This document shows positions 1 to 64,000 of a stretch of 64,000 nucleotides of DNA, piece after piece. Each line of letters starts with the position of its first letter. The first letter of the stretch is position 1. The position numbers and the translations under genes are program-made. Origin of the DNA: an uncultured Roseovarius sp. (GTDB taxonomy: Bacteria > Pseudomonadota > Alphaproteobacteria > Rhodobacterales > Rhodobacteraceae); assembly GCF_913057115.1 (NCBI RefSeq), contig NZ_CAJXNN010000012.1:1-64000 (forward strand), in the 5' to 3' direction. The notes beneath the pieces are model-generated. The model was not told the origin of the DNA. It did not search any database and saw only the letters and a program-made list of their open reading frames with translations.

Positions 1-1700
1 CGGCGGGCGACGACAGTATCGACGCCGCCTACACCGATGTAGATGGCGATAGCATCGGCGGCGGTGATGACACGGTTCTGGCAGGCGGCGGCAATGACTA
101 TCTTGAAGGCGGTGATGGCGCCGACCTTCTTTTTGGCGAGGCGGGCAACGACACCGCCATCGGTGGCGCCGGCAACGATACGATCCGCGGCGACGATATG
201 CCGGAAGCCGGGCAATGGGAGTATCAAGTCTACGACTACAACTTCACGAGCGCCGACAATCAGGCCTTTGATATCGAAAGCGGTACTCTGGTCGGCACCG
301 GGCAGACCGGTATTTTCGACTCCACCACCCTCGTGAACGACGCCCGGGGCACCACCGGCGACCCCAGTGACTTCGGCGTCATCTACACCTCGCAGCTTTT
401 GCCGTCCGAGGACGGGACCTATACGTTTTCGACCACATCCGACGATGGCTCGACCATCCGCATTCTGGACGAGAACGGCGACCCCCTGACCTTTACCAAC
501 CAAGGCGGCAGCACCGACAGTTTCATGGACAATGACCGCCACCAAGCGCCGACGAGCCGGTCGGGCGAGGTGGAGTTGGAGGCCGGGCGGCTTTACACCA
601 TCGAGGTTCGTCATTGGGAAAACCTTGGCGGTCAGGTGATCTCGGGACAGGTGACCACACCCAGTGGGACAACCGAGGACCTGGCCGACAGCAGCCTGAT
701 CCTCGGCCCGCCAAGTGGTATTGCCGGGGACGATAGCCTGAGTGGTGGCGCCGGCGACGATGCGCTTTTCGGTGATGGTGGAAATGACACGCTCGATGGG
801 GGCATCGGCGCCGACAGCTTTTATGGCGGGCTGGGCGACGACGAGATGTACCTGGCCGAGGGCGATACCGCCTATGGCGGCGATGGCGATGACCTTTTCG
901 TCCTGGGCGATCTGGGTGAAGCGGGCAGCGGCACCATCGACATCACCGGCGGTGAAGGCGGTGAGACCAGCGGCGATACCCTGCAACTGACCTCGGACCT
1001 GACCGAAGACGACATCACCTTCACCAATACCGATGATGGTGCCGGCGGGCTTTCGGGCAATTTCACCATGGCCGATGGCACGGTGGTGAATTTCTCGGAG
1101 ATCGAGAATATCATTTGCTTCACGCCGGGCACGCGGATTTTGACGGACCGCGGCGAGCGCGCGATCGAAACCCTGCAACAGGGCGACATGGTCCTGACGC
1201 GCGATCACGGGTATCAGCCGATCCGCTGGATCGGGCATAGCACCGTGGAGGGGCGCGGCAAATTTGCCCCCGTAGCGATCAATTCCACGGTTCTGGACGG
1301 AGCCCGGCGGCCGCTTCTGGTATCCCCGCAACACCGGGTCTTGTTCACCGGCTACAAGGCGGAACTGTTGTTCGGCCAAAACGAGGTTCTGGTTGCCGCA
1401 AAGCATCTTGTGGATGGCCGCGACGTGCGCATCGTGGAGCGCAAACTGGTCAGCTATTTCCACATGATGTTCGACCGTCACGAGATAGTTTACGCCGAAG
1501 GTGCCGCCACCGAAAGCTTTCACGCTGGTGACGTTGGCATCGCCGCGATTTCCGACGCGGCGCGCGAGGACATGTTTACCACCTTCCCGAGTTTGCGAAG
1601 CGATCCAAGCAGCCATGGCGAGACCGCGCGCATGTGCCTGAAGGCCCATGAAGCCCGGCTTTTGCTTGAGTCCGAGGACAATTTCGCCCTTGCGGCCTGA
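1..1700 (+). CDS. RTX protein with PA14-like and Hint_2 domains, 5'-truncated by window edge
   Basis: The reading frame is open from the first bases (codons begin at position 3), so the real start lies outside the window. In order it shows RTX calcium-binding nonapeptides (GGxGNDxxx type, about 3-190), a PA14-like beta-rich segment (about 260-690, with [14 protein letters not shown] and an [13 protein letters not shown] strand), more RTX repeats (about 720-900), a linker, and a Hint_2 domain. That domain starts at Cys codon 1116-1118 (CFTPGTRIL) and contains the SPQHRVL motif. Hint domains are self-splicing or self-cleaving in inteins and hedgehog; RTX proteins are normally exported by type I secretion. 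A secreted, calcium-folded surface or extracellular protein is likely. No secretion genes lie in the window. The last 200 residues closely resemble those of the protein at 2391-8243. Confidence 0.9.
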
Positions 1701-1892
1701 TTGTTACTCGTCAGGCGTGTAGTCAGCCACAACATTGTCAGATTTGCTCCGAATTGCCGCCGCAGACCTTGGTTAAACAGGTATCAAGGGTCGCGGTGCA
1801 TACTGTGCCAAAGCCATCGTGAAAAATCGAAGGACGTGGTGTTGCCCCGGACACCAAGAATGGATTTTGGGGCAAAAAGTGGAGTGTGAGTA

Positions 1893-2387
1893 ATGGCGAA
1901 AGCTAATGGGTTGAACGTCGACACGACGGCAACAGCGTGGGACATGGCGGATGCCATCTTCGGAGATGGCGTCACGGTGGCCAATGCGACCTATGCAGGG
2001 GCCGCAACCGCACCGGGGATCTACACGGGCGGAAGGGCAACGCTGGGCGACCTCACGCAATCGAACTCCCTTGTCATCTTGGCCACCGGGCACGTGACGG
2101 ATTTCACCAACAATTCGGGCGCCCAAACAGCCCCGGACAGTGCCGCGGAAATCGACGCGGTCAAGGGCAACACTACTTCGCACAAGCATTTTGCGCTTGA
2201 AAGCCTGAGTTGCGGTGGTGCGTCCGATCCGCTGCCCTTTGACCTACAAAACCTGTCGCCGGGCAGTTCCAAGGGCGGAGGATATGCCGCCAACAACGAC
2301 GAAGCGAACGCGATTTTTTGCCGTGATGGCAGGTCTTTGCAGACCGATGACGTCACGACGCGACCCACACTTTTTACGGGAGCGTAG
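1893..2387 (+). CDS. Short choice-of-anchor-L-like protein, probably truncated
   Basis: A 164-residue ORF with a good ribosome site (GGAG about 9 bases before ATG). Its first 110 residues read like the start of choice-of-anchor L proteins of Rhodobacterales: a region with MADAIFGDGVTVANATYAG, then GIYTGG, and a span resembling the usual serine/threonine/glycine turn. Full-length members continue with a beta domain (typically STFDAAxLE...FSEEY) and then RTX repeats and often a Hint domain. Here the sequence departs after about residue 95 into low-similarity sequence and stops 3 bases before the ATG of the large RTX gene. It could be a remnant left by recombination between neighbouring RTX genes, or a small standalone protein. 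The family call is from remembered motifs. Confidence 0.55.
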   Translation: MAKANGLNVDTTATAWDMADAIFGDGVTVANATYAGAATAPGIYTGGRATLGDLTQSNSLVILATGHVTDFTNNSGAQTAPDSAAEIDAVKGNTTSHKHFALESLSCGGASDPLPFDLQNLSPGSSKGGGYAANNDEANAIFCRDGRSLQTDDVTTRPTLFTGA

Positions 2388-2390
2388 AAC

Positions 2391-5300
2391 ATGCCAGAAT
2401 ATTCCTTCAATCTCTACAGCTGGGCCGACATCGGGTTTGCCCCCGGGACCACAGGTTTCCAAGGCCAGAACACCACGCATACCGTGACAGGCACGCCTGA
2501 CACGGTCTTCGTCAATGACGACGACACCGTTTTTCAGGAATCTGCGTCGGGCTTTTTCACGAACAGCCCTGATACAGGCAGCGCCCAAGCGCTGGATCAG
2601 AGCCTTTCACTGGATGGTACAACGTTCTTCCCGGCCGGGACAAACATCTGGAGTCAAGCCGCCACAACCGTCACCAACTCGACGACAGGCGAGAGCGGCA
2701 TGGTATATGTCGTCAGTCTCGGGGATGGGAGTTTCGGCACTCAATACGGTTTTGTCTCGACGATTGCACTTGAGCCGGGTGACACCATCACATTCGGTTC
2801 TTATGACTTTTTTAGGGACTCCGTGAGTTTTGCCGATCTCGAAGAACCCATTCTACCTGACTATATCGTCGAAGGGACAAGCGGGAACGATACGATCGAT
2901 GCGGGCTACGCCGGCGACCCCGAAGGCGACATGATCGATGCGAACGATCACTCCGACGGGTCGAACGCGGACAGCATCGAGGCGGGCGCGGGCGACGATT
3001 CGATCGTTTCGGGCGCGGGTGATGACACCGTCTTCGGCGGCGCGGGTAATGACACCGTCTTCGGCGGCACGGGCAATGACACGGTGGATGCCGGCGATGG
3101 CAACGATTCGATCGACAGCGGCTATGGCGACGACGTTGTTCAAGCAGGGTTGGGGGATGACTGGGTCAGCACGGGCGCAGGCAATGACAGTATTCTCGGC
3201 GGCGACGGCGATGACACGATCTCAGCCGGAAACAGCAATGACACGGTGGATGGCGGCTTAGGCAACGATTCAATCGAAGGCGGGTCGGGTGAAGACGATA
3301 TTCAAGCAGGATCCGGGGATGACTGGGTCTATGGCGGCCTGAATTCGGACAGCATTCTCGGCGACCTTGGCAATGATACAATCCGTGGTGGTACTGGCAA
3401 TGACACCGTGCTCGGCGGGATGGGCGACGACGGCATCAGAGGCGAAACGGGCGACGACAGCCTGTATGGCAACGAAGGCAATGACACGCTTGACGGGGGT
3501 GTGGGCAGCGACACGCTTTACGGTGGCGATGGCGATGACACCGTCATTCTGGGAGATGATTTCGGCAACGATAGCATCGTTGGCGGCGAAACCGGCGAAA
3601 CAAGTGGCGATACGTTGGACCTTGGTGCGGTCACCACGGATACTACCGTTGACCTGACATCGAATGACCCCGAGGCGGGCAGCGTTTCCGACGGCACGTC
3701 AACCGCCACATTCAGCGAGATCGAGAATATCAGCCTTGGCGGTGGCCGTGACACGGTCGTTCTGGCCGATGGCTCGGGCGCAGATACGGTCAGCGGCTTT
3801 GACCTGACTGACAGCGACGATGGCACGACCAACGATCAGTTGGATGTCTCGGGCCTGACTTCGGACGGCGGCACAACGCCGGTCACCACGACGGATGTCA
3901 CGGTCACTGACGATGGCAGCGGCAATGCTGTTCTGAGCTTCCCCGGCGGGGAAAGCATCACCCTGGTCGGGGTTGCGCCGACTTCGGTCGACTCGGTTGA
4001 GGAACTGGTCTCCATCGGCATTCCGGATGGTCGCGATTACATCGTCGAAGGCACCGCCGGGGATGATTTCATCAGCGATGGGTATCTTGACGACCCCGAG
4101 GGCGATCTTGTCGACAGCAATGACAACGCCGCCGGCAACAACGATGACAGCATCCTTGCCGGTGATGGCAATGACACGGTCATCGCGGCGCTTGGCAACG
4201 ACACCGTTGATGCAGGCGCGGGCGATGACAGTGTCCGTGGCGGCGATGGCAATGACACGATCCTTGGCAACACCGGCAACGATATCCTGCTGGGCGAGGG
4301 TGGCAACGATAGCCTCACCGGCGGCACCGGCACCGACAGCATGCTGGGCGGTCTGGGCGAAGATACGCTGGAAGGCGGCAATGACGCCGACACCATCCTT
4401 GGCGAAGGTGGCAATGACTCGATTGACGGCGATCTGGGCGATGACTCGCTGAGTGGTGGCGACAATTCGGACACCGTGGCCGGTGGCGCGGGCGAAGACG
4501 AGGTTTATGGTAACGCGGGCAACGACCTTCTTTACGGCGGAACCGAGAATGACTCGGTCTATGGTGGCACGGGCGACGACACCATGTTCGGCGATGCCGG
4601 GGACGACCGCTTGGAAGGCTGGCTTGGCAACGACTCGATGCTTGGCGGAGCCGGAGACGACTATCTTGATGGCGCATCGGGCGACGACACGCTTCTGGGA
4701 CAAGATGGCAACGATACGCTGGCCTCGGGCAGCGATGGTGGCGCTGACCTTGTCATCGGTGGCACCGGCGACGACTCGCTGACCACGGGCGATGGCAACG
4801 ACACGCTTGAAGGTGGGCTTGACGACGACTCCATGTTCGGTGGCGGGGGCGATGACCTCTTTGTGCTGGAAGACAATTTCGGCAATGACACCATCGAAGG
4901 TTGGGGCACCTCCGAGACCAATGGCGATACCTTGGATGCCACGGCGGTTACCGGCGATGTCACCGTCGATCTGACGGCATTTGGCAGCGCGGCAGACCCT
5001 GAGAGCGGCACGATCAGCGATGGCAGCTCGACCGCGACCTTTGCAGATATCGAAAACATCATGCTGGGCGCGGGCAACGACAGCGTGATCGGCTCGGATG
5101 GCAACGACACCATCGCATTCAGCACCGGCGCGGGTGCCGACACGATCGACGGTGGCGCGGGCAACGATGCCTTCGACATTGGTGCGGGTGACGGGGCCGA
5201 TGACACCATCGTTCTGGCCGATGGCGATGGCGATGACACGATCACCGGGTTCGAGGCCCCCATCGACAATGGCGATGGCACCTTTACAGGCCAGGATCAG

Positions 5301-8243
5301 CTTGACCTGTCGGGCCTGACCGATGCCGGTGGCGCACTGGTCAATACCGACGATGTAACCGTCACCGACACCAATGGCGATGGCACGGGCGATGCGATCC
5401 TGCAATTCCCGAACGGGGAATCGATCACCCTTGTCGGCGTTCTGGCCTCGGAAGTCAGCGACCCTGCCGCGCTTGAGGCCATGGGTATCCCTGCCCCGGA
5501 TTACATCGTCGAAGGCACCGCTTCCGGCGATGTGATCAACCCGGCCTACACGGGCGACCCCGAAGGCGATCGCGTGGATGCGGGCGATAACCTTGCCGGT
5601 AACAACGATGACAGCATCCTTGCAGGTGCTGGCAACGACACCATCAGCGCGGGCTTTGGCAACGATAGCATCGACGCGGGCACCGGCGACGACCAGGTCT
5701 TTGGCGAAGACGGCAATGATACTGTTCTGGCCGGCGACGGGGCCGATACTGTCTTTGGCGAAGCGGGCGATGACTCGCTGACCGGCGGGCTTGGCAACGA
5801 CAGCATGTTAGGCGGCACCGGCAACGATGCCCTGTTGGGCGAGGTCGGTGACGACACCCTGCGCGGCGAAGATGGCAATGACACCATTTTCGGCGGCGAT
5901 GGCGATGACTCGGCCCATGGCGGCAACGGCGACGACAGCATCTCGGGCGGCCTTGGTAACGACGAGTTGCACGGCTGGTATGGCAATGACACCATCGACG
6001 GTGGTGCTGGCAACGACTACATAGACGCCGATTTGGGCGAAGACCTTGCCACGGGTGGTGACGGCAACGACACCATCATGGGCGGCTTCAGCGTCGAAAG
6101 CGACACCCTGCAAGGTGGCGCGGGCGATGACAGCATCGACGGCCAGGCCGGGAACGACCTGATCGAAGGTGGGCTTGGCGATGACACGCTTCTGGGGTCG
6201 GACGGGGATGATACCTTCACCCTGACCGACAGCTTCGGCAACGACACCATCACCGGCGGCGAAACCGACGAGACCGCGGGCGACAGCCTGGATGCAAGCG
6301 CGGTGACGGCAGATACCACGCTTGACCTGACAGCGGGCATCGCTTCGGACCCCGAAAGCGGCACGCTCAGCGATGGCACCTCAACGGCGGGCTTCAGCGA
6401 GATTGAAAACATCACGCTTGGAACGGGCAATGACAGTGTCATCGGCTCGACCGGGGAAGAAAACATCAGCACTGGTGCCGGGGCCGATACCGTCGATGGC
6501 GGTGCGGGCAACGACACTTTTGATGTTGGCGCGGGCGACGGTGCGACCGATACGGTGGTTCTGGAAGATGGCGACGGGGATGATACCGTTTCCGGCTTCG
6601 AAGGCCCCATCGACAATGGCGATGGCACCTTCACCGGTCAGGATCAGATCGACACCTCGGGCCTGACTGACGCCGATGGCAACCCGGTTCTGGTTTCGGA
6701 TGTCACCGTCAGTGACGATGGCAGCGGAAATGCGGTTCTGAGCTTTCCCAATGGCGAGTCGATCACCCTGATCGGTGTGGCCCCGGCGGATGTGACGGAC
6801 CACGACGCTCTGGCCGCCATGGGCATCGCGCAAAGCGATTACATCGTGGAGGGCTCTGCCGGGAACGATCTAATCGACGGCAGCTATTCGGGCGATCCGG
6901 ATGGCGATTTCGTCGACAACCTTGATAGTCAGACCAATGGCAACGACGACAGTATCGTTGCGGGCGATGGCAATGACACGGTTTTGGCCGGGGATGGGAA
7001 TGATACCATCGGCGGCGGCGATGGTGTGACCAACAACGACGCCTCCCAGCCTTTCGATGGCAACGACAGTATCGATGGCGGCGCGGGCGACGACTTCCTT
7101 TATGGGGAAAACGGCGACGACACCCTTATCGGTGGTCTGGGCAACGACAATCTGGATGGCAGTATCGGTCAAGACAGCCTTGTTGGCGGTGACGGCAACG
7201 ATACCTTTGATGGTGGTTCGGGCAATGACACCATCGAAGGCGGGGCCGGCAACGACTATATCTTTGCTGATGATCTGGCAGGTTCGGGCGATGACTCGGT
7301 CCTGGGTGGAGATGGCAACGATACGATCTTCGGTCTGGGCGGTGATGACATCATCGAGGGCGGCACCGGGCGCGACCTTATTGATGGCGGCGCGGGCAAC
7401 GATACGATCACAGCCGCCCAAGGCGATACAATCACTGGCGGCGATGGCGACGATTACTTCACCGTGGCCGATCTGGGCGAGGTTGTTAACAATAGCATCT
7501 CGATCACCGGTGGTGAGGGGGACGAGACCACTGGCGATACGCTGTATCTCGGACCGGATTACAGCCAGACCGACCTGACCTTTACCAATATCGACGACGC
7601 GGCGGGTGGTCTATCGGGCAACTTCACCATGACCGACGGCACGGTGGTGAACTTCTCGGAAATCGAGAACATCATCTGCTTCACTCCGGGCACCCGCATC
7701 CTGACCGCCCAAGGCGAGCGCCGCATCGAGGAGTTGCGCGAGGGCGATATGGTGGTCACCCGCGACCATGGGCTGCGACCGATCCGCTGGATCGGCAAGC
7801 GAACGGTGCCCGGACAGGGCCGCTTTGCCCCGGTGCGGGTGGGCGTGAACGCCTTGGAGGGTGCCTGCGAGGGGCTGCTGGTTTCGCCGCAGCACCGGAT
7901 TCTCTTTACCGGCTACCGAGCCGAGCTGTTATTCGGGGAGTCGGAAGTTCTGGTGCCTGCCAAGCACCTGATCGACGGGCGCGAGGTGGTGCAACGCGAG
8001 GTCGACGAGGTGACCTATATTCATCTCATGTTCGACCGCCACGAGGTGATCTATGCCGATGGGATCGCGACCGAGAGTTTCCACGCAGGTGACGTGGGGC
8101 TGGAGGCCGTGGACGAGGCCGCGCGGGAGGAGCTTTTCGCGATCTTCCCCGAGCTTCGTTCCGCGCCATATCGCCACGGAAAGACGGCGCGAACCTGCCT
8201 CAAGGCGCATGAGGCGATCAACCTCAAGGGGCATGTCTTCTAG
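2391..8243 (+). CDS. Giant RTX calcium-binding protein with C-terminal Hint_2 domain (1950 aa)
   Basis: The ATG at 2391 follows a GGAG box. Residues 1-155 form a non-repetitive N-terminal domain seen at the head of Rhodobacterales Hint proteins (MPEYSFNLYSWADIGF start). From residue 157 the protein is built of RTX nonapeptides grouped into four long units, each opening with DYIVEGT/S and a DPEGD motif. Units 1-3 also close with a conserved beta segment (GNAVLSFPxGESITLVGVAP type). The Hint_2 domain begins at Cys1763 (CFTPGTRIL) and has His1835 in SPQHRIL. The composition is very acidic and Asp/Gly/Asn-rich, as expected for calcium-dependent folding outside the cell after type I secretion. There is no classical signal peptide. 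The role (adhesin, biofilm matrix or S-layer-like) cannot be told from sequence. Confidence 0.93.
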   Translation: MPEYSFNLYSWADIGFAPGTTGFQGQNTTHTVTGTPDTVFVNDDDTVFQESASGFFTNSPDTGSAQALDQSLSLDGTTFFPAGTNIWSQAATTVTNSTTGESGMVYVVSLGDGSFGTQYGFVSTIALEPGDTITFGSYDFFRDSVSFADLEEPILPDYIVEGTSGNDTIDAGYAGDPEGDMIDANDHSDGSNADSIEAGAGDDSIVSGAGDDTVFGGAGNDTVFGGTGNDTVDAGDGNDSIDSGYGDDVVQAGLGDDWVSTGAGNDSILGGDGDDTISAGNSNDTVDGGLGNDSIEGGSGEDDIQAGSGDDWVYGGLNSDSILGDLGNDTIRGGTGNDTVLGGMGDDGIRGETGDDSLYGNEGNDTLDGGVGSDTLYGGDGDDTVILGDDFGNDSIVGGETGETSGDTLDLGAVTTDTTVDLTSNDPEAGSVSDGTSTATFSEIENISLGGGRDTVVLADGSGADTVSGFDLTDSDDGTTNDQLDVSGLTSDGGTTPVTTTDVTVTDDGSGNAVLSFPGGESITLVGVAPTSVDSVEELVSIGIPDGRDYIVEGTAGDDFISDGYLDDPEGDLVDSNDNAAGNNDDSILAGDGNDTVIAALGNDTVDAGAGDDSVRGGDGNDTILGNTGNDILLGEGGNDSLTGGTGTDSMLGGLGEDTLEGGNDADTILGEGGNDSIDGDLGDDSLSGGDNSDTVAGGAGEDEVYGNAGNDLLYGGTENDSVYGGTGDDTMFGDAGDDRLEGWLGNDSMLGGAGDDYLDGASGDDTLLGQDGNDTLASGSDGGADLVIGGTGDDSLTTGDGNDTLEGGLDDDSMFGGGGDDLFVLEDNFGNDTIEGWGTSETNGDTLDATAVTGDVTVDLTAFGSAADPESGTISDGSSTATFADIENIMLGAGNDSVIGSDGNDTIAFSTGAGADTIDGGAGNDAFDIGAGDGADDTIVLADGDGDDTITGFEAPIDNGDGTFTGQDQLDLSGLTDAGGALVNTDDVTVTDTNGDGTGDAILQFPNGESITLVGVLASEVSDPAALEAMGIPAPDYIVEGTASGDVINPAYTGDPEGDRVDAGDNLAGNNDDSILAGAGNDTISAGFGNDSIDAGTGDDQVFGEDGNDTVLAGDGADTVFGEAGDDSLTGGLGNDSMLGGTGNDALLGEVGDDTLRGEDGNDTIFGGDGDDSAHGGNGDDSISGGLGNDELHGWYGNDTIDGGAGNDYIDADLGEDLATGGDGNDTIMGGFSVESDTLQGGAGDDSIDGQAGNDLIEGGLGDDTLLGSDGDDTFTLTDSFGNDTITGGETDETAGDSLDASAVTADTTLDLTAGIASDPESGTLSDGTSTAGFSEIENITLGTGNDSVIGSTGEENISTGAGADTVDGGAGNDTFDVGAGDGATDTVVLEDGDGDDTVSGFEGPIDNGDGTFTGQDQIDTSGLTDADGNPVLVSDVTVSDDGSGNAVLSFPNGESITLIGVAPADVTDHDALAAMGIAQSDYIVEGSAGNDLIDGSYSGDPDGDFVDNLDSQTNGNDDSIVAGDGNDTVLAGDGNDTIGGGDGVTNNDASQPFDGNDSIDGGAGDDFLYGENGDDTLIGGLGNDNLDGSIGQDSLVGGDGNDTFDGGSGNDTIEGGAGNDYIFADDLAGSGDDSVLGGDGNDTIFGLGGDDIIEGGTGRDLIDGGAGNDTITAAQGDTITGGDGDDYFTVADLGEVVNNSISITGGEGDETTGDTLYLGPDYSQTDLTFTNIDDAAGGLSGNFTMTDGTVVNFSEIENIICFTPGTRILTAQGERRIEELREGDMVVTRDHGLRPIRWIGKRTVPGQGRFAPVRVGVNALEGACEGLLVSPQHRILFTGYRAELLFGESEVLVPAKHLIDGREVVQREVDEVTYIHLMFDRHEVIYADGIATESFHAGDVGLEAVDEAAREELFAIFPELRSAPYRHGKTARTCLKAHEAINLKGHVF
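2859..7674 (+). repeat. Four long in-frame tandem units within the RTX gene
   Basis: Units begin at the Asp codon of DYIVEG at 2859, 4035, 5499 and 6837. Unit lengths are about 1176, 1464 and 1338 bases, and the last is shorter (about 838 bases) because the Hint module replaces its end. Each unit opens with DYIVEG, a DPEGD or DPDGD box and an NDDSI-type entry into RTX nonapeptides. Units 1-3 finish with a SDGTSTATFSEIEN-like segment and an ESITLVGV strand. The nucleotide similarity between units makes this a likely site for recombination and assembly error. Confidence 0.85.
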
Positions 8244-8267
8244 AGGCGTTCCGACTGAGAGCCAGGG

Positions 8268-8807
8268 TTACACGGATTGCGCGAAGTCCAGAACGGCGCG
8301 ATGCAAGGCGTCCCAATCCGTGTATTCCCGATCCTTGTTTGGATCGACCTTCTGACCCTGCTTTGCAGCAACCCAGCGCATCGCCAAGGAGCGGAAGAAA
8401 TCATACTGGGTAAAGCGAAATGCGCCGGCAACATGCTCGACCCGCGCCGGATGCCAGCCGGTGTTCTCGAAGAACCTTTGTGCAATTTCCTCGAGTTCGT
8501 TCAGATCATCGGCCTCCCCGCTGGCCACGGCCAGCGAAACAGACAGGAACATCGTGGGAATATTCTCCAGGGTCGTACTATGGTTTTCGGCAAAATTCTC
8601 GATTGCGACCTGGTAGGCACCGAGATGGAGCGATGCAGCCAGAATAGCCGCATCGAACCTGGACAGGTCGAGACCGTCTTCATCGTCGCCAAGGTTCAGT
8701 AGCTCCACGGAATGGCCGTTGTCGATTAATGCGTCTGCGCAAAAGCGGCAGATTTTACGCGTTTGTCCTTCGGTCGTTGCATAGGCAATGAGGATTTTCA
8801 CGGTCAC
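8268..8807 (-). CDS. hemG: Flavodoxin-fold protoporphyrinogen IX dehydrogenase-like protein (HemG family)
   Basis: 179 residues, almost the length of E. coli HemG (181). The N-terminal ATTEGQT loop is the flavodoxin FMN-phosphate binding loop. ASLHLGAY, a SVSLAVA strand, VAGAFRFTQYDFF and the EYTDW motif near the C-terminus follow the HemG pattern rather than that of electron-transfer flavodoxins. HemG oxidises protoporphyrinogen IX to protoporphyrin IX and passes electrons to the quinone pool at the inner membrane. Many alphaproteobacteria use HemJ instead, so a role in haem synthesis is likely but not certain; other flavodoxin reductase roles remain possible. It converges on the RTX gene (25-base gap). 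Start ATG at 8807. Confidence 0.75.
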   Translation of the reverse strand: MTVKILIAYATTEGQTRKICRFCADALIDNGHSVELLNLGDDEDGLDLSRFDAAILAASLHLGAYQVAIENFAENHSTTLENIPTMFLSVSLAVASGEADDLNELEEIAQRFFENTGWHPARVEHVAGAFRFTQYDFFRSLAMRWVAAKQGQKVDPNKDREYTDWDALHRAVLDFAQSV

Positions 8808-8812
8808 CTCCC

Positions 8813-8945
8813 TAAAGCGTTTCGCGAAAAACCTGCATCACAGCTTTTCGCGAAATGCAGTGCTCGGTTCAATCGTTGCGCGCGTTCCGCCTTTGATTGA
8901 TGTCGAGAGTGAAAGGCGGAGCACTTTAACTCGGACAGGCGCATG
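8813..8945. repeat. Structured intergenic element with nested inverted repeats
   Basis: The gap between the hemG-like start and the amidotransferase end holds two TTTCGCGAAA palindromes (8820-8829 and 8846-8855), outer arms AGTGCTC (8859-8865) and GAGCACT (8919-8925), and inner arms TCCGCCTTT (8886-8894) and AAAGGCGGA (8912-8920). It has no coding potential. The layout resembles a dispersed intergenic repeat of Rhodobacterales, but the copy number cannot be judged from this window. Confidence 0.6.
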
Positions 8946-9001
8946 ATACCCGTCAGCCCACATTCGCCCTTGTCATGGATCAACGACACGGCGGAGTGCG
9001 T

Positions 9002-9778
9002 TCAAGCGGTTTTGAGCGCCTGTGCAGCCTGCCCCTTCGCCCATAGTTGCGCGGCTTCGCCGAAAGCGCTGAACAATGGCCTGCTGACCGGATCATTCGC
9101 GGCATTGTACTCGGGGTGCCATTGAACCGACAGGGCAAAACCGGGCGCACCGTCAATATAGATCGCCTCGGGGGTGCCATCGGGTGCATGGCCGTCGATC
9201 ACCACGCGCTGCCCCGGTTTCACCACACCTTGACCGTGCAAGGTGTTGGTCATCACCTCTTCGGCCCCCATGAGGCGGTGGAATACACCGTCTTTGGTGA
9301 AACGAACCGTATGTCGTAGTGCGAATTTTTCCTCCAAGGTGCCATCGGGGGGCATGCGGTGGTTGTCACGGCCCGGCAGTTCGCGGATTTCGGGGTGAAG
9401 TGTGCCGCCCATGGCAACGTTCACTTCCTGAAAACCGCGGCAAATACCGAGCAAGGGCTGGCCCCGTTCCACACAGGCGCGCACGAGCGGCAGAGTGATC
9501 GCATCACGATTGCGGTCGAATGCGCCATGCGCGTCGGTCGGGCTTTCGCCGTATTCCTCGGGATGAACATTCGGCCGCCCGCCGGTGAGCAGAAAGCCAT
9601 CGCAGGTTTCAAGCAATTCAGGAACAGAAACGAACCGCGGGTCACTGGGCACGAGCATTGGCATGCAGTCCGCCACCTGCGCGATCGCCTCGGAATTCAT
9701 CGTGCCGCCGGCATGCACCGGATAGCTGTCATCAATCAGGTAGTGATTGCCAATAATGCCGATAACCGGACGTGTCAT
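9002..9778 (-). CDS. Gamma-glutamyl-gamma-aminobutyrate hydrolase family (peptidase C26, PuuD-like)
   Basis: 258 residues covering a whole class I glutamine-amidotransferase-like hydrolase. The nucleophile Cys113 sits in LLGICRGFQEVN, and the His221/Glu223 pair sits in SVQWHPE. FLLTGGRPNVHPE is the oxyanion region typical of C26. PuuD releases GABA from gamma-glutamyl-GABA in putrescine breakdown; relatives cleave other gamma-glutamyl amides. No puuA or puuB neighbour is present, so the substrate is open. It lies in a minus-strand run with the photolyase genes, but the 98-base gap upstream suggests it may have its own promoter. Confidence 0.88.
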   Translation of the reverse strand: MTRPVIGIIGNHYLIDDSYPVHAGGTMNSEAIAQVADCMPMLVPSDPRFVSVPELLETCDGFLLTGGRPNVHPEEYGESPTDAHGAFDRNRDAITLPLVRACVERGQPLLGICRGFQEVNVAMGGTLHPEIRELPGRDNHRMPPDGTLEEKFALRHTVRFTKDGVFHRLMGAEEVMTNTLHGQGVVKPGQRVVIDGHAPDGTPEAIYIDGAPGFALSVQWHPEYNAANDPVSRPLFSAFGEAAQLWAKGQAAQALKTA

Positions 9779-9875
9779 GTGGGCCCTTCGAATTGCACTT
9801 CACAACTAATTAAAGACTTATAATGGATAAGAAAACGCGAATGATCGCACAAGTCATCGCGCGCCTGCGCAGGGC

Positions 9876-10031
9876 CTATTGCCGTTTTGAGGCGCGATTT
9901 CGGCGGCAACGCTCGGAACAGTGGCGCACGTTGTCCCAGTCGCGCGCCCATTTGCGCCGCCAAGTGAACGGACGGCCGCAGGTCACGCAGGATTTTGTCG
10001 GCAGTTTGGTTTTGGGGTTCTGTCGGGCCAT
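9876..10031 (-). CDS. DUF2256 zinc-binding small protein
   Basis: 51 residues starting at the ATG at 10031. The core (KSCVTCGRPFTWRRKW, then HCSERCRRNR) is the four-cysteine DUF2256 pattern, probably binding zinc. Its ATG overlaps the photolyase stop by one base (TAATG on the minus strand), so translation is probably coupled. DUF2256 genes are often found beside, or fused to, photolyase/cryptochrome genes, which fits here. A longer frame extends upstream to 10157 but runs inside the photolyase gene and is unlikely to be used. The molecular function is unknown. Confidence 0.85.
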   Translation of the reverse strand: MARQNPKTKLPTKSCVTCGRPFTWRRKWARDWDNVRHCSERCRRNRASKRQ

Positions 10032-11527
10032 TACAGATCGAAGCTCATTTGCCGATCCGGTTTCGGGATACCGGGGCGACGACGTTTTCTGCTGCCATGC
10101 TTTGTGACAAGACGAGCGGCCTCGTCTCGAAAACCGGCCTCTTTTCGCACGGCCCAAACGCGTTCTCGCGCTTTTCTTGCGGCTTTGGCAACGTCTACGA
10201 TCGGAGCGGGATAAATCTTGTCAAGGATCTCATCCGCCCTGCCCCATGTCCATGGCTCCTGTAGGTGCGCATCAGGCAGATCGCGCAACTCGGGCAGCCA
10301 ATGACGCGTGAACGCCCCTGTCGGGTCTTGATCATATCCCTGTTTCACGGGGTTATAGATACGGATCGCATTCATCCCGGTGGTGCCTGACTGCATCTGG
10401 ACTTGGCTCCAATGAATGCCCGGCTCGTAGTCGGTAAAAAGCCGCGCCAGCACCGGGCCGGTGGCCCGCCAGTCGAGCCAAAGGTGATATGAGGCGACCG
10501 CCATGACCATGGACCGCATCCGAAAGTTAAGCCAGCCGGTGGCGCTGAGGGACCGCATACAGGCATCGAAAAACGGAAGGCCTGTAGTGCCTGTTGACCA
10601 AGCCTCAAGCCGCGCCTTGTCCGGCTCGGTCGGGCGCAGCGCTTCGTAGGCGGGATGTAGGCAGCGGTTTTCAAGGTCTGGCTGGTCTTCGAGTTTCTGG
10701 ATGAAATGGTCGCGCCACGCCAGACGGGATTGAAAAGACTTCATGGAACCAGACCAGCCGTCCCGAGCGCCCTTCACCTCGCTGGACCGTCGAAGGCCAG
10801 CTTGCGTGGCTTCACGAACCGAGAGCGTGCCAAACGCCAAATGAGGGCTGATCCGTGAGCAAGCCTGCGCCCCTTCCAGCGGGGATGACATGGCCGTGCG
10901 ATAGTTACGCCCTCTTTCCATAAGAAAGCTATGGATCGTTTTCAGCGCCGCTTGGCGCCCACCCGACTGCCTTTCGGGGCAATGATCGCGCAATCCCAGG
11001 GCCGCCGCCTGTGGTACTTCATCACTGGGCTCGTTTGGGCCTGCCAGTGCCGTCGGAGCCGCGATGGTCATCTGTCTAACGAACTTGTCTCGGCGTGATT
11101 GCCAAGTGTCGCGGGTTTTCAATCGCCGCACCACAGCGGATTGCGGCAGTTCCGTCCACTGGACCCCTTGGCCTTTCGCCCAGTCTGCCACGCGCAGGTC
11201 GCGCTCGAAGGTCCATTGGTTGCCGGTTTCCTCATGGCTTAACAGATGCGTCACACGATGTTTTCGGCGCAAGTCTTCGAGGATTTCCACGGCATCGCCC
11301 ACCCGTATTGTCAACTCGGCGCCCACACCGGCAAGGTCTTGACGAAGGTCCTTCAAACATTCGAGCAAGAACCCGTATTGACGCCCGGATGCATCGTTTC
11401 CTTGCCAAAGGCTCGGTTCGAGGATGTAGAGCGGCAAGACGCGACCATGCCGCGCGGCAAGCTGCAGCGCGGCGTGATCGGTGATGCGCAGATCGCGCTT
11501 GAACCAACAAATTGCAAGATCGCTCAT
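10031..11527 (-). CDS. Cryptochrome/deoxyribodipyrimidine photolyase family protein
   Basis: 498 residues in normal photolyase order. The N-terminal alpha/beta antenna domain (ICWFKRDLRITDHAAL, residues 1 to about 150) precedes a helical FAD-binding domain. The latter has the RISPHLAFGTLS entry, GLPFFDACMRSLSATGWLNF, the NPVKQGYDQDPTGAF motif and the RHWLPEL end motif. Photolyases use light and reduced FAD to split UV-induced pyrimidine dimers; cryptochromes signal. The C-terminal tail (about 40 residues, Lys/Arg-rich) is extra. It is followed directly by the DUF2256 gene, a pairing known for a bacterial photolyase subgroup. Lesion specificity cannot be told from the sequence. Confidence 0.9.
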   Translation of the reverse strand: MSDLAICWFKRDLRITDHAALQLAARHGRVLPLYILEPSLWQGNDASGRQYGFLLECLKDLRQDLAGVGAELTIRVGDAVEILEDLRRKHRVTHLLSHEETGNQWTFERDLRVADWAKGQGVQWTELPQSAVVRRLKTRDTWQSRRDKFVRQMTIAAPTALAGPNEPSDEVPQAAALGLRDHCPERQSGGRQAALKTIHSFLMERGRNYRTAMSSPLEGAQACSRISPHLAFGTLSVREATQAGLRRSSEVKGARDGWSGSMKSFQSRLAWRDHFIQKLEDQPDLENRCLHPAYEALRPTEPDKARLEAWSTGTTGLPFFDACMRSLSATGWLNFRMRSMVMAVASYHLWLDWRATGPVLARLFTDYEPGIHWSQVQMQSGTTGMNAIRIYNPVKQGYDQDPTGAFTRHWLPELRDLPDAHLQEPWTWGRADEILDKIYPAPIVDVAKAARKARERVWAVRKEAGFRDEAARLVTKHGSRKRRRPGIPKPDRQMSFDL

Positions 11528-11566
11528 GCGCGATCTATCTAGCGCAGAGAGCCGGGCGGGGAAGGC

Positions 11567-11764
11567 TTATTCCACGCTGACTTCTTCACCGGTCCGACCG
11601 TCGATCTTGGTCTCGACATCGCGTGGCTCCTGACCTTGATAGGAAAGCCAGAGGACCAGACCGAGCAGAAGAACAGCCGCAAAGACCATGACACCGCGAA
11701 TGCCCATGAGGGCGGTTTTGTGCTTTTCCTTTTGCTTTTCGACATTGGTGTCGGGTGCTGACAT
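11567..11764 (-). CDS. Small single-pass membrane protein
   Basis: 65 residues preceded by a strong GGAGG box 7-8 bases before the ATG at 11764. A basic N-terminus (KQKEKHKTALMGIRG) is followed by one hydrophobic helix (VMVFAAVLLLGLVLWLSY) and an acidic tail. I do not recognise a family. It is the first gene of the minus-strand run into the photolyase (39-base gap) and is divergent from pepN. The good ribosome site and membrane helix argue that it is real; another frame over the same bases (11539-11745) lacks both. Confidence 0.65.
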   Translation of the reverse strand: MSAPDTNVEKQKEKHKTALMGIRGVMVFAAVLLLGLVLWLSYQGQEPRDVETKIDGRTGEEVSVE

Positions 11765-11870
11765 TCTAGGCCTCCAATTCGGATTTCACTTCAGGCAGGG
11801 ATCACGTTGCAGACCTGCCCTCATCGCCCTAACGTCTCGGTGAACAGTTTCACCGATGGAGACGCCCGCG

Positions 11871-14423
11871 ATGAAAGACGCCTCGCCCCAGACGATCTAT
11901 TTGTCCGACTACACGCCGCCAGCCTTCCTGGTGGACGACGTTCATCTGACGTTTCGCCTGAGTCCGAAAAAAACATGCGTAATCAGCAAGATATCCTTCA
12001 GGCCCAATCCATCGTCACAAAACCGTGAGTTCTTTTTGCATGGCGAGGGCCTGCGCCTTGTCGCCGCGCGGGTGGATGGCGAGACCGTGACGCCGACAGT
12101 AGGCAAGGATGGTCTGACCTGCGAGGTTCCGGATGCACCGTTCGTCTGGGAGGCGGAGGTCGAGATCGACCCAGTGGACAACACCGCCCTGGAGGGTCTC
12201 TACATGTCGAACGGCATGTACTGCACCCAGTGCGAGGCCGAGGGGTTTCGGAAAATCACCTATTACCCGGACCGACCGGATGTGATGAGTGTTTTCACTG
12301 TGCGGATCGAGGGTGAGGAAAAGGTGATGCTGTCCAACGGCAACCTTTTGGACAAGGGTGACGGCTTTGCCGAGTGGCATGACCCTTGGCCCAAGCCCTC
12401 GTATCTTTTTGCACTCGTTGCAGGGGATTTGATCAATCACCCCGACCGCTTTACCACCCGGTCCGGCCGGGATGTCGAATTGAATATCTGGGTGCGCCCT
12501 GGTGACGAGGGCAAATGCGCTTTCGGCATGGAAGCCCTCAAGAAATCCATGAAATGGGATGAAGACACCTATGGGCGCGAATACGATCTGGATGTGTTCA
12601 ACGTGGTCGCCGTGGATGATTTCAACATGGGCGCGATGGAGAACAAAGGGTTGAATATTTTCAACTCATCCTGCGTTCTTGCCAGCCCAGAAACAAGTAC
12701 AGATGCGAATTTTGAAAGAATCGAGGCAATCATTGCCCATGAATATTTCCATAACTGGACGGGGAATCGCATCACCTGCCGGGATTGGTTCCAGCTTTGC
12801 CTGAAAGAAGGGCTCACGGTGTTTCGCGATGCTGAATTCACCTCGGATATGCGCAGCGCGCCGGTCAAGCGGATCTCGGACGTGATGATGCTTCGGGCAC
12901 GTCAATTCCGTGAGGACAACGGCCCCTTGGCGCATCCGGTGCGCCCCAGCAGTTTTGTCGAGATCAATAATTTCTACACCGCGACGGTATATGAAAAGGG
13001 TGCCGAGGTTATCGGAATGCTGAAACGGCTTGTGGGAGATGGTGCCTATTCGAAAGCCGTCGCGCTGTATTTCGAGCGCCACGATGGCCAAGCCTGCACA
13101 ATCGAGGATTGGCTAAAGGTGTTCGAAGACTCCACAGGGCGGGACCTGAGCCAGTTCAAACGGTGGTACACGCAAGCGGGCACGCCGCGGCTGCGCGTCA
13201 CGGAGGACTTCAACGACGGCACCTATACCCTTCACTTTGAACAAGACACCCCACCAACGCCTGGGCAGGATACGAAAGAGCCGCAAGTCATCCCCATCGC
13301 GGTTGGGTTGCTTGGGCCAAACGGCGATGAGATTGCCGGAACGCGGGTTCTGGAAATGACCGAAGCGCGGCAAAGCTTCACATTCGACGGGCTGAGCGCG
13401 CGCCCTGTTCCGTCGATCCTGCGTGATTTCTCCGCACCCGTGATCCTTGAGCGGCCGTCGGACAATGCCGAACGGGCCTTCCTTCTGGCGCATGATACAG
13501 ACCCATTCAACAAGTGGGAAGCTGGCCGCGCCCTTGCGCGTGATGGTTTGATCAAGATGATCCAGCATAACGGCGCACCGGATAGCGCCTATTTGGAGGC
13601 GGCCCTGACCATGGCGCGCGACGACAGCCTCGACCCGGCCTTCCGCGCCTTGGCCCTTGGCCTGCCCAGTCAGGACGAACTGGCCCAGACCCTGCACGAG
13701 AAAGGCCATACCCCTGACCCTCAGGCCATATGGGACGCGCTTGAAACCCTGCGCCATGCGCGCGCGGAGCATTTCCAAGACCTAGCGCCCAAACTTTATG
13801 CGCAATATCAGGTACCTGGCCCATATCGGCCCGATGCGGAACAATCCGGCGCGCGGTCCTTGGCAAATACGGCGCTTGGCATGATCACCCGGTTGGATGG
13901 TGGGGCACAGGCACAACGGCAATACGATGACGCCGACAATATGACCCAACAACTCGCAGCCTTTTCTTGCCTGCTGCAAGCGGGCAAGGGCGATGATGCT
14001 GTTGCGCGCTTCTATGAGCAATGGCGCGAGGATCGCTTGGTTATCGACAAGTGGTTCATGCTGCAAATCGTGAACGCCGCCCCCGAAAACGCCGCGTCGA
14101 CCACCGAGACGCTGACACAACACGCCGATTTCACGATCAGGAATCCCAACCGCTTCCGTTCGGTTCTGGGCGCGCTGACGATGAACCCTGCCGGGTTCCA
14201 TCGAGCGGATGGCGGGGGGTATCGCGTTCTGGCAGATTGGTTGATTGCGCTTGATCCTCTCAACCCGCAAACCACGGCACGCATGTGTTCGGCCTTCGAG
14301 ACGTGGAAACGGTACGATGCGGCGCGTCAGGCCAAGATTGCCGCGCAGCTTGATCGTATCCTTGCCACGCCGGACTTGAGCCGCGACACGACGGAGATGG
14401 TCAGCCGTATCCGCAATGCATGA
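11871..14423 (+). CDS. pepN: Aminopeptidase N (M1 family alanyl aminopeptidase)
   Basis: 850 residues from the ATG at 11871, which has GGAG about 10 bases upstream; an ATG at 11856 is in frame but less well placed. The family signature is complete: GAMEN at residues 254-258 (substrate amino-terminus recognition) and zinc ligands H290, H294 (HEYFHNW) with the downstream Glu in the LKEGLTVFRD segment. The long helical C-terminal half is present and total length matches E. coli PepN (870). It removes N-terminal residues from peptides in the cytoplasm during protein turnover. It stands alone, divergent from the small membrane protein gene. Confidence 0.96.
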   Translation: MKDASPQTIYLSDYTPPAFLVDDVHLTFRLSPKKTCVISKISFRPNPSSQNREFFLHGEGLRLVAARVDGETVTPTVGKDGLTCEVPDAPFVWEAEVEIDPVDNTALEGLYMSNGMYCTQCEAEGFRKITYYPDRPDVMSVFTVRIEGEEKVMLSNGNLLDKGDGFAEWHDPWPKPSYLFALVAGDLINHPDRFTTRSGRDVELNIWVRPGDEGKCAFGMEALKKSMKWDEDTYGREYDLDVFNVVAVDDFNMGAMENKGLNIFNSSCVLASPETSTDANFERIEAIIAHEYFHNWTGNRITCRDWFQLCLKEGLTVFRDAEFTSDMRSAPVKRISDVMMLRARQFREDNGPLAHPVRPSSFVEINNFYTATVYEKGAEVIGMLKRLVGDGAYSKAVALYFERHDGQACTIEDWLKVFEDSTGRDLSQFKRWYTQAGTPRLRVTEDFNDGTYTLHFEQDTPPTPGQDTKEPQVIPIAVGLLGPNGDEIAGTRVLEMTEARQSFTFDGLSARPVPSILRDFSAPVILERPSDNAERAFLLAHDTDPFNKWEAGRALARDGLIKMIQHNGAPDSAYLEAALTMARDDSLDPAFRALALGLPSQDELAQTLHEKGHTPDPQAIWDALETLRHARAEHFQDLAPKLYAQYQVPGPYRPDAEQSGARSLANTALGMITRLDGGAQAQRQYDDADNMTQQLAAFSCLLQAGKGDDAVARFYEQWREDRLVIDKWFMLQIVNAAPENAASTTETLTQHADFTIRNPNRFRSVLGALTMNPAGFHRADGGGYRVLADWLIALDPLNPQTTARMCSAFETWKRYDAARQAKIAAQLDRILATPDLSRDTTEMVSRIRNA

Positions 14424-14432
14424 TACAGGTCA

Positions 14433-15098
14433 CTAGCCGTCGCTCTTCAGGCGCGAGACGCGGTCCGGGCGCAATCTTGGGCGTACGGATGACATCGGCT
14501 TGCAATAGCTTTGGCGTTTCATCCAGGCCATCATATCACGGCGCTTGCCGGAGCTGTGAAACGGCCCCCAATCGGCCGCGACTCCGCGCATGCCGCGCGA
14601 CACCACGCCGTCGCGCGGGACGGTCACCGCCATGATGCGGATCGCGCAGCTCAGGTTATCAGGCCCATGCTTGAGGGCCGGCCCACTCCGGGCACGGCAG
14701 CCGTAGCCGCGCGCCGTCGCCGGCAAGATTTGCAAAAGGCCGAACCACCGCCCACCGCCGCCAACGGCGTAGGGTCGGTATGTGCTTTCGTGTTTCGCGA
14801 GCGCGGACAAAAGACCAATCCAGAAAGCCTCGCGGCCCCCGGCGCCTGCCTCGGGATAGGCCGGGCACCAATCGGCGATATCGCGCGGCACGATCTGTGT
14901 CAGGGGGGCGCCGTGGCCACGCAGGGCCGAGACTGCCGCGCGAGTCCAAAGATGTCCGTCTGGCAGATTGCTCCAACGCGTGCGCGGAATATTGCCATCC
15001 CGACCATCCGGAGGGCGCACTTGGGGCTGTGACTCGGCAAGAGTCACCCCGCCAAAGCAAACAAATAGTGTGATCAAACAGATACTTACCCACTTCAT
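14433..15098 (-). CDS. Exported lytic transglycosylase (SLT domain)
   Basis: 221 residues from the ATG at 15098, chosen because it starts a clean signal peptide (MKWVSICLITLFVCFGGVT, then LAESQ). An upstream ATG at 15164 has an AAGGAG box touching it, too close to be ideal, and would bury the signal. The SLT core is visible: catalytic Glu in LAKHESTYRP, then FGLLQILPATARGYGC. A Trp/Arg/Gly-rich basic tail ends the protein. Lytic transglycosylases cleave peptidoglycan, leaving anhydro-muropeptides in the periplasm. It converges with pepN, ending 10 bases away. Confidence 0.8.
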   Translation of the reverse strand: MKWVSICLITLFVCFGGVTLAESQPQVRPPDGRDGNIPRTRWSNLPDGHLWTRAAVSALRGHGAPLTQIVPRDIADWCPAYPEAGAGGREAFWIGLLSALAKHESTYRPYAVGGGGRWFGLLQILPATARGYGCRARSGPALKHGPDNLSCAIRIMAVTVPRDGVVSRGMRGVAADWGPFHSSGKRRDMMAWMKRQSYCKPMSSVRPRLRPDRVSRLKSDG

Positions 15099-15247
15099 GA
15101 CGAGACTTTGAAGGGATTTTGCCGACAAATCAACTGACTCTGCGCCAATGAAATTCCCATTCATCTCCTTAGCCTTGCCAAGTTTTGGCCGGATTGAACG
15201 ACGATCTTGATCATTGAGCGATTCAACAAGCTATCCGGGGACATCAC

Positions 15248-16537
15248 ATGCCTTTTCCGTCCAATCAGGCCAATGGCAGTGACCGCAATGTGGTAAATTT
15301 CCGGGCGCGCGGCCAAGGATCTGGGCGTGGACCATTGAGTCTTTTTCGCCGCAACACTCGGTCAGAGCATGACCTCGACGCGTTAAGCAAGCGTATCCTG
15401 CTGCCCTCGTTGCCGGTGTCGGACGAAGAAATGGCGCGGGCCACACATCAGGACAGAGGGCAGAAACTGGCGCGTCAGGAGATGTGGGAAGAATTGTCGG
15501 AGCAAATTCAGTATGCCGATGACTGCCGCCTCGCGACGCCGGGTGGCGAGATCGCTTCGATGTTATTGGCCTTTGGCGCACGTTCGGATGTTGTCGCAGC
15601 CGCAGAGGATGCAATCACCGATGGCGCCGTACCGGACCCATCCGGCATCAACGCCCTTGAAGAGGTTCAGGCAGAGTATTTTGGCGATCATTGCTGTGCG
15701 CTCGTCGTGGCCATGGCGCATATTGATATTGGCTGGGCATGGCGAACAGCCGGAAGCGCCAACATTCACAAGAAAGAAGACTGTCAGCGCCATTGGTTGC
15801 ACCATTTCAACCGGGCAAGAGACATCCTTGCACCGCATGACGGTATCGATCTGGACGCGCCCTCTCTGGCCGCGGCGCAATGCGCTTTGACGGCTGCGTT
15901 CCGGCAAAAAGAACATCGCGTTGCCGATGATTATCAAAAATTGATTGATCTTGACCCCGATGGGCACCGGCACATGCGCGCCCTCGGGCAGTATTTGCTG
16001 CCGGCGCATTTCGGCAGCTACGATACGCTGGAACTTGAGGCACGGCGAACCGCGTCTCGCACCAGTGATGTCTGGGGGGACGGCGGATATGCTTGGGTGT
16101 ATTTCGACGCCTTGGCGTTGGACCGTGGAGCGCTTGAGCTTTTGGATGCTGATTTCTTTGCCGATGGCATTCGCAATATTCTAGAGGCAAAGAAAGACCA
16201 GCACGTTACCAACCTGTGGGCCGCATTTTGTGCCGTATCCATGGCCCCCAACCCGGAGATACGGCTTTCAAGCCGTGCTGAGGCGACGCGGAAACGTTTG
16301 CACGATTGCCTTGACTGGATACTGGGCGACTACCTTCAAGAACTGCATCCCCTGATCTGGTCTCAGGCCCTGTTGTCCCCGGGCCAGACCCCGGCCCTGC
16401 CCTCGCGCCGGGCCTTGATCAACAAGGGGCGGCAAACCGCCTTGCGGATCATCGCCACGCGATTTGCAGATGAACTCGCCGAAGGAAGCTCCATCGCATT
16501 TTCCAACGCCGGGATGTACCGACTGCCCGCCCTGTAA
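15248..16537 (+). CDS. Conserved-looking protein of unknown function (429 aa)
   Basis: I do not recognise a family. The N-terminal 60 residues are basic and low in structure; the rest is rich in Ala, Leu and Trp with many predicted helices (for example [18 protein letters not shown], and a later [18 protein letters not shown] segment). It resembles helical-repeat scaffolds but shows no clear TPR consensus. No signal peptide or membrane segment is visible. Codon use matches neighbours. It ends 77 bases before gatB on the same strand, so the two may be cotranscribed. Likely cytoplasmic. Confidence 0.7.
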
Positions 16538-16613
16538 TTCGCGCAAGGCGCCCTTGCCCGTCGCGCGCCTCTGGCCTAGAACGCCCAAGTCAAAAGCGAT
16601 GGAGACGATCGGC

Positions 16614-18122
16614 ATGTTGGATCTTACCTATGAAGCCCCGAAACCCAAGGTGATCGCAGGCGCGAAGCACGATTGGGAACTTGTGATCGGGATGGAGGTT
16701 CATGCGCAGGTCGCGTCAAAAGCCAAGCTGTTTTCCGGCGCCTCCACGCAATTCGGGGCGGAACCCAATTCGAATGTGTCTTTCGTGGACGCGGCGATGC
16801 CGGGCATGCTGCCCACGATCAACGAATTCTGCATCGAACAAGCCGTGCGCACAGGCCTTGGCCTGAAGGCCGAGATCAACCTTTGGTCGGCTTTCGACCG
16901 GAAGAACTATTTCTACCCCGACCTTCCGCAGGGCTATCAGATTTCGCAGCTGTACCACCCGCTTGTCGGCGAGGGTGAAATTCTTGTGGATATGGAGCCA
17001 GGCATCGCCCGCAAGGTGCGCATCGAGCGTATTCACGTCGAACAGGATGCAGGCAAATCCGTGCATGACATGGACCCCGCGATGTCCTTCGTCGACCTCA
17101 ACCGGACCGGCGTGGCCTTGATGGAGATCGTCAGCCGCCCCGATATTCGAGGCCCCGAGGAGGCCGCGGCTTATATCACCAAATTGCGCCAGATCCTACG
17201 CTACTTGGGCACCTGTGACGGCAACATGCAAAACGGCAACCTGCGGGCCGATGTGAACGTGTCGATCTGTCAGCCCGGTGCCTATGAGAAATACATGGAA
17301 ACGCAGGATTTCAGCCACCTTGGCACGCGCTGCGAGATCAAGAACATGAACTCCATGCGCTTCATTCAGGCCGCCATCGAATTCGAGGCCCGCCGGCAGA
17401 TCGGCATCGTCGAAGCGGGCGGTGAGGTGGTGCAGGAAACCCGGCTTTACGACCCGGACAAGAACGAGACCCGCTCCATGCGCTCCAAGGAAGAAGCGCA
17501 TGATTACCGCTATTTCCCCGACCCCGACCTTCTGCCTTTGGAGATCGAACAAGAGTGGGTCGATGGTATCGCGGCCAGTTTGCCCGAGCTGCCCGATGAG
17601 AAAAAGGCGCGCTTTGTCACTGATTATGGGGTGACGGAATATGACGCCAGCGTTCTGACCGCCGACGTCGACCTGGCCACATATTTCGAGGAGTCGGTGG
17701 GGGCCGGTGATGGCAAGAAAACGGCGAACTGGGTCATCAACGAGGTTCTGGGCCGTGCCAACAAGGCCGAGGTGGGCCCGCGCGAGATCGTCTCGCCCGA
17801 GGTGAACGCCGCGATCCTTTCGATGGTGGCGAAGGACGAAATTTCGACAAAGATTGCCAAGCAAGTTTTGGAAATCCATATTGAGACCGGCGAGGCACCC
17901 GAGAAAATTGTGGCAGACCGCGGCATGAAGCAGGTCAGCGACACCGGCGCGATCGAGGCGGCGGTTGACCAGATTATCGCCGACAACCCCGCACAGGTCG
18001 AAAAGGCGCAAAGCAACCCGAAACTCGCGGGCTGGTTCGTTGGGCAGGTTATGAAAGCGACCGGCGGCAAGGCCAACCCGAAATCGGTGAATGAAATCGT
18101 GCAAGCCAAGCTGGGCCTCTAG
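16614..18122 (+). CDS. gatB: Aspartyl/glutamyl-tRNA(Asn/Gln) amidotransferase subunit B
   Basis: 502 residues from the ATG at 16614, which has GGAG about 10 bases upstream; the open frame extends further 5' but overlaps the previous gene. The GatB cradle domain is plain ([76 protein letters not shown]), and the C-terminal YqeY-like tail domain ends in [17 protein letters not shown]. With GatA and GatC it converts misacylated Glu-tRNA(Gln) or Asp-tRNA(Asn) to the correct amide. gatA and gatC are not in the window. Length is normal. Confidence 0.97.
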
Positions 18123-18171
18123 CCTGAATTGACAGGCAATTCCTCAGTGAGCCGGCAGAAAAGGATATGAC

Positions 18172-18642
18172 ATGACCCAAGACCAACCTTTCATGTCCAG
18201 TTTCCTTGAGATCGAGACCGGATGGATCGACTACAACAATCACCTCAACATGGGGTATTACACTGTCTTGTTCGATCGGGCGGCCGACGAAGCCTTCGAG
18301 ACCTTTGGATTTGGGCCCGATTATGTGAAATCGGCCAATCACACGACATTCTCGGCCGAATTTCATGTGCGCTACCTTCGCGAAGTGAAGCTGGGTGACA
18401 AGGTGCGCTGTTCCTTTTGGCTGATCGCTTTCGATGAAAAGCGTTTTCATAGTTATCAGGAAATGTATCACGAGGATGGCTGGCTGGCGGCTACAGGCGA
18501 AGGCATGACCCTGCACGTGGATCTTTCGGGTCCACGCGTGGCACCAATGCCGAAAGACATCATGTCAAAGGTCTCGGCGATGGCCGCGGCGCAAGCGCAC
18601 CTGCCCCGCCCTGAGGGCGTGGGGAGGTCCATCGGGATGTAG
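18172..18642 (+). CDS. Hotdog-fold acyl-CoA thioesterase
   Basis: 156 residues. WIDYNNHLNMGYYTVLFDRA is the 4-hydroxybenzoyl-CoA-thioesterase-type motif with the catalytic Asp, followed by the beta-strand pairs FHVRYLREVKLGD and FHSYQEMYH. Such enzymes hydrolyse short or medium acyl-CoA thioesters in the cytoplasm. The DYNxHLN variant is also found in betainyl-CoA thioesterases linked to carnitine use, but no carnitine dehydrogenase is nearby, so the substrate is left open. It starts 49 bases after gatB and has an AGGA box upstream. Confidence 0.82.
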   Translation: MTQDQPFMSSFLEIETGWIDYNNHLNMGYYTVLFDRAADEAFETFGFGPDYVKSANHTTFSAEFHVRYLREVKLGDKVRCSFWLIAFDEKRFHSYQEMYHEDGWLAATGEGMTLHVDLSGPRVAPMPKDIMSKVSAMAAAQAHLPRPEGVGRSIGM

Positions 18643-18886
18643 TTTCCACCACCCAAGAATATCCCGGTGGTCAACTTGTTGGCTTGTGGCCGAAGTCTTC
18701 TGCCACTCTTCAAACCCTATCCCCGGAATTTGCGGGTGGCCTATTCGACGTCTTGCGTAAATCCACCTGTTGTTTGAGCGGCACGCGCTTGGCTGTCCGA
18801 CGACAGGCGATGAAGTCGAGGCATTGGATGCCACTGTGGGGCGACAATAGCTACCATTCGCAAGATATCTCGCTACCTTAGCAGGT
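18643..18886. other. Intergenic region with no recognised feature
   Basis: This 244-base gap between the thioesterase and the deacetylase carries only short open frames without ribosome sites. I see no strong hairpin, tRNA or repeat. It presumably includes the promoter of the deacetylase gene, but I cannot place it confidently. Confidence 0.5.
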
Positions 18887-20005
18887 ATGACGCGACCCAT
18901 TTTCATAGGCTCGAATGTATATCGTGGCTCGAGTTATGGCCCGCGTCATCCCCTATCAATCCCGAGGGTTCCGACCACGATTGACCTGTCACAGGCTATG
19001 GGCTGGCTCCCGAGCGCGCAGTATCGCACCAGTCCGCGCGCACGTCCCAAGGCCCTGAAAGCCTTTCACACCGATCGTTATATCGACGCCTTACAGTTGG
19101 CAGAAGACAGCCAAGCCGTGACAGAAACCATCCAGCATCGTCATGGACTTGGAACTCTGTCAAACCCTGTTTTCCCGGAGATGTTCAGGCGCCCCGCGAC
19201 AGCAGCAGGCGGATCGCTTTTGGGGGCCGAGATGATCATATCTGGCGGAGCCGTTTATAATCCGGGCGGCGGCACACATCACGGGCTGGCCGATCGCGCC
19301 AGTGGGTTTTGCTATCTCAACGACCCGGTTTTGGCCCTCAAGGCCCTATTTGCGAATGGTCTTTCGCGGGTCGCCTATGTCGACATCGACGCGCATCACT
19401 CGGACGGTGTGGAAATCGCCATGGCGGGAACGCCCGGCCTGTTGATGATCTCGACGCATGAGGAAAAACGCTGGCCGTTCACCGGTGGTATCGACGACAC
19501 GGCAAAGGGAACGGCAATTAATTTGCCCCTTCCACGGGGGGCGCATGACGATGATTTCTCGCTTGCTTTGCATGAGGTCATCTTGCCAGCAGTTGCGCAG
19601 CATCGACCCGAGGCGATTGTCTTTCAATGCGGTGCAGACGCCGTTTTGGAAGACCCGCTTTCACGGCTGGCGTTATCGAACAACGCTCACCTGGACGCCC
19701 TTCGCATGCTACGGCCGATGACCCCGCGTTTCCTGATGCTGGGGGGCGGTGGCTATAACCCGTGGTCGGTTGCCCGCCTATGGTCCGGGCTTTGGGCGGT
19801 TTTGAACGGGTTTGAGATTCCGCCGACCTTGCCGGGCAATGCCCGCAGGCTCCTTGAGGGGTTGGAGTGGCATCGAAAATCACTTGGCCCCCGGCCGCGC
19901 CATTGGACAACGACCCTTCTCGATATGCCACGGCACGGGCCTGTTTCAGAGGATGTCAAGGATCGGGTGCGCCGCCTTAAAGCAAGACAGGCCGTTTGGC
20001 TGTGA
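18887..20005 (+). CDS. Histone deacetylase family protein (AcuC-like)
   Basis: 372 residues with the arginase/deacetylase fold signature: GGGTHHGLADRASGFCYLND (tandem catalytic His), then YVDIDAHHSDGVE (zinc ligands Asp and His), then FQCGADAVLEDPLSRL (zinc Asp) and LMLGGGGYN (transition-state region). Bacterial members remove acetyl or other acyl groups from lysines or polyamines; AcuC in Bacillus deacetylates acetyl-CoA synthetase. An acetyl-CoA synthetase gene lies 18 kb downstream, which is suggestive but not evidence of a link. No strong ribosome site precedes the ATG at 18887. It probably forms a unit with the decarboxylase gene 61 bases downstream. Confidence 0.9.
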   Translation: MTRPIFIGSNVYRGSSYGPRHPLSIPRVPTTIDLSQAMGWLPSAQYRTSPRARPKALKAFHTDRYIDALQLAEDSQAVTETIQHRHGLGTLSNPVFPEMFRRPATAAGGSLLGAEMIISGGAVYNPGGGTHHGLADRASGFCYLNDPVLALKALFANGLSRVAYVDIDAHHSDGVEIAMAGTPGLLMISTHEEKRWPFTGGIDDTAKGTAINLPLPRGAHDDDFSLALHEVILPAVAQHRPEAIVFQCGADAVLEDPLSRLALSNNAHLDALRMLRPMTPRFLMLGGGGYNPWSVARLWSGLWAVLNGFEIPPTLPGNARRLLEGLEWHRKSLGPRPRHWTTTLLDMPRHGPVSEDVKDRVRRLKARQAVWL

Positions 20006-20066
20006 CGGCTTGCAAATCCATGCGATCCGGGTGAAGCCTTGGACATTCCAAAGCTCCGGAGCCCCC

Positions 20067-21485
20067 ATGCAACGCAAGCCGCCCTACAGTGACGACCCCT
20101 TTGCAATACCCGCAGATACTCTTGGCCTGTCGGCGGATGAAATGCGGCGCCTTGGGCATAAGGTGGTGGATATGGTGGTGGATCGGTTCGAACGGCGCAA
20201 TGCCGAGCCGGTGATAACCACCGGGGATGCCGATACACTCGCGCAAAAACTTGGCGGCGCGCTCCCGAAAGAGCCAATGAGCCCTGACGCCTCGCTCGAC
20301 CTGATGGCCGAGGTCGCCCTCACCCACATGCAGCATGGTGACCATCCACGCTATTTTGCCCGCGTGCCGGGGCCGGCATCCTTCGCTGCGATCCTAGGCG
20401 ATTGGATGGGAACGGGTTTCAATACGATTTGCGCCAGTTGGGGCGGCGGGTCTGGCCCAGCCATCATTGAAAACACCGTCATTTCCTGGGTGGCGGAAAT
20501 GTTGGGCCTGCCCGGCCATACCGAAGGTGTCCTGCTGTCCGGGGGGTCGCTGGCCAACTTCACGGGCTTCAGCGTTGCGCGCTCGGAAATCGGGCGCGGT
20601 GTGGCGTATTTGACGGACCAGACGCATGCCTCACTGCCTCGCAATCTCCGGCAAATGGGCTTGAGCGATGAGGACATCCGCATTCTGCCGTCAGACGGTG
20701 ACCTGCGAATGTGCCCCGAAACCCTGAGCATGGCCATCAAGGCCGACATCACTCAAGGTCGTCGCCCCATGATGACCGTGGCAACCGCAGGAACGACAAA
20801 CACCGGGGCGGCCGACCCAATGCAAGCCATTGCAGACATCTGTGACAGGCACGGTATGTGGTTGCATGTCGATGGAGCCTATGGCGCACCTGCAGCCATT
20901 ACCGATGCTGGTCGCAATGTTCTGAAAGGATTGGAGCGCGCCGATTCGATCGTATTGGATCCGCACAAATGGTTCTTCCAGCCCTATGATTTGGGCATGT
21001 GCTTCGTCACCCGCCCCGGAGCACTGGATCGGTGTTTTTCCATGAACCCCGAATACCTGAAAGATGTGCAATCAGAAAACGCCGTGAACTACGGCAACAG
21101 ATCGTTGGAATTGACGCGCCGGTCGCGCGCCCTCAAACTTTGGATGTCCTTGCGGACGTATGGCGCCCCCGCCTTCATCGAAGCGGTGCAGAACGGCATG
21201 GACCTGGCCGAAGAGGCCGAACGACAGTTAAGGGCCGATCCGGACACATGGAAGGTGATGACACCTGCGCAACTTGGGATCATTTGCTTTGCCCTGAAAG
21301 GTGCCGATGCCGCCGAACACAGCAAACGCGCCGACCGGTTATCGCAAAGCGGCTTTGCCACGGTGTCCACGACGACGCTTCAAGGCCGTAGTGCGCTGCG
21401 GCTTTGCACGATCAACCCGCTTACGACGCGCGAGGACATCAGCCGCACTTTGGCACTGTTGGCGGAACCGCTTACCGAAAAGTAG
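20067..21485 (+). CDS. PLP-dependent group II amino acid decarboxylase
   Basis: 472 residues from the ATG at 20067, which has GGAG 5-6 bases upstream; the frame stays open further 5' inside the deacetylase gene. Fold-type I signatures are present: a VLLSGGSLANFTGF phosphate-cup region, HVDGAYGAPA (Asp contacting the pyridine nitrogen) and LDPHKWFFQPYD carrying the PLP lysine. This is the aromatic-amino-acid/glutamate/diaminobutyrate decarboxylase family. The sequence alone does not fix the substrate. It acts in the cytoplasm and lies directly after the deacetylase gene. Confidence 0.88.
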   Translation: MQRKPPYSDDPFAIPADTLGLSADEMRRLGHKVVDMVVDRFERRNAEPVITTGDADTLAQKLGGALPKEPMSPDASLDLMAEVALTHMQHGDHPRYFARVPGPASFAAILGDWMGTGFNTICASWGGGSGPAIIENTVISWVAEMLGLPGHTEGVLLSGGSLANFTGFSVARSEIGRGVAYLTDQTHASLPRNLRQMGLSDEDIRILPSDGDLRMCPETLSMAIKADITQGRRPMMTVATAGTTNTGAADPMQAIADICDRHGMWLHVDGAYGAPAAITDAGRNVLKGLERADSIVLDPHKWFFQPYDLGMCFVTRPGALDRCFSMNPEYLKDVQSENAVNYGNRSLELTRRSRALKLWMSLRTYGAPAFIEAVQNGMDLAEEAERQLRADPDTWKVMTPAQLGIICFALKGADAAEHSKRADRLSQSGFATVSTTTLQGRSALRLCTINPLTTREDISRTLALLAEPLTEK

Positions 21486-21500
21486 CTGCTTTGAACGTGG

Positions 21501-21573
21501 TGCCCCCAGAGAGACTCGAACTCCCGACCTACTGATTACAAATCAGTTGCTCTACCAGCTGAGCTATAGGGGC
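21501..21573 (-). tRNA. tRNA-Thr (anticodon TGT)
   Basis: On the minus strand this 73-base stretch folds as a full cloverleaf. The acceptor arms are GCCCCTA and TGGGGGC with discriminator A; there is a D-arm with GCTCAGCTGGTAGAGC, an anticodon stem ACTGA/TCAGT enclosing the loop TTTGTAA (anticodon TGT), and a T-arm GGGAG-TTCGAGT-CTCTC. TGT reads ACA threonine codons. CCA is not encoded. The gene lies between the decarboxylase end and the sulfotransferase-like gene. Confidence 0.97.
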
Positions 21574-21702
21574 ACGGCGTCGTGGATACGCAGAACGCGC
21601 ACGGTATGCAAGACGGAATCGCGCATTCTTAAAAGCGGTTTAACTGCCTGAGAAAGCCATTATATTGGCGCTGTTTCTCAGTAGATACAGAACGGATTAC
21701 GA

Positions 21703-22578
21703 ATGCAGGTCGTTATTCATGCGGGTGCGCATATGACCGACGAGGACAGGCTGGTAAAATGTCTGGCCTCAAACCGGGAACTGCTGGCCGAACGCGGCAC
21801 GCATGTGCCAAGCCCCACGAGGTATCGCAAGCTCTTGCGCGACATGCTGCATGCTGCGGCTGACACTGGTTTGTCTTCGGAAGCGCGCGAGGTTGCCCAT
21901 GACGCCATCGTTGAAGACGAGACTGCTGACCGTATCATATTGTCGAACCACGGTTTCTTCGGAACGCCGCGCATGGCGGCGTCTGGGGGGGTGCTCTATT
22001 CAGCGGCAGATGCCCGCATGGCTGCCTTCCATCAAATCTTCGCGGGAGATCAGATCGAGTTGTTTCTCGCAATTCGCAATCCGGCAGCATTTCTACCGGC
22101 AATGTTCAAAAGTGCGCCACAGGGCACCATGGATGATTACCTGAACGGAGCCGCACCAACGACAGTTCGCTGGTCAGAGTTGATTGGACGATTACGGCAT
22201 GCTTTTCCAGAACTTCCGATCACGGTCTGGTGCAATGAGGATACACCGCTTATTTGGGGGCAAATCATCCGAGAGATCGCATGGCTCGATCCCAACACGG
22301 AATTCAAAGGCGAGTTTTCGCTCTTGTACGAGATCATGAGCAAACCGGGGGTGTCGCGTTTCCGTAGCTACATGAACGCGCACCCCGGCATGACCGAAGC
22401 ACAGAAACGCCGCGTCATCGTCGCGTTTCTGGACAAGTTTGCAGAGGAAACGGCAATTGAAGAGGAGCTTGACGTCTCCGGGTGGACCGAAGACCTCATC
22501 GACCGTTTGACCGAAGGCTACGACGAGGACCTGTACGAGATCGAGAGAATCCCCGGGATCAACATGATCTCACCGTAG
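21703..22578 (+). CDS. Sulfotransferase-like protein with eroded P-loop
   Basis: 291 residues. The N-terminus (VIHAGAHMTDEDRLVKCLA, then NRELLAERGTHVPSP) lines up with the start of P-loop sulfotransferase-like proteins, whose usual loop is GxHKTGTTxLQ. Here Lys and the TGTT run are replaced. A middle segment with LFLAIRNPAAFLPAMF matches the 3'-phosphate-binding R-N-P element, and VTVWCNEDTPLIWGQI follows. The acidic C-terminus is conserved-looking. I infer a family relative that may no longer use PAPS. The assignment is from remembered motifs. It is a single gene downstream of tRNA-Thr on the opposite strand. Confidence 0.6.
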   Translation: MQVVIHAGAHMTDEDRLVKCLASNRELLAERGTHVPSPTRYRKLLRDMLHAAADTGLSSEAREVAHDAIVEDETADRIILSNHGFFGTPRMAASGGVLYSAADARMAAFHQIFAGDQIELFLAIRNPAAFLPAMFKSAPQGTMDDYLNGAAPTTVRWSELIGRLRHAFPELPITVWCNEDTPLIWGQIIREIAWLDPNTEFKGEFSLLYEIMSKPGVSRFRSYMNAHPGMTEAQKRRVIVAFLDKFAEETAIEEELDVSGWTEDLIDRLTEGYDEDLYEIERIPGINMISP

Positions 22579-22588
22579 GCTTCTCACC

Positions 22589-22849
22589 TTAACTCATGCC
22601 CAAGGCTTCCTTGTACATCTCCAGAACGGCTTCTTCTTCGGCGATATCGTCCTTGTCCCGTTTGCGCAGTGCGATCACCTTGCGCATTACCTTCGTATCG
22701 TAGCCGCGCGACTTTGCTTCGGCCATGATTTCTTTTTGTTGGTCGGCGATGTCTTTCTTTTCCGCTTCAAGGCGCTCGAAACGCTCAATGAACTGGCGAA
22801 GTTCATCGGCAGTCACGCGATAACTGGCATCGGGGTTCAGGTCATTCAT
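22589..22849 (-). CDS. gapR: GapR family DNA-binding protein (DUF2312)
   Basis: 86 residues from the ATG at 22849 (GAGG about 9 bases upstream); an ATG at 22861 is in frame but less likely. The sequence follows Caulobacter GapR closely: an N-terminal coiled coil with RVTADELRQFIERFERLEAE, the AEAKSRGYDTKVMRKVIALR core, and a short C-terminal helix (AVLEMYKEALG). GapR is a nucleoid protein that clamps overtwisted, AT-rich DNA ahead of replication and transcription machinery and stimulates topoisomerases. It converges with the preceding gene (10-base gap). Confidence 0.88.
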   Translation of the reverse strand: MNDLNPDASYRVTADELRQFIERFERLEAEKKDIADQQKEIMAEAKSRGYDTKVMRKVIALRKRDKDDIAEEEAVLEMYKEALGMS

Positions 22850-22990
22850 GGCACGCCTCATGATTTGCGGTGGGTCTTCTGCCTACCTGTCCTGCCCGGG
22901 TGCTGCAAGCTGCAACTTCGCCCGATGGCTTGCGGTCGCTCGTTTCATGAGCTAGTCGATTTTGCGCAGGCAGGACTTGGAGGGGCGTGT

Positions 22991-23206
22991 ATGGAAATTC
23001 TTGTTTGGGCTGGTGCCCTGGTGTCCTTGCTTGGCCTTGTCGGCCTGATCTGGTGCATCTTCAAGGTCTGGAAAGCCCGGACGTCGGGTTTGAGTGAAGA
23101 TGCGCTGCGAGAGGCCGTCAGAAAGGTGGTTCCCCTCAACACCGGCGCGCTATTCATATCCGTTCTTGGCCTGATGATGGTGATTGTCGGCATCATGTTG
23201 GGTTAG
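22991..23206 (+). CDS. Small two-helix membrane protein
   Basis: 71 residues starting at the ATG at 22991, with GGAGG about 10 bases upstream. Two hydrophobic helices (VWAGALVSLLGLVGLIWCIF and ALFISVLGLMMVIVGIMLG) flank a charged middle (KARTSGLSEDALREAVRKVV). I know this layout from conserved Rhodobacterales proteins of unknown function. Its 3' end overlaps the end of the FadJ-like gene on the other strand by four bases. It is divergent from gapR. Confidence 0.75.
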   Translation: MEILVWAGALVSLLGLVGLIWCIFKVWKARTSGLSEDALREAVRKVVPLNTGALFISVLGLMMVIVGIMLG

Positions 23207-25272
23207 GACGTGTGTTCACCGACACGCCCGAAAAACCCTTCGCCATTCTTCACCATTTCCAGGATTTTCGCGTGGGGAGTCCAAAGCATCGGGTCGAGCG
23301 CTTCAAGGTTTTGCATGGCCTGAAAAAGCGAGAACACCCCGCGAAAATCCGCTTGAAGCAATGGGCCACCCAAGCGCCGATCGAAGCCCATGCCCTTGAC
23401 CGCGACAACATCAAGGTCAGCCGCTCTCAAAACAGTTTTGTTTTCGATCAACCGCACCGCCTCATTGACGAATGCAGCGTGCAAAGCCCGCTCAACATCA
23501 GCTCCATCGGGCAAGGGCCCCTGCCCGTCTTGTCGCCAAGCCGCCAGCCACTCTGACAGGGTGGGGTCTGACTGCGGCGATCCATTTTCGTAAAGGTATA
23601 TACCTTTGCCGACAGCGCGCCCCTTTGCGCCTGCCGCAATACGGGCAGAAAGTATTGCCAACTCCTTGGGTGCTCTTTGCCCACGCGCCTTGGAAAGGCT
23701 TTCATGGCGGCTCAGCACTTGCGGCAACCCTAGAATGTCAGCGGTTTCAAAAGGCCCATTACGAAATCCAAGGTCGTGTGCCGCCTTGTCAACTCTGTCC
23801 GGTTCATAGCCCGCACGACAAAGCGCCAAGGCCGCGCCGAACAAAGCAAAAAACAGGTTACCGCTTAACAAGCCTGGGACAAGCCCGCTGCGGACCGTGG
23901 TGCGCCCCGCCGCAGACATACTTCGGGTAACCGTTGCAATGGCATCTGGTCTGGTTGCTCCTGGCACGGCGAGCTCAACCAGGTGGGTGCTATGCGCCGG
24001 ACGGCTGTGCTTGAGAACCACATGCATCTCGGCTGCCTGAACAGTGCTGATACGCTTGGGATCAGGCGTTTCTCCTTGCAAGCTGGCCCAAACGGCACCG
24101 GGCCGCAGCGCCAGAGCGTCATCCGGCAACGGAACCGCGCCATCATCCAGAACAAGGTCGGCCTGCATTAATGCACTTGCAAGATCAGCACTCTTCAAGC
24201 GTGACAAGCGCTGTTCTTTTACAGTTGCTTGAAGGCGTTGACGCTTCACCGCTGCGTCATAGATCGCGGCGACCCGGTCCATGATCGCCTTGGCCTGTGC
24301 ATCGGCCCCGGTGACGAGGGCGACCTCATGGCCTGCGTCCAAGCCTAGGATGGCCAACTCGACCATCAATGCGCCTTGACCCAACAACGCTATGTGATGG
24401 ACGGGCCGCGCCTGCCCTTGGGCGATTTCAGGCATCACACCAGCCCGACGCTCTGACGCGAAGGCATGGCGTGAAGCGCGAGCGGCCTGGGACTTGATGC
24501 GATCATCGAACAAGGCACGTTCAAAAATGATCCCTTGGTCAAAGGGCAAAAGAAGTGCAGCCTCGACACATTTCACGATATCGCGTTCAGCGCTGTCCAA
24601 AGCAGCGATCCGCGCCGCTACCGCTTGCACGGCCTGCTGGTAGCCTTCGGGGTCGGTCAAGCCCGGGTCGCGGTCTCGTGTCCGTTTCCACGTCCCGGAT
24701 GTGGCCATGTCTTTGGCAAGCGCCTTGGCCTCATCGAGAGGGTCCCCATCAACCAGTCGCTCGAAAACTCGGCGCAAACGCGCGTCTTTTGCCTCCGTGG
24801 CGCGCCCCGCGAGCAAAAACTCCAAAGCCACTTGCGCGCCTGTCAACCGAGGTAAGCGTTGCGTGCCCCCTGCCCCCGGGATCAAGCCCAGAGTGACTTC
24901 GGGCAAAGCAACACGAGCTGAACGGTCGGCGACGCGCGCATGTGCGGCCAATGCCAATTCGAACCCGGCACCCAAAGCAGATCCGTGCAAAGCGGCCACC
25001 ACTGGCTTGGGCGCGTCTTCTATCATTTTGCAAAGGTCACCGACCCTAGGCGCCTCCAAAGGTCGCTCGTATTCGGTGATATCGACGCCGGAGGAAAACC
25101 CCTGCCCAGCGCCCTTGAGGACGATGGCTCTTACGGCGGGGTCGGCAAAGGCCGCTGTCAGGCGGGATGCAAGCTCTTTGCGTAAAGACGGCGCAAGCGC
25201 GTTGGCCACGGGCCGGTTGAGTTCCAGCACCGCTATGCCGTCGTCCCGCTCTTCGTTTACCTCTGAAACCAC
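23203..25272 (-). CDS. FadJ-like multifunctional beta-oxidation protein with degenerate dehydrogenase half
   Basis: 689 residues, GTG start. The N-terminal enoyl-CoA hydratase/isomerase domain looks intact: oxyanion loop HGSALGAGFELALA with Glu105 and PEVTLGLIPGAGGTQRLPR with Glu125. The 3-hydroxyacyl-CoA dehydrogenase half is present in length but eroded. The NAD loop reads GQGALM (298-303) instead of GxGxxG, and the acidic residue after strand 2 is Thr. The usual L-H-F-F-N/S-P motif reads LKHSRP (420-425), so the catalytic His position is Lys421 with His422 shifted. Either it is a hydratase with a vestigial dehydrogenase or the second domain has another role. Fatty-acid or side-chain degradation in the cytoplasm is likely. 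Confidence 0.85.
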   Translation of the reverse strand: MVSEVNEERDDGIAVLELNRPVANALAPSLRKELASRLTAAFADPAVRAIVLKGAGQGFSSGVDITEYERPLEAPRVGDLCKMIEDAPKPVVAALHGSALGAGFELALAAHARVADRSARVALPEVTLGLIPGAGGTQRLPRLTGAQVALEFLLAGRATEAKDARLRRVFERLVDGDPLDEAKALAKDMATSGTWKRTRDRDPGLTDPEGYQQAVQAVAARIAALDSAERDIVKCVEAALLLPFDQGIIFERALFDDRIKSQAARASRHAFASERRAGVMPEIAQGQARPVHHIALLGQGALMVELAILGLDAGHEVALVTGADAQAKAIMDRVAAIYDAAVKRQRLQATVKEQRLSRLKSADLASALMQADLVLDDGAVPLPDDALALRPGAVWASLQGETPDPKRISTVQAAEMHVVLKHSRPAHSTHLVELAVPGATRPDAIATVTRSMSAAGRTTVRSGLVPGLLSGNLFFALFGAALALCRAGYEPDRVDKAAHDLGFRNGPFETADILGLPQVLSRHESLSKARGQRAPKELAILSARIAAGAKGRAVGKGIYLYENGSPQSDPTLSEWLAAWRQDGQGPLPDGADVERALHAAFVNEAVRLIENKTVLRAADLDVVAVKGMGFDRRLGGPLLQADFRGVFSLFQAMQNLEALDPMLWTPHAKILEMVKNGEGFFGRVGEHTS

Positions 25273-25362
25273 ACTGCCCCCATCTTAGACGACTTGTCTC
25301 AAGGGCAATTAGTACGAAGTATGGCCCATCGCGCAAGGCTTTGCGCGAGGCCACGCGCAGGT

Positions 25363-25572
25363 TCAGACCGGCATGTTGTCGAACTGCGCTTCGATTTTCT
25401 CGTTCACCAGTTCCTCATGGAGGCATTTCACTCGGGCGGGTACAATCTCGCCGCCCGCCTCCACATCGTCGATCATTCGAGAAAGGCGCGGCTCAAAAGC
25501 CGGGCGATCTTTCGCATCGGCGGCTTCGATTTCTTCTACAAGCTGCGCAAGCGCTTTGAGTGACTGTGACAT
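25363..25572 (-). CDS. Small helical protein of unknown function
   Basis: 69 residues from the ATG at 25572, preceded by an AGGGAGAGAGGA ribosome site; upstream in-frame starts to 25746 run into the zinc-finger gene and are less likely. The sequence is charged and helical (LKALAQLVEEIEAADAKDR, then LHEELVNEKIEAQFDNMPV) and has no membrane segment. I do not recognise a family. It lies 85 bases downstream of the DksA-like gene on the same strand and may share its transcript. Confidence 0.6.
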   Translation of the reverse strand: MSQSLKALAQLVEEIEAADAKDRPAFEPRLSRMIDDVEAGGEIVPARVKCLHEELVNEKIEAQFDNMPV

Positions 25573-25657
25573 TCCTCTCTCCCTAGACATCTTCCCTTGA
25601 CCGCAACCAAGAACCCGAACACACAAGACGAAATCCGTCGCAGCCTCGGATTGGCAG

Positions 25658-25981
25658 TCAAAGCGCAGCGGCACAATTGCGACACAGTGGCGTGTCTGGC
25701 AGAGTCTCCAGTCGTTCGTGTGAAATCTCTTCACCACACTGAACACATTGCCCGAATGACCCGTCTCTAACTCGTTTAAGCGCTGCGCGAATCCGCGCTA
25801 TTTCGTCCAGTCCACTTTGCCCAAGTTGCTCAAGAACTTCATCCCCTTCGCGTTCAACCGCGCTATCTTCCCAATCTTTCGAGTGTGGCTCATCCAATTC
25901 TGCCTCAATTTCATGCAAACGGCTGTCCAATTCCGCCAAACGTGACATCAGAATCTTCCGGAAATCCTCGGGCGTTTTCAT
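25658..25981 (-). CDS. TraR/DksA family zinc finger protein
   Basis: 107 residues from the ATG at 25981 (AGGAGG six bases upstream). An N-terminal coiled coil (FRKILMSRLAELDSRLHEIE) carries the acidic tip expected of DksA relatives (DEPHSKDWEDSAVE), followed by a C-terminal four-cysteine zinc finger (CVQCGEEISHERLETLPDTPLC type, CxxC...CxxC). DksA-type proteins enter the secondary channel of RNA polymerase and alter promoter response. This is a short relative; it probably tunes transcription, but its targets are unknown. Confidence 0.87.
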   Translation of the reverse strand: MKTPEDFRKILMSRLAELDSRLHEIEAELDEPHSKDWEDSAVEREGDEVLEQLGQSGLDEIARIRAALKRVRDGSFGQCVQCGEEISHERLETLPDTPLCRNCAAAL

Positions 25982-26078
25982 TAGCATCCTCCTGACCTGC
26001 AATAACCTTGCATGGGCAAAAAGCGCGCGCTTTGACCCATATCAACCTGCTTTCGGACAGGGTTTGGCCTTGACTCGA

Positions 26079-27122
26079 TCAGGTCAGTTCTGCCTCGGTA
26101 TCGACACCTTGATCGGGCGCTAAGATGTCGTTGGCAACCGCAGGACTTGCAAACCCATCATCCTTGGTCACTACCATTTTGATGTCCTGACTTTGCCCCA
26201 GTTTGTCAGATTGACCCTCTGCCGCGTCGGCCTCATTTGGTAGCGGCCCGTGACGACCCGAGACCAGACGCGCAGCCCGAAATCCATTGACTTGCCCCAG
26301 AACGACTTGGGCCACGACATGCCCACCCGTAGCCGTCAATTGCGTGTCTTTCAACGCCGACGGTGAAATTGGAAACCGCATACCGACTTGCAGCTTGCAA
26401 GCATGCTTCAAAGGCATTTCCAGCCGAGCAAGCACAGCATTCAGCGTCACCGGGGCATTCCTTATAACCTCGCCCAGATCGGCGGCATCCCGCCTGTGGG
26501 ATTTCGCCGCCTTTTCACTTTGATCCGTCGCCAGTTCCGGAACAATGGGCAGTATGATCGTCAGCACACCATTCTTTGCCCCCTCCGCCAAGTCTACTGA
26601 CAAGCGAAGAACATCGTACTCGGGCGCGTCGAGCGAAAGGCTGAGTGCGCGGGCATCTTCAACACGATCGCCAAAACGAAAACACCCTGTGAGCTCCGAT
26701 CGCGCCTTATCTGCCAACTGCCGTTGAACCGCTTCGAATAGCCGGTCAATGAATGGCGCACATATGGCTGCATCCGTTGGCGTGACCGGTCTAGGTTCAG
26801 CATGTCCCTCGCGAACCTTTCCGGTTGTCTGAACTTCGATCATCGCGGCAAGAAATTGGGCGTCCAGCAACAGCCCTCCGCGCAGGTGTTCAGGACCATC
26901 CAACACCACCAGCAATCCGTCATCCTCGACATTCGCCTGCAAGGTAGTCTGAGTGATCCGGTTTTGTTCAACCGTGTTCACCACGAGTGGCAAGTCGTAG
27001 TATTCGTCGGCGACACGTGCCAAGCCCAGACGCAATGCCTTGGACGTCGACATGCCGCGCGCGTCAAATTCTTCACGTGCGACCTGCGCCTTGCGATGTA
27101 TGACCGATTGATTGCCTTGCAT
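26079..27122 (-). CDS. Orphan FliM/FliN-family protein with SpoA domain
   Basis: 347 residues. The C-terminal part (VTLNAVLARLEMPLKHACKL, then VGMRFPI and the closing strands up to VNGFRAARLVSG, about 225-295) is a SpoA/FliMN-C domain. The N-terminal part resembles the FliM middle domain (LRLGLARVADEYYDLPLVV). A tail of about 50 acidic residues follows. In motors FliM/FliN form the C-ring switch, but no other flagellar gene is present here. It lies 85 bases downstream of the sensor kinase on the same strand. It could be a true switch protein encoded away from the flagellar cluster, or a divergent paralogue with another role. Confidence 0.75.
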   Translation of the reverse strand: MQGNQSVIHRKAQVAREEFDARGMSTSKALRLGLARVADEYYDLPLVVNTVEQNRITQTTLQANVEDDGLLVVLDGPEHLRGGLLLDAQFLAAMIEVQTTGKVREGHAEPRPVTPTDAAICAPFIDRLFEAVQRQLADKARSELTGCFRFGDRVEDARALSLSLDAPEYDVLRLSVDLAEGAKNGVLTIILPIVPELATDQSEKAAKSHRRDAADLGEVIRNAPVTLNAVLARLEMPLKHACKLQVGMRFPISPSALKDTQLTATGGHVVAQVVLGQVNGFRAARLVSGRHGPLPNEADAAEGQSDKLGQSQDIKMVVTKDDGFASPAVANDILAPDQGVDTEAELT

Positions 27123-27206
27123 ACTGACGTGTCTGCCACTGCCCTTGCGCCCTACAATCCCGAGGATAAGGGCAGTTTGGTTACCAAGACATTACTTCAC
27201 CCCGGA

Positions 27207-29897
27207 TTATTCCGCCGCCTTCGCCGCCTCAACGTCAATCGGGATGGTCACTCTGAACGCTGCGCCATTCTGTCCGGGAAGATAGGTGATCGTCCCCGAG
27301 AGTCTGGCCATGACTTCGCGGCAAATGGCAAGCCCAAGCCCGGCCCCCCCGGCCTTTGTCTCACCGATCCTGGAAAACTTCTCGAATATCAGGGCCTGCT
27401 TGTCGGTTGGAATGCCCGAGCCGTTGTCGATGAAATCCACAATCAGGTTGCCGCCGCTTTGCTTGCTACGTATCCGCAGAACCGGATCACTTGCATCGCA
27501 ATACTTTCGCGCGTTCGAAATTACGTTGATGAAAACCTGAGCCAGCCTGTCCAAATCGGATCTGAGTTCGAGTTGCTCCTTGGCGCGTATTCGATCAACC
27601 TTGAAACCGGGTTCGTTCACGCCTGCGGCCGATATCGCTCGATCAAGCACCTCTGAAAGATTGCCGGTTTGCCAGTTCAAGACAACCTGGGCGTTTTCCA
27701 GAACGCTCAGGTCAAGAAGATCGTCCAAAAGGCGTGTCAATCTCACGGCCTCGTCATGAATGATTGAGGAATACTTGTTCTGTTCGTCCTCGGTCAGGCC
27801 TTCCGTATCCCGCATGATCTCCGAAAACGCCCGAATGGAGGTCATTGGCGTGCGAAGTTCATGGCTGATCTGGCTGAGAAACGCATCTTTTTGTACGGAC
27901 AACTGAGTGAGTTTTTCGTTCGCCTCGCGCAGTTGCCTTGCCGTTCTCGCTTGCTCTTCCGTTTTCGCTTCGAGCCGACTGGAGTATTCCATGATCTGTG
28001 CGGTTTCATCGGCGACGGCCATAAGGTCTTCAACCGAGACGGTCGCGCCGCCAACGATTTGACTGATCATCGCATGTGCAGTAGCCGCCCCTACCGAGCC
28101 TGACAATTCGCGCTCAAGCTGTTGCAGGAAATCCGGAGTTGGCTCAGGCAGTAAGCCGGCAATTCCCTGATGCCGAGCAGCCCCCGCAAACAAGGCCTGT
28201 GCCTCGCTCGCCCCCATGATTCGCTGCGACATAATGAGCAGATCCTCGCTCTGCGCCAATCCACCCGACCAAGACCCGGCGGTGCCCGAGTGTTGAAAAA
28301 CATTCACGAACTGTGCCCCTTGCAACCGCTCTATGGGGCGCGGGAAGCTCAATAACGAGACGACAAAGAATACGAATGTATTGAGCAGCAAAGACCACAT
28401 CACCGCATGCACTATAGGGTCTAGGCCTTCGGCCCCGAACAAGGCTTGCGGACGCAGCCACGACAGCCCGAATAGACCATTCTCGATGACCTGTTGAGGC
28501 AGGAAGACCGTGTCGCCGAAACTGGGCAGGAACAAGGAGTACATCCAGACCATGGCACCGACGACCAAGCCAGCAATCGCTCCGACTCGGTTCGCCCCGC
28601 GCCAAAAGAGCCCGCCCATGAGGGACGGTAGAAACTGAGCGACACCGACAAACGAAATCAACCCAATCGCCGCCAAGGCTGCACCGCCGCCGGACACGCG
28701 GAAATACAAGTAGCCCAAGAATACGATCCCGGCGATCGAAAGGCGCCGCGCCAAGAGTGCCACGCTACGAACATCACCGGAAACCATGGCGCTTTCACCC
28801 GACATCCAAAGCCAGATGGGCATGACAATGTGGTTGGACACCATTGTAGAAAGGGCAATGGCTGCCACGATCACCATTGACGTCGCCGAGCTGAACCCGC
28901 CCAAAAACGACAGGATGGCTAGGCCATCACGGCCTTCCTGCAACGGCAAGGTCAACACAAAAAGGTCGGGGTTCGCGTCTGCCGGCAATCTTTCCAAGCC
29001 GACGGCAGCGATAGGTACGACGAACAGGCTCATCGCCATCAGGTAGGCCGGGAAAGCCCATGACGCTGTGCGCAGGTGGCCTTCGTCCTCGTTTTCGACG
29101 ACCATCACTTGAAACATCCGTGGAAGGCAGATGAACGCGGCGGCAGACAACATCGTAAGACCGATCCAACGGCTATTGGTCACTTCAAACTGAGAAATTG
29201 GCGATGCGTCGATCTGAGCCAAAGTCTCTGCAACGCCCCCAGACAATCCCCAAACCACGAAGACCCCCACGGCAAGAAGCGCGAAGAGTTTCACGACAGC
29301 CTCCAACGCGATAGCCATGACCACACCATGGTGCCGTTCATTCGCGTCAAGGTTCCGTGTTCCGAAAAGGATCGTGAAAACCGCAAGGCCCGAGGCGACC
29401 CAGAAAGCGGTGGATTGCTGGCTGGAGGGGCCTCCGCTGATCATGTCAGTTTCCGCGAAAATACTGAAAGACAGCGTCACAGACTGCAGTTGCAGCGCGA
29501 TGTAAGGCGTTGTGCCAATAACAGCCAAGACCGTAACGAAGACAGCCAGACTGTTGGACTTTCCGTACCGAGAGGAAATCAAATCGGCAATGGAGGTAAT
29601 GCGCTGACTGCGCCCAATCCGTACCATCTTGCGAAGCGTCCACCACCAGCCGATCATAACAAGGGTGGGGCCAAGATAGATCGTGACGTATTCAAGTCCC
29701 GAACGTGCGGCAAAGCCGACCGCACCGTAGAAAGTCCATGCCGTGCAATAGATCGACAAGGACAAAGTGTAGACAATCGGCGACCGAAGCCAAGCACCGC
29801 GACCATGCAAGGCGGCACGATCCGCCGCGAATGCGACGGCAAACAGAAAGATCACGTAAATCAAACATACAAGAACGAGAACGTTCAGCGATGCCAT
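27207..29897 (-). CDS. Hybrid SLC5-type membrane sensor histidine kinase (CrbS/CbrA-like)
   Basis: 896 residues. Residues 1 to about 520 form a sodium:solute symporter (SLC5) membrane domain of some 12-13 helices. Next come a linker, a coiled coil and a histidine kinase: H-box SQISHELRTPMTSIRAF with His679, the N-box around VISNARKYC, DNGSGIP and the GGAGLGLAIC G-box. Kinases of this layout include CbrA and CrbS; CrbS controls acetyl-CoA synthetase in Vibrio and Pseudomonas. Here acs is also close (7.5 kb away), which supports an acetate role. The ATG follows the preceding stop directly (TGAATG), so translation is coupled to the small membrane gene. Confidence 0.92.
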   Translation of the reverse strand: MASLNVLVLVCLIYVIFLFAVAFAADRAALHGRGAWLRSPIVYTLSLSIYCTAWTFYGAVGFAARSGLEYVTIYLGPTLVMIGWWWTLRKMVRIGRSQRITSIADLISSRYGKSNSLAVFVTVLAVIGTTPYIALQLQSVTLSFSIFAETDMISGGPSSQQSTAFWVASGLAVFTILFGTRNLDANERHHGVVMAIALEAVVKLFALLAVGVFVVWGLSGGVAETLAQIDASPISQFEVTNSRWIGLTMLSAAAFICLPRMFQVMVVENEDEGHLRTASWAFPAYLMAMSLFVVPIAAVGLERLPADANPDLFVLTLPLQEGRDGLAILSFLGGFSSATSMVIVAAIALSTMVSNHIVMPIWLWMSGESAMVSGDVRSVALLARRLSIAGIVFLGYLYFRVSGGGAALAAIGLISFVGVAQFLPSLMGGLFWRGANRVGAIAGLVVGAMVWMYSLFLPSFGDTVFLPQQVIENGLFGLSWLRPQALFGAEGLDPIVHAVMWSLLLNTFVFFVVSLLSFPRPIERLQGAQFVNVFQHSGTAGSWSGGLAQSEDLLIMSQRIMGASEAQALFAGAARHQGIAGLLPEPTPDFLQQLERELSGSVGAATAHAMISQIVGGATVSVEDLMAVADETAQIMEYSSRLEAKTEEQARTARQLREANEKLTQLSVQKDAFLSQISHELRTPMTSIRAFSEIMRDTEGLTEDEQNKYSSIIHDEAVRLTRLLDDLLDLSVLENAQVVLNWQTGNLSEVLDRAISAAGVNEPGFKVDRIRAKEQLELRSDLDRLAQVFINVISNARKYCDASDPVLRIRSKQSGGNLIVDFIDNGSGIPTDKQALIFEKFSRIGETKAGGAGLGLAICREVMARLSGTITYLPGQNGAAFRVTIPIDVEAAKAAE

Positions 29898-30176
29898 TCA
29901 ACGCCCCCCGTTTTCGGCATCGCTCTGTGATCCGTTATCATCGTCGTGCAGGTGCCGCGAGATGATCGCCGAGGTCACGGACAGAGCAATCCAGACCAAG
30001 AAGAGATAAAACATCGTCACCGTTGTCTTCGGCGGACTACTGACAGCCCATAGCAAGGGCATGCAAAACAACAGCGCGCCCAATATTGGCAGCATGCGCG
30101 CGCCATCCGCCATACGACGCCGGCGATAGGTTTTTCGCTCTACGAAGACCGGCATGCGTCTTTGCTTCGGGCTCAT
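29898..30176 (-). CDS. Small membrane protein between kinase and response regulator
   Basis: 92 residues: a basic N-terminus (MSPKQRRMPVFVERKTYRRR), two hydrophobic helices (MLPILGALLFCMPLLWAV and FYLFLVWIALSVTSAIIS) and a polar His/Asp tail. Its ATG overlaps the response-regulator stop (ATGA) and its stop abuts the kinase start. I know similar two-helix partners encoded beside SLC5-type kinases and symporters; a partner or accessory subunit of the kinase's transporter domain is a reasonable inference. Confidence 0.78.
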   Translation of the reverse strand: MSPKQRRMPVFVERKTYRRRRMADGARMLPILGALLFCMPLLWAVSSPPKTTVTMFYLFLVWIALSVTSAIISRHLHDDDNGSQSDAENGGR

Positions 30177-30541
30177 GTTGCGACCATGGATCGCACGGCT
30201 TCCAGCACATCGGCATTCGAGAAGGGCTTTGTCATGAATCGGTTGGCGCCCACGCGTGCGGCCATTTCCCTGTCCTTGTCCTGCCCACGTGCAGTCAACA
30301 TCAATACCGGTGTGTCCGACAGCGCGCCATCGGCACGAATATCTTTGAGTATGTCGAAACCGCTGCGCCCCGGAAGCATCACATCCAGAATGATCAGATC
30401 CGCGGCGCGGTCGCGAACGGCATCCATCGCGTCATGACCATTGGCATGTGTTTTGACGTCCCACCCGTCACGAGACAAAATGAAGCTGATTGCCTCAATG
30501 ATGTTCGGCTCATCTTCAATAAGAAGTACTTTCTTATTCAT
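30173..30541 (-). CDS. Single-domain response regulator (receiver only)
   Basis: 122 residues from the ATG at 30541 (GGGGAGG upstream). It is a complete CheY-like receiver: acidic pair in LLIEDEPN, phosphoacceptor Asp53 in LIILDVMLPGRSG, Thr in MLTARGQ and Lys in FMTKPF. There is no output domain. It is overlapped by the small membrane gene and followed by the kinase, so the kinase is its likely donor. How the signal reaches DNA is not shown by this protein; the adjacent XRE regulator is a candidate partner. Confidence 0.9.
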   Translation of the reverse strand: MNKKVLLIEDEPNIIEAISFILSRDGWDVKTHANGHDAMDAVRDRAADLIILDVMLPGRSGFDILKDIRADGALSDTPVLMLTARGQDKDREMAARVGANRFMTKPFSNADVLEAVRSMVAT

Positions 30542-30612
30542 GCCATCGGCCTCCCCTTCCGATGTCACCACCTGTTGCGGCAGTTCATTTATCGTGAAAC
30601 TTGGACGACAAG

Positions 30613-31923
30613 TCAAAAAGCCTGCGATATGATGGATGGCTCACGCCGAACCGCACAGTCTTCGCGCGGGCAAATCCGACATGTGATACCGACATCAACC
30701 GACGGGATAGCATCACCATCTCGCTCCGGCAGCAAAAGCATATAGCCTTGCGTCAATGCGGGTTGATCAAAGGTCGGCGGCGTCACTTGCTCGGCTGCGG
30801 CCATTGCCAAAACGCTGACATTCACACGCCCGGCTTGCCGCAGGTGAACTCTGATGGGCGCACCCGGCTGGCGCATGACATGAAACACTGGCCACAAGGC
30901 ACAAGCGCCTGCCACACTGGGTGTTCCAAATCCATCAATGGATTTGCGAAACAACAAGCTTCCCGAGTTGTCGCAAACAATCAGACCAATGGGGCCTACC
31001 TCATCCTCGGGAAGCGTCGCAAGCCGACGAAAGAGCAACGGCAAACCGATGCCGAGACGGCGCGCCAAGGCATCAGGCTCAAGCCCCTCGGCGGCCAGAG
31101 CCGTCCGCAGGCTCAGCAATGAGACACGCCCCACATCAGAGGCATATTGTTTCAAGACCAAGTGCAGCATTCGACGCGAGGAAGCACTTTCCAGTTTCTC
31201 GGACAAGTCATCCTCGACCCTCGCAACCGCCGCGACGGGATCAGCCGCTTCCTCGATCGCCGCGAAGGAATAACCCGCCTCATCTAAAACCGCGTGCAAT
31301 TCATCCTGTGGCGACAGGAATTCAGCATCGCCGTCCGGCCCCGCTTCAAGATAGCGCACAAGCGCTTGCGCACCTTCGGCCAAACGCCGGCTGTCTTCGC
31401 CGATATTTCTGTGAAACCGATGCTGCCACTCGGGTTCGATTTCGTGCGTGTCGGCAAGAATCGACGCTGTTGACCTGATTGCCGTCACTGTCGAAATCAC
31501 TTCGTGAAGCGATGCCGCAAGATGGGGATCGTGCGCCATTCGATCTGTTAGGCTTTGCACGCTTCGCTCGACGCTTTCGACTCTTTGGTGCAGGCTTGCC
31601 ACAAGTTGCGCCCACCCCGGAAAACGGCCTGCGAATTCCTCTGTACGAGCCAACTCCGCCTGATGCTCTTTCTGGGCTCCAGCCGCTTCGTGCAGAGCAG
31701 AGATGAGCGTCGCCTCTGCTCCTTCGGAAAGCAGCGCCGGCTCCACCTCGAGCGCGTCCGCCAGCTTCAATAGAGTTCGGCCGCCGATTCTCCGACGATT
31801 GTGTTCGATAAGGTTCAGATAAGACGGTGAGATTTCCGCTGCTTTTGCCAACTCCGTCTGTCGAATGCCCATTGACATGCGCTTTTCTCTGATGCGCGTG
31901 CCGATCATGGTGCTGTCGATCAT
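30613..31923 (-). CDS. XRE-family regulator with HisKA-like and short-chain fatty-acyl regulator domains
   Basis: 436 residues from the ATG at 31923 (AGGA 8 bases upstream; a TTG two codons earlier is possible). Residues 6-65 are an XRE helix-turn-helix (RIREKRMSMGIRQTELAKAA, then SYLNLIEHNRRR). Residues 136-190 look like a kinase dimerisation hairpin (LHEVISTVTAIRSTASIL with His140). The C-terminal half resembles the DUF2083 short-chain-fatty-acyl regulators (RamB, PrpR, ScfR) and ends with Cys415, Cys418 and Cys423 (CRICPREDC). In mycobacterial PrpR this domain binds acyl-CoA and an iron-sulfur cluster. I infer a control protein of the divergent transporter-acs operon. Confidence 0.85.
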   Translation of the reverse strand: MIDSTMIGTRIREKRMSMGIRQTELAKAAEISPSYLNLIEHNRRRIGGRTLLKLADALEVEPALLSEGAEATLISALHEAAGAQKEHQAELARTEEFAGRFPGWAQLVASLHQRVESVERSVQSLTDRMAHDPHLAASLHEVISTVTAIRSTASILADTHEIEPEWQHRFHRNIGEDSRRLAEGAQALVRYLEAGPDGDAEFLSPQDELHAVLDEAGYSFAAIEEAADPVAAVARVEDDLSEKLESASSRRMLHLVLKQYASDVGRVSLLSLRTALAAEGLEPDALARRLGIGLPLLFRRLATLPEDEVGPIGLIVCDNSGSLLFRKSIDGFGTPSVAGACALWPVFHVMRQPGAPIRVHLRQAGRVNVSVLAMAAAEQVTPPTFDQPALTQGYMLLLPERDGDAIPSVDVGITCRICPREDCAVRREPSIISQAF

Positions 31924-31970
31924 TTCCAAAATCCTAACGATTCACAGGGTTTCCGCTACGGAATGCAGAG

Positions 31971-32014
31971 TTTTTTACAAACCCCAACAGCAAACTGTTT
32001 ATATTTTTACAAAA
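31971..32014. promoter_or_regulatory. Paired TTTTTACAAA boxes in the divergent intergenic region
   Basis: Two copies of TTTTTACAAA lie at 31972-31981 and 32004-32013, 32 bases apart (about three helical turns). They sit between the regulator start and the binding-protein promoter. TTTACAAA is one base from TTTGCAAA, the core reported for RamB/PrpR-type regulators. They are candidate operators for the XRE regulator, by inference. Confidence 0.5.
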
Positions 32015-32038
32015 TTATCGTGCCAATGGAAGCAGTTG

Positions 32039-32068
32039 TTGCGAAATTTTCTTACCCCCCACCATAAT
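32039..32068 (+). promoter_or_regulatory. Candidate sigma70 promoter of the transporter-acs operon
   Basis: TTGCGA (32039-32044) and CATAAT (32063-32068) are separated by 18 bases, 78 bases before the binding-protein ATG. The paired boxes would then be centred near -98 and -66, suitable for activation. The call is from pattern only. Confidence 0.4.
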
Positions 32069-32145
32069 TCCCTTGCACACTTGTGCCGTTGGGGAGGCGC
32101 AGAGGAGGCCCTTCCCAATCGAATTTTCTCAACGGGAGGATATCA

Positions 32146-33492
32146 ATGTCCAATTCGAACCTGACTCGTCGTGGCTTGCTCAAGACCAGCGCTGTTGCTG
32201 GCGCCGGCGTTGCGCTGCCGACGATCTTTACAGCTTCATCCGCTGCGGCTTACACCAATGAACCCACGGGCAGCACCGTCACCCTCGGCTTCAACGTGCC
32301 GCAAACCGGCCCCTACGCTGATGAGGGCGCAGACGAGCTTCGCGCCTATGAGCTGGCGGTTGAGCACCTGAACGGTGGTGGCGACGGTGGCATGATGAAC
32401 ACCTTCAGTTCCAAGGCGCTGCAAGGTAACGGCATCCTTGGCAAGAAGGTCGAATACGTCACCGGCGACACGCAGACCAAGTCGGACGCGGCCCGCGCAT
32501 CGGCCAAGTCGATGATCGAAAAGGACGGCGCCATCATGATCACCGGCGGTTCGTCCTCCGGTGTGGCCGTTGCCGTTCAGGCCCTCTGCCAAGAGGCAGG
32601 TGTCATCTTCATGGCAGGCTTGACGCACTCGAACGACACCACGGGTAAAGACAAGCGGGCCAACGGCTTCCGCCATTTCTTTAACTCGTACATGTCGGGC
32701 GCAGCTCTGGCACCGGTGCTCAAGGCAAACTATGGCTCGGATCGTAAAGCCTATCACCTGACCGCCGACTACAACTGGGGCTACACAACCGAGGAGGCGA
32801 TCAAGTCCTCGACCGAGGCCATGGGTTGGGAAACCGTCGCCGCAGTGAAGACACCGCTGACGCAAACCGACTTCTCGTCCTACATCGCCCCGGTCCTTCA
32901 ATCGGGTGCCGACACGCTGGTTCTGAACCACTACGGCGGCAACATGGTGAACTCGCTGACCAACGCAGTTCAGTTCGGCCTGCGCGACAAGCAGGTGAAC
33001 GGCAAAGACTTCCAGATCATCGTTCCGCTCTACTCGCGCCTGATGGCGCGTGGTGCTGGTGCAAACGTTAAGGGCATCTTCGGCTCCACCAACTGGCACT
33101 GGTCGCTGACCGACGAAGGCTCCAAGGCATTCGTCAAATCCTTCGGCGAAAAATACGGCTTCCCGCCGAGCCAGGCGGCGCACACCTGCTATGTGCAGAC
33201 CTTGCTTTATGCGGATGCCGTGGAACGTGCCGGCAGCTTCGCACCTTGCGCCGTGGTCGAGGCCCTCGAGGGCTACGAATTCGACGGTCTGGGCAACGGC
33301 AAGACGCTCTACCGCGCCGAAGATCACCAGTGCTTTAAGGACGTTCTCGTCGTGAAGGGTAAAGAAAACCCGACCAGCGAATTCGACCTTCTGGAAATCG
33401 TGGAAGTGACCCCGGCAGAGCAGGTCACCTACGCTCCGGATCACCCCCAATTCGCGGGTGGCGCACTGGGTTCGTGCAACAACGGCGCATAA
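32146..33492 (+). CDS. Tat-exported periplasmic substrate-binding protein (branched-chain amino acid/urea type)
   Basis: 448 residues from the ATG at 32146, with GGGAGGA upstream. A twin-arginine signal (TRRGLLKTSAVAGAGVALP) ends near SSAAA. The mature part is a type I periplasmic-binding fold of the LivJ/UrtA family: LGFNVPQTGPYADEGADELR opening, ITGGSSSGVAVAVQ and HLTADYNWGYTTEE. It hands its ligand to the permeases encoded next. Five cysteines are spread through the protein, unusual for this class. The ligand cannot be read from the sequence; position beside acs and an acetate-type kinase suggests a short-chain carboxylate or amide rather than an amino acid. Confidence 0.9.
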   Translation: MSNSNLTRRGLLKTSAVAGAGVALPTIFTASSAAAYTNEPTGSTVTLGFNVPQTGPYADEGADELRAYELAVEHLNGGGDGGMMNTFSSKALQGNGILGKKVEYVTGDTQTKSDAARASAKSMIEKDGAIMITGGSSSGVAVAVQALCQEAGVIFMAGLTHSNDTTGKDKRANGFRHFFNSYMSGAALAPVLKANYGSDRKAYHLTADYNWGYTTEEAIKSSTEAMGWETVAAVKTPLTQTDFSSYIAPVLQSGADTLVLNHYGGNMVNSLTNAVQFGLRDKQVNGKDFQIIVPLYSRLMARGAGANVKGIFGSTNWHWSLTDEGSKAFVKSFGEKYGFPPSQAAHTCYVQTLLYADAVERAGSFAPCAVVEALEGYEFDGLGNGKTLYRAEDHQCFKDVLVVKGKENPTSEFDLLEIVEVTPAEQVTYAPDHPQFAGGALGSCNNGA

Positions 33493-33502
33493 ATTCGCCT
33501 CC

Positions 33503-33531
33503 CCGGTCGCGCACAGCCAGTGCGCGACCGG
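33503..33531 (+). other. Perfect 12-bp hairpin between binding protein and permease genes
   Basis: CCGGTCGCGCAC (33503-33514) pairs perfectly with 33520-33531 around a 5-base loop. No T-run follows. Such hairpins commonly protect the 3' end of binding-protein mRNA and limit read-through, giving more binding protein than permease. Confidence 0.7.
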
Positions 33532-33593
33532 ACACGCCTGATCCCCGCAGGGTGATCACGCCTCAATCACACTGAATCGCGAAGGGTGGACTG

Positions 33594-34625
33594 ATGGACG
33601 CAATCATCCTCCAAATTCTAAACGGGCTCGACAAGGGCTCTGCCTACGCTCTCATTGCGCTAGGACTTACTCTCATCTTCGGCACGCTCGGGGTTGTGAA
33701 CTTTGCCCACGGGGCGCTTTTCATGATCGGCGCCTTTTGCGCTGTTACCCTGTCTCGTATCATCACCATCAGCCATGAAGTCGTTGATGAATCGCGGACC
33801 GATTTCCTTGGCAACCCTTTGAAAGTGGACGTGCCTTATGTGCACGACTGGTTTGGTAAGGAAACCGGGGACGTCATCATAGATTGGGCCGTTCCGCTCG
33901 CTATCCTCTTTGCGATTCCGATCATGATCCTGATCGGTGTGGCCATGGAACGCGGCTTGATCAAGCATTTCTACAAGCGCCCACATGCCGACCAGATCCT
34001 GGTAACATTCGGCCTTGCCATCGTGTTGCAGGAGATCATCAAGTATTTCTATGGTGCCAACCCGATCCCGACCCCCGCGCCCGAGGCCTTCACAGGCTCG
34101 TTCGACTTTGGCGCGATGCTGGGAATGGAGGCCAACCAGATCATCTATCCATATTGGCGTCTGGTTTACTTTGCCTTCGCAGCCGTGATCATCGGTGCCG
34201 TTTTCGCATTCCTTCAATTCACCACCTTCGGAATGGTTGTTCGGGCAGGCATGGCCGACCGTGAAACAGTGGGCCTTCTGGGTATCAATATCGACAAGCG
34301 GTTCACGATCATGTTCGGTATCGCCGCTGCCGTGGCGGGCCTTGCCGGGGTGATGTATGCGCCGATCAATTCACCAAACTACCACATGGGCATGGACTTC
34401 CTTGTTCTGAGCTTCGTGGTTGTCGTCGTGGGTGGCATGGGCTCTTTGCCGGGTGCGGTGCTTGCCGGGTTCCTTCTGGGTATCCTCGAAAGCTTCGCCT
34501 CGATGAAAGAGATCATCGACCTCATTCCGGGCATCAACCAGATCATCATCTATCTGGTCGCCATTATTATTCTGCTGACACGTCCACGTGGCCTTATGGG
34601 TCGCAAAGGCGTGATGGAGGACTGA
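33594..34625 (+). CDS. LIV-type ABC transporter permease (LivH-like)
   Basis: 343 residues with about eight to nine membrane helices. The opening (LNGLDKGSAYALIALGLTLIFGTLGVVNFAHGALFM) and a later VRAGMADRETVGLLGINIDK loop are the LivH/UrtB signatures; the latter contacts the ATPase. VVVVGGMGSLPGAVLAG is also typical. With the second permease it forms the membrane channel of the importer. An insertion of about 35 residues after the second helix (DESRTDFLGNPLKVDVPYVH) is longer than in standard LivH. It is followed by the second permease after 3 bases. Confidence 0.93.
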   Translation: MDAIILQILNGLDKGSAYALIALGLTLIFGTLGVVNFAHGALFMIGAFCAVTLSRIITISHEVVDESRTDFLGNPLKVDVPYVHDWFGKETGDVIIDWAVPLAILFAIPIMILIGVAMERGLIKHFYKRPHADQILVTFGLAIVLQEIIKYFYGANPIPTPAPEAFTGSFDFGAMLGMEANQIIYPYWRLVYFAFAAVIIGAVFAFLQFTTFGMVVRAGMADRETVGLLGINIDKRFTIMFGIAAAVAGLAGVMYAPINSPNYHMGMDFLVLSFVVVVVGGMGSLPGAVLAGFLLGILESFASMKEIIDLIPGINQIIIYLVAIIILLTRPRGLMGRKGVMED

Positions 34626-34628
34626 TCC

Positions 34629-35831
34629 ATGCTAGGCCTCAACAAAAAAGACACCTCGCTTTTGATCCTCGTGGCGGCGCTTGCATTGTTCGCACCGTTT
34701 ATCCTGAACCCCTTCCCTGCCGGGTCGGGCATGGCACAATTCAACGCCGGCTACCCCGACCTTATGCAGCGGTTTGTGATCTTTGGGATTTTCGCCATCG
34801 GCTTCAACATCCTGTTTGGCCTGACCGGCTATCTCAGCTTTGGTCACGCGGCCTTTCTCGGGGTGGGATCTTACGCCGCCGTATGGATGTTCAAACTGCT
34901 GAGCATGAATGTGGTTCCGGCGATCATCCTGTCGGTGATCACTGCCGGCTTGTTCGCCTTGGTCATCGGTTATGTCTCGCTCCGCCGTTCAGGCATCTAC
35001 TTCTCGATCCTGACCTTGGCCTTCGCGCAGATGACCTATGCCCTGGCCTACTCGGTTTTGACGCCGATCACCGGCGGTGAAACCGGCCTTCAGCTGGCTC
35101 TTGATGACCCGCGCATTCTCGATGGAGCCGCTTCGAGCGACAATATCCCCGTCCCCGGCCTGTTCGGCATGGAGATGCGCGGCAGTTCGCAGCTTGAACT
35201 TGGCGACTGGGTCTTCACCTTCTCGACGGGTTATTACTTCAGCGCCATCATCATGCTGCTGTCCTTCTACCTTTCGATCCGCATCTTCCGGTCGCCTTTC
35301 GGCATGATGCTGCGGGCAATCAAATCGAACCAGCAGCGCCTCAACTACACGGGCCTGAATGCACGTCCCTATACTTTGGCGGCCTTCGTGATTTCGGGCA
35401 TGTACGCCGGTCTGGCCGGTGGCTTGATGGCCGCGATGGACCCCCTTGCCGGAGCGGAACGGATGTTCTGGACCGCCTCGGGTGAGGTTGTCCTGATGTC
35501 GATCCTTGGCGGTGTCGGCACCCTGATCGGTCCGGTTCTGGGGGCTGGCTTGATCAAGTACATGGAGAACATCCTGTCCAAGATCAATTCGGACATCCTG
35601 CATGGCTGGTTCGCCTTCATGCCCGATGGTCTCGAAGACATCATCGTCAGCATGATTTACCCCTTTATCGGCAAGGGCTGGCACCTGACACTGGGCTTGA
35701 TGTTCATGCTTGTCGTCATTTTCCTGCCCGGTGGTCTTGTCGAGGCTGGTCAACGGATCTCGCGCCTGTTTGGTCGCAAGAAATCCGAAGACAAGTCCGA
35801 CAAATCCACCAGCACTGAACCCGCAGAATAA
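34629..35831 (+). CDS. LIV-type ABC transporter permease (LivM-like)
   Basis: 400 residues, about ten membrane helices. [20 protein letters not shown] and [22 protein letters not shown] are LivM/UrtC signatures, and [20 protein letters not shown] is the coupling loop for the ATPase. Its C-terminus is a charged cytoplasmic tail ([17 protein letters not shown]). It pairs with the upstream LivH-like permease in the inner membrane and lies in the same operon, three bases after it. Confidence 0.93.
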
Positions 35832-35843
35832 GGAGGGCCAACG

Positions 35844-36599
35844 ATGGGCATTCTTGAAGTCAAGGACGTCAACAAACGCTTCGGTGGCCTTCAGGCCCTG
35901 GGCGACGTCAACCTCAGCGTGGCAGAGAACTCCTGCCACGCGATCATCGGCCCCAACGGGGCGGGCAAATCCACCCTGCTCAATTGCTTGGTGGGCAAGC
36001 TGATCCCTGACACGGGCAGTGTCATGTTCGACGGGCAAAGCGTTCTGGGGCGAAAGCCTTACGAGATCAACCAGATGGGTATCTCACGGGTGTTCCAGAC
36101 ACCGGAAATCTTCGGTGATCTGAGCGTTCTGGAAAACATGATGATCCCGATCTTCGCCAAACGCGATGGGGCCTTCCGGATGCATGCCGTGGAGGATACC
36201 GCCAACGAGAAAGAGATCGTCGAACAGGCGGAAAACATGCTGGAAAGCCTGAGCATGGGTGACAAGCGCCACATGCACTCGGCCTCGATGAGCCGCGGTG
36301 ACAAACGGCGCCTTGAGATTGGCATGTGTCTGGCACAAGAGCCGCGCCTTTTGCTTCTGGACGAACCCACCGCCGGTATGGCGCGGGCCGATACCAACAA
36401 CACGATCGACCTGCTCAAGCAAATCAAGGACGAGCGTGATATCACGATCGCCATCATTGAACACGATATGCATGTTGTGTTCAGTTTGGCGGAGCGGATC
36501 ACTGTTCTGGCCCAAGGCACACCTCTGGTCGAAGACACTCCAGACAAGATCAAAGGCCATCCGAAGGTCCGCGAAGCCTATCTTGGCGAAACGGCGTAA
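35844..36599 (+). CDS. LIV-type ABC transporter ATPase (LivG-like)
   Basis: 251 residues. Walker A GPNGAGKST, a signature segment reading SMSRGDKRRLEIG in place of the usual LSGGQ-like motif, and Walker B LLLLDEPTAGMARAD are visible, along with a switch His in IEHDMHVV. This LivG-type ATPase powers the importer. SMSRG is a noticeable departure from the LSYGE usual in LivG proteins; several ABC families tolerate such changes. It has an AAGGAGG box before the ATG. Confidence 0.92.
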   Translation: MGILEVKDVNKRFGGLQALGDVNLSVAENSCHAIIGPNGAGKSTLLNCLVGKLIPDTGSVMFDGQSVLGRKPYEINQMGISRVFQTPEIFGDLSVLENMMIPIFAKRDGAFRMHAVEDTANEKEIVEQAENMLESLSMGDKRHMHSASMSRGDKRRLEIGMCLAQEPRLLLLDEPTAGMARADTNNTIDLLKQIKDERDITIAIIEHDMHVVFSLAERITVLAQGTPLVEDTPDKIKGHPKVREAYLGETA

Positions 36600-36614
36600 G
36601 AAGGAGATCACGAG

Positions 36615-37370
36615 ATGAACGTCAAACCCGACTTCTCCAAAGGCAAGAACTACGCCGAAACCGCCCCGGCCTTCCTGTCGGTCTGGGAAATGCAATCCTA
36701 TTATGGCGAAAGCTACATCGTTCAAGGCATCAGCTTTAACGTCCACGAAGGCGAAATCCTCGCACTTCTTGGCCGCAACGGTGCCGGGAAAACCACCACC
36801 CTGCGCTCGATTGCCCGTATGGATAGCCCGCAAGTGAACCATGGCGAGATTTGGCTGGACCACCAGCCGCTTCACAGCATGAAAAGCCATCAGGCAGCAG
36901 CGGCGGGAATTGGTCTTGTGCCCGAAGACCGCTGCATCATCCCCGGCTTGACCGTCGAGGAAAACCTGCAATTGGCCCAGATCGCGCCGCCGATTGGCTG
37001 GTCGCTCGACCGTCTTTACGAACTGTTCCCCCGTCTCGGCGAACGCCGCAAGCAAGAGGGCGTAACTCTATCAGGTGGTGAGCAGCAGATGCTGTCCATT
37101 GCCCGCGCTCTGGCGCGTGATATCAAGGTCTTGTTGCTGGACGAACCTTATGAGGGTCTGGCTCCGGTGATCGTGGACGAGATCGAGAAGACTCTCCGCA
37201 TCATCAAGGAACAAGGCATCACGACCGTTCTCGTGGAGCAAAACGCCGTGCGCGCGCTCGAACTGGCTGATCGGGCTGTGATCCTTGATACCGGGTCCAT
37301 CGTATTCGACGGCTCGGCTTCTGAAGTTCTCGAAAACGAGGAACTGCGCGCAGAATACCTCGCTATCTAA
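36615..37370 (+). CDS. LIV-type ABC transporter ATPase (LivF-like)
   Basis: 251 residues. Walker A GRNGAGKTT, signature TLSGGEQQMLSIARAL and Walker B LLLDEPYEGLAPVIVDE are all standard for LivF/UrtE. About 25 residues are added at the N-terminus compared with the shortest LivF proteins (MNVKPDFSKGKNYAETAPAF). It completes a five-gene importer with the upstream genes, starting 15 bases after the LivG-like gene with a GAAGGAG box. Confidence 0.93.
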   Translation: MNVKPDFSKGKNYAETAPAFLSVWEMQSYYGESYIVQGISFNVHEGEILALLGRNGAGKTTTLRSIARMDSPQVNHGEIWLDHQPLHSMKSHQAAAAGIGLVPEDRCIIPGLTVEENLQLAQIAPPIGWSLDRLYELFPRLGERRKQEGVTLSGGEQQMLSIARALARDIKVLLLDEPYEGLAPVIVDEIEKTLRIIKEQGITTVLVEQNAVRALELADRAVILDTGSIVFDGSASEVLENEELRAEYLAI

Positions 37371-37380
37371 CGCGCGATCC

Positions 37381-37418
37381 CTGCCCGAAGGTCGGATTGC
37401 ACCCCCTCGGGCAGGCCT
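37381..37418 (+). terminator. Weak hairpin between transporter and acs
   Basis: CTGCCCGA (37381-37388) pairs with TCGGGCAG (37407-37414) around an 18-base loop, followed by GCCTTT. It could act as a partial terminator or mRNA 3' stabiliser, making acs expression partly separate from the transporter. Weak U-tract. Confidence 0.4.
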
Positions 37419-37457
37419 TTAACCCTTGACCGAATTTTCAAAAACCAAAGGTCTGAC

Positions 37458-39407
37458 ATGTCTGACAAAACTCACCCGCCCTCCTCCGACATGGTTGCGA
37501 ACGCCCACGTGGACGCCGCCAAATACGAGGAAATGTACGCCGCCTCCATCAATGACCCTGAAGGCTTCTGGAGCGAGCACGGCAAGCGTGTCGACTGGAT
37601 AAAGCCCTTTACCAAGGTTAAAAACGTCAACTATGACTTCGGCAATGTCTCGATCAAATGGTTTGAAGACGGTAGCCTGAACGTCGCGGCAAACTGTATC
37701 GACCGCCACCTTGCCACGCGTGGTGATCAGACCGCTATCATCTGGGAACCCGATGAGCCGACAGACGAAGCGCAGCATATCACTTATAATGAGCTGCATG
37801 AAAACGTCTCCAAAATGGCCAATGTTTTCAAGAACCTCGGGATCGGCAAAGGCGACCGCGTGGTGATCTACCTGCCGATGATCCCCGAAGCGGCCTATGC
37901 CATGCTGGCCTGTGCCCGCATCGGCGCCATCCACTCCATCGTTTTCGCAGGCTTCTCGCCCGACGCCCTTGGCGCACGGATCAACGGCTGTGACGCCAAG
38001 CTGGTGATTACCGCCGACACCGCCCCCCGTGGCGGTCGCCGCACCAAGCTGAAGGATAACGTCAACCAAGCCCTGCTGCATGACACGGACGACGTGAAAT
38101 GCCTTGTCGTCAAGCGCACCGGCGATCAGATCGCTTGGCGTTCGGAAGGGGACTATTGGTTGCATGAAGAACTGGAGAAGGTCGACGCGGATTGCCCGCC
38201 GGAGGAGATGAACGCCGAAGACCCGCTATTCATTCTCTACACCTCAGGCTCGACCGGGCAACCCAAGGGCGTTGTACACTGCAATGGCGGCTACCTTGTC
38301 TGGGCCTCGATGACCCATGAGATCACCTTCGATTACCACGAAGGCGATATCTTCTGGTGTACCGCTGACGTGGGTTGGGTCACCGGGCACAGTTATATCG
38401 TCTATGGCCCGCTTGCGAATGGTGCGACAACGCTGATGTTCGAAGGTGTGCCGACCTACCCTGATGCTGGCCGGTTCTGGGCTGTCTGCGAAAAGCACAA
38501 GGTCAACCAGTTCTACACCGCCCCCACCGCGATCCGCGCTCTTATGGGGCAAGGCACTGAATTCGTTGAAAAATACGATCTCAGCGATCTTAAAGTTCTG
38601 GGCACTGTGGGTGAGCCGATCAACCCCGAAGCCTGGAACTGGTACAACGATGTTGTCGGCAAAGGGAACTGCCCGATCGTCGATACATGGTGGCAGACCG
38701 AGACCGGCGGGCACATGATGACCCCCCTGCCCGGCGCCCATGCCACCAAGCCCGGTTCGGCGATGAAGCCCTTCTTTGGCGTGCAGCCCGTGGTGCTTGA
38801 GCCGACCTCGGGTGAGGAAATCCACGAGTACCCGACCGAAGGCGTGCTGTGCATGAAAGACAGCTGGCCGGGCCAGATGCGCACCGTTTGGGGCGATCAT
38901 GAGCGGTTCGAGAAGACCTATTTCTCGGACTACAAGGGCTACTACTTCGCCGGGGACGGCTGTCGTCGCGACGCGGATGGCGATTACTGGATCACCGGCC
39001 GTGTGGACGATGTGATCAACGTGTCGGGCCACCGCATGGGGACCGCCGAAGTGGAAAGCGCATTGGTCGCCCACTCGAAGGTCGCCGAGGCAGCCGTGGT
39101 TGGATATCCCCATGATATCAAGGGACAGGGCATCTATTGCTACGTTACCCTGATGTCCGGCGAGGAGCCCACCGAGGAGCTGCGCAAGGAGCTGCGCACA
39201 TGGGTGCGCACCGAGATTGGCCCGATTGCAGCCCCCGACCTCATTCAGTGGGCCCCGGGCCTGCCCAAGACCCGGTCTGGCAAGATCATGCGCCGTATCC
39301 TGCGCAAGATCGCCGAGAACGACTATGGCAGCCTTGGGGATACCTCGACACTGGCCGATCCCAGTGTTGTGGACGAGCTGATCGAAAATCGCATGAACCG
39401 CGATTGA
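37458..39407 (+). CDS. acs: Acetyl-CoA synthetase
   Basis: 649 residues, typical length. [19 protein letters not shown] is the AMP-binding loop, and [18 protein letters not shown] and [19 protein letters not shown] are present. The C-terminus has [15 protein letters not shown], whose Lys is the residue that is acetylated to switch Acs off. It makes acetyl-CoA from acetate, ATP and CoA in the cytoplasm. It is the last gene of the transporter operon or has its own transcript from the 87-base gap, and it ends at a strong terminator. Confidence 0.97.
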
Positions 39408-39430
39408 ACTTGCGCAGATAACCAAAGATT

Positions 39431-39464
39431 GCCCCCGCACGAGGCGTCGTGCGGGGGCTTTTTT
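39431..39464 (+). terminator. Strong rho-independent terminator after acs
   Basis: A GC-rich stem GCCCCCGCACGA (39431-39442) pairs with the following complement (TCGTGCGGGGGC, ending 39458) around a very short loop, and is followed at once by six T residues. It lies 24 bases after the acs stop. Confidence 0.92.
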
Positions 39465-39803
39465 CGAGGTCCTGTCGGCAACCGGACCGGGGCCGCGGAA
39501 CAGGATGCGCCGAATCACCTGCAAACCACTGGTTAACAACAAGAATATCCAGCGGCATCGCGTCGGTATTTGTGCGGTATCGCGTCGGTATATTTCTCAG
39601 CGCTTCGGCGGGTTAACAGGAAGTACGGGGAAGATTGTACAAAACGTACGGGCGTTTTGTACGTTTCGCCCGCCCCGGCACCACCAAAGGACGGCCCGCA
39701 TCAAGGACATCAGCGAATCTTTGCGCATGGTCATTGATCCGCAACGATGTTCCATGCCTCCATGCTAACATCGGTCAGCACTTCGAAAGGCGAAGGAGAG
39801 ATT
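39465..39803. other. Non-coding patch with direct and inverted repeats
   Basis: No credible gene lies here; short open frames lack ribosome sites. An 18-base direct repeat GCGGCATCGCGTCGGTAT occurs at 39552-39569 and, with one change, at 39574-39591 (22-base period). An inverted repeat GTACAAAACG (39637-39646) and CGTTTTGTAC (39653-39662) follows with a 6-base loop. The sequence CGTTTTGTACGT here recurs in the metK-trmB gap at 52126-52137. Confidence 0.6.
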
Positions 39804-40076
39804 ATGAAGATCAGCATCAAAGGACTTGGCCTCGTGGCCGCGATGGGCCTCGCCGGCTGCATGACGGTGGAACAGGAACGCGAGATGACCGGCGCACTTG
39901 TCGGCGGCGGTCTTGGTCTTATCAGTGCAAAGGCCCTTGGCGCGGATAATGATTGGGTCGTGGTGTCTACCCTTGCGGGGGCCGCGGCCGGCGCCTTGGT
40001 GGCGCGCAACCGGGCCAACAACACCTGTGCCTATGCCAATGGTGACGGCACCTATTACCGCGCGCCCTGCCGCTGA
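39804..40076 (+). CDS. Glycine-zipper lipoprotein
   Basis: 90 residues from the ATG at 39804, with AAGGAGAG upstream. The signal MKISIKGLGLVAAMG ends at the lipobox LAGC, so the mature protein is lipid-anchored. TGALVGGGLGLISAKALGAD and LAGAAAGALVARN form glycine-zipper helices that often insert into or lie along membranes, as in small outer-membrane lipoproteins of the SlyB or glycine-zipper 2TM type. The role is unknown. It stands alone, followed by the palindrome array. Confidence 0.8.
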   Translation: MKISIKGLGLVAAMGLAGCMTVEQEREMTGALVGGGLGLISAKALGADNDWVVVSTLAGAAAGALVARNRANNTCAYANGDGTYYRAPCR

Positions 40077-40095
40077 TGTACCGTTAAATCAAAGG

Positions 40096-40191
40096 CCAAG
40101 CCCGTTCGAACGGGCTTGGATCACGCGGTTTCGAAACCGCGTGAAAAGCGCCTTGCAAGGCGCTTGGCCCAAGCCGTTTCGAAACGGCTTG
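40096..40191. repeat. Array of four adjacent perfect palindromes
   Basis: Perfect palindromes occupy 40096-40119 (24 bp, centre GTTCGAAC), 40121-40144 (24 bp, centre TTTCGAAA), 40146-40165 (20 bp, centre CTTGCAAG) and 40170-40191 (22 bp, centre TTTCGAAA). They lie between the convergent lipoprotein and queF genes, separated by only 1, 1 and 4 bases. A T-run (40197-40202) after the last gives terminator character on the plus strand. They may be a bidirectional terminator cluster. Confidence 0.9.
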
Positions 40192-40214
40192 CACCGTTTT
40201 TTGCGTGATCGGCC

Positions 40215-40679
40215 TTAGCCGCGCCCGCGATAGGGGGGCACGCCCTGATCGGGAATCCAGACGCCCTCGGGCTGTGGTCCGGTTTGATAGAACACATCGA
40301 TCGGGATGCCGCCGCGCGGATACCAATAGCCGCCGATACGAAGCCATTGCGGGCTTAGGAAATCGGCCAGACGGCGGGCGATCGTCACGGTGCAATCCTC
40401 GTGGAACGCGCCGTGATTGCGGAAGCTGCCCAAGAAGAGTTTGAGCGATTTGCTTTCCACCAGCCAGTCGCCCGGCACGTAATCAATCACAAGATGCGCG
40501 AAATCGGGCTGCCCGGTCATCGGGCAGAGCGAGGTGAACTCAGGACAGACAAAGCGCACGTTATAGGCCACATCGGCCTGTGGGTTTTGCACGCGCTCAA
40601 GCTCGGCCTCTTCGGGGCTTTGCGGTTGAACCGTATCGCCGCCCAGTTGCTTGAGGTTCTTGTAGATATCGTCGCTCAT
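40215..40679 (-). CDS. queF: NADPH-dependent 7-cyano-7-deazaguanine (preQ0) reductase
   Basis: 154 residues from the ATG at 40679 (GAGGAG upstream). Catalytic Cys lies in [13 protein letters not shown], and the NADPH/substrate motif in [20 protein letters not shown]. It is the short, unimodular QueF type. It reduces preQ0 to preQ1, the precursor that TGT inserts into tRNA for queuosine. It is the last gene of the queC-D-E-F run, 14 bases after queE. Confidence 0.96.
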
Positions 40680-40692
40680 GGTCTTTCTCTCC

Positions 40693-41421
40693 TCAAACGC
40701 CGCGCTTGTTGCCCCAGAGCATGACATGCAACTGCGGAAGAACGCGCGCCTCGTACCATTTATCTTCCATCACCCGGTCGACCAGCCAGAGCATGCGGGC
40801 ATCGACGCCCTCTTGATCCACTTGGGCGGTGTCATCCTCGGGCGGGGGGGGGGTGTGATTGCCGGGTTGCAGATAGACGGGCAGATCGGGGTAGCGCGCG
40901 GCCACATCGCGCGCCCAGAGGTAGTCCACCTCGTCAAAGATCACGATTTTCAGGACGGTTTCGGCCCCCTGCCCGGCCTTGATGCAGTCATCAAAGATGT
41001 CCCAATCCAACTGCATCTCGCTGGAGGGCGGTTTGGGGCTGAGCACCAGCATATCGAGGTCGGAAAACCAATCGCGCGCGACGCTGCCTTGGGTTTCCAG
41101 CGCGAAACGGTAGCCGCGCGTCTGGCCCAACTCGATCAGTGGGCCGAAGGGTTGGATCGCCGGGTTGCCGCCCGAGAGCGTGACCATCAGGGGGGCGCCG
41201 CCTGAAAGCTGCGCCACCTCGGCCATCACATCCTCGGCCTGCATGGGTTTCCAAGTGGCGCGATAGGCGCTGTCCACGGCGTGCATGCTGTCGCACCAGC
41301 TACAGCGGTAGTCGCAGCCGCCGGTGCGCACGAAGACCGTAGGCACGCCAATGAGGGCGCCCTCGCCCTGAATGGTCGGCCCGAAAATTTCCGAGACGCG
41401 AATGGTGGTGTCGTCGCTCAC
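40693..41421 (-). CDS. queE: 7-carboxy-7-deazaguanine synthase (radical SAM)
   Basis: 242 residues. The start is GTG at 41421, overlapping the queD stop as GTGA; the frame continues upstream inside queD but has no better site. [17 protein letters not shown] region holds the CxxxCxxC cluster motif, preceded by the GPTIQGEG substrate loop, with [11 protein letters not shown] following. QueE rearranges 6-carboxytetrahydropterin to 7-carboxy-7-deazaguanine using a 4Fe-4S cluster and SAM. It is the third gene of the que run. Confidence 0.95.
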
Positions 41422-41777
41422 GGCCTGTATTCCGCCCATGTCTTGGGGGTTTCGCTGACCTTTACCGCACTGACCTCGGGCCATTTGGCGCGGCACCAGT
41501 CGAAGAAGTGCTTGGCCATGCATTCGGCGGTGACAATGTCATCGCCCAGTACATCGTTCAGGTGCCGGTGGTCCAATTCATCGTCGATGTAGCGTTTCAG
41601 GGGGGCGAGATCGAGGTAATCACGGACAAAACCGTGTTCGTTCAGGTCCTCGGCCCGCAGTTCCACCACCACGATGTAGTTATGGCCGTGCAGGCGGGCG
41701 CATTGGTGGTCTTCGGGCAGGCCAAAGAGTTGATGCGAGGCGGAAAAATGGAATTCCTTGGTGATCGTATACATCAT
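41418..41777 (-). CDS. queD: 6-carboxy-5,6,7,8-tetrahydropterin synthase
   Basis: 119 residues from the ATG at 41777, whose ATGA overlaps the queC stop; the next codon is also ATG. GGAGGGCGC precedes it. [11 protein letters not shown] and [15 protein letters not shown] carry the zinc-binding His residues, and the late DHRHLND and [10 protein letters not shown] segments complete the PTPS family pattern. It converts dihydroneopterin triphosphate to 6-carboxytetrahydropterin. The nested overlaps with queC and queE point to coupled translation. Confidence 0.95.
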
Positions 41778-42472
41778 GCGCCCTCCGTTCCGGTGGCTTG
41801 CCGCCAATAGTCAGGATCGGCGTAGCCTGTGGGGTCTTCGATGCCCGCGAGGTGAAACGCCTCGCGCCGTTCCACGCAGGTGCCGCAGCGCCCGCAGTGG
41901 AGCTCGCCGCCTTTGTAGCAGGACCATGTTTCGGCAAAGGGGGTGTTGTGCTTGGCCCCTTCGGTGACGATGTCGGCCTTGGAGATGGTGACGAAGGGCG
42001 TGTAAAGCTCCACCTCGCCCATCCCCTCAAGCGCCTTGTTTTCCATCGTCTGGAAGGCGTCGATAAAGCCGGGGCGGCAATCGGGATAGATAAAGTGATC
42101 GCCGCCATGAACGGCGGCGGCCACCGCATCGGCCTTTTGCGCCGAGGCCATGCCGAAGGCGATGGCCAGCATGATGGCATTGCGGTTGGGAACCACGGTG
42201 ACTTTCATGGTCTCTTCGGCGTAGTGGCCATCGGGCACATCCAGATCGTCGGTGAGAGCCGAGCCGGAGAGCGCCGCACCGACATTGCGAATGTCGATGA
42301 CGTGATGCGGCACGCCAAGCCGCGCGGCGCAGGCGGCGGCGGAGTCGAGTTCCTTGGCGTGGCGTTGGCCATAGTCAAAGGACACCAGCCCCACCAACTC
42401 GCGTTCAGAGGCGACCTTATGGGCAAGCGTGACGGAATCCAGCCCGCCCGAGCAGATGACAAGAGTTTTCAT
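41774..42472 (-). CDS. queC: 7-cyano-7-deazaguanine (preQ0) synthase
   Basis: 232 residues. The PP-loop reads CSGGLDSVTLAH, and VPNRNAIMLAIAFGMASA is the family's second conserved stretch. The C-terminal zinc site is CYKGGELHCGRCGTC. QueC turns the carboxylate of 7-carboxy-7-deazaguanine into the nitrile with ATP and ammonia. First gene of the que operon, divergent from the PAS-LuxR gene. Confidence 0.96.
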   Translation of the reverse strand: MKTLVICSGGLDSVTLAHKVASERELVGLVSFDYGQRHAKELDSAAACAARLGVPHHVIDIRNVGAALSGSALTDDLDVPDGHYAEETMKVTVVPNRNAIMLAIAFGMASAQKADAVAAAVHGGDHFIYPDCRPGFIDAFQTMENKALEGMGEVELYTPFVTISKADIVTEGAKHNTPFAETWSCYKGGELHCGRCGTCVERREAFHLAGIEDPTGYADPDYWRQATGTEGA

Positions 42473-42593
42473 TTTTTAGTCCTTGTTTTGAGCGGGTAGG
42501 CTGCGACCGCATGGGGCGCATCTAGTGGGTTTGGCAAGTTTTGGCAAGCGCCGGGCCTTTGCATATGCAGCATTTAGCGGGCATAAGACGGGC

Positions 42594-43136
42594 ATGGAGA
42601 TGACCGCGCTTGCCTTTGATCATGCCCCGGTGGGCCTTGCCGTGTTGGAAAAGCGGATCATCCAGCATGTGAACCTGCAATTCGCTGCGATCTTTGGCGA
42701 CAACCCGGCGGATTATGCCGGTGTTCCTCTGGCGCGCTACTATCCGTCGATCGAGGACTACAGCCGGATTGGCGAGCGCGCCCTTGCCGCTATGCGCGAC
42801 ACCGGGCGCTATTCGGATGAGCGGGTGATGAAGCGGCGGGACGGGGAGCTTTTTTGGTGCCGGGTGCGGGGGCAATCCCTGACCCCGGATGACCCGTTTC
42901 GGCGCGGCATCTGGTCCTTTGCGGACCTGTCTGAAGAACGCCCCCTCGTAGAGTTGACGCAGCGCGAGCGCGAGGTGGCCATTCTCACTTGTCGGGGCCT
43001 GACCTCGAAGGAGATCGGCCTTGAACTGGAGTTGAGTTATCGCACAGTCGAGGTGTACCGTGCGCGGTTGCTGGAGAAGTTCGGGGCCCGGAAACTGGCG
43101 GAACTGGTGGCAAAATTATCCGGTATGCCGCTATAA
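42594..43136 (+). CDS. PAS-LuxR transcriptional regulator
   Basis: 180 residues from the ATG at 42594; a second ATG two codons later is possible. Residues 3 to about 115 form a PAS sensor (ALAFDHAPVGLAVLEKR, then NPADYAGVPLARYYPS and a RDGELFWCRVRGQSL core). Residues 122-180 form a LuxR/GerE helix-turn-helix (LTQREREVAILTCRGLTSKE, then YRTVEVYRARLLEKFGAR). It should bind DNA in response to a PAS ligand or partner. No kinase is adjacent. It is divergent from queC, and the signal is unknown. Confidence 0.85.
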   Translation: MEMTALAFDHAPVGLAVLEKRIIQHVNLQFAAIFGDNPADYAGVPLARYYPSIEDYSRIGERALAAMRDTGRYSDERVMKRRDGELFWCRVRGQSLTPDDPFRRGIWSFADLSEERPLVELTQREREVAILTCRGLTSKEIGLELELSYRTVEVYRARLLEKFGARKLAELVAKLSGMPL

Positions 43137-43307
43137 AAGCGGACGTTGCGTAACCTTTTTTGAAATTCCCCCTCGCAATCCGCTGAATATTGCCTCATTT
43201 TGCAGGACGATTGCCCACTTTTCTATGGCAAACGCTTGCCCTATAAGCGGCCAAAATCATGAACGCGGCAGACGTGCCAAGAACTGCCGCAACGGTCGAG
43301 GAACCCG

Positions 43308-43802
43308 ATGCCGAACAAACCCCATGACTCCGATGTCGCCTTCATCAAGGCTCTTGCCGAAGTGCTCAACGACAACGAACTGACCGAACTTGCGGTCAAA
43401 CGGGATTATGGCGAGAATGACTCGCTCAACGTCAAGGTAAGCCGCCGTCAGGAAGTTGTGGCCCAAGTCAGCGCCCCTGCCCCGGCAGCCGCCCCGGCCG
43501 CCCCCGCCGCCGCAGCGGCCCCGGCAGCCGCCGCCGACAGCGCGCCCGCCGAAGACCCCGCAAGCCACCCCGGCGCCGTCACCTCTCCGATGGTGGGGAC
43601 TGTATACATGCAGGCCGAACCCGGCGCGCCGTCCTTCGTGAGTGTGGGCGACAAGGTGGCCGAAGGCGATACCCTGCTGATCGTCGAAGCCATGAAGACC
43701 ATGAACCACATCCCCGCCCCGCGCGGCGGAACGGTGAAACGTATTCTGGTCGAAGATGGTGCCGCCGTGGAATATGGCGCGCCACTTATGATCATCGAGT
43801 AA
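43308..43802 (+). CDS. accB: Biotin carboxyl carrier protein of acetyl-CoA carboxylase
   Basis: 164 residues. An N-terminal helical region ([19 protein letters not shown]) leads to an Ala/Pro-rich flexible linker and a biotinyl domain. The biotin Lys130 sits in VEAMKTMN. The protein carries CO2 from biotin carboxylase to the carboxyltransferase in the first step of fatty acid synthesis. accC follows 11 bases later, the usual pair. Confidence 0.96.
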
Positions 43803-43812
43803 GGATCACCGC

Positions 43813-45162
43813 ATGTTCGACAAGATCCTCGTCGCCAACCGTGGTGAGATTGCCCTGCGCGTCATTCGCGCGGCCCGTGAGATGGGTATTCAGAGCGTCG
43901 CGGTGCATTCAACCGCTGACGCCGACGCCATGCATGTGCGCATGGCCGATGAATCGGTCTGTATCGGCCCGCCGCCGGGCACCGACAGCTACCTGTCGAT
44001 CCCGGCGATCATCGCCGCCTGCGAGGTGACGGGTGCGCAGGCCATTCACCCCGGCTATGGCTTTTTGTCGGAGAACGCGAATTTCGTGCAGATCGTCGAG
44101 GACCACGATCTGACCTTCATCGGCCCCACCGCAGAGCATATTCGGGTCATGGGCGACAAGATCACCGCCAAGGACACGATGAAGAACCTAGGCGTGCCTT
44201 GTGTGCCCGGTTCGGACGGTGGTGTGGCCTCGCTCGACGAGGCCAAGAAGCTGGGCGAAGAGATCGGTTACCCGGTGATTATCAAGGCCACCGCTGGCGG
44301 TGGCGGACGTGGGATGAAAGTGGCACAAAACGCCGCGGACATGGAACACGCCTTCATGACGGCCCGGTCAGAGGGCAAGGCCGCTTTTGGCAATGATGAA
44401 GTCTATATCGAAAAATACCTTACCACCCCACGCCACATCGAAATTCAGGTTTTTGGCGACGGCAAGGGTAAGGCTGTGCATCTAGGTGAGCGGGATTGCT
44501 CACTTCAGCGCCGTCACCAGAAGGTTTTCGAGGAGGCCCCTGGCCCCTGCATTACCGAAGAAGAGAGGGCGCGCATCGGCAAGATCTGCGCCGATGCGGT
44601 GGCGACCATCAACTATGCCGGCGCAGGCACGATCGAATTCCTGTATGAAAATGGCGAGTTCTATTTCATCGAGATGAACACCCGCTTGCAGGTCGAGCAC
44701 CCGGTCACCGAGGCGATCTTTGGCGTTGATCTGGTCCAAGAGCAAATCCGCGTTGCCGAGGGGCATCCGATGTCCTTTACGCAAGAGGACCTACAGATCA
44801 ACGGGCACGCTATCGAAGTGCGTATCAACGCCGAAAAACTGCCCGAGTTTTCGCCGCGCCCTGGCACAATCACGCAGTTCCATGCGCCCGGCGGCCTTGG
44901 CGTGCGGATGGATTCAGCACTTTACGACGGCTACAGTATTCCGCCCTACTACGACTCCCTGATTGGCAAGCTGATCGTGCATGGAAAAGACCGCCAAGGC
45001 GCCCTGACCCGGCTTAGCCGGGCGTTGGGAGAATTGATCGTGGATGGTGTCGATACGACGGTGCCGCTTTTCCACGCGCTCTTGCAGGAAGAGGATATCC
45101 TGACAGGGAACTACAACATCCATTGGCTGGAACACTGGCTGGAGACCAACCTGCAGGATTGA
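43813..45162 (+). CDS. accC: Biotin carboxylase subunit of acetyl-CoA carboxylase
   Basis: 449 residues, standard length. The opening [20 protein letters not shown], the ATP-grasp glycine-rich loop [29 protein letters not shown] and [14 protein letters not shown] motif are complete. It carboxylates biotin on AccB with bicarbonate and ATP. It forms an operon with accB. A modest hairpin (GCGGGC at 45163-45168 with GCCCGC at 45180-45185, then TTTC) follows the stop. Confidence 0.97.
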
Positions 45163-45213
45163 GCGGGCGTTGGGCGTTGGCCCGCTTTCGTGGACCAACG
45201 ATCGAAGACTGTC

Positions 45214-45894
45214 TTACGTCGGCATCAAGGTAAGGCTTTGACGACGTTGTGGGCCGGATTGATAGTAATCCGACAGCCCCAAGCGGTCTTCCTCGGGGAG
45301 GCGAGACCAATCTATCCAATCCATTTCGAATCCCGTGTCGCGCGCCGCCTTGGCAATAGCCCCTCGGCTAGGAATGAGCCTTGGGTTCACGTAACTCTCG
45401 GGTACGGGGCCACGGTGATTTTCCATGACGAAAACCGCATCGTCGGTCATTGCGAATAGTCCGTCGATCACGACGAGCCTTGGCTTCACGGCCCTGATCG
45501 CGTGCAGGAGTGCATGCAGGTTGCCAAGCCTGTCAATCACATCAAAAAGCACCACGATGTCATATGTGCGGCCCGCTTCGGCATCCGTGGCCAAGGCTTC
45601 GATCGGGTTCGCCTCGCGCATTTCTATGCGTTCCCCCAGGCCGATTTCGGGAAGCTGAAGAAACCGTGACACCATATCATTGCTTTCTTCGACGCCGACC
45701 ACATGCAAAGCGCCAGCCGCGGCAAAGGTATAGCACCACCGCCCATCTTCGGCCCCCAAAAGAAGGACGGTCGAATCCGCAATTACATGCCGAAAACCAT
45801 CCACCAAAATCGCATGGCGGGCCTGAATACGGTTGGCCATCAAATTGACGTCGCTGTCCAGAAACCCGGCCGGTATATGCTGATGATAAGACAT
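45214..45894 (-). CDS. Class I SAM-dependent methyltransferase-like protein
   Basis: 226 residues. STVLLLGAEDGRWCYTFAAA is the SAM-binding motif I, VVGVEESNDMV supplies the acidic ribose contact, and DIVVLFDVIDRLGNLHALLH is the following motif region. The sequence resembles DUF1698-type and ubiquinone-type methyltransferases only loosely. No substrate can be named. It is between accC (convergent) and aat (divergent, 94 bases apart). Confidence 0.7.
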   Translation of the reverse strand: MSYHQHIPAGFLDSDVNLMANRIQARHAILVDGFRHVIADSTVLLLGAEDGRWCYTFAAAGALHVVGVEESNDMVSRFLQLPEIGLGERIEMREANPIEALATDAEAGRTYDIVVLFDVIDRLGNLHALLHAIRAVKPRLVVIDGLFAMTDDAVFVMENHRGPVPESYVNPRLIPSRGAIAKAARDTGFEMDWIDWSRLPEEDRLGLSDYYQSGPQRRQSLTLMPT

Positions 45895-45987
45895 TGGATG
45901 ATCCTTTCGTCGCCCCGCCCTTGCAGGTCTACTCCGGGTGCCGATACTGAAAGGTTAAGCGACCATGGGATTATACCTCGAATTGTG

Positions 45988-46638
45988 ATGACCAAAGATG
46001 AACCGATCTTGACGCCCGAGCTTTTGCTGCGGGCCTACGCCGCGGGGATATTTCCGATGTCGGAGCATCGCGATGATCCCGAGGTATTCTGGGTTGATCC
46101 ACGGCGGCGTGGGATTCTTCCCCTCAAGGAGTTTCACATTTCTCGCTCGCTTGCGCGGCGTATGCGGCGAGGCGCATACCGGGTGACTTTGAATGCCGAT
46201 TTCGAAGCGGTTCTTGAGGCCTGCGCCGACCGCGACGAAACCTGGATCAACGCGGAAATCCGGCAGCTTTACACGGCATTGCACAGATTGGGCCACGCGC
46301 ATTCCCTTGAAATATGGGAGGGACAAGACCTTGCCGGTGGCGTTTACGGAGTCAGCCTTGGCCGCGCGTTTTTTGGTGAAAGCATGGTATCGCCGCGATC
46401 CGATGGCTCAAAACGCGCGCTTGCGCATTTGACGGATCACCTTGATCGTTGTGGCTTCACGCTTTTTGATACGCAGTTCATTACGCCGCATCTGTCCAGT
46501 CTGGGGGCGATTGAAATCAGCAGGGCAGAGTATCACAGCCGCCTTCACGAGGCACTGCAAGGCGATGCCGACATACATGGCCTGCCGCTTTGCGAGGACC
46601 CTTATTCGGTCGTACAGCGCAGAACCCAGACGTCATAA
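45988..46638 (+). CDS. aat: Leucyl/phenylalanyl-tRNA-protein transferase
   Basis: 216 residues from the ATG at 45988; the frame is open further 5' but reads into the methyltransferase gene. LLRAYAAGIFPMSE, VFWVDPRRRGILPL, SLEIWEGQDLAGGVYGVSLG, FFGESMVS and FDTQFITPHLSSLGA are the family's conserved blocks. It attaches Leu or Phe to proteins with basic N-termini, marking them for ClpAP via ClpS in the N-end rule. Its last 37 bases overlap the end of the DUF2155 gene on the other strand. Confidence 0.96.
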   Translation: MTKDEPILTPELLLRAYAAGIFPMSEHRDDPEVFWVDPRRRGILPLKEFHISRSLARRMRRGAYRVTLNADFEAVLEACADRDETWINAEIRQLYTALHRLGHAHSLEIWEGQDLAGGVYGVSLGRAFFGESMVSPRSDGSKRALAHLTDHLDRCGFTLFDTQFITPHLSSLGAIEISRAEYHSRLHEALQGDADIHGLPLCEDPYSVVQRRTQTS

Positions 46639-46961
46639 CGCGGGTACTCCATCGCGTTCAGAGCGGGGGATGATCCGATCATCCAGCCTTGGAAAACGGG
46701 TTGCTCGCGGCCTTCCTCGGAAATCGCGACAAAGGCGAAGGCATCTGCGGCGGGGTCGCCCTGTGGGAAGCGGCATTCGCCCAATCGCACGGTCAACCGG
46801 CCCAGTGCGGCGCTTTCGCCGTTTTTCAATCGCAGGTCCACGACATCACCGCTAACCTTGTCCAGACCGCGCAGGACGGCCCCTGTGCCCAAATCCACGG
46901 CTTCTTGCGCAACAGCAGCACCGGAAAGCGCAAGTGTCAGGGCAAGGGCTGGGCGGATCAT
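46602..46961 (-). CDS. DUF2155 periplasmic protein
   Basis: 119 residues: signal peptide (MIRPALALTLALSGAAVAQ), then a DUF2155 body (GAVLRGLDKVSGDVVDLRL, then VRLGECRFPQGDP and VFQGWMIGSSPALNAMEYPR, then YDVWVLRC). This family sits beside mlaD and the NDUFA12 gene in many alphaproteobacteria; its role is unknown. The ATG overlaps the mlaD stop (ATGA), so the two are cotranslated. Two cysteines could form a disulfide. Confidence 0.9.
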   Translation of the reverse strand: MIRPALALTLALSGAAVAQEAVDLGTGAVLRGLDKVSGDVVDLRLKNGESAALGRLTVRLGECRFPQGDPAADAFAFVAISEEGREQPVFQGWMIGSSPALNAMEYPRYDVWVLRCTTE

Positions 46962-47413
46962 TCCCCGTTGTCCTCGTCGCCTGCCACGAATTTCATCAGC
47001 AAGGAGACAAGACTGACCGAGCCTTGGGTAAACTCGATCTCGTCGCCGGGTTCAAAATAGAACGGCGAACCGCCGGGAAGAATCTCGACGTAGTTACCCC
47101 CAAGCAGGCCCTCGGAACTGACCGCCACGGCACTGTCATCGGGGACTTCGATACCTTCCTGCACGGTGAAAACCGTGCTGGCGCGATAGGTTGTGGGGTC
47201 AAGCTCGATGCCGGTCACACGGCCCACCTTGACACCCGCCATGCGTACATCCGTGCCAAGGTCCACGCCATCGGCGCTACGGAAGCTGGCTGCAAGTTCG
47301 TACTCGCTCTGGCCACCGGATAGGCCCGTGGCCTGCCCGGCATAGACAAGAAACCCAATCGCCACGGCAAGAACAGCGCCGCCAACGAGTACTTCGGTGG
47401 TGTTTTCAGACAT
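46958..47413 (-). CDS. mlaD: Outer membrane lipid asymmetry protein MlaD (MCE domain)
   Basis: 151 residues with one N-terminal membrane anchor (EVLVGGAVLAVAIGFLVYAG), then an MCE domain (YELAASFRSADGVDLGTDVR, then MAGVKVGRVTGIEL, EGLLGGNYVEILPGG). MlaD forms a periplasmic hexameric ring that passes phospholipids to or from the MlaFEB transporter. mlaE and mlaF are not here. It is encoded just after NDUFA12 (12-base gap). Confidence 0.92.
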   Translation of the reverse strand: MSENTTEVLVGGAVLAVAIGFLVYAGQATGLSGGQSEYELAASFRSADGVDLGTDVRMAGVKVGRVTGIELDPTTYRASTVFTVQEGIEVPDDSAVAVSSEGLLGGNYVEILPGGSPFYFEPGDEIEFTQGSVSLVSLLMKFVAGDEDNGE

Positions 47414-47425
47414 GAGCGTGCCGCC

Positions 47426-47809
47426 TTATTCCGGGGTCCAAGCCTCGTAATCCCGACGCTCGACAGGTTCAGGGCGCCGGATCGACCCGGCCGGAGCATA
47501 GGCCAAGGCCGTTCCCGTCAGGTTTTCTTCATGCGGCTTTTCCCAAGCCTTGTGATCAAGTGGGCGATCGGTTGGCGGTTCGTCGAAGGTATGGTGCAAC
47601 CAGCCGTGCCAATCAGGGCTTACGCGGCTGGCCTCGGCTTCGCCATTGAAAATCACCCACCGGCGCTTGTTCTCGTGATCGCGGTAGAAGGTATTGCCTT
47701 GCTCATCTTCGCCCACCTTGACGCCCTTGCGCCATGTGTAAAGCTGGGTGTTGAGCGTCTGCCCGTTCCACCATGTCACGGCGCGCAGAAGAGTGTTGAG
47801 AATACCCAT
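47426..47809 (-). CDS. NDUFA12 homologue of complex I
   Basis: 127 residues from the ATG at 47809 (AGGAGT upstream). The [20 protein letters not shown] segment and [17 protein letters not shown] are hallmark NDUFA12/B17.2 motifs, the alphaproteobacterial counterpart of a mitochondrial accessory subunit on complex I. Family and organism fit. It heads a run with mlaD and DUF2155; clpX ends 139 bases upstream. Confidence 0.94.
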
Positions 47810-47897
47810 GATAGACTCCTGATATCTTGGTGCCTTGTATGGCGAATTGCCGGGGTAAAGTCCAGTGCCGCTCCCTTGGCTATATGGCAAAAGAAAA

Positions 47898-47924
47898 GCC
47901 CCGCCTGAAGATCGCGGGGCTTTC
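47898..47924 (-). terminator. Terminator downstream of clpX
   Basis: GCCCCGC (47898-47904) pairs with GCGGGGC (47914-47920) around a 9-base loop. On the minus strand it is followed by a TTTTC-TTTT tract, fitting termination just after the clpX stop codon. On the plus strand only TTTC follows. Confidence 0.8.
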
Positions 47925-47947
47925 AAACCAACCAAACATTGGCCTCA

Positions 47948-49210
47948 CTATCCAGCGCTTGCGCCTTCCTTCTTCTGATCGGCATAGATCATCAAAGGTG
48001 CGGCGTCGGAGGTGACGGCCTCTTCGTTCACGACCACCTCTTCGACACCTTCCATGCCCGGCAAGTCGAACATGGTATTCAACAGGATATCTTCGAGAAT
48101 CGACCGCAGGCCACGGGCCCCGGTTTTGCGTTCGATCGCGCGTTTGGCAATGGCCTTGAGCGCATCGTCGGTGAAGGTCAGTTGCGCATCTTCCAGTTCG
48201 AACAGACGCTGGTATTGCTTGACCAAAGCGTTCTTCGGCTCGGTCAGGATGGTGACCAAGGCGTCGTCGTCCAGGTCTTCCAGCGTTGCGATCACGGGCA
48301 GACGGCCGACGAACTCCGGAATCAAACCGAATTTCAGCAAATCCTCGGGTTCGAGATCGGTAAAGATTTCGCCGATGCCACGTTCGTCCACATCGCGCAC
48401 ATCTGCGCCAAAGCCCATGGCACTGCCTTTGCCGCGCTGTGCGATGATCTTGTCGAGCCCTGCAAAGGCCCCGCCGCAGATAAACAGGATGTTCGTCGTG
48501 TCCACCTGCAGGAATTCTTGTTGAGGATGTTTGCGCCCGCCCTGTGGAGGCACAGCGGCGACGGTGCCTTCCATCAGCTTCAGAAGCGCCTGCTGCACCC
48601 CTTCGCCGGACACGTCGCGGGTGATAGACGGATTTTCGGATTTGCGGGTTATCTTGTCGACCTCGTCGATATAGACGATGCCGCGTTGCGCGCGTTCGAC
48701 ATTGTATTCGCTGGCCTGAAGCAGTTTCAGGATGATGTTCTCCACGTCCTCACCCACATAGCCCGCTTCGGTCAGCGTGGTCGCGTCGGCCATGGTGAAG
48801 GGCACGTCCAGAATACGAGCCAGAGTTTGGGCGAGCAGGGTCTTGCCGCACCCCGTCGGACCGATGAGCAGAATATTGGACTTTTGCAGCTCAATATCGC
48901 TTTTCCCGGAATGGTTCAGCCGTTTGTAGTGGTTGTGAACAGCGACGGATAATACCCGTTTTGCCATGGCCTGACCGATCACATAGTCATCCAGCACTTG
49001 GCAGATTTCCTGCGGGGTGGGCACGCCTTCGCTGGATTTCAGGCCAGCGCTTTTGGTTTCCTCGCGGATGATATCCATGCACAGTTCAACGCATTCATCA
49101 CAGATGAACACGGTTGGCCCGGCAATCAGTTTGCGCACCTCGTGCTGGCTTTTCCCGCAAAAGCTGCAATAGAGCGTGTTCTTGCTGTCACCGCCAGAGT
49201 TGTTCGCCAT
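47948..49210 (-). CDS. clpX: ATP-dependent Clp protease ATP-binding subunit
   Basis: 420 residues. N-terminal zinc-binding domain CSFCGKSQ and [10 protein letters not shown]; Walker [11 protein letters not shown]; pore loop GYVGED; Walker [11 protein letters not shown]; sensor segment [18 protein letters not shown]; and the C-terminal small domain. ClpX unfolds tagged proteins and feeds them into ClpP; in alphaproteobacteria it drives cell-cycle proteolysis (CtrA in Caulobacter). clpP is the upstream gene, 145 bases away. Confidence 0.98.
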
Positions 49211-49355
49211 AACGTACCTTTCGGGCTGTAGGCCCCGGTTTAGCGGGCGCTTGCGCGCCGCGTGGTCTTCGTCTTCATCAGGCCAGCTTAAGACAGGCGC
49301 AGCACCACCACAATGTCAAAAATCACCGCGCCCCGCGGGGCGCGGCAGGCCTTTG

Positions 49356-49994
49356 TTAACTATCGTCGCCGTCGCCCTCTGCCTTGGCGCGATTCTCGAC
49401 GATTTCGTCGATGAGGCCCCATTTCTTGGCCTCTTCCGGTGACATGAAGTTGTCCCGCTCAAGCGCATCCTCAACTTTCTTCAGCGTCTGCCCCGTGTGC
49501 TTCACGTAAATTTCATTGAGCCGCTTCTTGAGCTTCATGGTTTCTTCGGCGTGGATCATGATGTCGGTGGCCTGCCCTTGGTAGCCGCCAGACGGTTGGT
49601 GAACCATGATTCGGCTGTTGGGCAGCGAGAAACGCATGCCTTCGGCTCCAGCGGTCAGCAGGAGCGACCCCATGGAGGCCGCTTGCCCGATGACCAGCGT
49701 GCTGACCTTGGGTTTGATGTATTGCATCGTGTCGTAGATCGACAGGCCCGAGGTCACGACGCCGCCGGGGCTGTTGATATACATGGAGATTTCCTTTTTC
49801 GGGTTCTCCGCCTCCAGGTGCAGCAGCTGCGCCACGATCAGGCTGGACATGCCGTCGTGGACAGGGCCGTTGACGAAAATGATCCGCTCCTTGAGCAGGC
49901 GCGAGAAGATGTCGTAGGCACGCTCGCCGCGGCTGGTTTGTTCAACCACCATTGGGACGAGGGTATTCATGTAGGTCTCGAATGGGTCTGTCAT
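49356..49994 (-). CDS. clpP: ATP-dependent Clp protease proteolytic subunit
   Basis: 212 residues. Ser107 in [11 protein letters not shown] and His132 in [10 protein letters not shown] are the catalytic pair, with the third residue an Asp further on (ERDNFMS region). [16 protein letters not shown] is the oxyanion loop. ClpP forms the tetradecameric chamber docked by ClpX or ClpA. It lies first in the clpP-clpX run. Confidence 0.98.
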
Positions 49995-50159
49995 ATTCCG
50001 CCTGCCTGTGGGTGTGGAGGGAGTTTAGAGATCATGTGCTAACGGAGTCTTAGTGTCGTGCAGGGGTAGCTGCAAGGGGCGCGGAAACTGTTTTGCATGG
50101 CATCTTGATCTCTCGATGGCCCGCTCTAGCTGGAATGCCCTCGCAAGGCGGGTTGAAAG

Positions 50160-51365
50160 ATGAACAGGTTTTTTCCATCCAGAAACAAAGGCTTGGAGCG
50201 TTTGAAGGGGTTTGCGCCCCATGCAGGCCGGGATTATGCCCGGCTGCGCAACTATGACCTTGGCCCAGAGAGCCATGTTCATGTGTCACAGCTTTCCCCT
50301 TATCTGCGTCATCGCCTTGTTACGGAAAAGGAGGTTTTGCAGACGGTCTTGAACCGACATTCGCGCGCTGCGGCGGAAAAATTCATACATGAAGTTTTCT
50401 GGCGAAGTTATTGGAAAGGTTGGCTGGAGTTGCGCCCGGGGGTCTGGGGCCAGTACCGCGCAGGGCTGGCGCGGGCCTTGGATCGCACCAAGGCCGAAAG
50501 CGGGTTGCGGCAGCGTTGGGACGATGCCTGCAACGGCGAGACTGGTATTGATGCCTTCGACCATTGGGCCAAGGAGTTGCGCGAGACCGGATACTTGCAC
50601 AATCACGCGAGGATGTGGTTTGCATCTATCTGGATTCACACGCTTAATCTGCCTTGGGAGTTGGGCGCAGATTTGTTCCTGCGGCATTTGCTTGATGGTG
50701 ATCCGGCGTCAAACACGCTGGGCTGGCGTTGGGTCGGTGGCTTGCAGACCATCGGCAAAACTTATCTCGCGCGGCCGGACAATATTCACAAATTCACCGA
50801 AAACAGGTTTAACCCCAAGGGCTTGGCCCGCGACGCTCATCCATTGAGCAGCCAAGGGCATCCGCCCCGCGGTGAGCCGCCACAAACGCCCCCGTGGAAC
50901 CCGGCAGAGCGTGTTGGCGTTCTTATCCATGACGATGATCTAAATCTGAATCCTCTATTTGAATCCGATGTTTATCCGCTGACCTTCACGCGACTTGTAA
51001 CCTGTGACGCGCGGTCGCCCTTGGCTGTGTCCGAGGATGTGCGACGCTTTGCCAAAGGGGCCATGGAGGATACGGTGGCACGTTGGGGCGCACGGCTTGG
51101 AACGGATGCCGGGGAGCATGAAACGCCCGAGGCAATTGCGGCTTGGGCCAAGACTAATCAATTAGATCAAGTGGTTACGCCATACGGCTCAACTGGACCG
51201 GCGCGGGATGTGCTTGATGATCTGGACAGCCGGTTGACGCCGCAGGGGATATCCTTGATCCGCGTGATTAACCCTTATGATTCAATGACTTGGCCAAATG
51301 CGACCCATGGGTTCTTCCGTTTCAAGGATCATATCGGTGAGTTTCTGGATGACTTGGGCCTTTGA
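50160..51365 (+). CDS. FAD-domain-first photolyase/cryptochrome-like protein
   Basis: 401 residues. Residues 15-235 form a photolyase FAD-binding helical domain: YARLRNYDLGPESHVHVSQL, PYLRHRLVTEKEVLQTVL, WRSYWKGWLEL, HNHARMWFASIWIHTLNLPW, SNTLGWRWVGGLQTIGK. Residues 250-400 look like an alpha/beta nucleotide-binding unit (VGVLIHDDDLNLNPLFES, then TKNQL-like DQVVTPYGSTGPARDVLDDL segment) resembling the antenna domain that normally sits at the N-terminus. The order is therefore reversed relative to the protein at 10031-11527. The role could be light-dependent DNA repair or sensing. It is a single gene after a 165-base gap from clpP. Confidence 0.75.
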   Translation: MNRFFPSRNKGLERLKGFAPHAGRDYARLRNYDLGPESHVHVSQLSPYLRHRLVTEKEVLQTVLNRHSRAAAEKFIHEVFWRSYWKGWLELRPGVWGQYRAGLARALDRTKAESGLRQRWDDACNGETGIDAFDHWAKELRETGYLHNHARMWFASIWIHTLNLPWELGADLFLRHLLDGDPASNTLGWRWVGGLQTIGKTYLARPDNIHKFTENRFNPKGLARDAHPLSSQGHPPRGEPPQTPPWNPAERVGVLIHDDDLNLNPLFESDVYPLTFTRLVTCDARSPLAVSEDVRRFAKGAMEDTVARWGARLGTDAGEHETPEAIAAWAKTNQLDQVVTPYGSTGPARDVLDDLDSRLTPQGISLIRVINPYDSMTWPNATHGFFRFKDHIGEFLDDLGL

Positions 51366-51389
51366 AATCTTTTTTGAATCAAAGGCTTA

Positions 51390-52106
51390 TCAGCCAATCT
51401 TACGAAAGGTCAGATAATGCGGCACCCGGCCTTCGCGCAGGGCTTTTTGCTCATACCGGGTAGAAATCCAATCATTCCAAGGGGTTCGCCACTCCGAAGG
51501 TCCCTCGGCCAGCCATTCGAAGCCATGCCGAGGCACTTGCTCCAGCGTTTGGCGGACATAGTCGGGAATATCCGTTGCCACCCGGAAAATAGCGCCTTTT
51601 TTCAACACCTTGGAGAGCGGCTCTAAGTGCTCGGGCGTGACGAAACGGCGACGGTGGTGGCGCTTCTTGGGCCAGGGATCGGGATATAGCAGGAAGGCGC
51701 GGGAGATGCTTGCGGGGGGCAGCACATCAAACATATCGCGGGCGTCACCGGGGTGGACCGCTATATTTTGTGCTCCGGAGTCACGAATTTTGCCCAAGAG
51801 CATGGCAACGCCATTGATGTAAGGCTCGCAGCCGATGAACCCCACGTCCGGGTTCTGCACGGCCTGATGCACCATGTGTTCGCCGCCACCAAACCCGACT
51901 TCAAGCCAGACGTCCCGATCCCCAAAAAGCCCTTTTAGGTCAATGGGTTCACGCTCTGGATTCACGTCCCACCCGACAGCCCCCGGCGAAAGTTTGGCGA
52001 GGTCTTCGTCAAGGTAGGCCTCCTGCGATTTGCGCAGGCCCTTGCCTTTGAAGCGGCCATAAAAGTTGCGCCACGGGGCGCCGGAGGGGTGCTTATCTGC
52101 GGTCAT
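51390..52106 (-). CDS. trmB: tRNA (guanine-N7)-methyltransferase
   Basis: 238 residues from the ATG at 52106. There is no clear ribosome site, and the frame is open to 52196, but that stretch consists of palindromic GTAC repeats. WLEVGFGGGEHMVHQA is SAM motif I, AFLLYPDPWPKKRHHRRRF the tRNA-binding and substrate motif, and the closing NDWISTRYEQKALREGR is typical. It makes m7G46 in tRNA. It lies downstream of metK, separated by a repeat-rich 108-base gap. Confidence 0.94.
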   Translation of the reverse strand: MTADKHPSGAPWRNFYGRFKGKGLRKSQEAYLDEDLAKLSPGAVGWDVNPEREPIDLKGLFGDRDVWLEVGFGGGEHMVHQAVQNPDVGFIGCEPYINGVAMLLGKIRDSGAQNIAVHPGDARDMFDVLPPASISRAFLLYPDPWPKKRHHRRRFVTPEHLEPLSKVLKKGAIFRVATDIPDYVRQTLEQVPRHGFEWLAEGPSEWRTPWNDWISTRYEQKALREGRVPHYLTFRKIG

Positions 52107-52214
52107 GAGAGTTGTACGACTCGTACGTTTTGTACGTGAGTTTCGTACGAAAATCGAACCGCCCCGAAAGTGATGCGTACGAGTCGTACGAAACACTGAC
52201 GGGGCGGGCGATCA
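52107..52214. repeat. GTAC palindrome cluster between metK and trmB
   Basis: Arms GTACGACTCGTACG (52114-52127) and CGTACGAGTCGTAC (52176-52189) form a 14-bp inverted repeat. Between them lie a CGTTTTGTACGT box (52126-52137) also present at 39653-39664 and a 12-bp palindrome TTTCGTACGAAA (52141-52152). It is a likely binding site or an mRNA structure covering the trmB start. Confidence 0.75.
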
Positions 52215-53381
52215 TCATACGGATTTCTTGAGGGTCTCGACCAGATCGGTGCGTTCCCAGCTAAAGCCACCATCGGCCTCGGGCTCGCGCCCGAAGTGAC
52301 CATAGGCCGCCGTACGCTGGTAGATCGGTTTGTTAAGATCCAGCGCCTCGCGGATGCCGCGCGGGGTGAGGTCCATCGACTGGCGGATGGCCTTTTCGAT
52401 GTCCGTTTCGTGGACTTGGCCAGTACCGTGGGTGTCGACATAGATCGACAGCGGCCTGGCCACGCCGATGGCATAGGAAAGTTGCAGGGTGCAGCGTTCG
52501 GCCATACCGGCAGCGACGACGTTCTTGGCAAGGTAGCGCGCGGCATAGGCCGCCGAGCGGTCGACCTTCGTGGGGTCTTTGCCGGAAAACGCACCGCCGC
52601 CGTGCGGCGCGGCCCCGCCGTAGGTGTCGACTATGATCTTGCGGCCGGTGAGCCCTGCGTCACCATCGGGGCCGCCGATGACGAAGGTGCCGGTGGGGTT
52701 GACCCACCATTCGGTTTTGTCGCTGATCCAGTCGGCGGGCAGAACCTCGCGAATGTAAGGTTCAACGATCGCGCGGATGTCATCGCTGCTCTGGTCTTCG
52801 CTTTCGTGCTGGGTGGAGAGTACGATCTGCATCACCTCGACCGGCTTGCCATCTTCGTAACGCAGGGAAATCTGGCTTTTGGCATCGGGGCGCAGGGCGG
52901 GTTCGGCCCCGGATTTGCGCGCCTCGGCCAGACGGCGCAGGATGGCGTGCGAGAACTGGATCGGCGCGGGCATGAGCGCCTCGGTCTCATTGGTGGCATA
53001 GCCGAACATGATGCCCTGATCCCCTGCCCCGTCGCGGTCGACCCCTTGGGCGATATGCGCGGATTGTTCGTGCAGGAAGTTCAGAACATGGCAGGTATTC
53101 CAGTGGAATTTTTCCTGTTCATAGCCAATGTCGCGGATACAATCGCGGGCGATCTGTTGGATACGGCCCATGTAGTTGCGCAGCAATTCCTGATCGGACA
53201 GCCCGACCTCCCCCCCGATAACGACCATGCCAGATGTGGCAAAAGTTTCAGCCGCGACGCGGGCGTTTTCCTCTTCTGCGATGAGGGCATCGAGGATGGC
53301 GTCGGAAATCCGGTCGCAGACCTTGTCGGGGTGGCCCTCCGAAACGGATTCGGAGGTGAAGATATAGTTTTGTCGGGACAT
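52215..53381 (-). CDS. metK: S-adenosylmethionine synthetase
   Basis: 388 residues from the ATG at 53381, with the ribosome site GGAGC supplied by the end of the riboswitch. [53 protein letters not shown] and [19 protein letters not shown] are complete MetK signatures. It makes SAM from methionine and ATP. It is controlled in the leader (see 53388-53433). Downstream is trmB, a SAM-using enzyme. Confidence 0.98.
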
Positions 53382-53387
53382 GTAAGG

Positions 53388-53433
53388 TGCTCCATTAATG
53401 TCTGCCGTCACGCCAGGAAGCCGTTGTGACGGG
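53388..53433 (-). promoter_or_regulatory. SAM/SAH riboswitch in the metK leader
   Basis: On the minus strand the leader reads GTCACAACGGCTTCCTGGCG followed by TGAC and a spacer ending in ATTAATGGAGCA. This matches the SAM/SAH riboswitch consensus as I recall it (hairpin GTCAC/GTGAC with loop ACAACGGCTTCCTGGCG, pseudoknot with the ATGGAGCA tail). The GGAGC tail is the ribosome site of metK at 53381, so ligand binding would hide it and lower translation. Confidence 0.93.
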
Positions 53434-53474
53434 ATTGAAAGGTGGTTACGCGCAAGGGCGCTTGGGGTCAATCG

Positions 53475-54998
53475 CTAAGTCCCGGAGCGTTTGCGCCTGT
53501 TGTAGACACACGACAAGGTCAGAAGACAAAGAAGCGCCAAGAGGACAGGCCAATCGCCCATGCGCGCATAGGGCGTGGGGTCCATGGCCGGCGGCAGCGG
53601 CGCGTCACGCCATCCGGCCTCGTTCAAGGGGATTTGCGCGGTGATCCGGCCGCGCGCATCGATCACCGCCGAGATGCCGGTATTTGCGACTCGGATCATC
53701 GGAAGCCCCTGTTCGGCGCTGCGCAGGCGGGCTTGGGCCAGGTGTTGGTAGGGGCCGGAGATACGCCCGAACCATGCGTCATTGGTGACGAGCAGCATGA
53801 CATCGGCGCGACCGGGGGCGGCGCGCACATCCTGCGGGAAAACCCCTTCGTAGCAGATGAGCGGCAGGGCGCGGCCCAAGGCGCCAAGGTTGATGACCTG
53901 AGCACCGGGGCCAGCGGAGTAGCCTTTGCCACGTTGGGCGGCGAAGGCAGTGATGCCGAATTTCTGCAGGGTATCGCCGTATGGGATGTATTCGCCGAAG
54001 GGGACGAGGTGATGCTTGTCGTAAAGCGCCGTGACCTTCCCCGTGTCATCGAGCGCCACGAGGGAGTTGAAAAGCCGCAGCCCATCGCGGCGTTGCAGGC
54101 CAAGCACCACGGGCGCGCCTCGGGCGGCGCGGGCTATGGCGGAGAGCGTTGGTTGTGCATCGTTCAGCAGCACGGGGATGGCCGTTTCAGGCCAGACGAT
54201 GAGATCGGGGCGGTTGCCGTCCTGCCCCGGTTCAGCGGTAAAGGCGATTTGGCGATCGAAGAAGGTCTGGATATGGGCCGGATCCCATTTGAGGTGCTGC
54301 GGCGCGTTGGGCTGGATCAGGCGGACCTTGGGGGCATCTTGCGGCGTTGGCGGCGCGAGTGGAAGTTGCCCTGTCACGGCGAAGAGCGCGGCAAAGCCCA
54401 GCAGACCCGCAACACCGGCAAGCCGCGGGCCGGTGAGCAGAGCGGTAAGGGCCGTGCTTGTGGCCAAAAGCGCGACTGTCAGGCCAAGCGAGCCCGCGAC
54501 AGAGGCCAGCGGCAGAAGGCCCGTGTCGATCAGCGCGTGGCCCGGTTGCGCCCAGGGAAAGCCGGTAAGGACGGTGCCGCGCAGCGCCTCGGCCAGCGTG
54601 AGCGCGCAGGCAAGGCCCAGCGCGCCGCCACGCAGGCGATGCGACAGCCCGGCGGCCAGCGCCCAGAACAGCGCCAAGCCGCCCGCAAGCCCGAACAGCG
54701 CGAAGGGCGCCATCCACCCGTGGCGGGCGATATCGACGAGGAACGGCTCGATGATCCAACTGAGCGAGAGCGCGAAATAGCCCGCCCCCATGGCCCAACC
54801 GCCCCAAGCCGCCGCGCGCCAGCCGGGCAAGGCGGGCAGCACCGCAAAACAGCCTGCAAAAGCCGGAATCGAGAGCCACCACAGGCCCAAGGGCGCCTGC
54901 CCGGTGGCGGCCAGAGCGCCAAGGGTAAAGAGCAACGCGAGCCGCCAACGGGGGCGCAGGTGAGTAGCGCTGTCCCTCAGGCGCAGGGCACTTTGCAT
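53475..54998 (-). CDS. lnt: Apolipoprotein N-acyltransferase
   Basis: 507 residues. About seven N-terminal membrane helices lead to a nitrilase-type domain with the catalytic triad: Glu in VWPETAIPV, Lys in LYDKHHLVPFGEYIP, Cys in LPLICYEGVFPQD. Lnt adds the third acyl chain to the N-terminal Cys of lipoproteins at the outer face of the inner membrane; several lipoproteins in this window would be its clients. It starts 4 bases after the corC stop. Confidence 0.96.
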   Translation of the reverse strand: MQSALRLRDSATHLRPRWRLALLFTLGALAATGQAPLGLWWLSIPAFAGCFAVLPALPGWRAAAWGGWAMGAGYFALSLSWIIEPFLVDIARHGWMAPFALFGLAGGLALFWALAAGLSHRLRGGALGLACALTLAEALRGTVLTGFPWAQPGHALIDTGLLPLASVAGSLGLTVALLATSTALTALLTGPRLAGVAGLLGFAALFAVTGQLPLAPPTPQDAPKVRLIQPNAPQHLKWDPAHIQTFFDRQIAFTAEPGQDGNRPDLIVWPETAIPVLLNDAQPTLSAIARAARGAPVVLGLQRRDGLRLFNSLVALDDTGKVTALYDKHHLVPFGEYIPYGDTLQKFGITAFAAQRGKGYSAGPGAQVINLGALGRALPLICYEGVFPQDVRAAPGRADVMLLVTNDAWFGRISGPYQHLAQARLRSAEQGLPMIRVANTGISAVIDARGRITAQIPLNEAGWRDAPLPPAMDPTPYARMGDWPVLLALLCLLTLSCVYNRRKRSGT

Positions 54999-55002
54999 GG
55001 GG

Positions 55003-55899
55003 TCAGCTATCCGACACGCCGGGCATCTGTACGCGCAGGCGCTTGATGCGGCGGGGGTCGGCCTCGGTCACTTCTATGGTGACGCCGGCGGGGTGTTCGA
55101 CGACTTCGCCGCGCACCGGAACGCGCCCCAAAAGCATGAAGACCAGACCGCCCAGCGTGTCGATCTCTTCCTCGTCCACTTCCTCGGTATCGGTCAGGGA
55201 TTGGTCGATCTCGGCCTCGAATTCCTCAAGCGGGGTCTTGGCGAGGGCAAGGTAGACGCCGGGGCGTTCCTGCGTCCAGAACTGGGCGTCGTCGAGGTCG
55301 TGCTCATCCTCGATCTCGCCGACGACCTGTTCGATCAGGTCTTCGATGGTGACAAGGCCATCCACCCCGCCGTATTCGTCGATGACCAGCGCCATGTGCC
55401 GCCGCTCGTTCTGCATTTTCTGCAGCAGGACGCCGATCGGCATGGAGGGAGGCACGTAGAGCAAGGGGCGCAGGGTGTTGGTGATCGAGAACCCGCCCCC
55501 TTTGCCGTTGAAGCCATGTTTGAGCGCGAAATCCTTGAGGTGAACCATACCGATGGGGGTATCGAGCGTGCCCTCGAAGACGGGCAAACGTGTCAGCCCG
55601 CTGTCGCGGAACACCTGCACCAGTTCATCCTTGCTGATCGAGGCCGGGACCGAGATGATATCGGCCTTGGGAATGGCCACATCCTCGACCGCCATGTCGC
55701 GCAGATTGCCCATGCCGGGCGGCAGGCCGCTCGAGTCGGTGTCACGCGGGTTATCTTCTGATGGGGCATCATCCTCACCCTGGCTGAGAACCCCGATGAT
55801 ACGGCGGAAGAACCCGCCCTGTTCCTCGTCGCTTTGGTCTTGCCCCTCGGGCTGCGCGCGTTGCGCCGCGTTAGAGGAGTCTTCGGTACTGTCGCCCAT
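55003..55899 (-). CDS. corC: CorC/HlyC-family CBS domain protein
   Basis: 298 residues from the ATG at 55899; the frame extends further 5' without a good ribosome site. A long polar N-terminal stretch precedes two CBS domains (about 60-190) and a CorC_HlyC domain in the C-terminal 90 residues ([20 protein letters not shown]). [20 protein letters not shown] is characteristic. CorC relates to magnesium and divalent cation handling. It lies in the order ybeY-corC-lnt, the classic arrangement. Confidence 0.92.
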
Positions 55900-55946
55900 T
55901 GTCTCTTTTGTCCGGTTGGTGGGGGTCACGGCCCCCGGGTATTGCC

Positions 55947-56444
55947 CTAATATGGGTCAGGGAGACCCAGTTTGCCAAGTATGGCAGCCTCGGTTGCTTC
56001 CATCAAAGTGGCATCTTGGTCACGGATATGGTCATAGCCCAGCAGGTGCAGCGTGCCATGGACCAGCAAATGGGTAACGTGATCGGCCATGGGCTTGTCC
56101 TGTTCAGTCGCCTCACGCGCGCAGGTCTCAAAGGCGATGGCGATATCGCCCAGATGCTGCGGCCCCTCATCGCCCCCTTGCGGGGGCTTTTCGGGGAAGG
56201 CGCCGGCAATTTCGGGGGTGAGATCAGTCTCGGGCCAGCTAAGCACATTCGTGGGCGTGGGTTTTTCGCGAAACGATGCATTGAGGGTGGCGATGCGCGC
56301 GTCGTCGCAAGCCAGAACGGCGATTTCCCAATCTGCCGGATCGAGGCCAAGGTGGGTGAGCGTGGCCCGCGCCGCGGTTTCGGCGAGGGCCTCAAGCCCG
56401 GCCGCTTGCCAGCGGTGGTCTTCGATGAGCGTATCGGTGAGCAT
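55947..56444 (-). CDS. ybeY: Endoribonuclease YbeY (rRNA maturation)
   Basis: 165 residues from the ATG at 56444. A TTG three codons earlier is open, and no clear ribosome site is visible. The zinc motif [15 protein letters not shown] is exact, and [10 protein letters not shown] is the conserved preceding block. YbeY processes 16S rRNA ends and takes part in ribosome quality control. It is followed by corC after 47 bases. Confidence 0.95.
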
Positions 56445-56550
56445 TTGGCACAAGCCGGGGGCGCTGCCCCCGGACCCCCGGGATATTTGTGAACAGAAGA
56501 AGAGGCATTCGCGTGTTTTCTGTCGGGCGTCAAGGGAATGGAGAGGCGCG

Positions 56551-56928
56551 TTATGTGGTGGGTTTGAGCGCCCAGAGGATCAACCCTGTGAGGACGGCGA
56601 ATAGACCTCCTTGCGGTAAAACGGCATAACCGATGCCGACCATGAGCGGCAGGATCAGGCCGATGACGGCCATGGTGGCGGACTGGATAGCGGCGAGGCC
56701 GAGCAAAGCGCGGTTTTGGCCCCATGTGCCATAGGCAACGGTGGCCGCGAGAACGAACAACAGCCCGCTGAGAAAATGCCAGACGAGAAATCCGGTGCCG
56801 CGGGCCACCTCGGGCAAGTCAGAGGCCAGGAGTGGCGCGGCGGTTTCGGGTGTGCCGACAAAGAGATGAACGAGGGCTGTAAGCGTGGCGAGTGCCACGG
56901 CGGTATAGCCGACTTTGGATCGTATCAT
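56551..56928 (-). CDS. Four-helix membrane protein of unknown function
   Basis: 125 residues from the ATG at 56928, with GAGG about 9 bases upstream. Four hydrophobic segments ([60 protein letters not shown] and [19 protein letters not shown]) leave short loops. I do not recognise a family. It is inserted between phoH and ybeY, which are neighbours in most bacteria, starting 21 bases downstream of the phoH stop, so it may be an accessory of that operon. Confidence 0.75.
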
Positions 56929-56949
56929 TTTGCAGGGCCTCAGGCGCAC

Positions 56950-57960
56950 CTAAGCGGCGGGGTTATCTTTGTCATAGGCTTCGATAATGGCGGCAACGAG
57001 CGGGTGGCGCACCACGTCCTTGGCCGAGAAATAATTGAAGGCGATATTGGGTATGGATTTCAGCAGGCGTTCGGCATCGTGCAAACCGGAGGTCACACCG
57101 CGCGGCAGGTCGATCTGGCTACGGTCGCCGGTGACAACCATGCGCGAGCCTTCGCCGAGGCGGGTGAGGAACATTTTCATCTGCATGGAGGTGGCGTTTT
57201 GCGCCTCGTCGAGCACCACGAAGGCATTGGCCAGCGTCCGGCCCCGCATGAAGGCCAGCGGCGCGATCTCGATGCGTTTTTCCTCGATCAGCTTGGCCAG
57301 TTGTTTGCCGGGAAGAAAGTCGTTGAGCGCGTCGTAGAGCGGCTGCATGTAGGGGTCGACCTTGTCTTTCATGTCGCCGGGCAGGTAGCCCAGTTTCTCG
57401 CCCGCCTCGACCGCCGGGCGCGACAGGATGATCCGGTCAACATGGCCTTCGATGAACATCGACACGCCGACCGCTACCGCAAGATAGGTTTTGCCGGTGC
57501 CGGCCGGGCCGATGCCGAAGGCCAGTTCATTGGCAAAGAGCGATTTGACATAGGCTTTTTGCGCATCGGTGCGCGGTTCGACCAGTTTCTTGCGGGTCTT
57601 GATTTCAACCCGGCCGCCCTTGAACATTTCGAGCTGATCCCCGTCGCGGGTGCCGGTACCATCGTCGCCGGTGTCCATCCGCAATTCGCGGTCGACATCG
57701 GCCGCCTCGACCGGCTTGCCGGTTTCAAGACGTTGGTAAAGCGCGCTCAGAACTTCGATGGATTCCTTGGCGGGGGCCTCTTCGCCCATGACGACCAGTT
57801 GATTGCCGCGGCGCAAGATCTGCACGCCCATCTTTTGTTCGATATCGGCAAGGTTGCGGTCAAACTCGCCGCACAGGTCGATCAACAGGCGGTTATCGGG
57901 AAATTCGATCGCCGCTTCGTGCAGGGCATCGTCGGGCGGAGGCAGCACGGTGGTGTTCAA
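56950..57960 (-). CDS. phoH: PhoH-family ATPase
   Basis: 336 residues, TTG start at 57960 (GGAG six bases upstream). GPAGTGKTYLAVAVGVSMF is Walker A, AFVVLDEAQNATSMQMKMFL Walker B, and VVTGDRSQIDLPRGVTSGL follows. An N-terminal KH-like segment precedes the ATPase. PhoH proteins bind and probably unwind RNA. With ybeY and miaB nearby this is the standard RNA-processing neighbourhood. Confidence 0.93.
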   Translation of the reverse strand: MNTTVLPPPDDALHEAAIEFPDNRLLIDLCGEFDRNLADIEQKMGVQILRRGNQLVVMGEEAPAKESIEVLSALYQRLETGKPVEAADVDRELRMDTGDDGTGTRDGDQLEMFKGGRVEIKTRKKLVEPRTDAQKAYVKSLFANELAFGIGPAGTGKTYLAVAVGVSMFIEGHVDRIILSRPAVEAGEKLGYLPGDMKDKVDPYMQPLYDALNDFLPGKQLAKLIEEKRIEIAPLAFMRGRTLANAFVVLDEAQNATSMQMKMFLTRLGEGSRMVVTGDRSQIDLPRGVTSGLHDAERLLKSIPNIAFNYFSAKDVVRHPLVAAIIEAYDKDNPAA

Positions 57961-58114
57961 TCAACTCTCCAAGGTTGGCAGCTTATGGAAGAAGGGTGCC
58001 AAGTTGCGCGGGCAGGCGCAAGGGCGGGTTCGACATTGTCACGCATTTGAGACGAAAACAGCCGCAGGAGGCGATCCTGCGGCTGTTTGATTGGCAAATG
58101 CATGCGGTGCCACC

Positions 58115-58420
58115 TTAGATCGGATCCCCGATAATGCTGGTGGAGCCCTGTTTGAAATCGCCGGTGGCGACGGTTGGCGGGGCGGTACCAGAGCAGACCG
58201 GCTTGCCGTATTTGTCGAGACGTTGCGATAGATAACCTTCGACACCGTCGTCGATGATCCAGTGATCGCAGCCGTTGGGGTCAACCCAGATTCCGGCGCG
58301 CATTCCGCTGAGGTGGTCGCGGTCGAAGAACTGGCGGTCGAAGGACTTGTCGGTGCTCGCATCGCAAGCGGCGAGAAGGCCGACAACGGGCAGCGCGAGC
58401 ATGAGTTTCACGTTTTTCAT
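58115..58420 (-). CDS. Small lipoprotein with GIWVDPxGCxHW domain
   Basis: 101 residues. The signal MKNVKLMLALPVVG leads to the lipobox LLAAC, so it is lipid-anchored. The mature part holds a compact domain beginning AGIWVDPNGCDHWIIDDGVE and ending GKPVC; this also occurs in the OmpA-like protein at 58433-59011. The two genes lie 12 bases apart in the same direction. The domain appears in Rhodobacterales OmpA-type proteins; two Cys could form a disulfide. Its function is unknown. Confidence 0.82.
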   Translation of the reverse strand: MKNVKLMLALPVVGLLAACDASTDKSFDRQFFDRDHLSGMRAGIWVDPNGCDHWIIDDGVEGYLSQRLDKYGKPVCSGTAPPTVATGDFKQGSTSIIGDPI

Positions 58421-58432
58421 TGGACCGGCCCC

Positions 58433-59011
58433 TCAGTTGATGCAGATGATTTCGACGCGACGGTTTTTCTGCATACCGGCCGCCGTGTTGTTGGTCGCCT
58501 TGGGCATGCGTTCGCCATAGCCGCGGACATCGGCGATACGGGCGCCGACGCTTTGGGCGACGCGCGCCACCGAGTTGGCCCGGCGATAGGACAACCGCAT
58601 ATTGTAGCTATCCGAGGCGCGGCTGTCGGTGTGGCCGGTGATGATGTAGGACACGGCGCCGGTCTTGCGGAAGAAATCTTGCAGGCGGCGCTGACCTGCG
58701 ACGCTGATCTTGGCGCTGTCGGTGGCGAAATACTGATCGGAGTTCATCACGCCGCAGACATTGCCCCGGCGGCAGACCGGGATGCCTTGGCGGCTGACAT
58801 GCGGGGTCATGTAGCCTTCGACGCCGTCATCCATGACCCAATGTTCGCACCCGTCGGGATCGACCCAGATGCCGGGTGTGTAAATCTCACCCTTGACCGT
58901 TCGCTGCCCTTCCTGCGCCAGCCCGGCATCCGCCGATACTGCAAGTCCGAGGGCGACGGCAGCAAGCCCCCCCAGAACGCTGCGCACTGTTCTGCAAATA
59001 TCTTTCGCCAC
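58433..59011 (-). CDS. OmpA-family protein with N-terminal GIWVDPxGCxHW domain
   Basis: 192 residues from a GTG at 59011 (AAGGA box 8 bases upstream; a GTG at 59017 and a TTG at 59068 are alternatives). A hydrophobic signal (SVLGGLAAVALGLAVSADAG) is followed by the GIWVDPDGCEHWVMDDGVEG domain and then an OmpA C-terminal domain (ISVAGQRRLQDFFRKTGA, TGHTDSRASDSYNMRLSYRR, GYGERMPKATN, NRRVEI) that binds peptidoglycan. A linker between outer membrane or lipoprotein partner and cell wall is likely. It may pair with the downstream lipoprotein. Confidence 0.88.
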   Translation of the reverse strand: MAKDICRTVRSVLGGLAAVALGLAVSADAGLAQEGQRTVKGEIYTPGIWVDPDGCEHWVMDDGVEGYMTPHVSRQGIPVCRRGNVCGVMNSDQYFATDSAKISVAGQRRLQDFFRKTGAVSYIITGHTDSRASDSYNMRLSYRRANSVARVAQSVGARIADVRGYGERMPKATNNTAAGMQKNRRVEIICIN

Positions 59012-59500
59012 AGCCACTGTCCTTTTTGTTTTCCCCCAACGAGGACAGCGGTAACCAGCCACCCCCAAACGAATTATCCTTTTACTTTAACAAGTTTAGG
59101 AACGATGTGAAGAATTATTCACCAGATATTGTGTCATATCTGGAAACAGTCACTAGTGTTGCGGCAAGACTTGCCTGCAAAAATCAAAAATTGCGTGAAT
59201 TCTATCACTTAGGCCAACTTTGCAGAGCGCCCTCCGGTGCCGGCCCCGGGCACGGGTTGGAGGCTTGGGCAGCCGTGGTTGGTTCATTGCCTGCGCGGCG
59301 ACCGGGTGAGCGATTGGAATCAGAAATTCGTCAAGGGCCGGCCGCCCGGGGTACAGGGTTCATTTGGGACAAGTGATTTGCGGCAATCGGCGATGGGCGA
59401 TGACGCAGGGCGCACAAAGTCAACTGTTGCCAAAATTTGGACAAATTTCGGGTTTAGCCGAGGGATTGTTGAAGAAAACGCAAAGAAGGCCCGGCCCGTT
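59012..59500. other. Intergenic region without a clear gene
   Basis: About 490 bases between the divergent OmpA-like and lipoprotein genes. The first 200 bases are more AT-rich than the surroundings and include the inverted repeat CCAGATA (59122-59128) and TATCTGG (59137-59143). Open frames across the region lack ribosome sites and family features. It probably contains both promoters; I cannot place them reliably. Confidence 0.5.
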
Positions 59501-60220
59501 ATGATGTGCAAAGCCCGTTACCTCGTTCCCTTGATGGCCGCGACCGCCCTGAGCGCCTGCATGCAAGTCACGCCGGAGGCCTCGCGAGCGGAGAATGCCG
59601 CGCTTTATTTTCACAACGATCCCATTGTCGACGGCAGCGTTGCAAAGCAGGTGGATGCCTTGCAGCAGATGGCCGATGAGATCGTGATGCAATCGACCCT
59701 CAAGGGCGGTGCGATCGGGGCCGCAGTGGGCTGTGGTCTGGCGGTTGTCGCCTCAAGCCATATCGGCAAATGCGCGGCCAGCGCGGCGGTTGGCGCGGCC
59801 GGGGGCGCCATTGCGGGCCGTGCTGCGGGCCAGCGCAGCGTGAAAAAGCGCATGCAGCTTGTCCACGAGCCCGAGCTGAGCCGGAGCTTGCGCAATGCCT
59901 CGAACCAGTTTGAAAGCCTGCGTGACGATCTGCCCGGCCTGCTGGCGGCGCAGGAGGAGCGGTTGAACGCCTTGGCCCTGCAACTGGCCGGCGGCCAGAT
60001 CAGCCGGGCCGAGCATGATCGCGGTGTTGCAAAGGTCAATTCCGAGCGCGCGGCTTTGGCAGAGGCGCTGAGCCTGAGCGAGGCCGACATGCGCCGGGCG
60101 GTGCGCAACCTGCAGACTGCGGCCGCGCGTGGGCAAAGCGGGCTGGACTGGCATATCAGAACCGCCAATCAACTGGCCGATGACGTGGCCTCGCAACGGT
60201 CTAGCATCAGTTTGCTGTAA
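59501..60220 (+). CDS. Glycine-zipper lipoprotein with coiled-coil tail
   Basis: 239 residues from the ATG at 59501 (a second ATG follows at once). The signal MMCKARYLVPLMAATALSAC ends in lipobox LSAC. A glycine-zipper hairpin (GGAIGAAVGCGLAVVASSHI and AAVGAAGGAIAGRAAGQRS) is followed by a long helical region (about 125-235) rich in Glu, Arg and Ala. It may sit in the outer membrane with the coiled coil in the periplasm. I know no exact family. It converges with miaB, ending 19 bases away. Confidence 0.8.
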   Translation: MMCKARYLVPLMAATALSACMQVTPEASRAENAALYFHNDPIVDGSVAKQVDALQQMADEIVMQSTLKGGAIGAAVGCGLAVVASSHIGKCAASAAVGAAGGAIAGRAAGQRSVKKRMQLVHEPELSRSLRNASNQFESLRDDLPGLLAAQEERLNALALQLAGGQISRAEHDRGVAKVNSERAALAEALSLSEADMRRAVRNLQTAAARGQSGLDWHIRTANQLADDVASQRSSISLL

Positions 60221-60238
60221 GCCCCTGCCCTGCCGGCA

Positions 60239-61564
60239 TCAGCCGACGAGTTGACCCGACAGGGAGTTCGAGCCGCTTTCAACGATCTTGACGCGGGCGA
60301 TATCGCCCGGCTTGGCCGTGCAATTTGCCACGTGTACCGCATGCAGATACTCGGATTTGCCGACCATTTGCCCCTCAAGGCGGCCCGGCTTTTCGAAGAG
60401 CACGCTGACCTCGCGGCCCACCATGGCGTCTTGGATGGCGCGCTGGTGGTGGGTGATCCGCTCTTGCAGGCGATAAAGGCGTTCGGATTTTACATCTTCG
60501 TCCAGTTGCGCGCGTTCTGCCGCCGGGGTGCCGGGGCGCGTGGAGTATTTGAAGGAAAAGGCGTAGCCATATTTGACCTCTTCAATAAGGTCCATTGTGG
60601 CCTGAAAATCGGCGTCGGTTTCTTCGGGGAAGCCGACGATGAAATCGCCCGACATCAGGATGTCGGGGCGCGCTTCGCGGATGCGTTCGATCAGGCGGAT
60701 ATATTCTTCGGCGGTGTGCTTACGGTTCATCCGCTTGAGGATGCGGTCACTGCCCGATTGCACGGGCAAGTGCAGGTAGGGCATGAGTTTTTCACACTCG
60801 CCATGGGCGGCAATGAGGGCATCATCCATATCGTTGGGGTGCGAGGTGGTGAAGCGGATACGCTCCAACCCGTCGATATCGTTCAGCGCCCAGATCAGGC
60901 GCGCGAGGGTCCAGTCACCGCCATCGGGGCCTTGGCCGTGGTAGGCGTTGACGTTCTGACCCAGCAGGGTGATTTCGCGCACGCCACGTTCAACCAGATC
61001 GCGGGCCTCATCAAGAATGCGGGTGGCGGGGCGGCTAACCTCGGCCCCACGGGTATAGGGCACGACGCAGAAGGCGCAGAATTTGTCACAGCCTTCTTGG
61101 ACAGTGAGGAAGGCGGTGGGGCCGCGTTTCGCCTTGGGGCGGTTTTTCAGGGTCTCGAATTTGTCGTCGAGCGGGAAGTCGGTATCGAGGGCTTTTTTGC
61201 CTTCGCGCGCCTTGGCCTCCATCTGTGGCAGGCGGTGGTAGCTTTGCGGACCGACGACCATATCGACAAGCGGCTGACGGCGCATGATTTCTTCGCCTTC
61301 GGCCTGCGCCACACAGCCCGCAACGCCGATTTTCAGATCGGGGTTTTCATCCTTGAGCGTGCGGAATCGGCCCAGTTCGGAATAGACCTTTTCGGCGGCT
61401 TTTTCGCGGATGTGGCAGGTGTTGAGCAGGATCATGTCCGCGTCGTCGGGGCTGTTGGTTTCCACATAGCCCGCACCGCCCATGGCCTCGGCCATACGCT
61501 CGCTGTCGTAGACGTTCATTTGACAGCCGTAGGTCTTGATGAAGAGCTTTTTCGGTTCGGCCAT
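60239..61564 (-). CDS. miaB: tRNA-2-methylthio-N6-dimethylallyladenosine synthase
   Basis: 441 residues. An N-terminal UPF0004 domain binds the second cluster ([36 protein letters not shown]); the radical SAM core has [19 protein letters not shown], and the C-terminal TRAM domain closes the protein. MiaB adds the methylthio group to i6A37 of tRNAs reading UNN codons. It is the head of the minus-strand RNA-processing run, although the OmpA-like and lipoprotein genes separate it from phoH. Confidence 0.97.
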
Positions 61565-61673
61565 GTTGGACAGACTCCCGCAAGGTTTCAGGCCGCTTCC
61601 CTACACCAAGGCAAGGGTCGCTTGCAATGGAATGCGAATTGGCCGACGTTATCGCAAAAAACCGGGACCGTTG

Positions 61674-62543
61674 ATGTATTACGACAGCCTAGACGCCTTT
61701 TTGAAGTCAGCCGACACGACCCTGAAACAAGGGCCTGTGGGGATGATTTTCGTGGAAGATGATATCGAAGTCGGCAGCACGGTGCGCCACCATCTGGACA
61801 GCGGTTTCAAACAGCTTCTGGTGTTGATGCCCGAGGCCTTCGACCTGCCCGAAGATGTGGTGGACAAGGTGGCGCGGATTGATTTCGACATTGCCAAGGG
61901 TGCCGACTATGTCGACGCGGTTAACCGCATCGCCGCCGCGGCACCGGGGCTTTGGATGTATTACTGCTTCAACGCCGAATACCTGTTCTATCCCTTCTGC
62001 GAAACCCGAACGGTCGGAGAGTTGCTGACCTTCCACACAGAAGAGCGCCGCGATGCCATGCTTTGCTACGTGATCGACCTTTATGCCGGGGATCTGGAGG
62101 TCCATCCGAACGCCGTGTCGCTGGAAGATGCCCATCTGGACAAATCCGGGTATTATGCCTTGGCGCGGAACGATCCGGACAATCACAACTACCCCAAGGA
62201 GCGGCAGTTGGATTTCTTCGGCGGCCTACGCTGGCGGTACGAAGAGCATATCCCGGCCAAGCGCCGCAAGATCGACCGAATCGCCCTTTTCAAATCCAAG
62301 CCCGATTTGATCCTGCGCGACGATCACACCTTTACGGATGAGGAATACAATACCTATGCCTGCCCGTGGCATCACAACCTGACGGCGGCGATTGTTTCAT
62401 TTCGGACGGCCAAGGCGCTCAAGGCGAACCCCGGCTCCACCTTTGATATCCATACGTTCAAGTGGCACAATTCCACGCCGTTCGAGTGGCACTCGCGACA
62501 GTTGCTGGATTTGGGCCTGATGGAACCGGGGCAGTGGTTTTAA
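61674..62543 (+). CDS. Protein of unknown function (289 aa)
   Basis: 289 residues from the ATG at 61674; the frame is open to 61536 but that part overlaps miaB. It starts MYYDSLDAFLKSADTTL and has alternating strands and helices with many aromatic and acidic residues (WMYYCFNAEYLFYPFCETR, and RWRYEEHIPAKRRKIDRIAL with RDDHTFTDEEYN after). The layout vaguely resembles glycosyltransferase-like or DUF616-like proteins of roseobacters, but I see no decisive DxD active site. It converges on the DmdA-like gene with a 4-base overlap. Confidence 0.7.
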   Translation: MYYDSLDAFLKSADTTLKQGPVGMIFVEDDIEVGSTVRHHLDSGFKQLLVLMPEAFDLPEDVVDKVARIDFDIAKGADYVDAVNRIAAAAPGLWMYYCFNAEYLFYPFCETRTVGELLTFHTEERRDAMLCYVIDLYAGDLEVHPNAVSLEDAHLDKSGYYALARNDPDNHNYPKERQLDFFGGLRWRYEEHIPAKRRKIDRIALFKSKPDLILRDDHTFTDEEYNTYACPWHHNLTAAIVSFRTAKALKANPGSTFDIHTFKWHNSTPFEWHSRQLLDLGLMEPGQWF

Positions 62544-63841
62544 CCGGCTTTCTTTTGTTCGCGTGCGCTTGGGTGTTCTGAAGGCACGAAAGGCACTTCG
62601 CTGACGATGGCATCGACCGACTTGCCGGATGTTTCTTGGTACATTTCGGGGAGTTCCACCTTGAGGCGCGTGCCAATGGCGGTTTTTTCCCAAGGAACAT
62701 AGGCCAGAGCGATGTTTTGCTCCAACTCGGGCGAGTACCATGGCGAGGTGACATAGCCGCAGCGTGTACCGTCCTCCTTCGCCACCAGCCAGAAATCGGG
62801 CGCGTAATCGGTGATCGGCAGGCCGCCCATCTTAAGGCCGACGAGTTTGAGGGCGAAAGGATAGTCCCCTTTCTCGATTTGCGCGCGCTGGCGTTCCAGC
62901 GCCTCTTTGCCGATGTAGTCGGCGGTTTTCTTGCGCGGCACTTGGTAGGCAAGGTTGACTTGGAACGGCGAGGTCTCAGCGTCCATATCCTGCCCCCATG
63001 ACAGGATACCCGCCGCGATCCGACGGTGGTGGCCCGGGGCGATCACCCGCAGGCCATAACGCGCGCCCATGCCACGAATGGCGTACCAGACAGGCTCGGC
63101 CGTCTCGGAGGCGTTGCGGACATAGACTTCGTAGCCCTTTTCGCCGCTGAAGCCTGTTTGACTGATCACGACCGGGCAGCCTTCGATCTTGGTTTCCATC
63201 ATTCCGTAATAGGGGATGTCGCGCACCTCCTCACCGATCAGGTCGGCCATGAGGTCTTCGGACAGCGGCCCTTGGATTTGCAGGGGGGCGACGTCGAGTT
63301 CGGTGATGTCGACATCCCAGCGGCGGGGGATGTTGACGCCTTGCAACCAAAGCATCAGGTCGCTGTCGGAGATCGAGAACCAGAATTCATCCTCGGCCAG
63401 ACGCAAAAGGACGGGATCGTTCAGGATACCGCCCTTGTCGTTGCACAGGATGCAGTATTTGCCGTGCATCGGTTTGATCTTGGTGGCGTCGCGGGTGATG
63501 ACGGTATTGACGAAATCTTCGGCGTCCGGCCCCTTGACGCAGATCTGACGTTCGACAGCGACGTTCCAAAGCGTCACGCCATTCACCAGCGCACGATATT
63601 CGGCCATCGCGCCGCCATCTTCGGGGCGGGCATAGGCACGCGGGTGGTACATGCGGTTGTAGACGGTGGCGCGCCAGGCCCCGGCCTCGATCGACAAATG
63701 CCAGAAGGGCGATTTGCGCACGCGCGTCGATATCAGCATCTGAACAGAGGTCGGCCCGGACTGGCGCAGGTTGACGGGCACGGTGCGATCCGATTGATCC
63801 ACGCCCGGAACGTTCGGGTGGGTACGGTTCTGATGTGTCAT
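62540..63841 (-). CDS. DmdA/GcvT-family tetrahydrofolate-dependent methyltransferase-like protein
   Basis: 433 residues from the ATG at 63841 (no clear ribosome site; an ATG at MLISTRVRKS is an alternative). It has the GcvT/DmdA fold: VYNRMYHPRAYA, VTLWNVAVERQICVKGPDAE, WFSISDSDLMLWLQGVNI, DVAPLQIQGPLSEDLM, SQTGFSGEKGYEVYV, and a C-terminal barrel with ITDYAPDFWLVAKEDGTRCG. The family includes DMSP demethylase (DmdA, about 365 residues), aminomethyltransferase and dimethylglycine-type enzymes. This protein is longer than DmdA and differs in several motifs, so it may be a paralogue acting on another methylated compound. DMSP demethylase is one possibility. Confidence 0.78.
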   Translation of the reverse strand: MTHQNRTHPNVPGVDQSDRTVPVNLRQSGPTSVQMLISTRVRKSPFWHLSIEAGAWRATVYNRMYHPRAYARPEDGGAMAEYRALVNGVTLWNVAVERQICVKGPDAEDFVNTVITRDATKIKPMHGKYCILCNDKGGILNDPVLLRLAEDEFWFSISDSDLMLWLQGVNIPRRWDVDITELDVAPLQIQGPLSEDLMADLIGEEVRDIPYYGMMETKIEGCPVVISQTGFSGEKGYEVYVRNASETAEPVWYAIRGMGARYGLRVIAPGHHRRIAAGILSWGQDMDAETSPFQVNLAYQVPRKKTADYIGKEALERQRAQIEKGDYPFALKLVGLKMGGLPITDYAPDFWLVAKEDGTRCGYVTSPWYSPELEQNIALAYVPWEKTAIGTRLKVELPEMYQETSGKSVDAIVSEVPFVPSEHPSAREQKKAG

Positions 63842-63946
63842 GCGACAAAGATGGGCATCGCCTATTGCGCGATCAACCCGTGGCGCGGTCACGAATTGCG
63901 GCGCGGATGGCTCGTCGGGCGATGCGAGTCGTCGCCCAAGACGGTT

Positions 63947-64000
63947 TTAGGAGCGGATGTCGGGCAGAGCCGCTACGACCATGTCCCGCGCGTTGCCGTC
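63947..64000 (-). CDS. 3' end of a gene cut by the window edge
   Basis: Reading the minus strand from the window edge gives an uninterrupted 17-residue frame (ARDMVVAALPDIRS at its end) that stops with TAA at 63947-63949, 105 bases before the DmdA-like start. Too short to identify; it may be an upstream gene in the same run. Confidence 0.4.
   Translation of the reverse strand, partial: DGNARDMVVAALPDIRS

Follow-up and report, generated by a model that had tools for sequence, protein, structure and literature searches.

The window analysed here, a 64-kb stretch of DNA from an uncultured Roseovarius sp., contains a block of divergent genes (26079–39407) in which every named gene is an intact frame. 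The minus strand encodes an ScfR-type regulator (30613–31929; Pfam HTH_3 and ScfRs) that comprises an XRE helix-turn-helix (HTH), a DHp-like insert and a PrpR-like domain; a stand-alone receiver (30173–30616; Response_reg, E = 1.7e-27); a small membrane protein of 92 amino acids (29898–30176) with one strong hydrophobic peak, which matched no family above cut-off; and an SLC5-like sensor histidine kinase (27207–29897; Pfam HisKA and HATPase_c). Neighbouring genes in this series abut or overlap by 4 nt and thus look translationally coupled. Downstream of the kinase gene, on the same strand, lies a gene for a FliM-like protein (26079–27122; FliMN_C, E = 1e-6), which matched the fliM_switch model with E = 1.5e-7, under its cut-off.

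The plus strand encodes a LIV-type importer, all members of which were assigned to their families by Pfam: a Tat-type substrate-binding protein (32083–33492; Peripla_BP_6, 3.6e-70; TAT_signal, 2.3e-5), permease 1 of the LivH/UrtB type (33594–34625; BPD_transp_2, 6.5e-37), permease 2 of the LivM/UrtC type (34629–35831; BPD_transp_2, 1.4e-35), ATPase 1 of the LivG/UrtD type (35844–36599; ABC_tran, 5.7e-32; BCA_ABC_TP_C, 3.8e-8) and ATPase 2 in the LivF/UrtE position (36615–37370; ABC_tran, 4.8e-32). It is followed by acs (37458–39407), encoding an acetate–CoA ligase that scored 1011 bits on TIGR02188 (cut-off 725) and 546 bits on the PrpE model. Both strands thus carry the genes, all intact, that the first-pass annotation had placed there; the DHp-like insert, the operator, a second acs–symporter operon and the FliM-like gene are additional to it.

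Gene order, acs linkage and repeated boxes

The gene order is conserved beyond chance and well past this genome. The regulator adjoins the importer in 40 of 48 loci outside the same-genus set (save for one, a paralogue within the genus) and, among the 80 nearest named loci, in 75, of which one is partial (74 under a coverage limit), contradicting the possibility, allowed for in the first-pass annotation, that the order is confined to this genome. A fragment with stops (G112) and a second fragment from G325 were omitted from the relatives' matches.

Among 45 acs orthologues in 36 same-genus genomes, 43 adjoin either this importer (27) or a VC_2705-type Na+ symporter (16; family score 814 bits), and 27 of the 30 importers in the genus set have acs next door, the other three lying at contig ends. 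Outside this set acs adjoins the importer in just 5 of 48 loci, and the adjacency is absent from most other families sampled; behind the 80 nearest named importers, acs was present in 37, not found in 31 and not judgeable at a contig end in 12 (hence 37 of 68). In two of the six importer-less genomes (G018 and G023), acs has stayed as the immediate neighbour of the regulator. Loss of the importer thus does not strictly entail loss of acs, which weakens the case for the two as one unit and strengthens the link between regulator and acs. Importer and VC_2705-type symporter are both present in 18 of the 36 genomes, indicating that they are no simple substitutes for each other. A search with TIGR02711 (ActP) at 1e-50 gave no same-genus match (36 genomes, 22 of the same genus including the window's own); the reading that an acetate symporter is lacking was dropped, as the VC_2705-type symporter encoded in the window's own genome reaches 3.9e-43 with it. 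Across 170 loci searched for CrbS/ErdR-like genes, an ErdR-like gene (at least 35% identity) lies beside the importer in one, L066, where the importer adjoins an ErdR/CrbR-like response regulator (E = 1.3e-68, under its cut-off) and a hybrid kinase; in one other, L114, such a gene lies beside acs without the importer.

The gap between regulator and importer contains two copies of TTTACAA on the plus strand (31974–31980 and 32006–32012), 32 bp apart, which are the only TTTACAA or TTGTAAA sequences in the window. At least one forward box was found in 56 of 69 regulator–importer gaps (shuffles, mean 2.8) and at least two in 28 (mean 0.04), counts that come from related genomes and are set against shuffles that ignore relatedness. 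Searching the 36 same-genus genomes with the two-box pattern yielded 20 matches, 17 in the regulator–importer gap, two upstream of the regulator in genomes without the importer and one upstream of the second acs; the backwards pattern, used as a control, yielded one. Of the 16 second acs copies, 13 have a box in the 300 bp preceding the gene (against a mean of 0.68 and a maximum of 4 in shuffles, which again ignore relatedness); the second acs of G001 and G010 has no such box, and the acs–regulator gap of G018 likewise lacks one. The TTTACAA pair is the predicted operator of the regulator, to which DNA binding and its sign are putatively assigned.

A DHp-like insert in the ScfR-type regulator

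The regulator scored 38.5 bits on PF09856 (cut-off 24), and a profile of its orthologues matched PrpR of Mycobacterium tuberculosis with E = 2.7e-96. Its Fe–S cysteines (Cys343, Cys417, Cys420 and Cys425), which map on C363 and the C447-X2-C450-X4-C455 motif of PrpR in the profile alignment, are invariant in 46 of 46 aligned orthologues. Alignment by hhalign further revealed that an insert of about 60 residues (about 132–192; 31354–31536, minus strand) matches the DHp domain of the partner kinase with Prob 99.2 and E = 9.4e-20, His142 falling on His679 of the kinase; the reversed columns gave 0.7% and 20 column shuffles at most 16%. In the AF2 model of the regulator (pLDDT 88), the insert is predicted to form two long helices (135–160 and 166–195). 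It has no counterpart in M. tuberculosis PrpR in the profile alignment, and the other ScfR protein of the window's own genome lacks it. An HMM built from the regulator inserts retrieved 141 partner-type kinase frames at 36.6–58.7 bits (some genomes counted twice), and besides these and the regulators no frame exceeded 23.5 bits. Since Foldseek with the regulator model returned PrpR and HTH matches and, among the best 50 of 625, no hit to a kinase for the insert on its own, the DHp assignment draws on sequence profiles and predicted helices. A segment of the regulator therefore looks like a copy of part of the partner kinase and may provide an unusual signal route to DNA. We found no description of a DHp-bearing ScfR regulator among the titles and opening lines of abstracts retrieved from the open-access literature.

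His142 is present in 68 of 75 regulator orthologues and replaced by Phe, Gln or Tyr in seven, four of which lie in loci with acs, receiver and kinase, so phosphotransfer to this residue cannot be general. The Pro of the kinase HELRTP box is absent from the insert of this regulator. The CoA-stacking residues of PrpR have also changed: the Phe240 region is deleted and His319 is Arg here, and both residues are retained in 24 of 46 orthologues. All 14 of the 46 aligned regulators with a residue other than His or Gln at the CoA-stacking His position retain the DHp His, and all seven regulators without the DHp His retain the CoA His, in counts uncorrected for kinship.

The kinase profile matched a solved chain described as a histidine kinase (PDB 10ed) with E = 7e-102. 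Its N-terminus, with 13 hydrophobic stretches (some overlapping), did not match Pfam SSF even at E = 10 and gave a weak alignment to symporters of the SSF family (Prob 48, E = 1.8e-4, against 0.3 and 0.1 for the controls). The hybrid kinase beside the ErdR-like regulator in L066 likewise gave no SSF match (E limit 1e-5), so we give the miss no weight against the SLC5 reading. The earlier designation of the protein as SLC5-type is supported rather than proven. In the receiver, Response_reg was the only Pfam domain found, and Asp78 (counted from the TTG start) and Lys130 are invariant (29 of 29).

Proposed regulon and alternative readings

We propose an acetate-type uptake–activation regulon in which the DHp-bearing regulator is the target of the SLC5-like kinase and the stand-alone receiver, a reading that we consider on balance probable. 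Acetate or a close short-chain monocarboxylate would be sensed by the kinase, which would phosphorylate the receiver; the latter, having no output domain, would act on the regulator via the DHp-like insert. Insert and kinase DHp are members of one family, so the insert should retain the receiver docking face. The phosphoryl group might then pass from the receiver to His142, giving a His-Asp-His relay that ends inside a DNA-binding protein, or the receiver might merely dock on the insert. The regulator would bind the two TTTACAA boxes and target the importer–acs operon, its own gene and the operon of the second acs and the Na+ symporter, and the compound would enter via the importer for Acs to form the acyl-CoA. 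A more demanding combination, in which a kinase-family DHp was inserted in a PrpR/RamB-type ScfR regulator, the receiver phosphorylates this DNA-binding protein directly, the DHp input replaced the ancestral acyl-CoA pocket in Rhodobacteraceae and the whole drives an ATP-powered acetate importer, is rather unlikely to hold in all its parts.

The DHp-like insert may instead be a dimerisation or contact domain that lets the regulator associate with the kinase or with the receiver, with no phosphotransfer. This is a possibility to be taken seriously, though we doubt it, and one that concerns the signalling step only and is compatible with every reading of the ligand. It would fit the loss of His142 in seven orthologues whose adjoining insert residues stay alike, the lack of a Pfam ATPase domain in the regulator and the tetramers described for PrpR in the available text of PMC6765138; it sits less well with a His142 that is otherwise kept, exactly on the kinase His, and with the coupling of the regulator gene to that of an intact receiver without an output domain.

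As for the ligand, the first-pass annotation had proposed that it feeds acetyl-CoA, and an uptake–activation module with acetate or a closely related compound as its putative ligand is supported by the linkage of acs to importer or symporter, the box in both settings, the adjacency of acs and regulator and the ErdR-like neighbour in L066. The expectation in that annotation that a binding-protein importer would be unusual for so small a compound is not supported, given that the same fold binds urea in UrtA and acetamide in AmiC. This fold also lends some plausibility to an acetate-yielding precursor, such as acetamide or an N-acetyl compound, from which acs would salvage acetate, and in one locus (L062) an amidase is encoded two genes downstream of the importer. 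Beyond the window's own gene set, however, no cluster of neighbours (ORFs of at least 100 amino acids) occurs in more than 4 of the 48 loci and hence no conserved hydrolase, and the box shared with the acs–symporter operon points to acetate itself, which makes a precursor decidedly improbable. Less probable still is an importer of the usual kind for branched-chain amino acids or urea, lying beside acs by accident. Pfam does place the proteins in the LIV family, and the four scanned (all but the second ATPase) gave partial matches to UrtA–D and LivG/H/M/J, but all of these fell under the curated cut-offs (65 against 493 bits for UrtA, 188 against 250 for UrtB and 240 against 304 for UrtD), and the links to regulator and acs are conserved. 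The solved chains closest to the binding protein are 4maa, 3i09 and 3n0w. We take Ser79 and Glu226 of LivJ to be the reference residues for its alignment: the counterpart of Ser79, S159, is kept in 41 of 41 proteins, but Glu226 has no conserved acid in its place, whether it corresponds to D309, as aligned by hhalign (a position that varies among N, D, K and Q in relatives), or to L316, where strand and proline would place it; we give this point little weight. An importer with a wider range, or one for another short-chain acid (propionate, lactate, pyruvate or glycolate, for example), with acs serving a share of the range or being a co-regulated neighbour, is unlikely, yet more credible than either of these. 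The binding protein is 57–88% identical in 33 of 35 proteins aligned from outside the genus (the remaining two are at 34 and 37%), even though acs is not adjacent in most of those loci, and a lactic acid ABC importer is given for Ruegeria pomeroyi in the available text of PMC9870897. Against this stand the near-complete adjacency of acs within the genus set, broken only at contig ends, and a ligase whose Acs score is well above its PrpE score. The wording 'acetate ABC transporter' occurs in the accessible part of PMC6915089, and we found no experimental description of an ATP-powered, binding-protein-dependent acetate importer in the open-access texts available in part.

Relation to known systems

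Regulators of the ScfR family (PrpR of M. tuberculosis, PccR and RamB) share with this one the XRE HTH, the PrpR-like domain and the four Fe–S cysteines. They control short-chain acid metabolism and, in the available texts of PMC6765138 and PMC10370305, act at two near-identical operator boxes, TTTGCAAA-like for PrpR, where the pair here is TTTACAA. In contrast to PrpR, the present regulator carries the DHp-like insert and the altered CoA-stacking positions, and as a further difference its gene stands with those of a kinase and a receiver. The SLC5/STAC kinases of the CrbS/CrbR and CbrA/CbrB systems have a transporter-like N-terminus fused to a kinase, a layout that the present kinase may share, and CrbS/R controls acs and actP (PMC5715377, in its accessible text). 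In place of a NarL-type response regulator, the present locus has an output-less receiver and a DHp-bearing ScfR protein. With LIV/urea-type importers (LivJ/K, UrtA and the AmiC fold) the importer shares the five-gene set and the fold but falls under the curated Urt/Liv cut-offs, and it is genetically tied to the ScfR–kinase set and, over part of its distribution, to acs. Stand-alone receivers meet DHp-like domains in the Spo0F–Spo0B relay and in the alphaproteobacterial phosphotransferases ChpT and PhyT, whereas here the DHp-like domain sits within a DNA-binding protein.

If the regulator does end a relay, it would represent a new target class for stand-alone receivers of unknown output, and the DHp domain would be an added means of connecting a sensor with DNA. 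Marine phytoplankton and bacteria commonly exchange acetate, and roseobacters rank among its main consumers. If the importer carries acetate, these bacteria would spend ATP to scavenge it at low concentrations, and a widespread gene set of a type that usually goes by the name 'branched-chain amino acid ABC transporter' would be misinterpreted in transcriptomes from the ocean.

Gene content and conservation of the locus

The window (contig 12, bases 1–64000, of a 3.44-Mb genome) holds a divergent regulator–transporter–acs locus whose gene content is as the first-pass annotation described it: all frames are intact, the importer is complete and acs is present. The minus strand carries an ScfR-type regulator (30613–31929), a receiver (30173–30616), a small membrane protein (29898–30176) and an SLC5-like kinase (27207–29897), which abut or share 4-nt overlaps, and, immediately 3′ of the kinase gene, a FliM-like protein gene (26079–27122) that has this position in the majority of same-genus and related loci. 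The plus strand carries the full LIV-type importer (binding protein, two permeases and two ATPases; 32083–37370) and acs (37458–39407). The 92-residue membrane protein between receiver and kinase matches no family above cut-off and, among the 90 loci onto which we mapped the window proteins, was matched solely in same-genus loci and in L059, L060, L063 and L064.

Orthologues of the binding protein were sought in 60 genomes and in 385 genomes of the class. Same-genus full-length matches in the 60-genome search (own genome included) were 78–92% identical, and 49 of the 385 class-level genomes, again including the own genome, gave E ≤ 1e-60. The gene order, whose conservation had been proposed as a check, proved to be kept: kinase–receiver–regulator/importer–acs recurs in 28 same-genus importer loci (L029–L056) as far as the contigs extend, and the three that lack acs are all contig ends. 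Another 48 loci comprise 47 from genomes that are not in the same-genus set and the paralogous one of G011. Of these, 40 have the regulator and 34 a partner-type kinase, compared with five in which acs adjoins the importer (L063, L080, L088, L089 and L091); the signalling–importer core is therefore more widespread than the acs link. The paralogous copy (L057) gives its same-genus genome a divergent second set of kinase, receiver, regulator and importer genes, after which comes an ATP-sulfurylase gene, not acs. L062 (G092) has the importer but lacks the regulator; genes for a GntR-type regulator and an amidase come next.

Of the named loci, the best 80 of at least 574 confirmed matches, 75 carry the regulator (in one case only part of it). 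After the importer, acs or its start is present in 37 and absent in 31, and 12 loci reach a contig end. Besides these 12, which stop before acs can be judged, about nine more of the best 80 stop within its start (L195, L204, L209, L212, L218, L234 and L237 exemplify the two groups taken together), as if assemblies broke at near-identical acs copies.

A kinase-like insert in the regulator

The new point of the locus is the regulator. A profile built from its orthologues aligns with PrpR of M. tuberculosis over positions 58–131 and 203–512, two blocks separated by an insert (profile positions 132–202) that has no counterpart in PrpR. Alignment of the insert (regulator residues about 132–192) with the DHp region of the partner kinases by hhalign gave Prob 99.2 and E 9.4e-20 over 61 columns, with candidate His142 placed on the DHp His679 of the kinase; the probability fell to 0.7% with the columns reversed and never exceeded 16% in 20 column shuffles. 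An HMM of the insert scored 141 partner-type kinase frames at 36.6–58.7 bits (median 47.6) and seven other non-regulator frames at no more than 23.5 bits, in a comparison set containing few other kinases. The AF2 regulator model (46 sequences; mean pLDDT 88, pTM 0.61) has long helices at 135–160 and 166–195. The other ScfR of the genome, as read from its sequence, has no such insert. At L113 (G042), which has no importer, an ScfR that carries both the insert and the histidine lies near a partner-type kinase and receiver.

Four cysteines (C343, C417, C420 and C425) are invariant in all 46 regulators and correspond in the profile alignment to the Fe–S cysteines C363, C447, C450 and C455 of PrpR. 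In PrpR, Phe240 and His319 are the CoA-stacking residues (PMC6765138); unlike PrpR, the window regulator lacks both, the Phe region being deleted and the His replaced by Arg. The DHp His occurs in 39 of the 46 regulators, and all seven without it carry the CoA-pocket His, so that the two histidines look complementary, a pattern that is suggestive only.

Our open-access literature search found no description of a DHp-bearing ScfR. Pden_1785 of P. denitrificans may, at a guess, be this regulator. It is an ScfR clustered with a two-component system and was set aside by the authors who noted it (PMC10370305).

acs settings and putative operator boxes

Within the same-genus set (36 genomes, own included), the importer is present in 30 genomes and acs adjoins it in 27 of these. 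A further 16 acs copies lie beside a VC_2705-type symporter, and the remaining two of 45 are in G018 (directly adjoining the regulator) and G025 (importer contig broken). The own genome has importer–acs and a separate VC_2705-family symporter (TIGR03648, 814 bits) without adjoining acs. A DUF4212 small subunit accompanies the symporter at L141, the locus inspected; in this importer-less genome, kinase-like and receiver-like frames (L141:135–2574) were read a few genes past acs–symporter.

All six importer-less genomes (G005, G018, G019, G023, G024 and G035) retain kinase, receiver, small protein and regulator. In G005, G019, G024 and G035 no acs occurs in the 4.7–6.6 kb covered at the regulator locus, and acs is found at the symporter instead. 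In G018, acs and the regulator are divergently oriented and adjoin each other, the importer being absent. G023 (L109:13012–13409) retains a vestige of the lost importer: the last 53 residues of its final ATPase are encoded between the regulator's gap and the acs start, after which the contig ends. The regulator–acs link thus persists after importer loss.

Two forward TTTACAA boxes lie in the regulator–importer gap (31974 and 32006, plus strand), 32 bp or about three helical turns apart, and the 64-kb window contains no other TTTACAA or TTGTAAA. Across 69 such gaps, at least one forward box occurs in 56 (shuffle mean 2.8) and at least two in 28 (shuffle mean 0.04), the genomes being related and the shuffles ignoring kinship; among 31 successive pairs, 18 are spaced by 32 bp, more than by any other distance. 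For the named loci (best 80 of at least 574, genomes partly repeated), at least one box occurs in 53 of 75 gaps and at least two in 29. We searched 60 genomes for TTTACAA-N24..26-TTTACAA, with the reversed pattern as control. The 36 genus genomes gave 20 matches versus one for the control (G009): 17 in the regulator–importer gap, two 5′ of the regulator in importer-less G019 and G024, and one in G014, about 200–240 bp 5′ of symporter-linked acs. The 24 genomes outside the genus showed no excess (five matches versus five). Of the 16 symporter-linked acs copies, 13 have a forward box in the 300 bp 5′ of the gene (shuffle mean 0.68, maximum 4) and 14 a box on either strand (mean 1.3, maximum 5; 500 runs each, kinship ignored); none was found in the 300 bp examined in G001 and G010, nor in the acs–regulator gap of G018. 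For PrpR, a TTTGCAAA-like site has been proposed, and pairs of near-identical boxes are common among ScfR sites (PMC6765138, PMC10370305). We read the TTTACAA boxes as a putative operator of the regulator.

Signalling and the imported ligand

The kinase, receiver and regulator genes form one unit. Asp78 of the receiver is conserved in all 29 sequences, and the protein has no output domain. The simplest target of the receiver would be the DHp-like insert, which should retain the receiver-docking face of the kinase. CheY-like receivers are binding partners of FliM-type proteins, and by this analogy the FliM-like protein might be a second target. At L066, the importer, with an 84% identical binding protein, has a hybrid kinase and a regulator as neighbours; for the latter, the top NCBIfam match is ErdR (E 1.3e-68), under the cut-off (231 of 390 bits). 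L114 (G047), from the same class, has a CrbS/R-like layout in which acs is adjoined by a kinase and an ErdR-like frame without an importer. For CrbS/R, a role of this kinase type in acetate use is described (PMC5715377).

No ligand is named in the titles, one of them partial, of the solved chains closest to the binding protein (4maa, 3i09 and 3n0w), and elsewhere the fold binds urea, acetamide, aromatic acids or amino acids. The binding protein is highly conserved, 41 sequences averaging 62% column identity, which suggests that it serves one ligand class. An acetate ABC importer had a single mention in our open-access search, in a genome-scale-model paper. SPO1848–1850 and SPO1810 of R. pomeroyi may be counterparts of the importer and symporter here. 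Both SPO1848–1850 (labelled branched-chain) and SPO1810 (symporter, putative acetate) are up with Micromonas exometabolites (PMC9870897).

The uptake-and-activation interpretation of the first-pass annotation is right in outline, since acs is linked to importer, symporter or regulator and a common box recurs; for the same reasons acetate is favoured as ligand, with other short-chain acids next, as a best guess only. The imported acid would be trapped by Acs from the same operon or regulon.
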